Shown here piece after piece: positions 1 to 46,084 of a stretch of 46,084 nucleotides of DNA. This DNA comes from Pseudorhodobacter sp. (GTDB lineage Bacteria; Pseudomonadota; Alphaproteobacteria; Rhodobacterales; Rhodobacteraceae): positions 1-46,084 of the forward strand of contig JAHEBX010000007.1 in NCBI GenBank assembly GCA_024642045.1, given 5' to 3'. Position 1 is the first letter of the stretch. Each line of letters starts with the position of its first letter. A model generated the notes under the pieces. That model worked only from the letters and a program-made list of their open reading frames with translations. It had not been told where the DNA came from and did not search any database. The position numbers were made by a program, and so were the translations under genes.

Positions 1-3000
1 CATGGTTCCACGAGCCCGTGAACGAATTCTTGGTCGAGGTGCCGCCTGCCGCGACAAGACCCATCAGATAGCCGTCAGTGGTCGAGGTAAGCGTTACGGA
101 ATTGGCGGTAATCGTGGCCTTTCCAATGGTGGCCAAGGCCCTATCGGTGACCGAAGTCACGCTGACCGATCCGCCAATCGCCCGCGCTGTCGATTGTTCA
201 GCCGGTTTGGCCGGGTTCTTCAGCTTGACCGATTTCAGCTTTTCGCCAAATTTCGAAAAATGGCTCTTTACCGCGTCTTTTAGACCACCGCTTTTCACAT
301 TGGGGTCATCGGTTTCGCCATAGCCAAAGCCAGGGACCTCAACGTTACCGACCAGCAGCAAGATGTCATCGCGCGTTTCGGCCGTCACCGACAGAGCATT
401 GCTGTCGCCCGCGACGCCGGTTGCTGGGGCCAGTGTCAGAACGACGCCATCCGCTACATGAGCGGCGGCAGAAAAATTCGTGACCAGCACGTTCACGGCA
501 AAAGCCACCCCATTAGCGGCACCGCGCGCTTTCGACTGGGTGAACATGTCGAAATAGCCCGAAAAGCCCAGATCGCTGCTGACCGTATCACTGATGAGGG
601 CAAGCAGAGAGCGCGGCATATCGCCGGCTTCGACCTTGGTCCAATAGGTGCCATCATCGTAATTCTGGTTGCCAAGATCGATATTCGCCCGTGTCTGCTC
701 AGAGACGTAACGATCCGTGCCAACACCAACGACATCGCCTTTTGCGACATCCTGCAAGCCGGATTGGTCGGTCAGCTCGGGCGTTTCAAGTTTTTGTTTG
801 AACAGCTCAACCACATTGATCCCGGGCAAAGATGTCGGGTCGAATTCGTTCGATGCGGTGCCCGTCACGCCAACCGTGCCACGCGCCGTCAGGTGCAATC
901 CGGTTTCAAGCTGTGCGAGCGCTGATTGGTCATAGACAGCTACGCTGATTGCCGCTGAACCGGCGTTCTGCGTCTCGGCCTCGCCCGCTTTCTTTTCGCC
1001 TTCGTTGGCTGAAATGGCAATCGCGGTCTGTTTGGGCCGTGCTGTTGCGGTAGCCGTGACCACCGTGTCGCCGCCAACCAAAAGGGTCGAGACGGTGCCG
1101 TTGGCATAACCGAGATACGCATTGGTGCTGTTTTCGAGGTAGTCTACAGCGACAGCGCCAGTCAATTGCGTCTTGGCGGCAACCGGCTCATCATCAGAGT
1201 TCACTTCGCCATTCACATAGTCGGCAAAGGATTTCAGCTTGCCTGCCTGAACAAGGCTGGTGGCAACCTTGTTGACGCCGTACTTTCCAACCGTGCTTGT
1301 CGGCGAAAGCCCCTCGGCAAGCGTATCAGCCAGATTTTCGGTCGAAGTGCCGATCATCGAGACAGCGGCAAGACCGCCGTTTTCCGAAACCAGCGACAGC
1401 TTTTGGCTTTCCTGAATCGCCGCTTTCTCGCTTGCGGCCTCAACCACAAGATTGCCCTCTACGGTCAGATCACCCTGCAACCGCGCGGTGGTGGTGACGA
1501 TGCCGACTTGCACAGCAATAGACAAAGCGAATTTTGCGTCTTTTTCACCCGATGCGGCGACATTGGTGAACAAACGCTCGGTGGTATAGGCCCCGATCCG
1601 CACGTCGCCTTTAACATCGCTTCCGCTTTGCGCGGTTACCGTGACGATGTTCTTGATCAGACCGACGTTGACGCCAATCGCCACGGCAATCCCCGAGACA
1701 GGCTCGTCGATTTCCATTTCCGCAGCCATGCTGGCATCAACGATCGAGGTGACCGTCATGTCGCCGGAAATATCAAAGGTGCCTTTCAGATCAACGGTTT
1801 GGTTGATCTGCGTCAGCGAAACGGCAATGCCAAAACCTTTCGAAGTCGGCGAGCTTGCCGTGTCGGTTTTGGTCAGGGCGGTGATGTCTAGATTGCCATC
1901 CGCGCCGGTTCCGGTCGTGCGGAACACCGCGGCTGCACCCGAGGCCACGCGGATATCCACGGCGGTGCGCGAAATCCCTGCAACCAGCGCAAAGCCGTCA
2001 ATTGCATCTTTCAGTGAATCCAGCCAGGCGTTCGCGCTTTCCGCGATCCAATTGGTGTCTTCGCCCTCTGCCGGGTCTTCGCCTGCGACCATGCGCGCGA
2101 CGATATTCTTACCCTTGATCAGCGTTGTCGCGGTGCCGGTTTCAGCAATGCTCAAGCCCAGATCAATCGCCTGAATCCGATAGAACCCCGTCGTGAAGCG
2201 GTCGTCTTCGGCAGAGCCAAGGAAGCTGATAGTGCCCGTCGTCGAGAGCGTTGCGCCTGACTCGACAGTGATATTCGCAGCCTCGAACGTGATGTCAGAG
2301 CTAAGCGGTGACGTCGAAGTTCCATAGCTCGTGCCCGACTTGACCACGATGTTGCTGCCGGAAAAGGTAAGCTCTGATGTCAGCGACGAAGCGTCCAGCA
2401 CGCCCGAAAGCTGGACGTTGCGCTGGGCGCTGTCGTCAACCGCTGTGCGGTAGAGCACCTCGGCAAGCGCTGGGGCAGAGCCCACTGTCAGGCTTGAGCC
2501 GGTTGGAATCGCTGAAATCTTGTTAAGAGTTGCCTGCGTCACCGCACCTGAAACGTCCAGATAAACGGTGGCTGCCTTGGTGCCTGTTACCGAAGTGGCT
2601 CCGGTGCCGTCATTGACCACGACAGTGCTGTTCCCGGTGCCAAGCGCCACGGCATCGGCGCCGCCGCCAGTGCGATAAAGGAAATCGGTCGCAAGAGTCG
2701 TCGCGGTGATCGTGTTCGCGCCAGCGCCACCACGCAGTTCAATCAACTCGGCGCCGCTGATCGTCGCCAAGGTTGCGCCAGCGGTAACAGCCACTTCATC
2801 ATGGAAAACACCGCCGACTTTCAGAGTTTTCAGCGTGTAATTCCCAGCCAACGGCGTAGCGGAAACGATGACCTGATCGCGGCCCGAACCGCCAACGACC
2901 GTATCCATACCGGTGCCGCCACCGAGCACGATAATATCGTCACCCGACGACCCCACAATGCTGTCGTTGCCCCCAAGCGCCGTGAACAGCACACCCTTTG

Positions 3001-6000
3001 CGCTGATGGGCGAGGCTTTGGCCGTGGCCCCCGTCACAACAGCCGACGACAGGCCCAGAGCATCTAGCACACTGGTGTCGATCCATGTGGTTTCTTCGCC
3101 GGTTGCATTGGTCCCTTTGACGGTCGCCCCTGCAAACGAAAGCGCGCCTGCGCCGGTTCTTGACGACGTGACGGTGATCAGGCCGCCCAGAATGGTTGCG
3201 CTCAACCCGCTGGCAGCGCCCGAGGAGTCTTTGGTAAAGGCCGCGAGCACGTCATTCAGCGTCAGGGCCGATGCAGGAATGTCGATCAGCACAGAAGTGC
3301 CGTTGGGATGCGTGACCACAAAATCAACGCCCGCCCGCAGTTTCAAACCGGCCCCATGGGCAAGATTTGCGATCAGAGTGGTGCCCGAAACTTGGGCCGA
3401 GGTGAGGCCCGACGCGTCAAGCGTGTCATTTCCAGCAGTTCCCGTAACCAGATAGCTGCCGAAATTGGCTGTGCTGACTTTGGCAGTTGTGCCAAAGGAA
3501 ACAAAGCCGTCGGCCACAGTGACCGTCGATCCCGTGGCCGAAAGCGTATTGTGACCTGCGCCGCCATCAATCCAGATTGTTGAGGAATCGTAAGTGCCTG
3601 CACCTGTCAGCGTCACCCGATCATCACCAAGCCCCAAGGCCGCACGATGTTTCGCGCCAAGGATCACGGTATCGTCCATCGCCGAACCGGTCAGCGTGGC
3701 ATTGCCGGTAAACGCGCTGATATCAGCCCAGCCCGCGCGATCTGACATCAGGGTCAGGTTAAGCGACTCGATCCCAGTCAAAGCCTCGGGCGCGGTCAAA
3801 GTGCGGCTGCCCACGACCAGAACGCCCGCATTCAGGAATGTCGCCCCTACGCCGCCGACTGTTGCCGTCGCAACGCCATTTGCCGCAAGACTAAACCCAG
3901 GATCGCGGGCCGCATAGCTATCGCCGAGTTGCAGCTGGATCTGCGTGATTACACCGGCAACCCGCGTAACGCCGATCTGGACTGACTCGGAATCAAACTG
4001 ATGCAGGCCATAGATCTGATTGGCCACGTCGTCTGAACTGGTGCTGAAAGCCATGTCCGCCGTGCGGACCTTTGTGCCGTCTGCAAGCGTCAGCTCGATA
4101 AAGAAGCCATCGGTCTCCGCTGCAGACGCAGGCATCGTAATGGTGATTGTGCTGGCAGTATCCGTCGCGCTGTCGTGGATAAGACCCGCGCCAGTGACGA
4201 GATATTGGGTGAAACCGTCTTCAACCAATGTGTCGGTGCCAGTGCCGCCTTCAAAACTGTCTTGGCCCATGCCGCCGGACAGGATGTCGTTCTGCGAGCC
4301 GCCAATCAGCGTATCATTGCCAGCGCCACCGTAAAGTTCGACACGTCCGCGCGTGAGGGACGTCGCATCAAACTTGTTATCGCCATCGTCACCGCCCAAC
4401 TTGAGAACAGCAATGCCGCTGAGCGTATCGGCCCCGCTGGAATGGGTGTACAGGATGGTCCCGGCAGCCGTCCCATCCGCAATCGTTCTGTCGCCGGTCA
4501 GGCCTGAAGCGGCAAACACATCACTTCCGCCGCCGCCGACCATCGAGTCATTGCCAGCGCTTTCCGTGAATGTGTCGGCCAGCGATGTGCCTGTCAGTGT
4601 GTCGTCACCCAGACCGCCACGCAACGTGACTGCGCCTGCGCTAAACCCTGCGGCGTTGATTGAAACCCCTGCCGTGGCCGCATCCGCCGCCAGAAATGCA
4701 GCTTCGATACCCGACAAAGTGACGGTGTAAGTGTTCCCACCCGTAACCTGAACCAACGATCCATTCGTCAGCGTCGTCGCACCATTAGCCCGATCATAGA
4801 AGATCGTATCCGTTCCCGTCCCGCCCGACAGCGTGACCCCACCAAGCCGCCGCGAGCCGATCCGGTCGTCGCCCGCGCCACCCGAAACAAGGGCCGTAGT
4901 CGCGTCACCCATCAGAGTGTCGTCAAACTGCGTGCCCACGATGCCCGCAACCGAACCGGTCCAGCCCGTAAGGCCTGCCACCAACCCTTGGGTCAGATCA
5001 ACACTGACAGCACTTTCATACTCTGTCAGATTAACGCCATCGCCTGCATAGTTCAGCGTGACCAGCGGGTTATTGCGCGCACCGCTGTTCTGCAATCCTG
5101 ACAGCCGGATACCGTCATAGGCCAAAGTATTGCCGCTGACCACGATGGCACCCGTAAAGGTGCTTGGAATATACCAGGTTGCGGTGGTCCCGGCCGTTAC
5201 ATCCAGATCAAGGATCATGCTGTCCTGATCGTCGTCGCCGCCCAAGCCCGAAATGGATTCCGCGCCACTAAAGGTGATCAAACCGCCAGCCGCATAGGCC
5301 GTCGCAGCGTCGAAACGCATGGTTGCGGTGCCCGATGCGCCCGAGGCATCAAGCGTCGAGACGATGAAAAACGTCGAAAGGTCGGTGTCGACGCCGCTTA
5401 ACAGTGCCGAGTCATTGCTGTCACCGACAAGCGTGTCAGCGCCTGTTCCCAGATCAACAGTCAGTGACGCGGTAACGGCTGAAAGAGTGACCGAGTCATC
5501 CCCCGCGCCGGTTGAAACCGACCGCATTGACGTGTCGGTGATGATCGTATCCGCGCCCGAACCCGTGATGATCGAGGTAAAGCCCGAGATCAGCGAAAAG
5601 CCCGACGCCTCGCCCAGCCCCTGATCAAAACTGATGTCGTCGGTCAGCGCCGAATAGTTGATAAGGTTGCGCTGGAGTCCCGTCGGCACGGTCGCCGCCA
5701 CAAGCTGCTCGATCCCGGTTGCGACCAGCGCACTACCGGTCCCATCGTTATTGGTCACGGTAAGAGTGGTGGCATCAATGCTGCCTGCCACGGCCACGCT
5801 CACGGCCTTGCCGTAATCGAGCACCAGCTTGTCAGTGTGATCGCCGCCGGTGATATGATCGACGCCAATGTACTGGGTTGCCGCACCCAGCGATGTCCAG
5901 CTTCCGTCGGCAGCAAGCGAGTTGAAGCCCAGCGCAATTGTCGCTTCGGGCAGGCTACCGCTGGTCGCGGTGCTGCTGACTGTCCAGACCAACTGGTCGT

Positions 6001-7231
6001 CTGATCCGGCCAAACTGTCATCACCACCCAGAAGCGCCATGCTGACGCCATAGGCGGCGCGCGCCGCGTCCTTGCCCTGCGTTCCGGTATAGCCCGTGAT
6101 GCCGCGCACGTCGAACGACAAAGGATCAAGACGCGTGGAATCGCTTGCCTGATAAAGACTTAGCTGGCCAGACCCTGCATTTATCGTCGCGCCGCTTTGG
6201 CTGGAGGTTACCGCCTCATAGCTGAGGTTCAAATGGCTGGAGCTGCTGGTCGTCAGCCCTTCGGCACCATCAATCGTCAGCGAAACGGCGCGTCCCGCGG
6301 TGGTCGATCCAGCGCTGCCGACCGTCGTCGCCGTTGTAAAGCGTTTGATCGTCGTGGTGGTCTCAGTCCAGGTCAGACCCCATTCTGACGCGCCTGCCGT
6401 GTCAGCAACGATATCGCGCGTCGCCTTCATCTGAAAACTGTCAACGTCGGTAAAGGTGAGGAAATGGTTTGACCCATCGGCATAGGTCACACGATCGTCG
6501 ATCGGCTTGTCTGCCTCTGCGGTGGTGGTGTTCGGATTGGTGGAATCAGCGGCCGGTGCCAAAATGGAAAGCTTACCGTCGGCTCCGTTTGAATCGATGG
6601 TGCTCAGGCTCCAGACCAGACCGGTGGACGCCTCGGGCCCGACAATCGTGTCGGCCGCACCGCCGCCCATCGAAATGTTGAACTTGATACCCTCGGCCAA
6701 ACCAAGAACCGATTTGTCCAAAACCAGCGTATTCGAGCTGGAGTCGCCCGAAATATTCAAAACGTCGATGGCTTCCTTGACGCCGCCCGTCCCAACCTGG
6801 ACCACCCGGCGCGTGCTGCCGACAAGCTCGACTTTCCACTGGGACAGAACAGCGGCAGAGGTCGACGCGGGATCGCTTCCCGAGATCAGCTGCAAACGAT
6901 CTTCGGTCGTGTTGTTGCCGACATCAACTTGGGTGACCCGCATCGTGGTCGAAACGGCGCCCGCAGCCAAAGCCGCCGAAGCTGTCACCGGATCGCCGCT
7001 CATCAACAGGCGTGGTTCGAGAATGTCTATCCCAGGACGGCGCCGCGACAACGATGCCCCCTCGCCTTTGATCCGCCGGTCCAGCCACGACCAAAGCCGG
7101 TCTGGCAGCGCCGCAGCGGTCACAGGCGGAAGCGCCGCAAGATCAAACTTGGCTTGAGGTTTAACGTCACCAAAACGCGGACTCTGGATGCCAGCCGTCT
7201 TCGCCCGACCCATTCTGATGTGCTTGGTCAT
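1..7231 (-). CDS. Giant LEPR-XLL / RTX-like repeat secreted protein, N-terminal ~2410 codons (3' end beyond window)
   Basis: I translated the minus strand from the ATG at 7231 to position 2 and met no stop, so the gene continues past the left edge. A GGAAG ribosome-binding site lies 7 nt upstream. There is no N-terminal signal peptide. Residues 71-80 read LEPRLLMSGD, the LEPR-XLL signature found near the start of very large, usually type I secreted, repetitive proteins. Residues ~380-1500 carry glycine/aspartate-rich RTX-like units (for example GGAGNDTLIGG near residue 965) mixed with beta-rich segments. Residues ~1650-2410 are beta-strand modules that alternate hydrophobic residues (AISVAV, FAVNVLV), and one unit resembles ANIDLGNQNYDDGTYW. 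I read no cysteine codon anywhere. It is the last visible gene of a tolC-sapC-adhesin series, so I infer a calcium-binding surface adhesin or exoprotein. Ligand and function are unknown. Confidence 0.85.
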   Translation of the reverse strand, partial: MTKHIRMGRAKTAGIQSPRFGDVKPQAKFDLAALPPVTAAALPDRLWSWLDRRIKGEGASLSRRRPGIDILEPRLLMSGDPVTASAALAAGAVSTTMRVTQVDVGNNTTEDRLQLISGSDPASTSAAVLSQWKVELVGSTRRVVQVGTGGVKEAIDVLNISGDSSSNTLVLDKSVLGLAEGIKFNISMGGGAADTIVGPEASTGLVWSLSTIDSNGADGKLSILAPAADSTNPNTTTAEADKPIDDRVTYADGSNHFLTFTDVDSFQMKATRDIVADTAGASEWGLTWTETTTTIKRFTTATTVGSAGSTTAGRAVSLTIDGAEGLTTSSSSHLNLSYEAVTSSQSGATINAGSGQLSLYQASDSTRLDPLSFDVRGITGYTGTQGKDAARAAYGVSMALLGGDDSLAGSDDQLVWTVSSTATSGSLPEATIALGFNSLAADGSWTSLGAATQYIGVDHITGGDHTDKLVLDYGKAVSVAVAGSIDATTLTVTNNDGTGSALVATGIEQLVAATVPTGLQRNLINYSALTDDISFDQGLGEASGFSLISGFTSIITGSGADTIITDTSMRSVSTGAGDDSVTLSAVTASLTVDLGTGADTLVGDSNDSALLSGVDTDLSTFFIVSTLDASGASGTATMRFDAATAYAAGGLITFSGAESISGLGGDDDQDSMILDLDVTAGTTATWYIPSTFTGAIVVSGNTLAYDGIRLSGLQNSGARNNPLVTLNYAGDGVNLTEYESAVSVDLTQGLVAGLTGWTGSVAGIVGTQFDDTLMGDATTALVSGGAGDDRIGSRRLGGVTLSGGTGTDTIFYDRANGATTLTNGSLVQVTGGNTYTVTLSGIEAAFLAADAATAGVSINAAGFSAGAVTLRGGLGDDTLTGTSLADTFTESAGNDSMVGGGGSDVFAASGLTGDRTIADGTAAGTILYTHSSGADTLSGIAVLKLGGDDGDNKFDATSLTRGRVELYGGAGNDTLIGGSQNDILSGGMGQDSFEGGTGTDTLVEDGFTQYLVTGAGLIHDSATDTASTITITMPASAAETDGFFIELTLADGTKVRTADMAFSTSSDDVANQIYGLHQFDSESVQIGVTRVAGVITQIQLQLGDSYAARDPGFSLAANGVATATVGGVGATFLNAGVLVVGSRTLTAPEALTGIESLNLTLMSDRAGWADISAFTGNATLTGSAMDDTVILGAKHRAALGLGDDRVTLTGAGTYDSSTIWIDGGAGHNTLSATGSTVTVADGFVSFGTTAKVSTANFGSYLVTGTAGNDTLDASGLTSAQVSGTTLIANLAHGAGLKLRAGVDFVVTHPNGTSVLIDIPASALTLNDVLAAFTKDSSGAASGLSATILGGLITVTSSRTGAGALSFAGATVKGTNATGEETTWIDTSVLDALGLSSAVVTGATAKASPISAKGVLFTALGGNDSIVGSSGDDIIVLGGGTGMDTVVGGSGRDQVIVSATPLAGNYTLKTLKVGGVFHDEVAVTAGATLATISGAELIELRGGAGANTITATTLATDFLYRTGGGADAVALGTGNSTVVVNDGTGATSVTGTKAATVYLDVSGAVTQATLNKISAIPTGSSLTVGSAPALAEVLYRTAVDDSAQRNVQLSGVLDASSLTSELTFSGSNIVVKSGTSYGTSTSPLSSDITFEAANITVESGATLSTTGTISFLGSAEDDRFTTGFYRIQAIDLGLSIAETGTATTLIKGKNIVARMVAGEDPAEGEDTNWIAESANAWLDSLKDAIDGFALVAGISRTAVDIRVASGAAAVFRTTGTGADGNLDITALTKTDTASSPTSKGFGIAVSLTQINQTVDLKGTFDISGDMTVTSIVDASMAAEMEIDEPVSGIAVAIGVNVGLIKNIVTVTAQSGSDVKGDVRIGAYTTERLFTNVAASGEKDAKFALSIAVQVGIVTTTARLQGDLTVEGNLVVEAASEKAAIQESQKLSLVSENGGLAAVSMIGTSTENLADTLAEGLSPTSTVGKYGVNKVATSLVQAGKLKSFADYVNGEVNSDDEPVAAKTQLTGAVAVDYLENSTNAYLGYANGTVSTLLVGGDTVVTATATARPKQTAIAISANEGEKKAGEAETQNAGSAAISVAVYDQSALAQLETGLHLTARGTVGVTGTASNEFDPTSLPGINVVELFKQKLETPELTDQSGLQDVAKGDVVGVGTDRYVSEQTRANIDLGNQNYDDGTYWTKVEAGDMPRSLLALISDTVSSDLGFSGYFDMFTQSKARGAANGVAFAVNVLVTNFSAAAHVADGVVLTLAPATGVAGDSNALSVTAETRDDILLLVGNVEVPGFGYGETDDPNVKSGGLKDAVKSHFSKFGEKLKSVKLKNPAKPAEQSTARAIGGSVSVTSVTDRALATIGKATITANSVTLTSTTDGYLMGLVAAGGTSTKNSFTGSWNH

Positions 7232-7252
7232 GGTCTGCTTCCGCCGCGTGAG

Positions 7253-7279
7253 AAAACGCGCCCGGTCAACCGGACGCGT
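7253..7279 (-). terminator. Intrinsic terminator or attenuator between sapC and the giant gene
   Basis: In the leftward transcript a 10-bp stem (70-79 against 56-65 of the 7200s, containing one G-U wobble) closes a 4-nt UUGA loop and is followed by four U residues. It lies 16 nt after the sapC stop codon and about 22 nt before the start of the giant gene. It probably ends or reduces transcription from tolC-sapC into the giant gene. Confidence 0.6.
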
Positions 7280-7294
7280 GCTTAATCAGGTCGA

Positions 7295-8074
7295 TTAGTT
7301 CAGCTTTGCTTCAGCGGCGGCCTTTTTGGACGCAGGGGCCACAGTCTCAGCCTTGGCAGGAGCAATGCGCGATACCAGAGGCTCGACCTGCTGCATCGAA
7401 ATGAGGTGCAGCTGGATCAGATCCAGATCGCCGTTGCGGAACATTTCCAGCACTTTTTCATCGGAAAGCGCGCGCAGACGCTCGGTCGAAACACGCAGAA
7501 AGCCGGTCACGCCACCTTGCTTGCCATCCGCAAGAGTGTAGTCAATACGCGCCTCTTCCAACAATCCGCTGGCCTGAAGCCGGTCACAGAACGATTGGGT
7601 GCGCGTAAACGTCGCCTGATATTCTTCGACAAAGCGCAACACCGTGCGGGTATAGGCAGATTCGGCCCCCGTGCTGTCAAAGAGACGCTCGCCTTCGCCT
7701 TTGTCATTGACGCCTTCATAGCTGGTATCAATGCAAAGCGTCAGCTTGTCGCTGCCTTCCTGAACGGCAAAAACAAACGGGTAGCGGCGGAAAAACGCAG
7801 GGACATAGCGGCCAGACCAAGTGCCAGACTCATCCACCAGCGAATTGCGGTCCTGTTCCGCCCCAACCAGAGCCACGCAGACCAGACCGGTCTGGGTCTT
7901 GGCAAAGACGATCGGCATTTCAGGCGCGACTTTGACAAATTCGACATCGACGATCGGAACAGTGTTCGTATTGCCAGCAAAGGCGAAGCTTTGCGATTGG
8001 CGCACAGAAATGTCGCGATGCTCAACGCGGTTCAACGGGACCACGTTTTCATAGATTAGAAGTTGTCTGCTCAT
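7295..8074 (-). CDS. SapC family protein
   Basis: The 259-residue product matches the SapC family (PF07277), named for a Campylobacter S-layer locus gene and common in alphaproteobacteria. Family features visible are the early VPL..VEH block, VPIVDVEFVKVAPEMPIVF (residues ~39-57), the YVPAFFRRYPFVF block (~90-102) and a C-terminal ..LSDEKVLEMFRNGDLDLIQLHLISMQQV segment (split here between residues ~205-232). There is no signal peptide or membrane segment, so it should be cytoplasmic. The tail is Ala/Lys-rich. It sits between a TolC-type outer membrane channel gene (47 nt upstream) and the giant LEPR-XLL gene (63 nt downstream), which suggests a part in producing or exporting that protein. No biochemical activity is established for the family, so I assign none. 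The family call is firm; the role is inference. Confidence 0.85.
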   Translation of the reverse strand: MSRQLLIYENVVPLNRVEHRDISVRQSQSFAFAGNTNTVPIVDVEFVKVAPEMPIVFAKTQTGLVCVALVGAEQDRNSLVDESGTWSGRYVPAFFRRYPFVFAVQEGSDKLTLCIDTSYEGVNDKGEGERLFDSTGAESAYTRTVLRFVEEYQATFTRTQSFCDRLQASGLLEEARIDYTLADGKQGGVTGFLRVSTERLRALSDEKVLEMFRNGDLDLIQLHLISMQQVEPLVSRIAPAKAETVAPASKKAAAEAKLN

Positions 8075-8121
8075 TTTTTGCCTGTTTCCCTTTTTTCCGT
8101 CGTGGCTTTTGGCCTAAGCCA

Positions 8122-9525
8122 TTAACCACCTGCCTGTGTCGAAATTGTGGTCATATCAAGCGCTCCAAACAGAGCATAAAGCTCTGCCTGCACGCGCAAT
8201 TGCTGCAATCTGGCGGCCTGCACATCCATCTTCAGCACGTCCCGCCGCAGCTTTTGCTCCAGAACGATGCCTTGAGACGCGCGGCCAGACTGGAATTGTT
8301 CGTCTGCGGCCTGCACTGATTCATTCGTCAACCGCACTTGACTCGACAATTTGCCGCTGCGGCCCGCGGTAACCTTTGCAGCCTGCATCAGCGCCTTGTA
8401 ACGGGCGGTGACGGCATTCTCGGACTGGCGCGCTTTCATCTCGGCGGATTTGATACCCGCTTCTGCTTCGCGCACGCGCGATTTCTTGATGCCACCCTCA
8501 TAGATTGGCACCGTCATCATCACGCCACCCGTCATGGTTTGGGTTTCGGAACCACCACCAAACAGTGATCCTTCGGTCATCTGATGCTCAAAATCCAACA
8601 CCAGATCGACACTGGGTTGCGAAGCGCCCTTGGCGACGGCCCGCTGCCGCTTGGCCACCTCAAGCGCGGCACGCGCGGATTGCACTTCTGGCGACATCGC
8701 CATCAGATTGGCTTCTGTCATTTCGTTTTTGATGCTTGCCAGGTCAACGACACCAATCTTTGATCCGTTGATGACAACGCCCGTCACATCAAGGCCGGCA
8801 TAGCGCTGCAATTCGGCCAGGGCCTCGATCATGCCGATTTCTGCATCCATCTGATCGCCCTGCGCGGCCAGGGTATCGGCTTGCGCGCGGATCAAAACAT
8901 CAGCTTCGCGACGACCGGCATCGATATCCTCGGTCAAGGCGCGCTCGTATTCGGCGCGACCCTTGCTGATGGCCTTGGAGCGATCAACGCGCAGCTGCGC
9001 CTGAGCCACACTAAAATAGGCAACGATCATGTCGCGCACAACGCGGTTGCGGGCCACTTCGGCTTCGGCCTTGCGCACGGCATCCTGTGCTTTGGCCAAG
9101 GGCAACTGACGGAAGCGCGCAGCATCGTAAAGCGGCTGACGAACCGTGAAATTCATCGAAATCTTGGGATATTGACTGGAGCCAGTCGCATAGGCCGTAT
9201 TGTCCGAAGAAATGACCTTCTGCTGGATCTGGTCGTATTGCAGGGCGATTTCAACCCTTGGGAGGCGCTGCCCTTTTGCCTGCTTTACCGTTTCGCCCGA
9301 TGCCGCCAGATCGGCGTCGATCATACCGAACTCGGTTCCGGCCTCGATCATGCGATTGTAGGCCTGAAGCAATGTCACGGTTTCTGCATGCGCAGCGTGA
9401 CTGCCTATTGCCTGTAAAAAAGCACAGGTCAGAACCGCTAGCCCATAGCGACTGAATACGGCAAACTGCCTTTTGCTATGCCCAACCAAGCGAAAGGCGC
9501 AAACCTTTTCCTGCAAAACCCGCAT
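8122..9525 (-). CDS. TolC family outer membrane efflux/type I secretion channel protein
   Basis: The protein forms the outer membrane channel and periplasmic tunnel of tripartite export systems. From the ATG at 9525 it is 467 residues, close to the family norm. This start has GGAAAG about 6 nt upstream; an in-frame ATG at 9555 has no such site. A hydrophobic segment (YGLAVLTCAFLQAIGS) ending HAAHAE is a likely signal peptide. Then come two OEP repeats: MNFTVRQPLYDAARFRQLPLA with a long coiled coil in the first half, and MMTVPIYEGGIKKSRVREAE with a second coiled coil. The repeated PLYD / PIYEGG strands are typical of TolC. It is first in the run tolC-sapC-giant protein, so I infer it exports the giant protein. 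The ABC transporter and membrane fusion protein that would complete the exporter are not in the window. Confidence 0.9.
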   Translation of the reverse strand: MRVLQEKVCAFRLVGHSKRQFAVFSRYGLAVLTCAFLQAIGSHAAHAETVTLLQAYNRMIEAGTEFGMIDADLAASGETVKQAKGQRLPRVEIALQYDQIQQKVISSDNTAYATGSSQYPKISMNFTVRQPLYDAARFRQLPLAKAQDAVRKAEAEVARNRVVRDMIVAYFSVAQAQLRVDRSKAISKGRAEYERALTEDIDAGRREADVLIRAQADTLAAQGDQMDAEIGMIEALAELQRYAGLDVTGVVINGSKIGVVDLASIKNEMTEANLMAMSPEVQSARAALEVAKRQRAVAKGASQPSVDLVLDFEHQMTEGSLFGGGSETQTMTGGVMMTVPIYEGGIKKSRVREAEAGIKSAEMKARQSENAVTARYKALMQAAKVTAGRSGKLSSQVRLTNESVQAADEQFQSGRASQGIVLEQKLRRDVLKMDVQAARLQQLRVQAELYALFGALDMTTISTQAGG

Positions 9526-9978
9526 ACTGCTTTCCCGCCCCAATTTCCAAATCATTGTGCAAAATATCGCGCCAATCTTGGTTCTTTTTCCTATCTATCG
9601 ACACAAGGCTTGCTGTTTGCAAGAAATATATGTGCAAAAACGCCACATCTATTACAGCCGGATTCCCACGAGAGGCGCATTCCAAAATAAAGTTGCCAAA
9701 AGGTCACAAGATTCAAACTGTGGTGGCGCTGGACCGAACGTTTAGCAACATATAGACCGTGCTGCTGTGACTCAGGGCCCAAGCCGTTCAAAGACCGCAT
9801 CGCGTCAAACCGCGTTTGTTCATGCAATGTGCCGACGAAGATCCCGCCTCGCAAAGAGGTGGGCTCGGACAATAAACGGAGCTTCTTTGCCCGCGTTTTT
9901 TCGGAGGTTTAGGGCGGCAAATTTACGCTGTGGCGGCCAATAAAATGCCTTACAGTCGCGCAGCGCAGCAATGTCTTT
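9526..9978. other. 450-bp intergenic region upstream of the tolC-sapC locus
   Basis: No convincing gene is present. The part nearest tolC (about 9540-9720) is AT-rich and holds a TGTGCAAAA direct repeat and a TTTGCA/TGCAAA inverted repeat, so it is the likely promoter region. At 9843-9863 the plus strand can form an 8-bp hairpin (CCCGCCTC / GAGGTGGG, one wobble, GCAAA loop) with no U-tract after it. The remaining part is downstream of the lytic transglycosylase gene; I saw no clear terminator there. Confidence 0.6.
9556..9639. promoter_or_regulatory. Repeated TGTGCAAAA motifs in the presumed tolC promoter region
   Basis: TGTGCAAAA occurs at 9556-9564 and again at 9631-9639, exactly 75 bp apart. 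The second copy is also one arm of an inverted repeat: TTTGCA at 9616-9621, 11 nt, TGCAAA at 9633-9638. The arrangement resembles binding sites for a dimeric regulator, but I do not recognise the motif as that of a known factor. Confidence 0.3.
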
Positions 9979-11205
9979 CTAAAGCATCCGCAACAGCGCC
10001 AGACTTGGCTGCCCTGTCACTGCCAGTCCGCGCGCGCGCTGAAACTCGCTGATCGCAGCACTGGTTTTTGAACCAATAACGCCGTCGCTGCCTTGCGTGT
10101 CATAGCCCGCGGCTGTCAGCCTGCGCTGCAACTCTTGGCGATCTGACAGAGTCATGCCTTGGGCATCCGGACCAAAGGCAGCGCGCAAAGGGCCAGCCCC
10201 ATTCAGGCGGTCGGACAGATAGCCAATGCCCAGCGCATAATTCTCGGCGTTGTTATAGCGTAAAATAACGTTGAAGTTATGATAGAGCAGAAAGGCAGGC
10301 CCCTTACTTCCCCCGGGCAAAAGCAGAGATGCCGCCCCGTGGTTGCCTAAAGCGCCATTGACGCCGCGCACCCCTAAATCAGCCCAGTCAGACCGCCCTT
10401 TGCCGCGCCCTGCAAGTCCAAGGTTAAATCCTGCGGGCAGCACCACCTCTTGCCCCCAAGGCTGACCTCTCGTCCAACCATTGCGCGCCAGATAGGCCGC
10501 GGTCGAAGCCAGAGCATCGGTGGGGTCTTCGCTCCAGATATCGCGGCGACCATCGCCGGTGAAATCCACCGCAAAGGCTTGATAGCTCGTCGGGATGAAT
10601 TGGGTGTGGCCCATTGCCCCTGCCCAACTGCCCAGCATCGCTTGGGGTGTGGTATCGCCATTTTGAAGGATTTTGAGCGCGGCCACCAACTGCTGTTCAA
10701 AGAACGATGCGCGCCGCCCTTCATAGGCCAGCGTCGCCAAGGCCGAGATGGTTGGAACCGTGCCGCGCCTTGTGCCGAAAAAGCTCTCAAGCCCCCAAAA
10801 GGCGGCGACCACATGCGGCTCGACCCCATAGCGAGCCTCGATTGCACGCAAGATAGCCATTTGCTGCGCCAGTTTCTGACGCCCCATCGCAAGCCGCTCG
10901 TCGCTGGCGGCGATGGCAAGATAGTCTTCGGTGGTGCGGGTGAATTCAGTCTGGTTGCGGTCCTTGTCGATCACGCCCGGAATAAAGCCCGAGGCACGAA
11001 AGGCGGTGTCAAACGTCGTCGCGGATACCCCCCGCGCCAGTGCCCGCGGCCGAAAGCCCTGAACCCAGGCGTCAAAGCCCGCATCAGGCACCATCGGCAG
11101 GGAGGACTGTGACGCAATTGTCACGCTTTGCGCACCGCCCCGCACACAAGCCGAAAGCCCTAACATCGCAAGGCCCAAAGTGAAACTGCGGCGTGTGCTG
11201 TGCAT
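9979..11205 (-). CDS. Lytic murein transglycosylase (MltB/SLT_2 type) with C-terminal peptidoglycan-binding domain, lipoprotein
   Basis: The enzyme cleaves the MurNAc-GlcNAc bond of peptidoglycan to give 1,6-anhydro ends. From the ATG at 11205 it has 408 residues and begins with a lipoprotein signal whose lipobox is LSAC (Cys20), so I infer a membrane-anchored periplasmic protein. A longer TTG start at 11262 would bury this signal. The SLT_2 domain covers residues ~40-330, with the catalytic glutamate in FWGLESFFGTRRG and the typical GAMGHTQFIPTSYQAFAVDF block. The last ~60 residues are a PG_binding_1 repeat (LQRRLTAAGYDTQGSDGVIG). The next gene upstream is gnd, 78 nt away, and has no functional link. 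MltB-family identity is firm; the exact paralogue is not. Confidence 0.92.
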   Translation of the reverse strand: MHSTRRSFTLGLAMLGLSACVRGGAQSVTIASQSSLPMVPDAGFDAWVQGFRPRALARGVSATTFDTAFRASGFIPGVIDKDRNQTEFTRTTEDYLAIAASDERLAMGRQKLAQQMAILRAIEARYGVEPHVVAAFWGLESFFGTRRGTVPTISALATLAYEGRRASFFEQQLVAALKILQNGDTTPQAMLGSWAGAMGHTQFIPTSYQAFAVDFTGDGRRDIWSEDPTDALASTAAYLARNGWTRGQPWGQEVVLPAGFNLGLAGRGKGRSDWADLGVRGVNGALGNHGAASLLLPGGSKGPAFLLYHNFNVILRYNNAENYALGIGYLSDRLNGAGPLRAAFGPDAQGMTLSDRQELQRRLTAAGYDTQGSDGVIGSKTSAAISEFQRARGLAVTGQPSLALLRML

Positions 11206-11283
11206 TATGGCCCCCGAACCTGCTGTCAGGAGCCAGCTTAGCCTAAACCCTGAAAAGGGCAAACCTGCGCCGCGAAAACCCGC

Positions 11284-12696
11284 TTAGATGCCGTGGCCCG
11301 CCCAAGGCCCGTGCTTGTCGGCCAGACCGTCCACACGCTCGAACCCATGGGCACCAAAGAAATCGCGCTGCGCCTGGATCATATTGGCGGTGCCACGCGC
11401 GGTGCGCATCGAATCGAACCAAGCCAGCCCCGACGACAAGGCAGGCACCGCAATCCCGTTCATGGCTGCATCTGCGACCACGGCACGCAGAGCAGATTGA
11501 CTACCCTTGAGGTGGTCCGCGAAGAACGGCGCGAGCATCAGGTTGCGCGTGGGATCGTCCGTCAGCGCGGTTGCCATATCATTAAGCATCGACGAGCGGA
11601 TGATGCAGCCCTCGCGCCAGACACGCGCGATTTCTGGCAGCGGCATGGGCCAGCCGAATTCTTTAGAGGCGGCCGAGATCAGCGCAAAGCCTTGAGCATA
11701 GCACAGGATCTTGCCTGCGATCATCGCCTGTTCCAGCTGCGCCAAGGTCAGGCCAGATTTACCCGTCGGCGCAGCGCCAAACACCGCCTCGCCTGCTCTG
11801 CGCTCGTCCAACCGCGAGGACAGGTTGCGCGCCATCACTGCCGATTCAATGGCGGGGATGGTGGCAGCAAGATGTTGCGCCTCGATCACCGTCCAGCGGC
11901 CCGTGCCCTTTTGACCCGCGCGGTCAAGGATCATATCGAGCATGGGTTTGCCCGAATGCGTGTCGATTGCCGCCGAAACCTCGCCCGATATCTCGATCAG
12001 ATAAGATTGCAGCGGCCCCGCGTTCCAGCTTTTGAGCGTTTGGGCCACAGCGTCTGCGGCCATGCCAAGCCCGTCGCGCATCACGCCGTAAACTTCGGCG
12101 ATCATCTGCATATCGGCATATTCGATACCGTTGTGCACTGCCTTGACGAAATGTCCCGCCCCTGCAGGCCCCATATAATCAGCGCACGGCGTGCCCTTAT
12201 ATTTGGCCGCAATCGCGTTTAGAACGGGCGCAACCCGATCCCAATCCGCCCGCTCGCCTCCACCCATGATGGCGGGACCATGCCGCGCGCCCTCTTCGCC
12301 GCCCGAAACGCCAATGCCAAGGAAATGCGGGCCCAGCTTTGCCGCCTCTGCGGCACGGCGGTTGGTGTCATGGAACAGCGCGTTACCCGCGTCGATGATC
12401 AGATCATCCCTATCCATCAGCGGGCGCAGCGCCTCGATCTGATCATCCACGGCCTGCCCCGCCGGCACCATCAGAATAATCGCCCGCGGAGGTTTGATGG
12501 CCGCCACCAGATCGGCAAGCGTTTCGGTGGGAGTGATCATCGGCGCAAGGCTGCCGGCCTCGGCCTTAAATCCATGCGTAACCGAAATGGTGCGGTTCCA
12601 CACCGCAATCGGAAATCCCTTTTCTGCGATGTTCAGGGCCAACATCGCCCCCATGGTGCCAAGGCCAATCAGGCCAATGTGAGCAGGTTGGGTCAT
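11284..12696 (-). CDS. gnd: 6-phosphogluconate dehydrogenase (decarboxylating)
   Basis: It oxidises 6-phosphogluconate to ribulose 5-phosphate and CO2 with NADP+, in the oxidative pentose phosphate pathway, in the cytoplasm. The 470 residues match the long (E. coli-type) form. The N-terminal Rossmann domain starts IGLIGLGTMGAMLALN, then comes the substrate signature GISGGEEGARHGPAIM-like stretch (here GVSGGEEGARHGPAIMGGG), then the catalytic lysine and histidine region GAGHFVKAVHNGIEYADMQ and the all-helical C-terminal domain. Its ATG overlaps the stop of the upstream gluconolactonase-like gene (ATGA), so the two are translationally coupled and probably share the GntR-type operator at 13609. 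Confidence 0.96.
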   Translation of the reverse strand: MTQPAHIGLIGLGTMGAMLALNIAEKGFPIAVWNRTISVTHGFKAEAGSLAPMITPTETLADLVAAIKPPRAIILMVPAGQAVDDQIEALRPLMDRDDLIIDAGNALFHDTNRRAAEAAKLGPHFLGIGVSGGEEGARHGPAIMGGGERADWDRVAPVLNAIAAKYKGTPCADYMGPAGAGHFVKAVHNGIEYADMQMIAEVYGVMRDGLGMAADAVAQTLKSWNAGPLQSYLIEISGEVSAAIDTHSGKPMLDMILDRAGQKGTGRWTVIEAQHLAATIPAIESAVMARNLSSRLDERRAGEAVFGAAPTGKSGLTLAQLEQAMIAGKILCYAQGFALISAASKEFGWPMPLPEIARVWREGCIIRSSMLNDMATALTDDPTRNLMLAPFFADHLKGSQSALRAVVADAAMNGIAVPALSSGLAWFDSMRTARGTANMIQAQRDFFGAHGFERVDGLADKHGPWAGHGI

Positions 12697-13586
12697 GGTC
12701 TTTGATCTCCGACACGATTCAGGGTTATGGCGTATAGGCTGGATGTTGCGGTGATGAAGAGTTGATGCTTGGCCCGACCGCCAAAGCAGATGTTCGAGAC
12801 AACCTCTGGCACCAGAATCTTGCCCAAAACCCTGCCGTCAGGTGAAAGGCAATGCACGCCATCCGCCGCCGAGGACCACAGATTTCCGTCACTGTCGCAG
12901 CGGATTCCGTCTGCGCAGCCGGGGCTGATGCTGTGAAACACCTCACCGCCTTTGGGCCGACCCGACGCCATCGAAAACCGCCGGATATGTTGGACGTCTT
13001 GCGAAAACATCCGCCCCGTGTCGGCCACATAAAGCACCTGCTCATCAGGGCTAAAAGCAAGGCCGTTGGGACAGTTGAAATCGGTCAAGACCGCCTCGAG
13101 TGCTCCCGAAGGGTCGATGCGATAGACGTTGCAGGGCAGCTCTTGTTCGCCGGCGAAGCCTTCGTAATTCGTCATGATCCCATAATGCGGATCGGTAAAC
13201 CAGATCGCGCCGTCCGAGCTGACAACGACATCATTGGGGGAATTCAACGGCTTACCTTGATAGCTGTCGGCCAGCACTGTGATGCTGCCGTCAAGCTCGG
13301 TCCGCGTGACACGCCGTGTGCCATGCTCACACGACACCAACCGCCCCTGACGGTCGCGCGTGTGGCCGTTCGAGTAATTTGAGGGCGCGCGATAGGTGCT
13401 GATGCCAGCCTCCGGCGTCCAGCGCAGGATCCGGTTGTTCGGAATATCCGAGAATAGCAGACACCCCGCATCCCCGAACCACACCGGTCCCTCGACCCAG
13501 TCAAACCCTGTCGCAAGCCGTTTTAGCGGTGCATTGCCCATTACAAATCGGGAAAATCCTGCGTCATAGCTTTCGAAAAATGTCAT
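12693..13586 (-). CDS. SMP-30/gluconolactonase/LRE family protein
   Basis: The family consists of calcium-dependent six-bladed beta-propeller lactonases acting on sugar lactones such as gluconolactone. I chose the ATG at 13586 (297 residues) because a GGGGGG ribosome-binding site lies just upstream and the conserved domain begins at once; the open frame extends further but runs into the opposite gene. Motifs: EGPVWF (Glu metal ligand), the NGHTRDRQGRLVSCEHGTRR blade, LNSPNDVVV with the metal-binding Asn, WFTDPHYG, FNCPNGLAFSPDE, YVADTG and GCADGIRCDSDGNLW with the catalytic Asp. It overlaps gnd by 4 nt. This pairing suggests a lactone-to-gluconate/phosphogluconate route, but substrate and phosphorylation state cannot be read from sequence. 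Confidence 0.9.
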   Translation of the reverse strand: MTFFESYDAGFSRFVMGNAPLKRLATGFDWVEGPVWFGDAGCLLFSDIPNNRILRWTPEAGISTYRAPSNYSNGHTRDRQGRLVSCEHGTRRVTRTELDGSITVLADSYQGKPLNSPNDVVVSSDGAIWFTDPHYGIMTNYEGFAGEQELPCNVYRIDPSGALEAVLTDFNCPNGLAFSPDEQVLYVADTGRMFSQDVQHIRRFSMASGRPKGGEVFHSISPGCADGIRCDSDGNLWSSAADGVHCLSPDGRVLGKILVPEVVSNICFGGRAKHQLFITATSSLYAITLNRVGDQRP

Positions 13587-13608
13587 ACCAAAGCCCCCCA
13601 CGACGGCA

Positions 13609-13624
13609 ATGTTACCGATAACAT
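13609..13624. promoter_or_regulatory. GntR/LacI-type operator upstream of gluconolactonase-gnd
   Basis: The sequence ATGTTACCGATAACAT consists of two perfect 6-bp inverted arms, ATGTTA and TAACAT, around a 4-nt centre. This equals the ATGTTA-N4-TAACAT consensus described for the E. coli gluconate repressor GntR, a LacI-family protein. It lies 22 nt before the gluconolactonase-like start codon, where a repressor would block transcription. The regulator gene is not in the window. Confidence 0.65.
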
Positions 13625-13778
13625 CGCTATGGTCAAAGCCAAAGTATCCCGCCGCATACCTACGTGCCACCAAAATCGGCACCAACACCCACGCCCTCGA
13701 TTTTGGCGAAAAGGCAATTGACCTGCGCTGCCGCACGCCCCATCTGTAGAAAAGCTCTGTTTCGAGAGGGGACATTTC

Positions 13779-14654
13779 ATGCAAAATGCGTTTATCGGCG
13801 GAGGCGCGGCCTATCTGGCGCTTGCGCTGCTGATTATCGTAACGCTCTACAAAGCCGTTCGTATTGTTCCGCAAAGCCAAAAATTTGTGGTGGAACGCTT
13901 TGGTCGTCTGCGCTCGGTGCTTGGGCCAGGCCTTAATCTGGTCGTGCCTTATCTGGACCGCGTCGCGCACAAAGTTTCGGTTCTGGAACGCCAGCTTCCC
14001 ACCGCGCATCAGGATGCGATCACCACCGATAACGTGTTGGTGCAGGTAGAGACGTCGGTGTTTTACCGCATCATCGAGCCTGAAAAGACCGTTTACCGCA
14101 TCCGCGATGTGGATGCCGCCATTGCCACGACCGTGGCTGGTATCGTGCGGTCTGAGATTGGCAAGATGGAATTGGACCAGGTCCAATCAAACCGCAACGA
14201 GTTGACCGCCAACATTCGCGAACATGTGCGCGCAATGGTTGACGATTGGGGCATCGAGGTCACTCGCGCAGAGATTCTCGACGTTTCGCTGGACGAAGCG
14301 ACCCGTCATGCCATGATGCAGCAGCTGAATGCGGAACGCGCACGCCGCGCTCAGGTCACCGAGGCTGAAGGCAAAAAACGCGCCGTCGAATTGAACGCCG
14401 ACGCCGAGCTTTACGCCGCCGAACAGGCCGCCAAGGCGCGCCGCATCCTGTCCGACGCCGAGGCCTATGCCACCAGCACAATCGCGGCTGCGATCAAGGA
14501 AAACGGCATCGAGGCGGCACAGTATCAGGTCGCCCTAAAGCAGGTCGAGGCGCTGACGGCCGTCGGGCAAGGCGCGGGTAAGCAAACCATCATTGTTCCT
14601 GCTCAGGCCCTCGATGCCTTTGGGGATGCGTTCAAAATGTTGAAAGGTCGCTAA
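13779..14654 (+). CDS. SPFH domain / stomatin-like membrane protein (QmcA type)
   Basis: This is a 291-residue protein of the stomatin/prohibitin/flotillin family, which builds oligomeric membrane scaffolds and often modulates membrane proteases. One N-terminal membrane segment (residues ~8-25, AAYLALALLIIVTLYKAV) precedes the SPFH domain: VPQSQKFVVERFGRL, GPGLNLVVPYLDRVAHKV, ITTDNVLVQVETSVFYRI. A long Ala/Glu/Arg-rich coiled coil (residues ~180-240, NAERARRAQVTEAEGKKRAV) follows. The NfeD-family gene starts 1 nt after its stop codon, the standard partner for this family. It is first in a plus-strand group with nfeD and a Nudix gene, and diverges from the gluconolactonase gene across a 190-nt gap. 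Confidence 0.93.
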   Translation: MQNAFIGGGAAYLALALLIIVTLYKAVRIVPQSQKFVVERFGRLRSVLGPGLNLVVPYLDRVAHKVSVLERQLPTAHQDAITTDNVLVQVETSVFYRIIEPEKTVYRIRDVDAAIATTVAGIVRSEIGKMELDQVQSNRNELTANIREHVRAMVDDWGIEVTRAEILDVSLDEATRHAMMQQLNAERARRAQVTEAEGKKRAVELNADAELYAAEQAAKARRILSDAEAYATSTIAAAIKENGIEAAQYQVALKQVEALTAVGQGAGKQTIIVPAQALDAFGDAFKMLKGR

Positions 14655-14655
14655 G

Positions 14656-14928
14656 ATGGCACTTTTTGGGGTTTGGTGGGCGTGGATCGTGCTGGGCGCA
14701 GGCCTCGCTGTGCTTGAGGTGCTGGTGCCCGGCTTCATTTTCCTCGGCTTTGCTATTGCAGCCGTGGTGATGGCGGCGATCATCGCACTGGGTGTCTTTG
14801 CCAGCCTTGCCTTCGCGATACTGGTCTATGCGCTGCTGGCGCTTGCGGCCTGGCTGATCTTGCGCGCGCTGTTTGGGACGGGCGAAAAGGACGTAAAAGT
14901 CTGGCGCGACGATATCAATAAGAACTGA
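14656..14928 (+). CDS. NfeD family protein (short, membrane part only)
   Basis: The 90-residue protein has about three hydrophobic segments (WWAWIVLGAGLAVLEVLVPG, residues ~7-26; FLGFAIAAVVMAAIIALGVF, ~28-47; ~50-73) and a short charged tail. The VPGFIFLGFAIAA stretch is typical of short NfeD proteins. It lacks the C-terminal OB-fold of longer members, which may lie elsewhere or be absent. It sits directly behind the stomatin-like gene, which is the conserved context, and probably forms a membrane complex with it. Its stop overlaps the next ATG by one base (TGATG). Confidence 0.88.
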   Translation: MALFGVWWAWIVLGAGLAVLEVLVPGFIFLGFAIAAVVMAAIIALGVFASLAFAILVYALLALAAWLILRALFGTGEKDVKVWRDDINKN

Positions 14929-15338
14929 TGGACTTCGTCGGCTGCAAGGCTGCGTTCTTTTGCGGCGATGCCCTCTTGTGCTATCTGCGCGACGATAAAC
15001 CAGGGCTGCCGTGGCCCGCCCGTTGGGATTTGCCCGGTGGTGGCCGCGAGGGAGATGAATCACCCGAAACCTGCCTGCTGCGCGAACTTTGCGAAGAGTT
15101 CGGTCTGCAGCTGCCCGCAGACCGTCTGATCTGGAGGAGGCAGTTTCCCTCGATTCTCGATCAAAGCCGCTTTTCTTGGTTTTTCGCGGGTCATTTGAGC
15201 CCGAGCGAAATTGCCGCAATAGCCTTTGGTGAAGAAGGCCAACATTGGCAGATGATGCGGGTGGCCGAATATCTCGCCCACCCTGCTGCGATACCCGCGA
15301 TGCAGCACCGCGTTCGTCTGGCGATGATGGCGCTTTAA
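14928..15338 (+). CDS. NUDIX hydrolase
   Basis: This 136-residue protein matches the Nudix box G-x5-E-x7-RE-U-x-EE-x-G-U exactly at residues 38-60 (G38, E44, R52, E53, E56, E57, G59). These residues bind the metal for hydrolysis of a nucleoside diphosphate linked to another group. The WPARWDLPGGG lead-in is typical, but the substrate cannot be determined. It is coupled to the nfeD gene through TGATG. Its last 4 nt overlap the 3' end of the convergent maeB gene. Confidence 0.93.
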   Translation: MDFVGCKAAFFCGDALLCYLRDDKPGLPWPARWDLPGGGREGDESPETCLLRELCEEFGLQLPADRLIWRRQFPSILDQSRFSWFFAGHLSPSEIAAIAFGEEGQHWQMMRVAEYLAHPAAIPAMQHRVRLAMMAL

Positions 15339-17593
15339 CCGACCTTGCAGGCTGCCATCACCGCCATGTTGAGAATGTCGTTCACAGTGGCATTGGTCGA
15401 ACAAATCTGAATCGGCTTGTTCACCCCCGTCAGAATCGGGCCGATCACAGTCGCTCCCGCCATTTCCTGCAACAGCTTGACCGAAATACTGGCCGAATGC
15501 CGCGCCGGAACGACAAGAATATTCGCGGGGCCTGTCAAACGGCTAAAGGGGTAATGCGCCGCCGCTTCGGGATTCAGCGCCACGTCGACGGTCATCTCGC
15601 CTTCGTATTCAAAGTCGACGCCCATACGATCAAGGACCTTGGGGGCCTGATGCATTTTGGTCGCGCGCTCCGACACCGGATAGCCAAAAGTTGAAAACGA
15701 GACGAAGGCGACACGCGGCTCTAGCCCAAGGCTGCGGGCCACAGCCGCTGCCTGTTTTGCAATCACCGCGAGGTCTTCGGGTTCGGGCCATTCGTGCACC
15801 AATGTGTCACTAATCAGCACGATTCGCCCTTTGTGCAGCAGAGCCGTAACCCCGACAGCGCCGTCCGAAGCCTTGGCATCAAACACATGATTGATCAGGC
15901 TGAGCACATGCGCCGATTTGCGCGTGACCCCAGTCACCAAGCCATCGCCATGACCGTGCTGTAGCATCAACGACGAAAACACATGCCGATCGCGCGCCGC
16001 CAAACGATGAACATCGGTCCGGTCAAAGCCTGCCCTTTGCAAGCGGGTATAAAGAAAATCCTTATACTGATCCAAATGCCGCGAATTGGCGGCATTGACG
16101 ACTTCAAGCTCGCGGTAGGCATCGCCGAGCCCTGCGATTTCCAGCTTTTCCTTCACGTCGATGTCGCGCCCAACCACCAAGGCACGGCCGAGCCCAGCGC
16201 GTTGATAAGCCACGGCAGCCCGCAAAACGCGCGGGTCGTCGCCCTCGGCAAAGATCATCCGCGCCTGAGCCTGTTTGGCGCGCGCATGGATGCCCTGAAG
16301 AATGGTGGCGGTCGGATCCATCCGCGCCTTGAGGCTTTGTTCATAGGCCTTCATGTCGATGATCGGGCGTCGCGCCACGCCTGTATCCATCCCCGCCTTG
16401 GCCACAGCGGGCGGGATCACATAGATCAGCCGCGGATCAAAAGGCGTCGGGATAATATAGTCGCGCCCAAACGCAAGCTTTCGGCCATAGGCCATCGCCA
16501 CCTCATCCGGCACATCCTCGCGCGCAAGGGCTGCCAAAGCCTTCGCGCAGGCGATCTTCATCTCGTCATTTATCGCGCGGGCATGGATGTCCAGCGCGCC
16601 CCGAAACAGGTAAGGGAAGCCGAGCACGTTATTGACTTGGTTCGGATAATCTGACCGCCCCGTCGCGACAATCGCATCGGCGCGCACGGCATGAGCTTCC
16701 TCGGGGGTAATCTCAGGATCGGGATTGGCCATCGCAAAAATTACTGGATTGTCGGCCATACTCGCCACCATCTCAGGCGTCACCGCGCCCTTTGCCGAGA
16801 CGCCGAGAAACACATCTGCCCCCGCCATCGCTTGTTCCAGCGTCCGCAGATCAGTGTTGGCGGCATGGCCAGATTTCCATTGGTTCATGCCCTCGGTGCG
16901 CCCCTGATAGATCACGCCCTTGGTATCACACATGATGCAGTTGTCGTGCTGGGCGCCCATGGATTTCAGCAGCTCGAGACAGGCAATTCCAGCCGCCCCC
17001 GCGCCATTCAGCACGATGCGGCAATCGCCTATCTTCTTTCCAGAAATCTCCAGCGCATTGATCAGCCCCGCCGCGCAGATCACCGCCGTGCCATGCTGGT
17101 CATCGTGGAACACCGGAATGTCCATGATTTCCTTGAGTCGCTGTTCGATGATGAAGCACTCGGGTGCCTTGATGTCTTCAAGGTTGATCCCGCCAAAAGT
17201 GGGGCCCATCAGACTTACGGCCTTGATGATCTCTTCGGCGTTTTCGGTATCAAGCTCAATGTCGATGGCGTTCACATCGGCAAAGCGTTTGAACAGCACT
17301 GCCTTGCCTTCCATCACCGGCTTTGACGCAAGCGCACCAAGGTTGCCCATTCCCAAAATAGCGGTGCCGTTGGAAATCACCGCGACCATGTTGCCCTTGA
17401 CGGTGTAGTCATAAGCTGCAGCCGGGTTGTCGGCGATGGCCTGCACGGGCACTGCCACTCCGGGAGAGTAAGCAAGGCTGAGGTCGCGCTGCGTTGCCAT
17501 TGGCACAGAGGCGCTGATCTCGTACTTTCCAGGGCGCGGTTCAAGGTGATAGGCAAGCGCCTCTTCGGGCGTGACTTTGGTTTTATTTGACAT
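15335..17593 (-). CDS. maeB: NADP-dependent malic enzyme with phosphotransacetylase-like C-terminal domain
   Basis: It decarboxylates malate to pyruvate with NADP+, in the cytoplasm. The 752 residues are the size of MaeB-type fusions. I chose the ATG at 17593, which has GGAG 7 nt upstream; a longer frame exists but its extra residues look non-native. The malic domain includes YSPGVAVPVQAI, the catalytic lysine region LFKRFADVNAIDIEL, FHDDQHGTAVI for metal binding and VLNGAGAAGIACLELL for NADP. From about residue 430 (FAEGDDPRVLRAA) a phosphate acetyltransferase-like domain follows, which in this family is usually regulatory (acetyl-CoA response) and not catalytic. The GT61 glycosyltransferase gene ends 54 nt upstream; no functional link is evident. 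Confidence 0.95.
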   Translation of the reverse strand: MSNKTKVTPEEALAYHLEPRPGKYEISASVPMATQRDLSLAYSPGVAVPVQAIADNPAAAYDYTVKGNMVAVISNGTAILGMGNLGALASKPVMEGKAVLFKRFADVNAIDIELDTENAEEIIKAVSLMGPTFGGINLEDIKAPECFIIEQRLKEIMDIPVFHDDQHGTAVICAAGLINALEISGKKIGDCRIVLNGAGAAGIACLELLKSMGAQHDNCIMCDTKGVIYQGRTEGMNQWKSGHAANTDLRTLEQAMAGADVFLGVSAKGAVTPEMVASMADNPVIFAMANPDPEITPEEAHAVRADAIVATGRSDYPNQVNNVLGFPYLFRGALDIHARAINDEMKIACAKALAALAREDVPDEVAMAYGRKLAFGRDYIIPTPFDPRLIYVIPPAVAKAGMDTGVARRPIIDMKAYEQSLKARMDPTATILQGIHARAKQAQARMIFAEGDDPRVLRAAVAYQRAGLGRALVVGRDIDVKEKLEIAGLGDAYRELEVVNAANSRHLDQYKDFLYTRLQRAGFDRTDVHRLAARDRHVFSSLMLQHGHGDGLVTGVTRKSAHVLSLINHVFDAKASDGAVGVTALLHKGRIVLISDTLVHEWPEPEDLAVIAKQAAAVARSLGLEPRVAFVSFSTFGYPVSERATKMHQAPKVLDRMGVDFEYEGEMTVDVALNPEAAAHYPFSRLTGPANILVVPARHSASISVKLLQEMAGATVIGPILTGVNKPIQICSTNATVNDILNMAVMAACKVG

Positions 17594-17647
17594 GATTACT
17601 CTCCGTGGGCCACCCGCAGGTATAGCGACCCTAGCCGTGCCGAACAA

Positions 17648-19498
17648 TCATTCCGACGCGCCAGTCGATCCTGCCCGCATTTGGGCCTTGATCCAGGGTC
17701 TGTCCTTGGCGAAATTCTGGAACTGCTTGGGGAAACCGTCTCTGAACACGCCAATTGCGGCACGCGCGGTCTGAAGGTCATCAAGGTTTCGGGCGCACCA
17801 GATCACGTCGATCAAGGTTTGCCAGCGCAATGGATCGGCGCGATAGGCAGAATAAAGTGCGGCAAGCTGCGCCTCAAGATCGCCCGACGCTTCACAACAC
17901 TGCGCCAAGAGAAGCGCCGCTTCCAGATCACCCGCCACGACGGCCTGATTTCGCTCGATCACAGCGCGGGCTTGTGCAGGCAAGCCGATCTGTGCCAGTT
18001 GCGATGAAAGCCGGTGAATATCAGCGATATGCGTCAACTCCGGCGCATGGCCCAACAGGGCCACCACAAATGCCATCACCTCGGCCAGCCCTTTGGGCGA
18101 GAGATGGACGGGAACGATCCCATCTTTGCTAAACTCTGGATCGACCAGCGGAGTCTTGGTGTTGTAGTCGGCAAAGAAACTCACATAGCGGCAGCGGCTG
18201 GCATTCGCCAAACGCCAGAAATCACCCCACCGTGTAACAGCGGTTTGCAGCGTGCCCAACTCGATCACCGTGGTCTGGGGCGCTGCGAACAGCATATTGG
18301 TGAAACCCGCGCCATGATAAGAGATCATGACTTCGGCATTGGCCATGATCGCCACCTGTTCCTGCGGCGTCAGCTTTTCAAAGGCCACGTGTTGGAAGCC
18401 GAAAAGTTCAAGCATCTCGAAGATCTCATTCTCGCCCTTCATATGGCGCGGTCGGGCCTGACCGCCATCGCGCCCGACCCAAAAGCGGCGCGGCAGATGG
18501 CTGAAATCCTGCCCCTTGATCGCCTGCAATCCACGCTCTCTCAGGGCGTAAAGGCTTGAATCTACTGTATTCATCAGCAGAACACCATGCGAAGCCCGCG
18601 TCGCGTCGCGCCCCTTCCAGGCGGCGGTCGAAGGCGCGAACGCATCAAGCGGTTCGCTTTGGTCACGGGGCATCTGATAGTAGCTTGGGCCAAAGTTATA
18701 AGGCACCACCACCTGTTCGTGATGGTGCGGCGCGCGCTGAAAGATAACCCGATCGGCAAGCTCTGGAAACAGCGCGTCGATAAATGCAAAGGTGAACAGT
18801 CGCGTCTTGTCGTCGGCATTCGGGTAGTGGAAATAGATCGGCCCGGTCAGCCCGGTCTGAGCCACCAGCGTAAGCTGGCACAGGGATTCCGTGATGAAAT
18901 GATAGTAGTTAAACGTATTGCGGCAGTCGATCGCAAAGGCCGTTTCAGGCGCGGGCGGGCACCGGACAAGGGGGAGCGTCCGCCCCGCACTTTCTGACTG
19001 ACACGCGTGGAAGTAACCAACCAGAGCCGCATTTGGGTCAAAATCTTGTGCCTCATTCTTCCAACAATAATGGTTGAGGAGCCGCACCCCTGAAGCGCCG
19101 CTGATCAGACACCGATCTTGCACTGCCACGAACGATTTTTTAAACCAGACATCTTGCAGCAAAACTGGCAACGTATTGAATTCAATGACACTTCGAAAGC
19201 GACGGTGCCGTTTGGTAGCAGCCAGATGCGACTCGATCCGCGCCTGTACTTCGCTGTGTTCGCTGGCTGCAAATCCGTGGATCTGACCCCCATCGCGCGG
19301 GCGCCACAAAAACTCGGGCTCGGACAACAGCGCAAACCCCTCTGCCGTGTAGGGGTTCAGGATCAGATCTTGCGGCGGCTGATGAAACGAAATCTGGTTT
19401 AGCACAACGCTCTCGGCAAGAATTTGCGGCTGATTTGGCGGCCTGAAGCGAGTATTACCACGCATGGCACATGTTTCCAGCCCATTGCCATCCCGCAT
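17648..19498 (-). CDS. Glycosyltransferase family 61 protein with C-terminal helical (TPR-like) region
   Basis: From the ATG at 19498 (GGGA ribosome-binding site) the protein has 616 residues; an ATG at 19465 is an alternative. Residues ~200-450 carry the GT61 (DUF563) domain: [29 protein letters not shown] and the family hallmark [20 protein letters not shown] followed by VIELG. GT61 enzymes transfer sugars in extracellular polysaccharide or glycoprotein synthesis. The last ~120 residues ([40 protein letters not shown]) look like TPR-type helical repeats. It is not in a polysaccharide cluster: maeB lies downstream and mutS diverges upstream with 61 nt between. Acceptor and donor are unknown. 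Confidence 0.85.
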
Positions 19499-19559
19499 GT
19501 GGTTCCCTTTTTCGTTCCAAGGTGATTTGCTGCGGGCCAGATGTGCCTTGGGGGTTCGG

Positions 19560-22199
19560 GTGAGCGACGAAACTGTAACGCCGATGATGGCGCAATATCT
19601 GGAGATCAAGGCGCAGAACCCCGGCGCCCTGCTGTTCTATCGGATGGGTGACTTTTACGAGATGTTTTTCGAGGACGCCGTTGCAGCTGCAGAGGCGCTA
19701 GACATCGCACTGACCAAACGCGGGTTTCACAAGGGTGAACCGATTTCGATGTGTGGCGTGCCCTACCACGCCGCCGAAGGCTATTTGCTGACGCTGATCC
19801 GAAAAGGCTTTCGCGTCGCGATTGCCGAACAGATGGAGGACCCCGCCGAGGCCAAAAAGCGCGGATCCAAATCGGTCGTGCGGCGCGATGTGGTGCGGTT
19901 GGTCACCCCCGGCACGCTAACAGAGGATACGCTGCTGGAAGCTCGACGTCACAATTTCCTCTGCGCATTCGCCGAGGTCCGTGACGAAGCGGCTTTGGCC
20001 TGGGTCGATATATCGACTGGCGAGTTGCGGGTGATGCCGTGTCCCCTGATCCGGCTGGGGCCAGAACTGGCGCGGCTGGGACCGCGAGAGGTATTGGTTT
20101 CCGAGGCGAGAGAAGCTGATTTGGGCGGGATAGTGACTGAATTGGGCGCTGCGCTGACGGGCCTGTCTCGCGGAAGTTTTGATTCAACCAGCGGAGAAGC
20201 CCGGCTTTGTGCCCTGTGGTCAGTGGGGTCGCTGGAGGCTTACGGCCAATTCGGACGTGCCGAGGTTGCGGCTATGGGTGGGCTGGTAGACTATCTGGAT
20301 CTGACGCAGCGCGGGAAATTGCCCTTGCTGCGCCCCCCCTTGCGGGAAAATGCAGAAGGCGCGATGCAGATTGATGCCGCAACACGGCGCAATCTGGAGA
20401 TTGCGCAGGCGCTGTCGGGCGGGCGCGAAGGATCCTTGATCGCGGCCATTGACCGTACGGCGACAGCCGCGGGCGCGCGACTGTTGGAACGACGCATCTC
20501 CAGCCCCTCAAGGGATTTGGATGTGATTCACGGAAGACTGGATGCACTAAGGTTTTTGCGCGAACAGAGTGCTTTGCGAGAGGTCATCCGCCACGATCTG
20601 CGGGGCGTGCCTGATATTGACCGCGCGTTATCACGCATTGCCTTGGACCGTGGCGGACCTCGAGATCTGACGGCAATTCGCGCCGGGCTGACCCAGGCCG
20701 AACAGATATCGCGACGCTTGGGCCAGACCCCGAGCCTTTTGGCGCAAGCGGCTGTTGATATGATCGGACATTCCGAACTGATCGATTTGCTGGATGCAGC
20801 ACTGGTGGCAGAGCCACCCCTTTTGGCCCGCGAGGGTGGGTTTATCGCCAGCCAATATGACACCGAACTGGACGAGACGCGGCGGTTGCGCGACGAAGGT
20901 CGTGGCGTCATCGCGGCTATGCAGGCGGACTATATTGCACAAACAGGGGTGCAAAGCCTGAAGATCAAGCACAATAATGTGTTGGGCTATTTTATCGAAA
21001 CCACGACGACGCACGCTGAAAAGATGCTCGCTCCGCCTCTCTCGGAAAGCTTTATCCACCGCCAGACGACGGCCAATCAAGTGCGCTTTACCACTGTCGC
21101 CTTGAGCGAGATTGAAACGAAGATCCTCAATGCAGGCAATCATGCGCTTGAGATCGAAAAGCGTCACTATGCAGCGCTAAAGGAAGCTATACTGACGCAA
21201 GCTGGGCCGATTGGTGCTGCAGCGCGAGCGCTGGCAGAAATTGATCTGGCGGCCGCTTTCGCCGACATGGCCTCGGCAGAAAACTGGGTAGAGCCGCGCG
21301 TGGATGCAAGTCGGGCCTTTGAGATAGAGGCGGGACGACATCCCGTGGTTGAACGCGCGCTCAAGCGGCAAGGTGGCGGGGTATTTGTCGCCAACGATTG
21401 TGCGCTGACCGATGAGGCCACGCCTGCGATCTGGTTGCTGACCGGCCCAAATATGGCAGGCAAATCGACGTTTTTACGCCAAAACGCACTCATCGCTCTT
21501 TTGGCGCAGGCGGGCAGTTTTGTGCCCGCGAAATCAGCCCATATCGGCTTGGTCAGTCAGTTGTTCAGCCGCGTCGGGGCATCGGATGATCTGGCGCGGG
21601 GGCGGTCGACTTTTATGGTCGAGATGGTGGAGACCGCCGCTATTCTGAATCAGGCGGATGATCGGGCCTTGGTCATTCTGGATGAAATCGGACGAGGGAC
21701 GGCGACCTATGACGGGCTGTCAATTGCTTGGGCGACGCTGGAGCATTTGCACGACGTAAACCGCTGTCGCGCGCTGTTTGCCACGCATTATCATGAGATG
21801 ACCGCCTTGGCGAACAAGCTGGCGGGGGTCGAGAATGCCACCGTCGCCGTCAAGGAATGGGACGGCGACGTGATCTTTTTGCACGAGGTCAAGAAGGGTG
21901 CCGCGGATCGAAGCTATGGCGTGCAGGTGGCACGGCTGGCAGGCCTGCCGGCCTCGGTGATTGAGCGGGCCAAGGTGGTGCTGGAAACCCTTGAGGCAGG
22001 CGAGCGTGAGGGCGGCGGGCGGCAGAAGGCCTTTATCGACGATCTGCCGCTGTTTCGTGCCATGCCCGTTCAGGCGACCAAACCCGCCGTGCAGGCCTCG
22101 GATGTGGAGACGCGCCTGAAAGAGGTCATGCCGGACGAGCTGACCCCGATTGAAGCCTTACGGTTGGTGTACAGCCTGAAAGAGCTGTTGAAGCCTTAG
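19560..22199 (+). CDS. mutS: DNA mismatch repair protein MutS
   Basis: MutS recognises mismatches and small loops and recruits MutL using ATP. I chose the GTG at 19560 (GGGGG 6 nt upstream), which gives 879 residues beginning just before [20 protein letters not shown]; the open frame starts earlier but would overlap the divergent GT61 gene. The mismatch-binding motif [12 protein letters not shown] (Phe-x-Glu) is near residue 30. Walker [15 protein letters not shown] is near residue 628, [14 protein letters not shown] near 675, Walker [15 protein letters not shown] near 706 and FATHYHEM near 740. The last ~30 residues ([19 protein letters not shown]) match the dimerisation tail. The 3' end overlaps the convergent grpE by 4 nt. 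Confidence 0.97.
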
Positions 22200-22729
22200 C
22201 CTTGTGTATTTGAAGACACGCCGACCTGCGCGGGGCGAAGCAAGCGATCGTGCAGCAGGAATCCGACGCCCATCACCTGAATGATCTGACCCGCTTTGGT
22301 GCCGCTAACCGGCGCCTCGAACATCGCCTGATGCAACTGCGGGTCGAAGGTCTCACCCAATTCGGGATTGATTTCGGTAACACCGTGCTTGGCAAGGACA
22401 TTGGTCAGCTCGCGCAGGGTGAGCTCGAGGCCCTCGATCAGGGCGGCGGCCTGCGCACGCGTTTCTTCATTGGCAGCATCGAGTGCGCGCTTAAGGTTGT
22501 CATAGACCGGCAAAAGGTCGCGGGCGAGTTTGGTGCCGCCATATTGCTCGGCCTCGCGGCGGTCCCGCTCGCTGCGCTTGCGAGAATTTTCGGCATCCGC
22601 CAAAGCCCGCATGAAGCGGTCGCGCATATCATCGCGCTCGGCGCGAAGCGTCTCGATCTCGTCCATGGCTTCAAGGCCATCAAGGTCGTCGAGGTTAATG
22701 TCTTCGGGGCCAGTATTTTCCTGCGCCAT
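22196..22729 (-). CDS. grpE: Nucleotide exchange factor GrpE (Hsp70 cochaperone)
   Basis: GrpE releases ADP from DnaK. From the ATG at 22729 (GGAAG 5 nt upstream) it has 177 residues. An acidic N-terminal region ([20 protein letters not shown]) leads into a long coiled coil (residues ~25-75, [20 protein letters not shown]), followed by the four-helix region and a C-terminal beta domain with [20 protein letters not shown] and the conserved [16 protein letters not shown]. It lies 37 nt downstream of hrcA and is probably cotranscribed as a heat-shock pair. Confidence 0.97.
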
Positions 22730-22766
22730 CGTCGTCTTCCTTACATTCAATCCGTCTTGTCGCGGC

Positions 22767-23837
22767 TTAGCCCGAACTCCGTTCAGACAAAAGCCTGCCA
22801 ACCAACTGCGCGGTGTAATCAACGATTGGAACGATACGGCCGTAGTTCAACCGCGTCGGACCAATCACGCCCACAGCGCCGATGATCTTTCGATCAGCGT
22901 TCATATAGGGAGAGACAACCAAAGAGGAACCCGAAAGTGAAAAGAGTTTGTTCTCAGAGCCAATAAAAATGCGCACGCCCTCGCCCGTTTCGGCCAATTC
23001 AAGAAATTCGGCGATGTCGCGCTTGCGCTCAAGGTCATCGAACAATACCCGAATCCGGTCGATATCATCGGACTCGGTGCCGGTTTCGATCAGATTGGCG
23101 CGGCCGCGCACGATCAGTCGCTCGCTCTGCTCGCCGCTATTTTCCCAAAGGACCATGCCGCTTTCGACCAGTTCACGTGCCAGCGAATCGATTTCCTGCC
23201 GACGGCGCGCAATATCCGCGGCCATGGTGCGGCGCAGGTCGGAAAGTGTTCTGCCTTCCGCAAGAGAGTTAAGAAAGTTGGCGGCTTCACGCATCGACGA
23301 CGGCGTTTGGCCCGGCGGCGGGGTGAATAGCCGATTTTCGACATGGCCATTGGTTAGGACCAGCACAACAAGAACACGGTCGGGCGCAAGGCTGACAAAT
23401 TCAATGTGCCGAATCGGTGCCTCGACCTTGGGCGCCAGAACGACGCTGGCGCCTCGGGTAATCCCTGACAGCGTACCGCCAATGGTATCAAGCAGACTGA
23501 CGATGTCCTGACTGGCGCCCGAACTTGCTGTGTCGATCAGCCGACGGTCATCTGCGCCGACATCTCCGACCTCAAGCAGGCCATCGACAAACATCCGCAA
23601 ACCCCGCTGTGTTGGGATTCTGCCCGCCGAAACATGAGGGCTATCAAGCAGCCCAAGAAACTCCAGATCCTGCATCACATTGCGAATGGTCGCCGCCGAG
23701 AGCGTTTCCGACATGCTGCGCGTCAAAGTGCGGGAGCCGACTGGCTCACCCGAGGCAATATAGCCCTCTACGACACGCCGAAACACCTCGCGAGAGCGTT
23801 CATTCATCTCAGACAGGAGCTTTTTGCCTTCGTTCAT
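22767..23837 (-). CDS. hrcA: Heat-inducible transcriptional repressor HrcA
   Basis: HrcA represses chaperone genes by binding CIRCE operators. The 356 residues have the winged helix-turn-helix N-terminus ([20 protein letters not shown], then [20 protein letters not shown]) and the [20 protein letters not shown] block, with a GAF-like C-terminal sensor domain ([39 protein letters not shown]-type ending). An AGGA ribosome-binding site precedes the ATG. It leads the hrcA-grpE pair and diverges from rph. I found no CIRCE sequence upstream. Confidence 0.97.
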
Positions 23838-23950
23838 CGAAAAATTCCTACCTTATGTTTATTAAGGAGGCTTATGGCCCAACGTCAATGAGGGTTGCAT
23901 CCCAAAGCCGCTCGGGACTATCTGAGAGGCAGAAAAATAAGGATGTCACC

Positions 23951-24670
23951 ATGCGACCCTCTGGCCGAAAGTTGAACGAAATGCGACCCGTGTCGATCGA
24001 GATCGACGTGATGAAACATGCAGAAGGCTCGTGCCTGATAAAAATGGGAGAAACCCATGTGCTGTGTTCTGCAACCATCGAAGACAAGGCGCCTCCGTTT
24101 CTGAAAAACTCGGGGCTTGGCTGGGTTACCGCTGAATACGGTATGTTGCCACGCGCAACGAACTCTCGGACCAGACGTGAGGCGGCTGCGGGCAAGCAGA
24201 CCGGAAGAACGCAAGAGATTCAAAGGCTTATTGGTCGCGCCCTGCGCGCTGGAGTTGATCGATCTGCCTTGGGGGAGCGCCAGATTGTCGTCGACTGCGA
24301 CGTCATTCAGGCAGACGGCGGAACACGATGTGCCTCTATTACGGGCGGCTGGGTTGCGTTGCGGCTGGCCATGAACAAATTGCTGAAGACTGGGGCGATT
24401 GTCAGCGATCCGATGATTGATCATGTGGCCGCGGTGTCTTGTGGCATCTATGCAGGACAGCCCGTTCTTGATCTGGATTACCCGGAAGATTCCTCTGCGG
24501 GAACAGACGGAAATTTTATCCTCACCGGTCGCGGGAGGTTGATCGAGATTCAGATGTCTGCTGAAGGCGCAACCTTCTCTCGGGAGGAAATGGGCGAACT
24601 GCTCGACCTTGCAGAACACGGGATCTCTGGCCTGGTTGCGGCTCAGAAAAGCGCGCTTGGGTTGGTGTGA
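23951..24670 (+). CDS. rph: Ribonuclease PH
   Basis: RNase PH is a phosphate-dependent 3'-5' exoribonuclease that trims tRNA precursors. The ATG at 23951 gives 239 residues, the family length. Hallmarks: [60 protein letters not shown] (phosphate-binding arginines), [19 protein letters not shown] and the [19 protein letters not shown] catalytic block. Its stop overlaps the ATG of rdgB (TGATG), so the two are coupled, and hemW follows. The open frame extends upstream but the extra part is antisense to hrcA. Confidence 0.97.
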
Positions 24671-25278
24671 TGCGAAAGTTCAGCGGCGATCAGCTTTTGG
24701 TGGCGTCTCACAACCGCGGAAAGCTGGAAGAAATAGCCACTTTGCTTGCGCCGTTGGGAATTGCAGTTGTTTCTGCGGCCGACTTAGGACTACCCGAGCC
24801 CGCCGAAACTGAAACGACCTTTGTGGGGAATGCCCGGATCAAGGCGCATGCAGCCGCGCAGGCAACAGGCCTGCCTGCGCTATCAGATGACTCAGGTATT
24901 TCGATCGACGCCCTGGACGGAGCTCCTGGCGTCTACACTGCAGACTGGGCGGAAACGTCAAGCGGTCGTGACTTTGGCATGGCGATGGAGAAGACTTGGC
25001 AAAAGGTGCTGAAAACTGGGAAGTCAGGGCCATTTTTAGCCCAGTTTCGCTGCACGTTGGTCTTGGCCTGGCCAGACGGACATGATGAGGTCTTTGAGGG
25101 CATCATGAAGGGGTGTGTTGTATGGCCGCCTCGCGGGGTTAACGGCCATGGCTATGATCCAATTTTTAGGCCTGATGGATATGCACTGACCTGTGGAGAG
25201 ATGGATGCTGCAATGAAGAATACCATAAGCCACAGGGCGATGGCATTCGGCGCGCTTGTGAGCAACTGTTTCACGTGA
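24670..25278 (+). CDS. rdgB: RdgB/HAM1 family non-canonical purine NTP pyrophosphatase
   Basis: The enzyme hydrolyses dITP, XTP and related nucleotides to monophosphates, which keeps damaged purines out of DNA. The protein has 202 residues from the ATG at 24670 (a GTG 3 nt earlier is in frame). Motifs: VASHNRGKLEEI at the N-terminus, TFVGNARIKAHAAAQATGLP, ALSDDSGISIDALDGAPGVY with the catalytic Asp, WPPRGVNGHGYDPIFRPDG and the C-terminal ISHRAMAF. It is translationally coupled to rph. Its last codons and stop are formed by a perfect parS site (25267-25282). Confidence 0.95.
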   Translation: MRKFSGDQLLVASHNRGKLEEIATLLAPLGIAVVSAADLGLPEPAETETTFVGNARIKAHAAAQATGLPALSDDSGISIDALDGAPGVYTADWAETSSGRDFGMAMEKTWQKVLKTGKSGPFLAQFRCTLVLAWPDGHDEVFEGIMKGCVVWPPRGVNGHGYDPIFRPDGYALTCGEMDAAMKNTISHRAMAFGALVSNCFT

Positions 25279-25282
25279 AACA
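25267..25282. other. parS centromere site 1 (ParB binding)
   Basis: TGTTTCACGTGAAACA is a perfect match to the 16-bp palindromic chromosomal parS consensus. It overlaps the stop codon of rdgB (the TGA lies inside CACGTGAAAC). It is 1.2 kb from the end of parB and about 8.8 kb from the presumed origin. Confidence 0.95.
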
Positions 25283-25315
25283 ATTCGACGTAAGAAGTTG
25301 AGCGGAAAATGCGTT

Positions 25316-26482
25316 ATGCACGAGTATGAGGATTGGAAAAACGGAGGCTTCGGCCTTTATCTTCATTGGCCATTTTGTGAATCGAAGTGCCCCTATTGTG
25401 ATTTCAACAGTCACGTTGCGAAGGAGATCGATCAGAACCAATGGAAGAGGGCTTTTCTTGCAGAAATCGACAGGATTGGCCTGGAAACCCAGGACAAAGT
25501 ATTGGGCTCAATCTATTTTGGCGGCGGGACACCGTCTCTAATGAACCCCGACCTTGTGGCCGCTATCCTCGACAAAGCGAAATCGACGTGGCGTTTAGAA
25601 AACGATGTCGAGATCACACTAGAGGCCAACCCAACCTCGATTGAGGCGGGTCGATTCAATGGATATCGCGACGCTGGCGTTAATCGAATCTCGATGGGAA
25701 TGCAGGCAATGAACGACGACGACCTGCGAAATCTAGGTCGACGACACACCGCGGCGGAGGCGGTAAAGGCCTTTGATATTGCGCGCAACATTTTCGAGCG
25801 TGTAAGTTTTGACCTGATCTACGCTCGACAGGGTCAAGATCTTGCAAGCTGGAAGCGTGAGCTAAAACGCGCGCTCGATCTCGCTATCGATCACCTATCG
25901 CTGTACCAGCTTACAATCGAAGAAGGGACTGTGTTTTCTGAGCGACTCTCGGCCGGAGGTTTGCGCGGATTACCCGACGAATCGATTGCAGCGGACATGT
26001 ATGAAATGACCCAAGAGGTCTGCAATGATCGGGGCTTTCCCGCCTATGAGGTCTCGAATCATGCTCGGCCTGGCGCTCAGTCAAAACATAACCTCGTCTA
26101 CTGGCGTGGGGGCGATTACGCGGGCATCGGCCCCGGAGCTCATGGTCGATTGACGTGGAATCAAAACCGCTTCGCTACAGAATCGCCAAAATCGCCCACA
26201 CAGTGGCTCAACATGGCCTTGTCGGGGGGCCCTGCCGAGTTTGATAGAGTTTCGCTGTCTGACGAAGATCGTGGCATGGAATACTTGCTGATGTCGCTGA
26301 GGCTGTCGGAGGGGCTTGAAATCAGTCGGCATTCCCGATTGTCTAAGCGCGCACTAGAACATCATACGGTGCTGGATCTCGTTGAGCTGGGCATGATTAA
26401 GATCAGCGGAGATCGCTTAAAGGCTACGGCGAAGGGCCGCCTTATTTTGAACGCACTGATTTCCAAACTCGCAGGAGCATGA
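25316..26482 (+). CDS. hemW: Radical SAM heme chaperone HemW (formerly HemN-like coproporphyrinogen oxidase)
   Basis: HemW binds and inserts heme into respiratory proteins; it is related to HemN but is not the oxygen-independent oxidase. From the ATG at 25316 it has 388 residues; an in-frame TTG at 25298 would add six. The radical SAM cluster motif is CESKCPYCDFNSH near residue 26, with LYLHWPFC before it. Other blocks: GSIYFGGGTPSLM, ITLEANPTSIE, GVNRISMGMQAMNDDDLRNL, HLSLYQLTIEEGT, YEVSNHARPGAQSKHNLVYW, and GIGPGAHGRL. It follows rdgB by about 37 nt and converges with parB (13-nt gap). HemW is favoured over HemN because of its size and the HNLVYWRGGDYAGIGPGAHG signature. Confidence 0.93.
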   Translation: MHEYEDWKNGGFGLYLHWPFCESKCPYCDFNSHVAKEIDQNQWKRAFLAEIDRIGLETQDKVLGSIYFGGGTPSLMNPDLVAAILDKAKSTWRLENDVEITLEANPTSIEAGRFNGYRDAGVNRISMGMQAMNDDDLRNLGRRHTAAEAVKAFDIARNIFERVSFDLIYARQGQDLASWKRELKRALDLAIDHLSLYQLTIEEGTVFSERLSAGGLRGLPDESIAADMYEMTQEVCNDRGFPAYEVSNHARPGAQSKHNLVYWRGGDYAGIGPGAHGRLTWNQNRFATESPKSPTQWLNMALSGGPAEFDRVSLSDEDRGMEYLLMSLRLSEGLEISRHSRLSKRALEHHTVLDLVELGMIKISGDRLKATAKGRLILNALISKLAGA

Positions 26483-26495
26483 TCTGTCAGAATGG

Positions 26496-27401
26496 CTATT
26501 GCCGCGCGAGGTCCCTAGGCATAGACGAAAGTGCCTGACAAAGAAGATCCAAGCCCTCGAGGCTTCGATAAGATATCGTCAGCTTTCCGCCGCCGGTCGT
26601 GCCTTCATGGTCAATCCTTACCCCCATTTTCAGATTAGCCGCCAGGTCTGCTTCAAGCGCTCTTGTGTCAGCATCTTTTTCGGTGTTTCGCGCCGAGCGT
26701 CTCGGCTTGTCAGACATAATGTCCGACCGCCGTACCAATTCCTCCGTCGCCCTAACCGTTAAGTTCTTACCAACAACCAGTTTAGCCAATTCCAGCGCAT
26801 TTGGCGTGGTAATTAACGCTCTCGCGTGCCCGGCAGTGAGCGTTCCTGATTTCACCATTTGCTGCACTTCCTCCGGCAGCGCCAGAAGACGAAGCAAGTT
26901 TGCGATGTGGCTGCGGCTCCGAGAGAGAGCCTCCGCAATCTTCTCCTGGGTGTGGCCAAACCTCTGCATGAGTTGCTTGTAAGCTAGGGCCTCTTCGATT
27001 GCATTTAGCTCTTCTCTTTGAATATTCTCAATAATTGCAATTTCGAGAACTTCAGAATCTGTAAATGCCCGCACAATTGCTGGCAGCTCGTGAAGTTGAG
27101 CTAACTGCGCGGCACGCCATCTCCGCTCGCCCGCAACAATTTCATATGAGTCTCCCCCTTCTACCTGCCGAACGATAAGAGGCTGAATAACGCCTTTTTG
27201 AAGCAGGGAGTCAGCGAGATCACGTAATGCCTGAGGCTCAAATGTCCTCCTCGGCTGATCAGGATTTGGAACAAGTCGGTCAATGGGAATCATAAGCTCG
27301 CTCTTCGGTGTCTCTGTTTCTGGCGCTGAATTCAAATTCACGTCCGCCATCAACGCCGATAAACCTCGACCAAGGCCTCTCCTATCTGATTTCTTCTCCA
27401 T
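26496..27401 (-). CDS. parB: Chromosome partitioning protein ParB
   Basis: ParB is the CTP-dependent DNA clamp that loads at parS and spreads. The 301 residues start with the ParA-interacting tip (RRGLGRGLSALM). The N-terminal domain has IPIDRLVPNPDQPRRTF, the CTP-binding GERRWRAAQLA and ENIQREELNAIEEALAY. The helix-turn-helix for parS is HTQEKIAEALSRSRSHIANL, followed by LLALPEEVQQMVKSGTLTAG. The C-terminal dimer domain follows a charged linker. Its ATG overlaps the parA stop (TGATG). Three perfect parS sites lie within about 5.5 kb. Confidence 0.97.
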   Translation of the reverse strand: MEKKSDRRGLGRGLSALMADVNLNSAPETETPKSELMIPIDRLVPNPDQPRRTFEPQALRDLADSLLQKGVIQPLIVRQVEGGDSYEIVAGERRWRAAQLAQLHELPAIVRAFTDSEVLEIAIIENIQREELNAIEEALAYKQLMQRFGHTQEKIAEALSRSRSHIANLLRLLALPEEVQQMVKSGTLTAGHARALITTPNALELAKLVVGKNLTVRATEELVRRSDIMSDKPRRSARNTEKDADTRALEADLAANLKMGVRIDHEGTTGGGKLTISYRSLEGLDLLCQALSSMPRDLARQ

Positions 27402-28225
27402 CAGACGTTCTCCCTTTTCTTTGGTTGCAGCGCATGGCGATCCAATACCTCAACTGCCAATGCTCGGTATGCCTCCGCACCCTTAGAGCTTCCATCATAC
27501 TCCAAAACAGATTGCGCGAAGGATGGCGCCTCACTCAAACGCACATTTCGTGGGATTGTGGTTTTGAAAACCAATTCCCCTAAAGTTTGACGCGCGTCAC
27601 CCTCTACCTGCTGAGATAATCGGTTTCTGCTATCAACCATAGTCAAGACAACTCCCTCTATCCGTAAACTTGGATTCGCGCTTCTACGGACTTCTCGAAT
27701 GGTCAGCATCAATTGGGAAAGGCCTTCCAACGCGAAAAACTCCGCCTGCAGCGGCACGAGAACGGCGTCAGAGGCGACGAGGGCATTCACAGTTAAGAGA
27801 CTAAGTGAAGGGGGGCAGTCTATCAAAATGAAGTCAAAGCCCAAGATTTCTACTCGGGGATCCCGCAAAGCATCCTGCAAAAGAAAGCTACGCTTTTCAT
27901 TAGCCACAAGCTGTATGTCCGCCGACGACAGGTCTGCACTCGAGGGACAGATAGAGAGCCCGGCTATTTGAGTTGTTGCAATAACATTCGTCATCGGCAA
28001 CTCATCAATCAATACATCATAACTGGTCTTTGATCGGCTTGAGGGATGAAATCCCAGCCCAGTCGAGGCATTTCCCTGCGGGTCCAAGTCAACGAGGAGC
28101 ACTTTCGCACCCGCTTCCGCTAAAGCGGATGAAAGGTTTATCGAAGTCGTTGTTTTCCCGACCCCGCCCTTCTGGTTTGCCACCGAAAGAATGATAGGCT
28201 TTTTGGCAATCAAATTGCTACGCAT
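27401..28225 (-). CDS. parA: Chromosome partitioning ATPase ParA (Soj family)
   Basis: ParA is the DNA-binding ATPase that moves ParB-parS complexes. From the ATG at 28225 it has 274 residues (a TTG two codons earlier is possible). The deviant Walker A KGGVGKTT is at residues 19-26, with the signature lysine. Others: VLLVDLDPQGNASTGLG (A'), FDFILIDCPPSLSLLTVNAL (Walker B region) and VPLQAEFFALEGLSQL. There is no N-terminal helix-turn-helix, so it is the chromosomal type. The start overlaps the end of rsmG by 8 nt and the stop overlaps parB. Confidence 0.97.
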   Translation of the reverse strand: MRSNLIAKKPIILSVANQKGGVGKTTTSINLSSALAEAGAKVLLVDLDPQGNASTGLGFHPSSRSKTSYDVLIDELPMTNVIATTQIAGLSICPSSADLSSADIQLVANEKRSFLLQDALRDPRVEILGFDFILIDCPPSLSLLTVNALVASDAVLVPLQAEFFALEGLSQLMLTIREVRRSANPSLRIEGVVLTMVDSRNRLSQQVEGDARQTLGELVFKTTIPRNVRLSEAPSFAQSVLEYDGSSKGAEAYRALAVEVLDRHALQPKKRENV

Positions 28226-28844
28226 CTGCAATATCTTTCAGAACTAATATTCGACCGCTCGGGGATGTTTGGCTTTGGTGTTCTACCAAATCAAATTTCC
28301 ACTTTTTGTGTGCAGCAGCGACCTCTTGGTCGGCACCAGCTCCTTTAGGAAAAATGGCTGTACCGCCTGTCGCGAGATGCCTTTTTGCATGGCCAATCAG
28401 GTCTACAAGCGGGGCAAGTGCGCGAGCTGAAATGACCGAAGCGCCGCGCGGTTCTAAGTCCTCAATTCTAACGACCTCAACCTCGCAATCCAACCCAAGG
28501 ACTCTGACTGACTGAGACAAGAACGCTGCTTTTCGTCTGTCAGACTCAACCAAAGTCACTTTTAAATTGCTGCAACTCATTTCTGCCAAAATTGCAATGA
28601 TGACGCCAGGAAATCCCCCGCCGGATCCCAAATCAACCCAGCTGTCGGCAACTTCCGGTTTCAAATTAAACAATTGTGCCGAATCTAGGATGTGCCGATC
28701 CCAAACATGTTCAAGCCCGCCGCGTGAGACGAGATTAATCGCGGGATTCCACCTTTCTATGAGCGCGCGGAACTCTCTCAGTTTTTCTAGTGTTTCACGT
28801 GAAACATCAAGCCACGCCGGCAATTCATTAATTGTCCCAGTCAT
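28218..28844 (-). CDS. rsmG: 16S rRNA (guanine527-N7)-methyltransferase RsmG (GidB)
   Basis: RsmG methylates G527 of 16S rRNA using SAM. The 208 residues include [28 protein letters not shown], the SAM-binding [18 protein letters not shown] and [14 protein letters not shown], and [11 protein letters not shown]. Near the N-terminus, [10 protein letters not shown] is encoded by the second parS palindrome (VSRET). It overlaps mnmG by 4 nt at its start and parA by 8 nt at its end. Base composition is clearly less GC-rich than in genes outside this zone. Confidence 0.97.
28791..28806. other. parS centromere site 2, inside the rsmG coding sequence
   Basis: TGTTTCACGTGAAACA is a perfect parS palindrome. 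In the reading frame of rsmG it encodes the VSRET residues near position 14-18, so both functions share the same bases. Confidence 0.96.
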
Positions 28845-30718
28845 TTAGTTGCCTGACGCTTCAACTTCTTGACCTGCGCCAGGATAAGCATCAACGCAGC
28901 GGGAGTCATCCCTTCGATCTTGCCGGCTTGAGCCAAGTTTTCAGGTCGCGATTTGCCCAGTTTTGTAGCAAGCTCGGTACTTAAGCCTGGAAGGCCTATA
29001 TAATTGATTTCATTTGGAATATAGGTGTCCTCTCCCTTTTTGAGAGCGGTTGCTTCGCTCAATTGCCGAGAGGTGTACTGAGAATACAGGGCATCGGTTG
29101 CCACTTGGATCTTAATTGCATGTTCATATTTTGTAAACTCCGGCACCAATCGCTCAATTTCAGGAAGCCCCACACCACTATAGGAAAGCAGAGCTAACGC
29201 TGTGCGTTTCGGTCCGTCAGGAGCTAACTTAACTCCAAAATCAGCAGCCTCTCGACTTGAAATAGTCGCCACAGAAAGCGTGTCTCTTGCACGCATGACA
29301 TTTTCAACCTTTTTCAAAAATGAAGATTTCCGTAACTCAGAAACACAGCCCGCGTCGATCCCGACCGGGGTCAACCGCTGATCTGCATTATCGGCCCGCA
29401 TCGTCAATCTGAATTCTGCCCGAGATGTAAACATTCGATAAGGCTCGGAAACGCCACGCGAAGTTAGGTCATCGACCATTACGCCGATATAGCTATCTGC
29501 GCGGCCAAATTTTATTGAATTTTGACCAAGCGCTTGCCGAGCTGCGTTCATGCCAGCAACAAGACCCTGCGCAGCTGCCTCTTCGTAGCCAGTTGTTCCA
29601 TTGATCTGGCCGGCCAAGTAAAGGCCGCTCAGCCCCTTCGCCTGCAACGCAAGGTCTAATTGCCGCGGATCGAAATAGTCATATTCAATCGCATAGCCTG
29701 GCTGCAAAATAATTGTATTCTCTAGCCCTACGATTGATCTTACATATTCATGCTGAACTTCAGCGGGCAAAGATGAAGAAATACCGTTCGGATAGACTGT
29801 GTGATCATCCAGCCCTTCTGGCTCAAGAAATATCTGGTGAGAGGTCTTATCCGCAAATCTAACAATTTTATCTTCAAGAGATGGACAATATCGAGGGCCC
29901 ACGCCTTCGATATGCCCCCCATACATCGCGGATCGGCCCAAATTTGCCCGGACAATATCATGCGTTCGCTCATTTGTATTGGTGATGCCACATTCAATTT
30001 GTTTCGCCTCTGGCACCTTATTCATAAACGAAAATACTGTTGGATCATCATCACCCGGTTGAGACTCTAGGATATCCCAATTGATAGTTCGGCCGTCAAG
30101 CCGCGGTGGTGTGCCCGTTTTCAGCCGGCCTCGGTGCGGCAACAGCTCCGAAAGTTGATCAGCCAACAATATAGAAGGCTTGTCGCCGACTCTACCGCCA
30201 GGCTTTTTCTTGTCACCAATATGCATAACTCCGTTCAAGAAAGTACCGGCAGTCAGCACAACGGCGACAGATGTGATGCAGGTATTATCACTCAGCTGAA
30301 CACCATTAACAGCGCCGGAAGATTCCAGGAGTCTTACGACTTCTCCTTCAATGATTTCTAGTGTCGGCGTATCGGCAAGCAGATCCTGTATCGCCTTTCG
30401 ATAAATCTTTCGATCTGCCTGAGCGCGCGGCCCTTGGACCGCCGGCCCCTTTCTCCGGTTTAACAAGCGAAACTGAATACCCGCACGGTCAGCCGCACGC
30501 GCCATGAGGCCATCCATCGCATCTATCTCACGAACAAGATGACCTTTACCGAGCCCGCCAATTGCTGGATTGCACGACATCACGCCGATCGCTTCGCGCC
30601 GCAAAGTGATCAGGGCTGTGCGTACACCCATTCGTGCGGCCACCGCGGCGGCCTCGACGCCTGCGTGGCCACCGCCAATCACCACTACATCAAAATGTTT
30701 CACGTGAAACAGCCTCAT
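28841..30718 (-). CDS. mnmG: tRNA uridine-5-carboxymethylaminomethyl(34) synthesis enzyme MnmG (GidA)
   Basis: With MnmE, this FAD protein modifies U34 in the wobble position of several tRNAs. The 625 residues are the normal length. The N-terminus MRLFHVKHF contains residues from a parS site and is followed by the FAD-binding [20 protein letters not shown]. Others: [20 protein letters not shown], the RFRLLN-type [55 protein letters not shown] and [20 protein letters not shown]. The two-helix C-terminus ([20 protein letters not shown]-like) interacts with MnmE. It overlaps mnmE by 4 nt. Confidence 0.98.
30696..30711. other. parS centromere site 3, inside the mnmG start region
   Basis: TGTTTCACGTGAAACA, a perfect parS palindrome, begins 7 nt after the first base of the mnmG start codon. 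It encodes the FHVKH segment of MnmG. Of the three sites it is the closest to the presumed origin, about 3.3 kb away. Confidence 0.96.
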
Positions 30719-31998
30719 TTTCCTATGCAGAAACTCAAGAATATCTCATCTAACAAGCTTTCTGCATCGATTCTTCCAACCATGACTTCCATTGCTCTCA
30801 CAGACCGGCGCAATTCCGCTGCTACAAGTTCTGGAAATTCCAGCGCATGCTGCAAAAGACGTTCCCCACATTCGAGTCCTTCAATTGCCTGAACCATTGC
30901 AATACGATGCCGTTCTCGTATCAGCAATCCCGCTGATCCTGCTCGCTTCGACAAACGCTCCGATATTTCAGCAATCAACCGATCGAGCCCGGCACCGGTC
31001 TTGCCAGAAACTGCCCACAAACCTGAAGCGTGCTGATCGGCCTTCCCCAAAATAACAATATCGTCCGCTCCAGGCTCCAAAGCAAAAACCTCGCCTTGAT
31101 GCAATTGCAAAAACACACGTAGGTCGGCAGCACGCGCACGCTCAATCGCGCGATCAATCCCAATTCTCTCAACGATATCATCAGATTGCCGAAGACCCGC
31201 AGTATCCAATAAGGTCACCGCCAGCCCATCTATATCCATACGAACTTCGATCACATCTCGCGTCGTCCCGGCAATTTCAGAAGTGATGGCTGCTTCGCGT
31301 CCGGCCAGAGCATTCAACAACGTCGACTTTCCCGCATTTGGCGCGCCAACAATCGCGACCTCGAACCCATCCCTTACACGCTCCGCAGCGGCAGCGCCCG
31401 CAAGCTCTGCACGCAGCGCAATCAACAAGCGCGAAATCAAGGTGCGAACTTCAGGCGTCACATCAACAGGAACTTCTTCATCCGCAAAATCAATTGTTGC
31501 CTCGATTAAAGCCGCAGCCCGAACCATATCACGCCGCCACATCTCGATCCGTTGGCCCAGCGCTCCCGAAAAGACGCGCAACGCTTGCCGCCTCTGTGCC
31601 TCCGTTTCGGCATCAATCAGATCCGCAAGCCCTTCCACCTGCGCCAAGTCTAACCGACCGTTCTCCAAGGCGCGGCGGGTGAACTCTCCCGCCTCCGCCA
31701 GTCGCAAACCCTCCATTTCCGACAGCACACGCAACACCTTTGCGACCACCGCTGTCGAGCCATGCAGCTGCAATTCTGCTGCAATTTCACCCGTAAAACT
31801 CGCGCCCTCTTCAAATACCAGAACGACGGCCTCATCCAGCACTTCGCCATCCCAAATCAAACGCCTCAGCGCAACTTGTCGCGGCTGCGGCACCTTGCAC
31901 AGCTTGCTGACAGCCTGCCACGCAAGCGTCCCAGAGAGCCGCACAACAGCAACGCCGGCCTTGCCTCGCGCAGAGGCCAAGGCGAAAATCGTTTCCAT
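30715..31998 (-). CDS. mnmE: tRNA modification GTPase MnmE (TrmE)
   Basis: MnmE works with MnmG in wobble uridine modification. The 427 residues are slightly short for the family. The N-terminal folate-binding domain starts [20 protein letters not shown] and includes [20 protein letters not shown]. In the G domain: G1 GAPNAGKS at 218-225, G2 GTTRD at 244-248, G3 DTAG at 265-268. The G4 motif, normally NKxD, reads GKAD at 318-321, so the guanine-contacting Asn is replaced by Gly. The C-terminus ends FCIGK with the invariant Cys. It starts 24 nt after rho and overlaps mnmG. Confidence 0.96.
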
Positions 31999-32022
31999 AG
32001 CTAAACCCCTGACTATAAAGGC

Positions 32023-33294
32023 TTAAGCGTTCATAGAGTCAAAGAATTCCGCGTTGCTCTTGGTCTGTTTCAACTTACCGATCAAGAATTCGATCGCATC
32101 TGTCGTCCCCATCGGATTGAGGATTCGCCGCAACACATAGGTCTTCTGCAGATCCATCTTTTCGATCAATAGGTCCTCTTTCCGCGTGCCCGACTTAAGA
32201 ATGTCGATAGCAGGGAACACGCGCTTGTCAGCAACCTTACGGTCCAACACGATCTCGCTGTTACCAGTGCCTTTGAACTCTTCAAAAATAACTTCATCCA
32301 TACGGCTGCCGGTATCGATCAAAGCCGTCGCAATGATTGTCAGCGATCCGCCCTCTTCGATATTGCGTGCCGCACCAAAGAACCGTTTTGGGCGCTGCAG
32401 AGCATTCGCATCCACACCACCCGTCAGAACCTTTCCACTCGACGGCACCACGGTGTTAAACGCCCGACCCAAACGGGTAATGCTGTCCAGCAAAATCACC
32501 ACATCACGCTTGTGCTCAACCAGCCGCTTGGCCTTCTCGATCACCATTTCAGCCACCGCCACATGGCGCGTCGCAGGCTCGTCGAAGGTCGACGAGACAA
32601 CCTCGCCTTTCACCGATCGCTGCATGTCGGTCACCTCTTCTGGCCGCTCGTCAATCAGCAAAACGATCAGATAGCACTCCGGATGATTCACGGCGATTGA
32701 ATTGGCAATGTTTTGCAACAATACCGTCTTACCCGTCCGCGGCGGCGCCACGATCAAGGCCCGTTGCCCCTTACCAATCGGGCAGACCAGATCAATAATC
32801 CGTGCAGACCGATCCTTGATCGTCGGATCTTCCACTTCCATCTTCAACCGCTCATCGGGATAAAGCGGGGTCAGGTTGTCAAAGTGAACCTTATGCCGCG
32901 CCTTTTCCGGATCATCAAAGTTGATCTTGGTCACCTTCGTCATGCAGAAATATTTTTCATTCTCACGCGGCGCCTGGATCACCCCTTCAATGGTATCCCC
33001 CGTGCGCAAGGAAAACTGCCGCAAGATATCAGGGCTGACATAAATATCATCAGGTCCCGGCAGGTAGTTCGCCAATGGCGAGCGCAAAAACCCGAACCCA
33101 TCCTGCAAAACCTCCAGAACTCCGTCGCCACCAATCTCCCAACCTTCCTCGGCATGCTCTTTCAGAATTGAGAACATCATCTCGCCCTTGCGCATCGAGG
33201 GCGCATTTTCGATCTCCCATTCCTCCGCCATCGCCAGCAGCTCGGCCGGCGTTTTGGCTTTCAGATCAGCAAGGTTCAAATGCTCAACAGTCAT
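32023..33294 (-). CDS. rho: Transcription termination factor Rho
   Basis: Rho is the hexameric RNA translocase for factor-dependent termination. The 423 residues are the normal length. They include the Rho_N helical region ([20 protein letters not shown]), the RNA-binding cold-shock domain ([20 protein letters not shown]), Walker [15 protein letters not shown], Walker [17 protein letters not shown], the Q-loop [20 protein letters not shown], the R-loop region [20 protein letters not shown] and [20 protein letters not shown]. The gap upstream to hemJ is 123 nt and holds a palindrome (33375-33387). Confidence 0.98.
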
Positions 33295-33374
33295 GGGGGA
33301 TCACCTTCGGCGCAAAGTCCCAAAGGAACCAGCAGCAGCAATTTAAATGGAAAGCGGAATGGCCGAGTGGCCGC

Positions 33375-33387
33375 GCTGACTGTCAGC
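33375..33387. repeat. Short palindrome in the rho leader region
   Basis: GCTGACTGTCAGC has perfect 6-bp arms around a single base, and next to it GGCC-GAGT-GGCC (33361-33372) is a second small inverted repeat. Both lie in the 123-nt gap between hemJ and rho. They could be an operator or part of a structured rho leader; neither has a U-tract after it. Confidence 0.3.
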
Positions 33388-33417
33388 TAATCGCAGACCA
33401 ACCAGAAGTCAACCAAT

Positions 33418-33882
33418 TCAGTATTTCACGATAACCGAGATCACGATCAAAATCATCAAAACCGTCGGCACCTCGTTCATAAGCCGATACTGCCGGCCAG
33501 TCCGGGTATTCGTCCCTGCCGCAAACTCTTTGCGCCGCCACCCAAGCCAATGATGAAACCACGTCATCCCCAGCACCGACGCCGCCTTCACCCAAGGCCA
33601 AAGCTGCGACCAATCCACAATCCCCGGCGTCATGACCAAGGCCAGCCCAAACACCCAGGTCGCGACACCAGCAGGATTTATAATCGCCTTGAACAGCAAC
33701 CTCTCCTGATGCTGGAACAACAAGTCCATGTCGCTGCCAGCCGCAACACCCTGCTTTCTCAGTCCTTCAACATGATAGACAAACAGCCGCGGCATATAAA
33801 ACAGCCCTGCCATCCAGGCGATCACTGACATCACATGTAGCGATTTGATCCACGGATAAAAGGTCGCCAGAACGTCACCCAC
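33418..33882 (-). CDS. hemJ: Protoporphyrinogen oxidase HemJ
   Basis: HemJ oxidises protoporphyrinogen IX in the inner membrane, the penultimate step of heme synthesis. I chose the GTG at 33882, which has GAGGTG about 5 nt upstream and gives 154 residues, near family length; earlier in-frame starts would run into the origin region. Conserved segments: WIKSLHVMSVIAWMAGLFYM with the essential His, PRLFVYHVEGL, and the later membrane spans (VATWVFGLALVMTPG, WPWVKAASVLGMTWFHHWLG) with FRLMNEVP-type RLMNEVPTVLMILIVISVIV at the end. Four transmembrane helices are apparent. It heads the leftward run into rho and mnmE. Confidence 0.94.
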   Translation of the reverse strand: MGDVLATFYPWIKSLHVMSVIAWMAGLFYMPRLFVYHVEGLRKQGVAAGSDMDLLFQHQERLLFKAIINPAGVATWVFGLALVMTPGIVDWSQLWPWVKAASVLGMTWFHHWLGWRRKEFAAGTNTRTGRQYRLMNEVPTVLMILIVISVIVKY

Positions 33883-33939
33883 AGGACACCTCACTTCTTT
33901 TCTTCTTCTTAAAGAATAGATTCTAGAAAGATAGATGAT

Positions 33940-34275
33940 GTTGTAGGGGCCGTGGATAACAGAATTCATCACGTCCTCCCATAGTTTATCCCCAAGCCAA
34001 ATCTTGTGGAAAACAAGTCACCAATTCTCTGAACGCCATAAAGTATTAATAATATCAATTAGTTGATGATCACTCGGTAACCCGAAAACTTCCCCACAGC
34101 CTGCGGAAAACGCTGTCTCCCCCAGCCCTGCGGAACCGCTATCCCCATGTGCGTAACTGTCGCGGCGGTCTGGCAAAAGCTTGACAAATCCCCAGCCGCC
34201 CTGCCTTTTCGCTACAACTTCGGCTTATCCAGAAACCCGCCCGCAAGAACAAACAGAGTTTTTCCACAGCGTCCC
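33940..34275. other. Presumed chromosomal replication origin (oriC)
   Basis: The 410-nt gap between hemJ and maf has no gene. Using TTATCCACA as the DnaA box, five 9-mers match at 8 of 9 positions: 33951-33959 (minus), 33986-33994 (plus), 34005-34013 (minus), 34225-34233 (plus) and 34260-34268 (plus). Weaker 7-of-9 matches are at 34090-34098 and 34139-34147. An AT-rich stretch at about 34038-34072 is a candidate unwinding element and contains an exact IHF consensus. Genes point leftward on the left (hemJ to parB) and rightward on the right (maf to dnaQ), as expected for forks leaving this point. parABS and mnmG-rsmG are close by, as in other alphaproteobacterial origins. Experimental proof is absent; the position is inferred. 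Confidence 0.82.
34053..34065 (+). other. IHF-type binding site inside the presumed origin
   Basis: TATCAATTAGTTG fits the integration host factor consensus WATCAANNNNTTR at every defined position. It lies in the AT-rich core between DnaA-box clusters, the same relation seen in characterised origins where IHF bends DNA to help unwinding. Confidence 0.55.
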
Positions 34276-34292
34276 TCTCAAAGGCAAACCCC

Positions 34293-34892
34293 ATGTCTCG
34301 CCCCCTTTTGCTGGCTTCTGGGTCCACCATCCGCCTGCATCTTTTGCATCAGGCTGGCTTGACCGTGACGGCATCCGCTGCTCGCATCGACGAATCTGTC
34401 ATCCGGTCTGCGCTTGAAGCCGAATCTGCCAAACCCCGCGAGATTGCGGATGCCTTAGCCGAAATGAAGGCCCGCAAACTTGCCGATAAAAACCCCACCG
34501 CTTTGGTGCTTGGCTGTGATCAGGTTCTGAGTTTTCAAGGCCGGATATTTGGCAAACCTGAAACCCTGACCGAGGCGCGCGATCAGCTGCGCTGTTTGCG
34601 CGGTCACACCCATCAGCTGATCTCTGCGCTGGTGCTTTACGACGAGGCCAAGCCAGTATGGCGCCACGCCGCAACCGCCAGCTTGACCATGCGCGCCTTT
34701 TCCGACAGCTTTCTTGACGCCTATCTCGCCCGCAATTGGCCCTCGGTCCAGACGTCCGTCGGCGGCTATAAGCTGGAGCAAGAGGGTATCCGCTTGTTTA
34801 GTGCGGTGGTTGGCGATTACTTTACCATCTTGGGCCTACCGCTGCTTCCTTTGCTGAACTACCTCGAAATCAGAGGCTTTATTGAGACATGA
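34293..34892 (+). CDS. Maf family nucleotide pyrophosphatase
   Basis: Maf proteins hydrolyse non-standard or modified nucleotides. The 199 residues contain [18 protein letters not shown] at the N-terminus, ARIDE, the conserved KARKLADK helix, [16 protein letters not shown] and [15 protein letters not shown]. The DQVL type of active site resembles the YceF (7-methyl-GTP) subgroup more than YhdE (dTTP/UTP), which I take as a tentative hint. An AAAGG site lies 8 nt before the ATG. It is first in the rightward operon beside the origin, and its stop overlaps aroE (ATGA). Confidence 0.93.
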
Positions 34893-35728
34893 CTGACCTG
34901 CCGCGTATTCCTCTTGCTGCTGTGATCGGTCATCCGATTGCGCACAGCCGATCACCCGCGTTGCACGGGTATTGGCTGCGCCGCTATGGTATCAAGGGGC
35001 ACTACATTCCGATGGATGTCGCGACGCAAGATTTACAACAAGCGCTTGAAATCATGCCAAAACTTGGTTTCGTTGGCGCCAATGTCACACTTCCGCACAA
35101 AGAGGCGGTGCTCAAGCTTGCGGATGTCATCACCGACCGCGCTGCCCTGATTGGGGCCGCCAACACGCTCATTTTTCGCGCTGATGGCAGGCTGCACGCT
35201 GACAATACCGATGGCGCGGGCTTCATCGCCAATCTGCGTCAGAACGCGCCGCAGTGGGATCCGACCGCAGGCCCCGCGGCCGTTTTCGGTGCGGGCGGTG
35301 CTGCCCGCGCGGTCATTGCCGCCCTGATAGAGGTTGGCGCTCCCGAGATACGCATCGTCAACCGCACGCGCCCCCGCGCCGAGGCCCTCAGGTCTGATTT
35401 TGGCGCAAAAATTACCGTGGTCGATTGGGTTCAAGCCCCGAACATGCTGGAAGGCGCCAGCACGGTCGTCAACACCACTTCTCTGGGAATGACGGGAAAA
35501 TCCGAATTCCGCGTGCCGCTCGACGCGCTTGAACGCACAGCGCTCGTCACCGACCTTGTCTATACTCCGCTCAAAACGCACTTCCTTATCGAAGCAGAAT
35601 CAAAGGGTTGCACAGTGGTAGATGGTCTTGGCATGCTTTTACATCAGGCCGTACCCGGTTTTGAGCGCTGGTTCGGCAAGCGCCCCGAAGTCGACGAAGC
35701 CACGCGTCAAGCTGTCCTCTCCGCATGA
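34889..35728 (+). CDS. aroE: Shikimate dehydrogenase (NADP+)
   Basis: It reduces 3-dehydroshikimate to shikimate in aromatic amino acid synthesis. The 279 residues show the substrate-binding [19 protein letters not shown], the catalytic lysine in [25 protein letters not shown] with the Asp partner, the NADP-binding [15 protein letters not shown] and [28 protein letters not shown], and [18 protein letters not shown]. Overlaps of 4 nt with both maf and coaE indicate one transcript. Confidence 0.97.
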
Positions 35729-36315
35729 CGTACCGCCTCGGCCTCACTGGCTCTATCGGTATGGGCAAATCCACCACCGCCCAGATGTTCGCCGCCCATG
35801 ACATCCCCGTTTGGGATGCTGACGCCACCGTCCATGCCCTCTATGGCCCAAACGGCAAAGCGACCAGCGCCATCGCCGCCCTGTATCCCGATGTCATTGA
35901 AAACAATGCCATATCTCGCCCGCTCTTGCGCGCCAAAATCGCGGCAAACCCCGCTGTCCTTGACCAAATCCAAGCCCTCGTTCACCCACTCGTTGCCGCT
36001 GATCGTGCCGCCTTTCTTTCGGCGACCACCGCATCTATCGTCCTGCTGGACATTCCGCTGCTGTTTGAAACCGGCGCCGACGCTTTGTGTGACGGTATCG
36101 TTGTCGTCTCCGCGCCGCCTGAGGTGCAACGTCAACGGGTCCTCGCGCGTGGCATGGCCGAATCCGAATTCGACCTTATCCTTTCCCGTCAGGTTCCAGA
36201 CTCTGAAAAACGCGCCCGCGCCACTTGGGTGATTGAAACCACCACCCTAGACAGCGCAGCCCAAGCTGTGAAAGACGTTCTGTCAGACATTCGCGAAAGG
36301 CTTGCCCATGCGTGA
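35725..36315 (+). CDS. coaE: Dephospho-CoA kinase
   Basis: It phosphorylates dephospho-CoA in the last step of coenzyme A synthesis. The 196 residues begin with the P-loop LGLTGSIGMGKSTTAQMF, followed by VWDADATVHALYGPNG for dephospho-CoA binding, HPLVAADRAAF, VLLDIPLLFETG and the lid QRQRVLARG with LSRQVPDSEKRARATWVIE. It overlaps aroE by 4 nt and dnaQ by 8 nt. Confidence 0.97.
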   Translation: MTYRLGLTGSIGMGKSTTAQMFAAHDIPVWDADATVHALYGPNGKATSAIAALYPDVIENNAISRPLLRAKIAANPAVLDQIQALVHPLVAADRAAFLSATTASIVLLDIPLLFETGADALCDGIVVVSAPPEVQRQRVLARGMAESEFDLILSRQVPDSEKRARATWVIETTTLDSAAQAVKDVLSDIRERLAHA

Positions 36316-37006
36316 GATCGTTCTCGATACTGAAACCACGGGCTTCGAGCCCACCGAAGGCGATCGCATCGTTGAAATTGGCGCGGTCGAACTGTTCAAC
36401 CACCTGCCCACGGGCCGCACATATCACCAATACATCAACCCGATGCGAGCGATGCCAACTGCCGCCTTCGAGGTGCATGGTCTGGGCGACGATTTCCTAC
36501 GAAATCACCCTGTTTTCAAGGATATAGGCAAGGCCTTTCTTGATTTCATCGGCGATGCGCAGCTTGTGATTCACAATGCGGCCTTTGATATGAAGTTTCT
36601 AAACCACGAGCTTGCCGCCATTGGCTTGCCGACACTGCCGATGGCCCGAGCCACCGATACTTTGCTTATTGCCCGCCAAAAGTTTCCGGGCTCCCCTGCG
36701 TCGCTTGATGCGCTTTGCCGCCGCTTTGGCATCGACAACTCGGCGCGGGAAAAACACGGCGCTTTGCTGGATTCCGAAATTCTGGCTGAAGTCTATCTGG
36801 AGCTTGTCGGCGGGAGGCAGCCGGATTTTGGCCTGAATCCTGCGGCTCAGGCCAATTCCGCGGGCAGCACGCAAGGCGCAGATGCTTGGCGACCACGTCC
36901 ACGACCCACCCCGCTCGCGCCTCGCCTTACAGACGCAGAAATCGCCGCCCATGCTCTCTTTGTCGATAAACTCGGTGAAGCGGCAATCTGGAAAAAACGT
37001 CTCTAA
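36308..37006 (+). CDS. dnaQ: DNA polymerase III subunit epsilon (proofreading exonuclease)
   Basis: It is the 3'-5' proofreading subunit of the replicative polymerase. From the ATG at 36308 it has 232 residues, near family length. ExoI is VLDTETTGFEP (catalytic Asp and Glu), ExoII is LVIHNAAFDMKFLNHEL and ExoIII-epsilon is EKHGALLDSEILAEVYLEL, with HGLGDDFLRNHPVF between. A Pro/Ala-rich linker (residues ~180-205) and a short C-terminal segment for polymerase binding follow. It is the last gene of maf-aroE-coaE-dnaQ and overlaps coaE by 8 nt. Confidence 0.96.
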   Translation: MREIVLDTETTGFEPTEGDRIVEIGAVELFNHLPTGRTYHQYINPMRAMPTAAFEVHGLGDDFLRNHPVFKDIGKAFLDFIGDAQLVIHNAAFDMKFLNHELAAIGLPTLPMARATDTLLIARQKFPGSPASLDALCRRFGIDNSAREKHGALLDSEILAEVYLELVGGRQPDFGLNPAAQANSAGSTQGADAWRPRPRPTPLAPRLTDAEIAAHALFVDKLGEAAIWKKRL

Positions 37007-37031
37007 CTCTGCCAAAAACCAAAGGTTCACC

Positions 37032-38045
37032 ATGAAAACGGTCTTCGTCACGGGCTCTGCCGGCTTTATCGGTTATCACCTGTCCAAGCTGCTGCTGGCC
37101 GAAGGCTTTCGGGTCGTCGGCTATGACGGCATGACCGACTACTACGACATAACCCTGAAACAGCGCCGCCACGCAATGTTGCTGCAGCACGCGAACTTTT
37201 CCATGACCGAGGCTCTGCTTGAAGACCAGACCACCCTCGAAGCCGCCATGCGCGCTGCAAAGCCTGATGTGATCATCCACCTCGCGGCTCAGGCGGGTGT
37301 ACGCTATTCGCTGGAAAACCCCCGCGCCTATCTGAACGCCAACCTTATCGGCGGCTTTAACGTGCTTGACCTCGCGCGCGAACTCAAGGTTGATCACTTG
37401 CTGATGGCCTCCACGTCTTCGGTCTATGGCGCGAACACCAAAATGCCGTTTCTGGAAACCGACAAGACCGAGACGCCGCTCACCTTCTATGCCGCGACCA
37501 AAAAGGCAAATGAGGCGATGGGCCATTCCTACGCCCATATCTACGGCCTGCCTGTGACGATGTTTCGATTCTTTACCGTATATGGCCCCTGGGGTCGCCC
37601 CGATATGGCGCCCTATAAATTCACCAAAGGCATCCTCGAAGGCACGCCGATCGACATCTATAACAATGGCGACATGTGGCGCGACTTTACCTATGTTGAA
37701 GATCTGGTTCGAGGGATCCGTCTGCTGACCGATTCTATCCCTCAGCGCCCGGATACACCCGAGGAAATCCCGCCTGGAGACAGCCTCTCACCCGCGGCGC
37801 CTTATCGCGTGGTGAACATCGGCAACTCGGAAAAGGTCAATCTGATGGATTTCATCGAAGCAATCGAGGCGGCAACCGGTTGTAAGGCGATTCGCAACTA
37901 TATGCCGATGCAAACCGGCGATGTGCACGCCACCTATGCAGATGCTAACTTATTGAAATCGCTGACAGGCTATGCACCAAAGACCAACGTTCGTGACGGC
38001 ATGGCGGCCTTTGTTCGCTGGTATCGGGACTACTATAAGACATGA
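37032..38045 (+). CDS. NAD-dependent epimerase (UDP-glucuronate 4-epimerase-like)
   Basis: This is an extended short-chain dehydrogenase acting on nucleotide sugars. From the ATG at 37032 (AAAGG upstream) it has 337 residues. NAD binds at VFVTGSAGFIGYHLSKLLL; the catalytic triad is ASTSSVYG (Ser) and FYAATKKANEAM (YxxxK). MTDYYDITLKQRR near residue 40, LAAQAGVRYSLENPRAYLNA and FFTVYGPWGRPDMAPYKFTK are characteristic of UDP-glucuronate 4-epimerases of the CapI/LspL group. Galacturonate for surface polysaccharide is the likely product. It stands 26 nt after dnaQ and is closed by a strong terminator. Confidence 0.9.
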   Translation: MKTVFVTGSAGFIGYHLSKLLLAEGFRVVGYDGMTDYYDITLKQRRHAMLLQHANFSMTEALLEDQTTLEAAMRAAKPDVIIHLAAQAGVRYSLENPRAYLNANLIGGFNVLDLARELKVDHLLMASTSSVYGANTKMPFLETDKTETPLTFYAATKKANEAMGHSYAHIYGLPVTMFRFFTVYGPWGRPDMAPYKFTKGILEGTPIDIYNNGDMWRDFTYVEDLVRGIRLLTDSIPQRPDTPEEIPPGDSLSPAAPYRVVNIGNSEKVNLMDFIEAIEAATGCKAIRNYMPMQTGDVHATYADANLLKSLTGYAPKTNVRDGMAAFVRWYRDYYKT

Positions 38046-38046
38046 A

Positions 38047-38072
38047 AAAACCGGTCCCGAAAGACCGGTTTT
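38047..38072. terminator. Bidirectional intrinsic terminator between the epimerase gene and secB
   Basis: A perfect 10-bp stem, AAAACCGGTC (38047-38056) and GACCGGTTTT (38063-38072), closes a 6-nt loop. U-rich tails exist on both strands: four U on plus, six on minus. It begins 2 nt after the epimerase stop codon and serves the convergent secB as well. Confidence 0.9.
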
Positions 38073-38088
38073 AGCAATTCTATCCACC

Positions 38089-38559
38089 TCAGTTCGCCGG
38101 AACCTGCGCGCGCCGAGTCATTTCCTGACGATACAACGCCACAAAATCCACGGTGTCGATGTTCAGCGGCGGGAAGCCTCCGTCGCGTGTCACATCCGAG
38201 ATGATCCGGCGCACAAAGGGAAACAAAAGCCGCGGGCATTCGATCAACAGGAAAGGATGCAGCTGCTCATCCGGCACACCCTCGACGTGGAAAATGCCGC
38301 CGTAATCAAGTTCAAGCAGGAACAGCGTGTCATTGTTGACCTTGTTCTTTGAGGTCACCTTGAATTTGGTCACGATGTCATACTGAAAGTCTTGCGTCCG
38401 CTTGCGGGCATCAAGGCTCACCTGAACTTGAATATCCGGCTGAACCTCGGCCGAGGCGAGACCCTTTTGCGCGACCATGTTTTCAAACGACATATCCCGC
38501 ACAAACTGCGCCAGAACCGACATCTTCATCTGCGGTGCAGTGCTATTTTCTTCGGCCAT
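38089..38559 (-). CDS. secB: Protein-export chaperone SecB
   Basis: SecB keeps preproteins unfolded and hands them to SecA. The 156 residues match the family: MSVLAQFVRDMSFENMVAQK, PDIQVQVSLDARKRT, the beta-sheet core LLELDYGGIFHVEGVPDEQL with LHPFLLIECPRLLFPFVRRI, and DGGFPPLNIDTVDFVALYRQ at the C-terminus. It follows fxsA by 42 nt and is ended by the shared hairpin at 38047. Confidence 0.97.
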   Translation of the reverse strand: MAEENSTAPQMKMSVLAQFVRDMSFENMVAQKGLASAEVQPDIQVQVSLDARKRTQDFQYDIVTKFKVTSKNKVNNDTLFLLELDYGGIFHVEGVPDEQLHPFLLIECPRLLFPFVRRIISDVTRDGGFPPLNIDTVDFVALYRQEMTRRAQVPAN

Positions 38560-38601
38560 AAGCCCACTCCCTGAAAAAACCTGCGCCTTCCTAACAGGTG
38601 C

Positions 38602-39078
38602 TTACGGCTCTGTCCATTTTGACGGCCGCGTCAGAGGTTCGCGCTTTTCGGGGTCGGGAGTGACGTCCTCATAATCGGCGTCCACCCAATCCGGAGGCGG
38701 CCCGGTGCGAAACCCGCCCATCCGCACGTCGCTTACTTTCACCCGCGTGCCAATATAGGCGATGATCCCACGCCGCACGGCGGGCACCATCAGCAAAAAG
38801 CCGATCGCGTCGGTGAAAAACCCCGGCAGCATCAGCATAAACCCGCCGATCAAGATCAAGGCGCCATGCGCAAGCGGTGACAAAGGGTCGCCCATCGGTC
38901 CAGCGGCCTGAATGTCGCGCAGAACGCCCAAGCCCTGCCAGCGCACCAGAAAAGCCCCCAGAACGCCCGTGAACAGACAGATCGCCAGTGTCGGCCAAAG
39001 CGTCAACCACGCCCCAACCGTGACAAAAAGCGCAATTTCCACAAAGGGAACCAGCAAAAACAGCCCAAAAATCCACAT
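38602..39078 (-). CDS. FxsA family membrane protein
   Basis: The 158-residue protein has the FxsA pattern. It starts MWIFGLFLLVPFVEIALFVT, continues VGAWLTLWPTLAICLFTGVL, and GALILIGGFMLMLPGFFTDA then IGFLLMVPAVRRGI follow, giving about four hydrophobic segments. The C-terminal ~50 residues are polar and acidic. FxsA of E. coli lowers exclusion of phage T7 by the F plasmid when overproduced; the cellular role is unknown. It is cotranscribed with secB and diverges from the Tim44-like gene. Confidence 0.92.
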   Translation of the reverse strand: MWIFGLFLLVPFVEIALFVTVGAWLTLWPTLAICLFTGVLGAFLVRWQGLGVLRDIQAAGPMGDPLSPLAHGALILIGGFMLMLPGFFTDAIGFLLMVPAVRRGIIAYIGTRVKVSDVRMGGFRTGPPPDWVDADYEDVTPDPEKREPLTRPSKWTEP

Positions 39079-39196
39079 CGGCGCAGCCTCTCTTCATATG
39101 CTGTGCCCCAAACGGTAGACTTAGGCCCAGCCAGCCCCTACATAAGACCTCAACACCCAGATCACCAACCCCCTGGGACAATTCTTGAGGCGCTTG

Positions 39197-39856
39197 ATGG
39201 AATCCTCCCTTATCCAATTGCTCGTTCTGGCCGGTATTGCGGTCTTTCTCGTCCTGAAACTCCGTTCGGTGCTTGGCACCCGCGAGGGGTTTGAAAAGCC
39301 ACCGCTGGCCCCTGAAACAGCAAGCCCGGTAAAGCGCAGTAAGTTTCAGGTGATCGAAGGCGGTCCGGATCTGGACATTACCGACCATGTGTCCGAGGGG
39401 TCGGACTCGGCCAAGGCCTTGGCTGCGATGAAGGCCGCGGAACCTTCGTTCAATGTGGGCGAGTTTCTGCGCGGCTCGCGTGCTGCGTATGAGATGATCC
39501 TCATGGCGTTTGAGCGCGGCGATCTTGACAGTATTCGGCCCTTCCTTGCGGACGAAGTCGAGGCAACCTTTGCTCAGGCCATTAATGCCCGCGAACAGGC
39601 TGGCCTGACGATCGAGGCAAAGTTCCTTGGCATCAGTGACCTTGCTCTGTCTGAGGCAGAATATGACGCCACGACGAAATCTGCAGAAATCACGGTGCGG
39701 TTCACGGGCGAGCTGACTTCGGTCACCCGCAATAAGGCCGGCGAAGTGGTTGAAGGCTCTACCTCCGAGGTCAAGCGTCAACGCGATCTGTGGACCTTCT
39801 CTCGCCGGATGGGTGTGCAAGACCCGAATTGGCAACTGGTCGCAACTGGCGAGTAA
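39197..39856 (+). CDS. Tim44/TimA-like domain protein
   Basis: From the ATG at 39197 (GAGG 7 nt upstream) it has 219 residues. An N-terminal membrane anchor (residues ~4-20, SLIQLLVLAGIAVFLVLKL) is followed by a charged linker. The Tim44-like domain (PF04280) runs over residues ~85-218: FNVGEFLRGSRAAYEMILMA, FERGDLDSIRPFLADEVEAT, and DLWTFSRRMGVQDPNWQLVA. Family members are bacterial relatives of the mitochondrial import motor subunit and their role is poorly known. Its stop overlaps the mltA ATG (TAATG), and the pair is conserved in alphaproteobacteria as far as I know. Confidence 0.9.
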   Translation: MESSLIQLLVLAGIAVFLVLKLRSVLGTREGFEKPPLAPETASPVKRSKFQVIEGGPDLDITDHVSEGSDSAKALAAMKAAEPSFNVGEFLRGSRAAYEMILMAFERGDLDSIRPFLADEVEATFAQAINAREQAGLTIEAKFLGISDLALSEAEYDATTKSAEITVRFTGELTSVTRNKAGEVVEGSTSEVKRQRDLWTFSRRMGVQDPNWQLVATGE

Positions 39857-40878
39857 TGCGTGGGTTGGCGTGCGCCTTGGCTTTGGCGGTCGCGATGACC
39901 GCACCGCCACTTCAGGCGCAGGTGCTGGATTTCGAGAACCTCGAGGGCTGGGCGCAAGACGATCATCGCGCCGCCTTGACCGCGTTTCTAACCACCTGTG
40001 ACAAGATCAGCGGTGACGAATGGGCGCCGATCTGTGCGCTGGCCCATGATGCCAACCGCTCGGATGCTTCGGCCAAGGCGTTTTTCGAGCTGATGTTCAA
40101 GCCCGTGCAACTTGGCAATCCACCCGCCTTGTTCACCGGCTATTTTGAACCCGAGCATGCGGGCTCACCTGTCCGCACGCCGCGCTTTGCCTATCCACTT
40201 TATGCCCGCCCACCAGAGCTGCAAGATGGCCAGACCTATTACAGCCGCGCTCAGATTGAATCGGGCGCGCTTCGTGGGCGCGGTTTGGAAATCGCTTGGC
40301 TTGAAGACCCGGTCGATGTTTTTTTCCTGCAAGTTCAAGGCTCTGGGCGAATTCACATGACCAATGGCCATATCATCCGAGTTGGCTATGCGGGACGCAA
40401 TGGCTATCCCTATGTCTCGGTCGGCCAAACCATGATCGCACGCGGGATGCGCACGCCGGATCAGGTTTCGGCGCAGGATATCCGCGCCTATGTGCGCGCG
40501 AATCCGATGGCGGGGATGGATCTTTTGAATGTGAATCCGTCCTACATATTCTTTCGCAAGATCGACGAACTGACCACGGATCAAGGCCCGATCGGCGCGC
40601 TTGGCCGCCCGATCACGCCGTTGCGCACGGTTGCTGTCGATCCTGACTATACTCAAATGGGCGCTCCGGTCTGGATCGAGAAAACCGGCGCGGCGCCCAT
40701 CCGTAGCCTGATGGTGGCGCAAGACACTGGCGGCGCGATCAAAGGCGCGCAGCGCGCGGACATATTCTATGGCACGGGCGATGCGGCGGGTGATGTGGCG
40801 GGCACGGTCAAGGATGGTGGCCGAATGATTGTGCTATTGCCGATTGACCGCGCCTATGCGCTGTTGCCCGAGGGTTGA
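39856..40878 (+). CDS. mltA: Membrane-bound lytic murein transglycosylase A
   Basis: MltA cleaves peptidoglycan strands to 1,6-anhydromuropeptides. From the ATG at 39856 it has 340 residues and a Sec signal peptide (MRGLACALALAVAMTAPPLQ, cleavage near residue 21). No lipobox cysteine precedes the cut, unlike E. coli MltA. The MltA domain has ALFTGYFEPEHAGS, DPVDVFFLQVQGSGRI and VGYAGRNGYPYVSVG; the 3D domain has LMVAQDTGGAIKGAQRADIF and FYGTGDAAG with the catalytic Asp. It is coupled to the Tim44-like gene, and the smr gene follows 2 nt later. Confidence 0.94.
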   Translation: MRGLACALALAVAMTAPPLQAQVLDFENLEGWAQDDHRAALTAFLTTCDKISGDEWAPICALAHDANRSDASAKAFFELMFKPVQLGNPPALFTGYFEPEHAGSPVRTPRFAYPLYARPPELQDGQTYYSRAQIESGALRGRGLEIAWLEDPVDVFFLQVQGSGRIHMTNGHIIRVGYAGRNGYPYVSVGQTMIARGMRTPDQVSAQDIRAYVRANPMAGMDLLNVNPSYIFFRKIDELTTDQGPIGALGRPITPLRTVAVDPDYTQMGAPVWIEKTGAAPIRSLMVAQDTGGAIKGAQRADIFYGTGDAAGDVAGTVKDGGRMIVLLPIDRAYALLPEG

Positions 40879-40880
40879 AC

Positions 40881-41477
40881 ATGGCGCGTCGAAGAACCTT
40901 GCGCCCCGAGGAAGAGCAGCTTTGGCACGCTGTTGCGCGCACCATCTCGCCCATGCACCGCAGCGCCCCCAGTTTTCCGGCGCCCGAACCGTATGCAGTG
41001 AAGACCGATACCGCCGCCCCGCTCCTTCACAGTCAGCCCCGCTTGCCGCTGTTTCGGCTGGGCGAGAAATCCCGCGTTCAGAACAACCATGACCTTGCGC
41101 CAACGGTTTCGGAAAGTCTTTCGTCGGCACCGCTGCAGATGGATGCGAAAACCCACGGCAAAATGACCCGTGGCAAGCTGGCACCCGAGGCGCGGATTGA
41201 CCTGCACGGTTTGACGCTGGCCGAGGCGCATCCCGAGCTGATCCGCTTTATCCTCAATGCGCAATCGGCGGGGCTTCGGCTGGTGCTGGTGATCACGGGC
41301 AAGGGAAAGCGCCGCGACGATACCGGACCAATCCCGCAGCGGATGGGCGCGTTGCGGCATCAGGTGCCACAATGGCTGCGGATGGCGCCCTTGGGCCCCG
41401 CCGTTTTGCAGGTGACCGAGGCACATTTGAAACACGGCGGATCGGGCGCTTACTACGTTTATCTGCGCCGTCGATAG
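40881..41477 (+). CDS. Smr/MutS2 domain protein
   Basis: The 198-residue protein (GAGGG 7 nt before the ATG) has a low-complexity N-terminal half and a C-terminal Smr domain from about residue 105: ARIDLHGLTLAEAH, LVLVITGKGKRRD and HLKHGGSGAYYVYLRR. Stand-alone Smr proteins often have nuclease activity; the substrate here is unknown. It ends a plus-strand group of three (tim44-like, mltA, smr) and converges with the hydrolase gene with a 21-nt gap. Confidence 0.93.
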   Translation: MARRRTLRPEEEQLWHAVARTISPMHRSAPSFPAPEPYAVKTDTAAPLLHSQPRLPLFRLGEKSRVQNNHDLAPTVSESLSSAPLQMDAKTHGKMTRGKLAPEARIDLHGLTLAEAHPELIRFILNAQSAGLRLVLVITGKGKRRDDTGPIPQRMGALRHQVPQWLRMAPLGPAVLQVTEAHLKHGGSGAYYVYLRRR

Positions 41478-41498
41478 GGCCTGCCGGCGGGCACGCTT

Positions 41499-42605
41499 CT
41501 AGCGGGTCAGATCAGCAGCCACAGTTGCAACCGGCTTCAGCACCACCTGTGTTGCGTTTTGCACGGTCAAGACCACCCCTGGCAACAAACCGACCCGCAC
41601 GCGGCGATCACTCTCGAAGGCACCCTGAACATCCTGAATTCGGGACAGAAGGGTGATCAACGCCGCCGAGTCCCCAAAGGTGAAATGCCCCATCCCCTTC
41701 GAGAACTCTCCCACATCCAGAAAGGTCACATCCAGATCGGCGACGCGACGGACATCGCTCAACGACCCAAGTCGATCCGACTGCCCGCTAAGCATGGCAG
41801 AAAAACGCAAGGCGCGGTCGCGGTCAGAGCCAAAAATCACAAAAGGCTGCGGCAACTTGCCGATCGAATGAGCAATCACTTTGAAAACGTCAACATCGAT
41901 ATCCGGCGAAATCAGCACCACACCGCCAATCAGATCCAACGTCTTCGTGTCACCTCGGATTGAGGTTTGCCGCAGCGCTTCCATCGTCAGCCCTGCCCCC
42001 ATCGAATGCGCCACCAGCACGATGCGCTTTGCACCGGCTGCGGTAACTTCGTGCATCAAAGTCTCCAGCCCGTCGCGGGCGAACAGCGCGGAATCGCGGT
42101 CAAAGGCGTATCCCAGAGGTTCCGCCGCCGACGGCCAGGCATAGTGAATAACCGCGCCCGGCAGCTTCAGGTCATGCGAGAATTGTGCCACCCGATAGAC
42201 GCCCTCGGCGAAATTGTTGTTGTAACCGTGAATGAAGATCACCGCCTCGCCACCCTTCGCAGCAAGTTGTTTGCGCAGGTCGTTTCGGAACAAAGCGTCG
42301 GTTTGATAGACGATCTCATCAGTGGTCAGAAACTGAGTGTTTGGGTCAATCTTGCCATGTCGGGGCGGCCAATTGATCTCGCCCAGCTTGCGATCGGGCG
42401 GCACTGAAATGTCATAGCGGGCAAAATTGATCTTTTCAGAGCGGGTGTTGCCAAATTTTCCATCAGCATCTTGCTTGCGCGTTGTGCCGATAAAGATGGT
42501 CTGCAACTGCCCCACTGTTGCTGCTGCCGGATCAAGCGTCACTTGCCCGCGTGGCGTGCAGGCGACCAGAACGCTAAGGCAGATGGCGATCAAAAAGCGG
42601 TGCAT
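41499..42605 (-). CDS. Alpha/beta hydrolase of the DUF900 family, lipoprotein
   Basis: From the ATG at 42605 it has 368 residues and starts with a lipoprotein signal peptide (MHRFLIAICLSVLVACTPRG, lipobox LVAC). The DUF900 domain (PF05990) includes IFIGTTRK, FIHGYNNNFAEGVYRVAQFS, the nucleophile elbow LVAHSMGAGL (Ser) and VVLISPDIDVDVFK. A C-terminal Asp and His for the triad appear in FGSDRDRALRFS and GHFTFG. The substrate is unknown; esterase or lipase activity is only inferred. The 146 nt before it, after hslU, are AT-rich and include TATAAG, so it may have its own promoter. Confidence 0.88.
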   Translation of the reverse strand: MHRFLIAICLSVLVACTPRGQVTLDPAAATVGQLQTIFIGTTRKQDADGKFGNTRSEKINFARYDISVPPDRKLGEINWPPRHGKIDPNTQFLTTDEIVYQTDALFRNDLRKQLAAKGGEAVIFIHGYNNNFAEGVYRVAQFSHDLKLPGAVIHYAWPSAAEPLGYAFDRDSALFARDGLETLMHEVTAAGAKRIVLVAHSMGAGLTMEALRQTSIRGDTKTLDLIGGVVLISPDIDVDVFKVIAHSIGKLPQPFVIFGSDRDRALRFSAMLSGQSDRLGSLSDVRRVADLDVTFLDVGEFSKGMGHFTFGDSAALITLLSRIQDVQGAFESDRRVRVGLLPGVVLTVQNATQVVLKPVATVAADLTR

Positions 42606-42751
42606 GGGCCTGTTTTTCCCTGTTCGCAACGCTGGGTCAACCCCGAGCATTCCACCTGCGAAGCGGCGTGATTGTCTGCAATAACTATCCTTGTATTTCA
42701 GATCCTTATAGTTTCTCAGGCCTGAAACATCTGGAAACGCGCATTTCCGAT

Positions 42752-44047
42752 CTACAGAACGTAACGCGAAATATCGACATCGCGCGACAGCGCACCCAGA
42801 TTTGCCTCTACAAAGGCCGCGTCCACCAAGACCTCATCCCCTGCGCGGTCGGGCGCGGTAAAGGACAGCTCTTCGAACACCCGCTCCATCACCGTGTAAA
42901 GCCTGCGCGCGCCGATGTTTTCGACGCTGCGATTGACCTCGGCGGCGATGCGCGCAAGGGCTGCGATTCCGTCGGGGGTAAAGGAAACCGCAACGTCTTC
43001 GGTGCCCATCAGGGCGGCATATTGACGGGTCAGCGCATTGTCGGTTTCGGTCAGGATGCGCACGAAATCGCCCTCGGTCAGCGGCGCAAGTTCAACGCGG
43101 ATCGGAAGGCGCCCCTGCAATTCCGGCAGCAGATCAGAGGGTTTGGCCACATGAAACGCACCAGAAGCGATGAACAGCACATGGTCGGTTTTCACAGGTC
43201 CGTATTTGGTCGAAACGGTGGTGCCTTCGATCAGAGGCAACAGGTCGCGTTGCACGCCTTCGCGCGAGACATCGGCCCCGCGCGCATCGGCACGGGCGCA
43301 GATCTTGTCGATCTCGTCCAGAAACACGATGCCATTCTCCTGCACAGCCTCTAGCGCCGCCGCTTTGACCGCCTCGTCATCCAAAAGCTTGTCAGCCTCT
43401 TGGCCAATCAGCAGATCATAGCTGTCGGCAACGGTGACCTTTTTGCGCACGGTGCGCTGGCCAAAGGCCTTGAACAGATCTTGCAGGCCCTGCATCTGCA
43501 GTTCCATACCCTGCCCGCCCATCATCGGCATCGCGGGGGCGCTGTCGGCCAGTTCAAGCTCGATGACGGTGTCGTCCAATTCGCCGCGACGCAACTTGCC
43601 CCGAAACATCTCGCGGGTTTGTTCGCGGGCGTCCTTGCCGGCCAAAGCCTCGATCACGCGGTCTTCGGCGGCCTGTTTGGCACGGGTGGTGACGTCTTCG
43701 CGCATGGCGGCGCGGGTGTCGATCATCGCGGCATCAACCAGATCGCGGATGATACTTTCGACATCGCGGCCAACATAGCCCACCTCGGTGAACTTGGTTG
43801 CCTCGACCTTGAGAAAGGGCGCGCGCGCCAGTTTCGCCAGACGGCGCGAGATTTCGGTTTTACCCACGCCCGTCGGGCCGATCATCAGGATGTTCTTGGG
43901 ATAAACCTCGTCGCGCAGATCATCGGGCAGGTTCTTGCGCCGCCACCGGTTGCGCAGGGCCACGGCCACGGCGCGTTTGGCTTCGCGCTGGCCGATGATG
44001 TGGCGATCCAGTTCCGAGACGATTTCGCGCGGGGTCAGGTCAGTCAT
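42752..44047 (-). CDS. hslU: ATP-dependent protease ATPase subunit HslU
   Basis: HslU unfolds substrates and feeds them to HslV. From the ATG at 44047 it has 431 residues. It starts [20 protein letters not shown], with Walker [21 protein letters not shown], the pore loop GYVGRD, an I domain (~residues 110-230), Walker [17 protein letters not shown], and sensor 1/2 regions ([29 protein letters not shown]). The invariant C-terminal DISRYVL, which docks in HslV, is present. It overlaps hslV by 4 nt (ATGA). Confidence 0.98.
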
Positions 44048-44601
44048 TTCGATATTCTTTCCACGGTCAGATTGCCGTTGGTATAGACGCAAATGTCGGC
44101 GGCGATGGCCATGGCACGCCGCGCGATTTCCTCGGCGGGCAGGTCGGTGGTCATCAATCCGCGCGCGGCGGCAAGGGCATAGTTGCCACCCGAACCGATT
44201 GCGGCCACGTCATGTTCGGGTTCCAGCACGTCGCCCGCGCCGGTGATGACGTAAAGATCAGCGCCATCGGTGACGATCAGCATGGCTTCGAGGTTGCGCA
44301 GGTATTTGTCCATGCGCCAGTCTTTGGCAAGGTCAACGCAGGCGCGCGCCAATTGGCCGGGGGCTGCCTCGAGCTTTTTCTCGAGCCGTTCCAGCAGGGT
44401 AAAGGCGTCGGCGGTCGAGCCTGCAAAACCTGCGACAACATGATGGCCACCGACGTCAAGGCGGCGCACCTTGCGGGCAGTGCCCTTGATCACAGTGGCC
44501 CCAAGCGAAACCTGACCGTCGCCCGCAACCACAACTTCGCCGCCCCGCCGAACCGCAAGGATGGTGGTGCCGTGCCAGCCGGGAAATGTGTCGTCTGCCA
44601 T
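44044..44601 (-). CDS. hslV: ATP-dependent protease subunit HslV
   Basis: HslV is the peptidase ring of HslUV. The 185 residues have an 11-residue propeptide ([11 protein letters not shown]) before the catalytic Thr12 in [10 protein letters not shown]. Further motifs are [44 protein letters not shown], and [23 protein letters not shown] precedes the ATG. It is the first gene of hslVU. A possible RpoH-type promoter lies just upstream. Confidence 0.97.
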
Positions 44602-44621
44602 GAAACTCTCCTAATCGAGGT

Positions 44622-44653
44622 CGAATATGTGGGCGGGGGAGGGGCGCTGCAAG
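44622..44653 (-). promoter_or_regulatory. Possible heat-shock (RpoH-type) promoter of hslVU
   Basis: On the minus strand CTTG (44653-44650) is followed after 18 nt by CACATATTCG (44631-44622). This resembles the alphaproteobacterial RpoH pattern CTTG-N17/18-CYTATNTNNG, with two mismatches. It lies about 20 nt before the hslV start codon. The match is weak, and the leader would be short. Confidence 0.3.
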
Positions 44654-44664
44654 GTTCAGATACG

Positions 44665-44687
44665 AAAAAGGCGCCCGTTGGGGCGCC
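44665..44687 (-). terminator. Intrinsic terminator of trxA
   Basis: In the leftward transcript a 7-bp GC stem (GGCGCCC / GGGCGCC) with a CAAC loop is followed by five U residues. It begins 22 nt after the trxA stop codon and isolates trxA from hslVU. Confidence 0.88.
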
Positions 44688-44709
44688 GATCCGTCAGGTG
44701 AGTCGTCGA

Positions 44710-45036
44710 TCAGATTGCCGAGACGATCCAGTTTTCCAGCGCGGCCTTGGGCGCAGCGCCGACCTTGTTCGAGACAACTTCGCCGTTCTTGAACATGAAC
44801 AGCGACGGGATGCCGCGCACGCCCAGAACAGCGGGGCTGTCGGGGTTTTCGTCGACATTTACTTTTACGATCTTGACCTTACCGGCATATTGCGCGGCGA
44901 GTTCTTCGAGTGCTGGGCCGATCTGACGGCAGGGGCCGCACCATTCGGCCCAGAAGTCGACGACGACGGGAATGTCCGACTTGCGCACTTCGGCGTCAAA
45001 GGTTGCATCGGTCACGGCGACGGTATTGGCACCCAT
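44710..45036 (-). CDS. trxA: Thioredoxin
   Basis: This is a 108-residue cytoplasmic disulfide reductant. The active site WCGPC is at residues 32-36 within [17 protein letters not shown], with [20 protein letters not shown] containing the cis-Pro and [11 protein letters not shown] after it. AGGAG lies 8 nt before the ATG. It is 60 nt downstream of addA and has its own terminator. Confidence 0.97.
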
Positions 45037-45096
45037 GGCGGGATCTCCTGAGAGGAAAATATCAAGCCATGAACCTAGGCACCACTTGTGGTCGCG

Positions 45097-46084
45097 TCAA
45101 GGGATGGTAGCGCGATCGAAAGCCGCCCTCACCATATTGCGATCAACTTGCATCAAGGTGGCAGTGCCTGTCCACAGGATCGCGGTGCGGATGTCACGGT
45201 CGGGATAGATCTGTCCGAGCGCGTGATCATAGGCGCCAAGCTGACGCAGGATGCCCTCGGGAATATCTTCGGGGCGGTCAGGGATGCGGTGGTTCGATTT
45301 GAAATCGACAGCAAGCACATGATCGGGCCGGATCAGCAGGCGGTCGATGCTGCCAGCAAGGGGCGGGGCCACAAAGGCGACCTCGGCCAAAGCATCCGGC
45401 GCAAAGATCGACGGATGCGCAAGAAGTGTCGCCGTGGCTTCGGCGAGGACGGAAGGATAGACAGAGGCGTCGGGCACGAGCCGCAGCGCAATGGCGGGCC
45501 AGTCGGATTGCGGCGCCTGTGGCAAGTGTTCCAGCAGCAGATGCAGCGCCGTCCCGCGGGCTTTGGCGGCCTCTTCACCAGAGCCGTCCGTCTCGCCCTT
45601 CATGATCTTGTCGCCCCCCAGATCCGAAGGGGCAAGCGTTTGTGCAGCACGTTCGGCCACGGGCGCATCCTGCGTTGCCCAGAGCGGCAGCGGCAGAGCT
45701 GATTTCTGGGGAATGTGCTGGACGCCCAGCGGGTCGGGCCAGTCGCCAAAGCTGTGACGCAATGCGCCGCCGACCAGACCCTCGGCACCTGCCGCTTTGA
45801 TGCCTTGTTCGACCAGCCGGTACCATGAGCTTTCGCTTTTCGCGTCACCTGCACCGCAAACGATCAGCCAGACCCGCGCGCGCGTCAGGGCGACGTAAAG
45901 CAGGCGCAGGCTTTCTTCATCGCGCTTTGCCGCGCGGGTTGCGCGCAGGTTGGCAATCAGGGCGGGGCTGTCGGCAGAACTGGTTTTCCAAACCGCAGAG
46001 CCGCTTTCAAGCGTGTAAATCTCGTCACGATCTTGCGGCGATCGATCGGCGGTTTCGGGCAGGATCACGATTGGCGCCTCTAGC
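45097..46084 (-). CDS. addA: Double-strand break repair helicase AddA, C-terminal part (5' end beyond window)
   Basis: AddA, with AddB, resects double-strand breaks for RecA loading. The visible ~329 codons are the C-terminal end; the frame is open through the right edge, so an in-window GTG is not the true start. EAPIVILPET opens the segment, and EESLRLLYVALTRARVWLIV is UvrD-like helicase motif VI. The RecB-type nuclease (PD-(D/E)XK) domain follows: GTALHLLLEHLP, GSIDRLLIRPDHVLAVDFKS (catalytic Asp and Lys) and LGAYDHALGQIYP. Location next to trxA supports the assignment. Confidence 0.94.
   Translation of the reverse strand, partial: LEAPIVILPETADRSPQDRDEIYTLESGSAVWKTSSADSPALIANLRATRAAKRDEESLRLLYVALTRARVWLIVCGAGDAKSESSWYRLVEQGIKAAGAEGLVGGALRHSFGDWPDPLGVQHIPQKSALPLPLWATQDAPVAERAAQTLAPSDLGGDKIMKGETDGSGEEAAKARGTALHLLLEHLPQAPQSDWPAIALRLVPDASVYPSVLAEATATLLAHPSIFAPDALAEVAFVAPPLAGSIDRLLIRPDHVLAVDFKSNHRIPDRPEDIPEGILRQLGAYDHALGQIYPDRDIRTAILWTGTATLMQVDRNMVRAAFDRATIP

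Follow-up and report, generated by a model that had tools for sequence, protein, structure and literature searches.

The hemJ-maf intergenic gap is, judging from its sequence and with a probability that we put at about 95%, the DnaA-dependent replication origin (oriC) of the main chromosome. The window, i.e. the whole stretch of 46,084 nt that was analysed, is one 46-kb contig of a 3.49-Mb draft genome consisting of 265 contigs (95.9% complete). An earlier note on this DNA had already placed an oriC between hemJ and maf, and this is borne out by the cluster of DnaA boxes, the low duplex stability, the synteny and the parABS surroundings. Furthermore, boxes, AT peak and a trinucleotide array recur in relatives, and in Ruegeria pomeroyi the sampled skew shows the signs expected of an origin at this gap. 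What was directly observed are the sequence elements and their positional conservation, the synteny, and the skew of this one relative. The interval proposed earlier, 33940-34275, lies within the gap; it starts too late, thereby omitting the segment 33896-33935 and about half of the array, and the origin interval is to be extended to 33883-34292.

Layout of the hemJ-maf gap

The features of the region are collected in Table 1. The genes parB-parA-rsmG-mnmG-mnmE-rho-hemJ on the minus strand are followed by the gap and then by maf-aroE-coaE-dnaQ on the plus strand, which agrees with the coding-strand switch and the divergent genes described before. According to the alignment with relatives the GTG at 33880-33882 (minus strand) would be the start of hemJ, and a longer hemJ reading frame reaching 33972 is probably a start-codon artefact, since the relatives mostly carry a start codon at the same aligned place. 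With hemJ starting at 33882 the gap indeed measures the 410 nt stated in the earlier note. In several analyses its start was set at 33886 and not at 33883; the three bases concerned touch no element. The hexamer TTGACA is found inside the gap at 34181-34186 (plus strand), and 17 of 20 close relatives have it in the corresponding alignment position. It is a possible -35 element of maf, and transcription may run through the origin on its maf side. The parAB genes and the three perfect parS sites, which had been located 3-9 kb away, were recovered as well: all three parS sites lie 3.2-8.6 kb from the gap (0 expected), and at ≤1 mismatch they are the sole parS sites found in the draft genome, all on the window's contig.

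Table 1. Features of the hemJ-maf gap and its surroundings (positions in the window).
Feature	Position	Strand	Remark
parS	25267-25282		perfect 16-mer
parB	26496-27401	-	
parA	27401-28231	-	
parS	28791-28806		perfect 16-mer
parS	30696-30711		perfect 16-mer
rho	32023-33294	-	
hemJ (UPF0093)	33418-33882	-	pointing away from the gap
hemJ-maf gap, probable oriC-bearing intergenic region	33883-34292		410 nt
Candidate DNA unwinding element	33896-33935		least stable 40 bp of the whole window (nearest-neighbour scan)
Trinucleotide array TAG-ATG-ATG-TTG-TAG	33932-33946	+	DnaA-trio-like, putative trio role
G+C spacer GGGC	33947-33950		4 nt, between box and array
DnaA box TTATCCACG	33951-33959	-	adjoining the array; proposed loading box
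DnaA box TTATCCCCA	33986-33994	+	
DnaA box TTTTCCACA	34005-34013	-	
AT-rich core of the earlier note	34039-34078		second least stable 40 bp of the window (nearest-neighbour scan)
Perfect match to IHF consensus WATCAANNNNTTR	34053-34065	+	predicted, presumed binding
Four two-mismatch DnaA-box-like sites (34090, 34102, 34139, 34148)	34090-34156		weak
DnaA box TTATCCAGA	34225-34233	+	
DnaA box TTTTCCACA	34260-34268	+	maf-proximal
maf	34293-34892	+	pointing away from the gap

Five one-mismatch matches to the DnaA box TTATCCACA are present in the gap in both orientations, corroborating the five 8-of-9 matches claimed earlier. None of 2000 dinucleotide shuffles of the gap reached five (mean 0.08, maximum 2). 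The whole window contains 12 such boxes including the five in the gap, compared with an average of 4.92 per 46 kb in 100 shuffles of the window. Where the maf-proximal box lies, 19 of 20 close relatives also have a box in the alignment, with one mismatch or none. The motif TCCCCA, which we take to be the weak W-box of Caulobacter, occurs four times in the gap versus 0.43 expected, a number that only one of 2000 shuffles gets to.

Genome-wide, 52 TTWTCCACA sites were obtained (35 for the reversed control pattern), and their sole pair less than 500 bases apart is the one in this gap. One-mismatch boxes are found at 376 places, hardly more than the 368 of the reversed control; among the about 100 of these 376 places that were listed, there are at least six other pairs less than 500 bases apart and none with three boxes. 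The same-genus genome G007 has one TTWTCCACA in its hemJ-maf gap and two close pairs elsewhere. These two pairs, at G007:C11:83419-83454 and C7:531028-531115, consist of closely spaced TTTTCCACA copies in inverted orientation. The neighbourhood of dnaA, the usual alternative location of an origin, was rejected, a single box being found there in 4.3 kb. This lone TTTTCCACA lies 70 nt upstream of dnaA (G000:C35:20682-20690) and would suit autoregulation of dnaA.

Concerning the AT-rich core, the two 40-bp segments with the lowest stability in the window both fall into the gap, one of them being the core itself and the other, at 33896-33935, the probable DNA unwinding element, whose melting is predicted from its stability. 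The latter segment is conserved in close relatives. In the same ranking of the window's 40-bp segments, 42679-42718 comes fourth. Within the core a perfect match to the IHF consensus WATCAANNNNTTR is found. The same 13 positions also fit WATCA-N5-WTR, the IHF form printed in PMC1914354.

Recurrence in relatives and the trinucleotide array

Loci of relatives were sampled via the maf protein, taking the best 80 of 323 relatives; many of these 80 are Ruegeria and not independent. The 74 loci with a hemJ match were used for the gap counts and the six without were left out. In these 74 relatives the hemJ-maf gap is 334-467 nt long and carries on average 2.27 one-mismatch boxes, compared with 0.071 per 400-nt tile in 3415 control tiles from the same loci. 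At least three boxes are present in 31 of the 74 gaps versus 2 of the 3415 tiles, and one gap (L030) is boxless. TCCCCA likewise averages 1.18 in the relatives' gaps and 0.10 in the control tiles. The boxes tend to recur at about 320-350, 290-310, 250-285, 180-190 and 10-60 nt upstream of maf, and AT content is highest (0.68-0.78) at 201-240 nt upstream of maf. An IHF consensus with at most one mismatch was obtained in 55 of 75 gaps versus 560 of 3415 control tiles, and an exact one in 12 of 75 gaps versus 45 of 3415 tiles, both contrasts being inflated by AT-richness; the IHF-like matches in the gaps are mostly on the plus strand, 218-230 nt upstream of maf.

In the six relatives left out (L007, L019, L045, L048, L063 and L068) there is no hemJ match between rho and maf, and the rho-maf gaps span 503-589 nt. 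At least one box is present in five of them and none in L045. As hemJ together with a full origin would hardly fit into a gap of this length, hemJ seems to have been lost in these six relatives while the boxes remain in five.

Next to the hemJ-side box the window displays an array of trinucleotides, which reads GAT GTT GTA GTA GAT in the 3'→5' direction, three of the five triplets being without a central adenine. Read along the minus strand, box TTATCCACG is followed by GCCC, by CTA CAA CAT CAT CTA and then by a T-rich tract. A comparable arrangement of DnaA box, short spacer and DnaA-trios is known as the basal unwinding system (BUS; PMC8287927, PMC6669920), and the published rule demands that a DnaA box have a minimum of three 3'-NAN-5' trios within 16 nt (PMC8287927, PMC6669920). 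The window has the BUS layout, sharing the element order of box, spacer and array, the short spacer of 4 nt of G+C, the three-base period and the 3'-GAT-5' closest to the box; it differs in that the first trio is followed by three with a central T, 3'-GTT/GTA-5'. No match to the strict rule (at least three 3'-NAN-5' within 16 nt of a box) was found in the window. Among 75 gaps 63 pass this rule anywhere and 41 at the hemJ-side box, and at the hemJ-side place the central-adenine rule does not hold in the window and 33 other gaps. Since 95 of 375 mononucleotide-shuffled gaps pass it anywhere compared with 63 of 75 real gaps, the strict rule is enriched, not specific. The authors of PMC8287927 themselves suspected trios without a central adenine.

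The array was further aligned on the box alone: a hemJ-side box is present in 71 of 75 gaps and absent in four, leaving 55 non-redundant gaps (36 near-type and 19 far-type). Counted from the box, the 36 near-type gaps have C with a frequency of 0.67, 0.64, 0.75 and 0.81 at positions 5, 8, 11 and 14, T with 0.75 at position 6, and A with 0.61, 0.75 and 0.61 at positions 9, 12 and 15. The 19 far-type gaps (Ruegeria and others) exhibit a similar array nine bases further off the box with one irregular triplet. In-phase C-N-N runs of at least four were observed in 28 of 55 gaps versus 11% of shuffles, the window having a run of six, and within runs of at least four the trio-centre base on the box strand is A 82 times, T 43 times and C 20 times, the centre of the trios behind the first thus being T in most cases when read in trio orientation. 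The motif TACA[ACT]{0,5}CATC on the box strand is found in 47 of 75 gaps versus 24 of 3415 control tiles, its nearest copy lying 51-84 nt from the hemJ end. The array motif occurs beside the gap in L103, L106 and L107, and none was found there in L104, L105, L108 and L109. A 22-base box-plus-array pattern with at most two mismatches, matching 84 of 198 genomes of the family and 36 of 190 of the class, was discarded as not specific, the reversed-pattern controls being alike. A search for literature on DnaA-trios and Rhodobacter gave no title dealing with such an array, and we do not claim the array to be unreported.

Tentatively, as a possible rather than a probable reading, the base pattern would suggest that origins of this lineage open via a variant DnaA-trio array, in which one canonical 3'-GAT-5' next to the box is followed by trios with a central T (3'-GTT/GTA-5'). 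If this were true, the DnaA-trio code would be looser than thought, or the DnaA of Rhodobacteraceae would read a different trio.

A related question of detail is which segment opens within the oriC. The unwinding element might be the middle AT-rich patch at 34039-34078, the hemJ-side array then being e.g. a leader or promoter of hemJ. The AT peak of the 74 relatives is at this place and the patch is the second least stable segment, but it carries the IHF consensus at a fairly fixed place, and the lowest stability of all, together with the published geometry of box, spacer and trios, belongs to the hemJ-side segment. We consider the middle patch an unlikely unwinding element, although not a far-fetched one, and both segments could open.

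GC skew and the position of the probable origin

The cumulative skew of the window reaches its minimum at ~44 kb, which is ~10 kb to the right of the gap; across the gap itself the skew steps up from -0.24 to -0.07 with unchanged sign. Averaged over the relatives (76-79 loci per bin), the 4 kb to the left of maf have a skew of -0.07 to -0.18 and the first 2 kb to its right one of +0.02 to +0.04, followed by -0.06 to +0.01 beyond. A strongly negative stretch left of maf is common to the window and L002-L004.

For Ruegeria pomeroyi the skew was derived from 20 sampled 12-kb stretches of a 3.82-Mb contig, one of them with 2500 N. All 10 stretches of the left arm are negative and 8 of the 10 on the right arm are positive, and a second sign change occurs half-way round. 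The fine curve falls steeply to the gap (about 198 kb), where its slope breaks, and then runs nearly flat to a slightly lower value at 254 kb, so that the local curve bottoms out ~55 kb to the right of the gap. In G017, a genome of the same family in one contig, the left arm is also negative in 10 of 10 stretches, and positive values occur in only 5 of 10 stretches of the right arm.

A role of the boxes as a DnaA-controlled promoter region of maf or hemJ or as a DnaA-titrating cluster, with initiation elsewhere, appears very improbable. The conserved TTGACA does lie between the boxes and maf, and DnaA boxes do occur by promoters, as the one upstream of dnaA illustrates, but nine box-like sites (five with one mismatch and four with two) on both strands within 410 nt, accompanied by two low-stability segments and by an array beside the outermost box, argue against it. 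So do the genome's sole parS set found, which is nearby, the skew arms of R. pomeroyi, which flip at the syntenic place, and the genome's lack of a second TTWTCCACA pair less than 500 bases apart.

Within the host genus the skew gives a less clear picture. It alternates in blocks of ~10-40 kb or more with an amplitude of ~0.1 (G005:C61, G007:C4 and the window). In G005 steep blocks of both signs with many sign changes extend over 360 kb, the local minimum being at 292 kb, ~9 kb right of the gap (about 283 kb); in G007 the skew is negative 70-270 kb right of the gap, and the samples of G002, G003 and G011, all of the same genus, contained no skew switch at the gap. Gene orientation was rejected as the cause of these blocks, with r = -0.008 in G005 (90 bins); for the window and G061 the correlation of skew and gene strand is r = 0.21 (23 bins) and r = 0.40 (47 bins). 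With its many sign changes in 360 kb and no link to gene strand, the skew of G005 consequently does not track replichores in a simple manner. Within the host genus, the skew is neither for nor against the hemJ-maf gap as origin.

That the active origin of the host genus has shifted ~10 kb to the right or further, to the local skew minimum, and that the gap is a relic, is scarcely credible: the minima of the window and of G005, the negative skew of G007 and the segment at 42679-42718 would fit, but no box cluster is located there (the one-mismatch box nearest to 44 kb is at 41248), the skew of G005 flips sign repeatedly irrespective of gene strand, and boxes and array are kept in close relatives, unlike in a relic.

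Known origins and a possible course of initiation

As an oriC of Rhodobacteraceae the gap belongs to a known kind, since Kopejtka et al. 2019 (PMC6699656) predicted oriC for 101 closed chromosomes of the family on the basis of DnaA boxes, the minimum of GC disparity and closeness to parAB; eight of their 109 strains were without a clear oriC (PMC6699656). The hemJ-maf gap agrees with these origins in boxes and parAB, whereas GC disparity does not point to the site in the host genus; flanking genes are not named for them in the passages concerned. For curating origins in alphaproteobacteria parAB is described as a good anchor (PMC8116508).

Caulobacter-type origins are located between hemE and COG1806 and contain CtrA sites (PMC1914354, PMC4468827). 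The Cori of Caulobacter crescentus, as far as described in these sources, shares with the gap the intergenic position, a length of ~400 nt, about five DnaA boxes, an IHF-type site and AT-richness, but the flanks are hemE and COG1806 there and hemJ and maf here. In the genome studied hemE sits on another contig (C102), and COG1806 (PF03618) was not found in this 95.9%-complete assembly. CtrA sites of the form TTAA-N7-TTAA are missing from the gap at ≤1 mismatch, and CtrA regulation via this motif was rejected; of the relatives' 74 gaps, 3 contain the motif exactly and 33 when one mismatch is allowed. With both the hemE/COG1806 flanks and the CtrA sites missing, the gap would be an alphaproteobacterial oriC but not one of the Cori flank type.

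The oriC of Escherichia coli has its unwinding element at one end with a box beside it, an IHF site inside, more boxes beyond and many GATC. The gap shares the end-placed candidate unwinding element, the adjoining box, the internal IHF-type site and the further boxes, and differs in its flanking genes and in having one GATC compared with many in E. coli.

From these elements we infer binding of DnaA and IHF, melting and initiation itself, for which we propose the following course. DnaA would collect on the boxes spread over 33951-34268, and the molecules at 33951-33959 would seed a filament leftward over the 4-nt G+C spacer onto one strand of the array 33932-33946. This filament could then melt the adjoining low-stability segment 33896-33935, while an IHF-type bend at 34053-34065 may return the maf-side boxes to the array. 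Two forks would depart divergently, and the new origins would be segregated by ParB bound to the three parS sites, which lie 3-9 kb to the left.

In kind, the gap would be an ordinary oriC, and the array with its central T a mildly new detail. The replication start is thereby located, with the probability given above, in a draft genome from a genus in which it cannot be read from the GC skew, and the corrected interval now takes in the probable melting site. With the conserved central-T array it could furthermore be tested directly how strictly the DnaA-trio rule applies.
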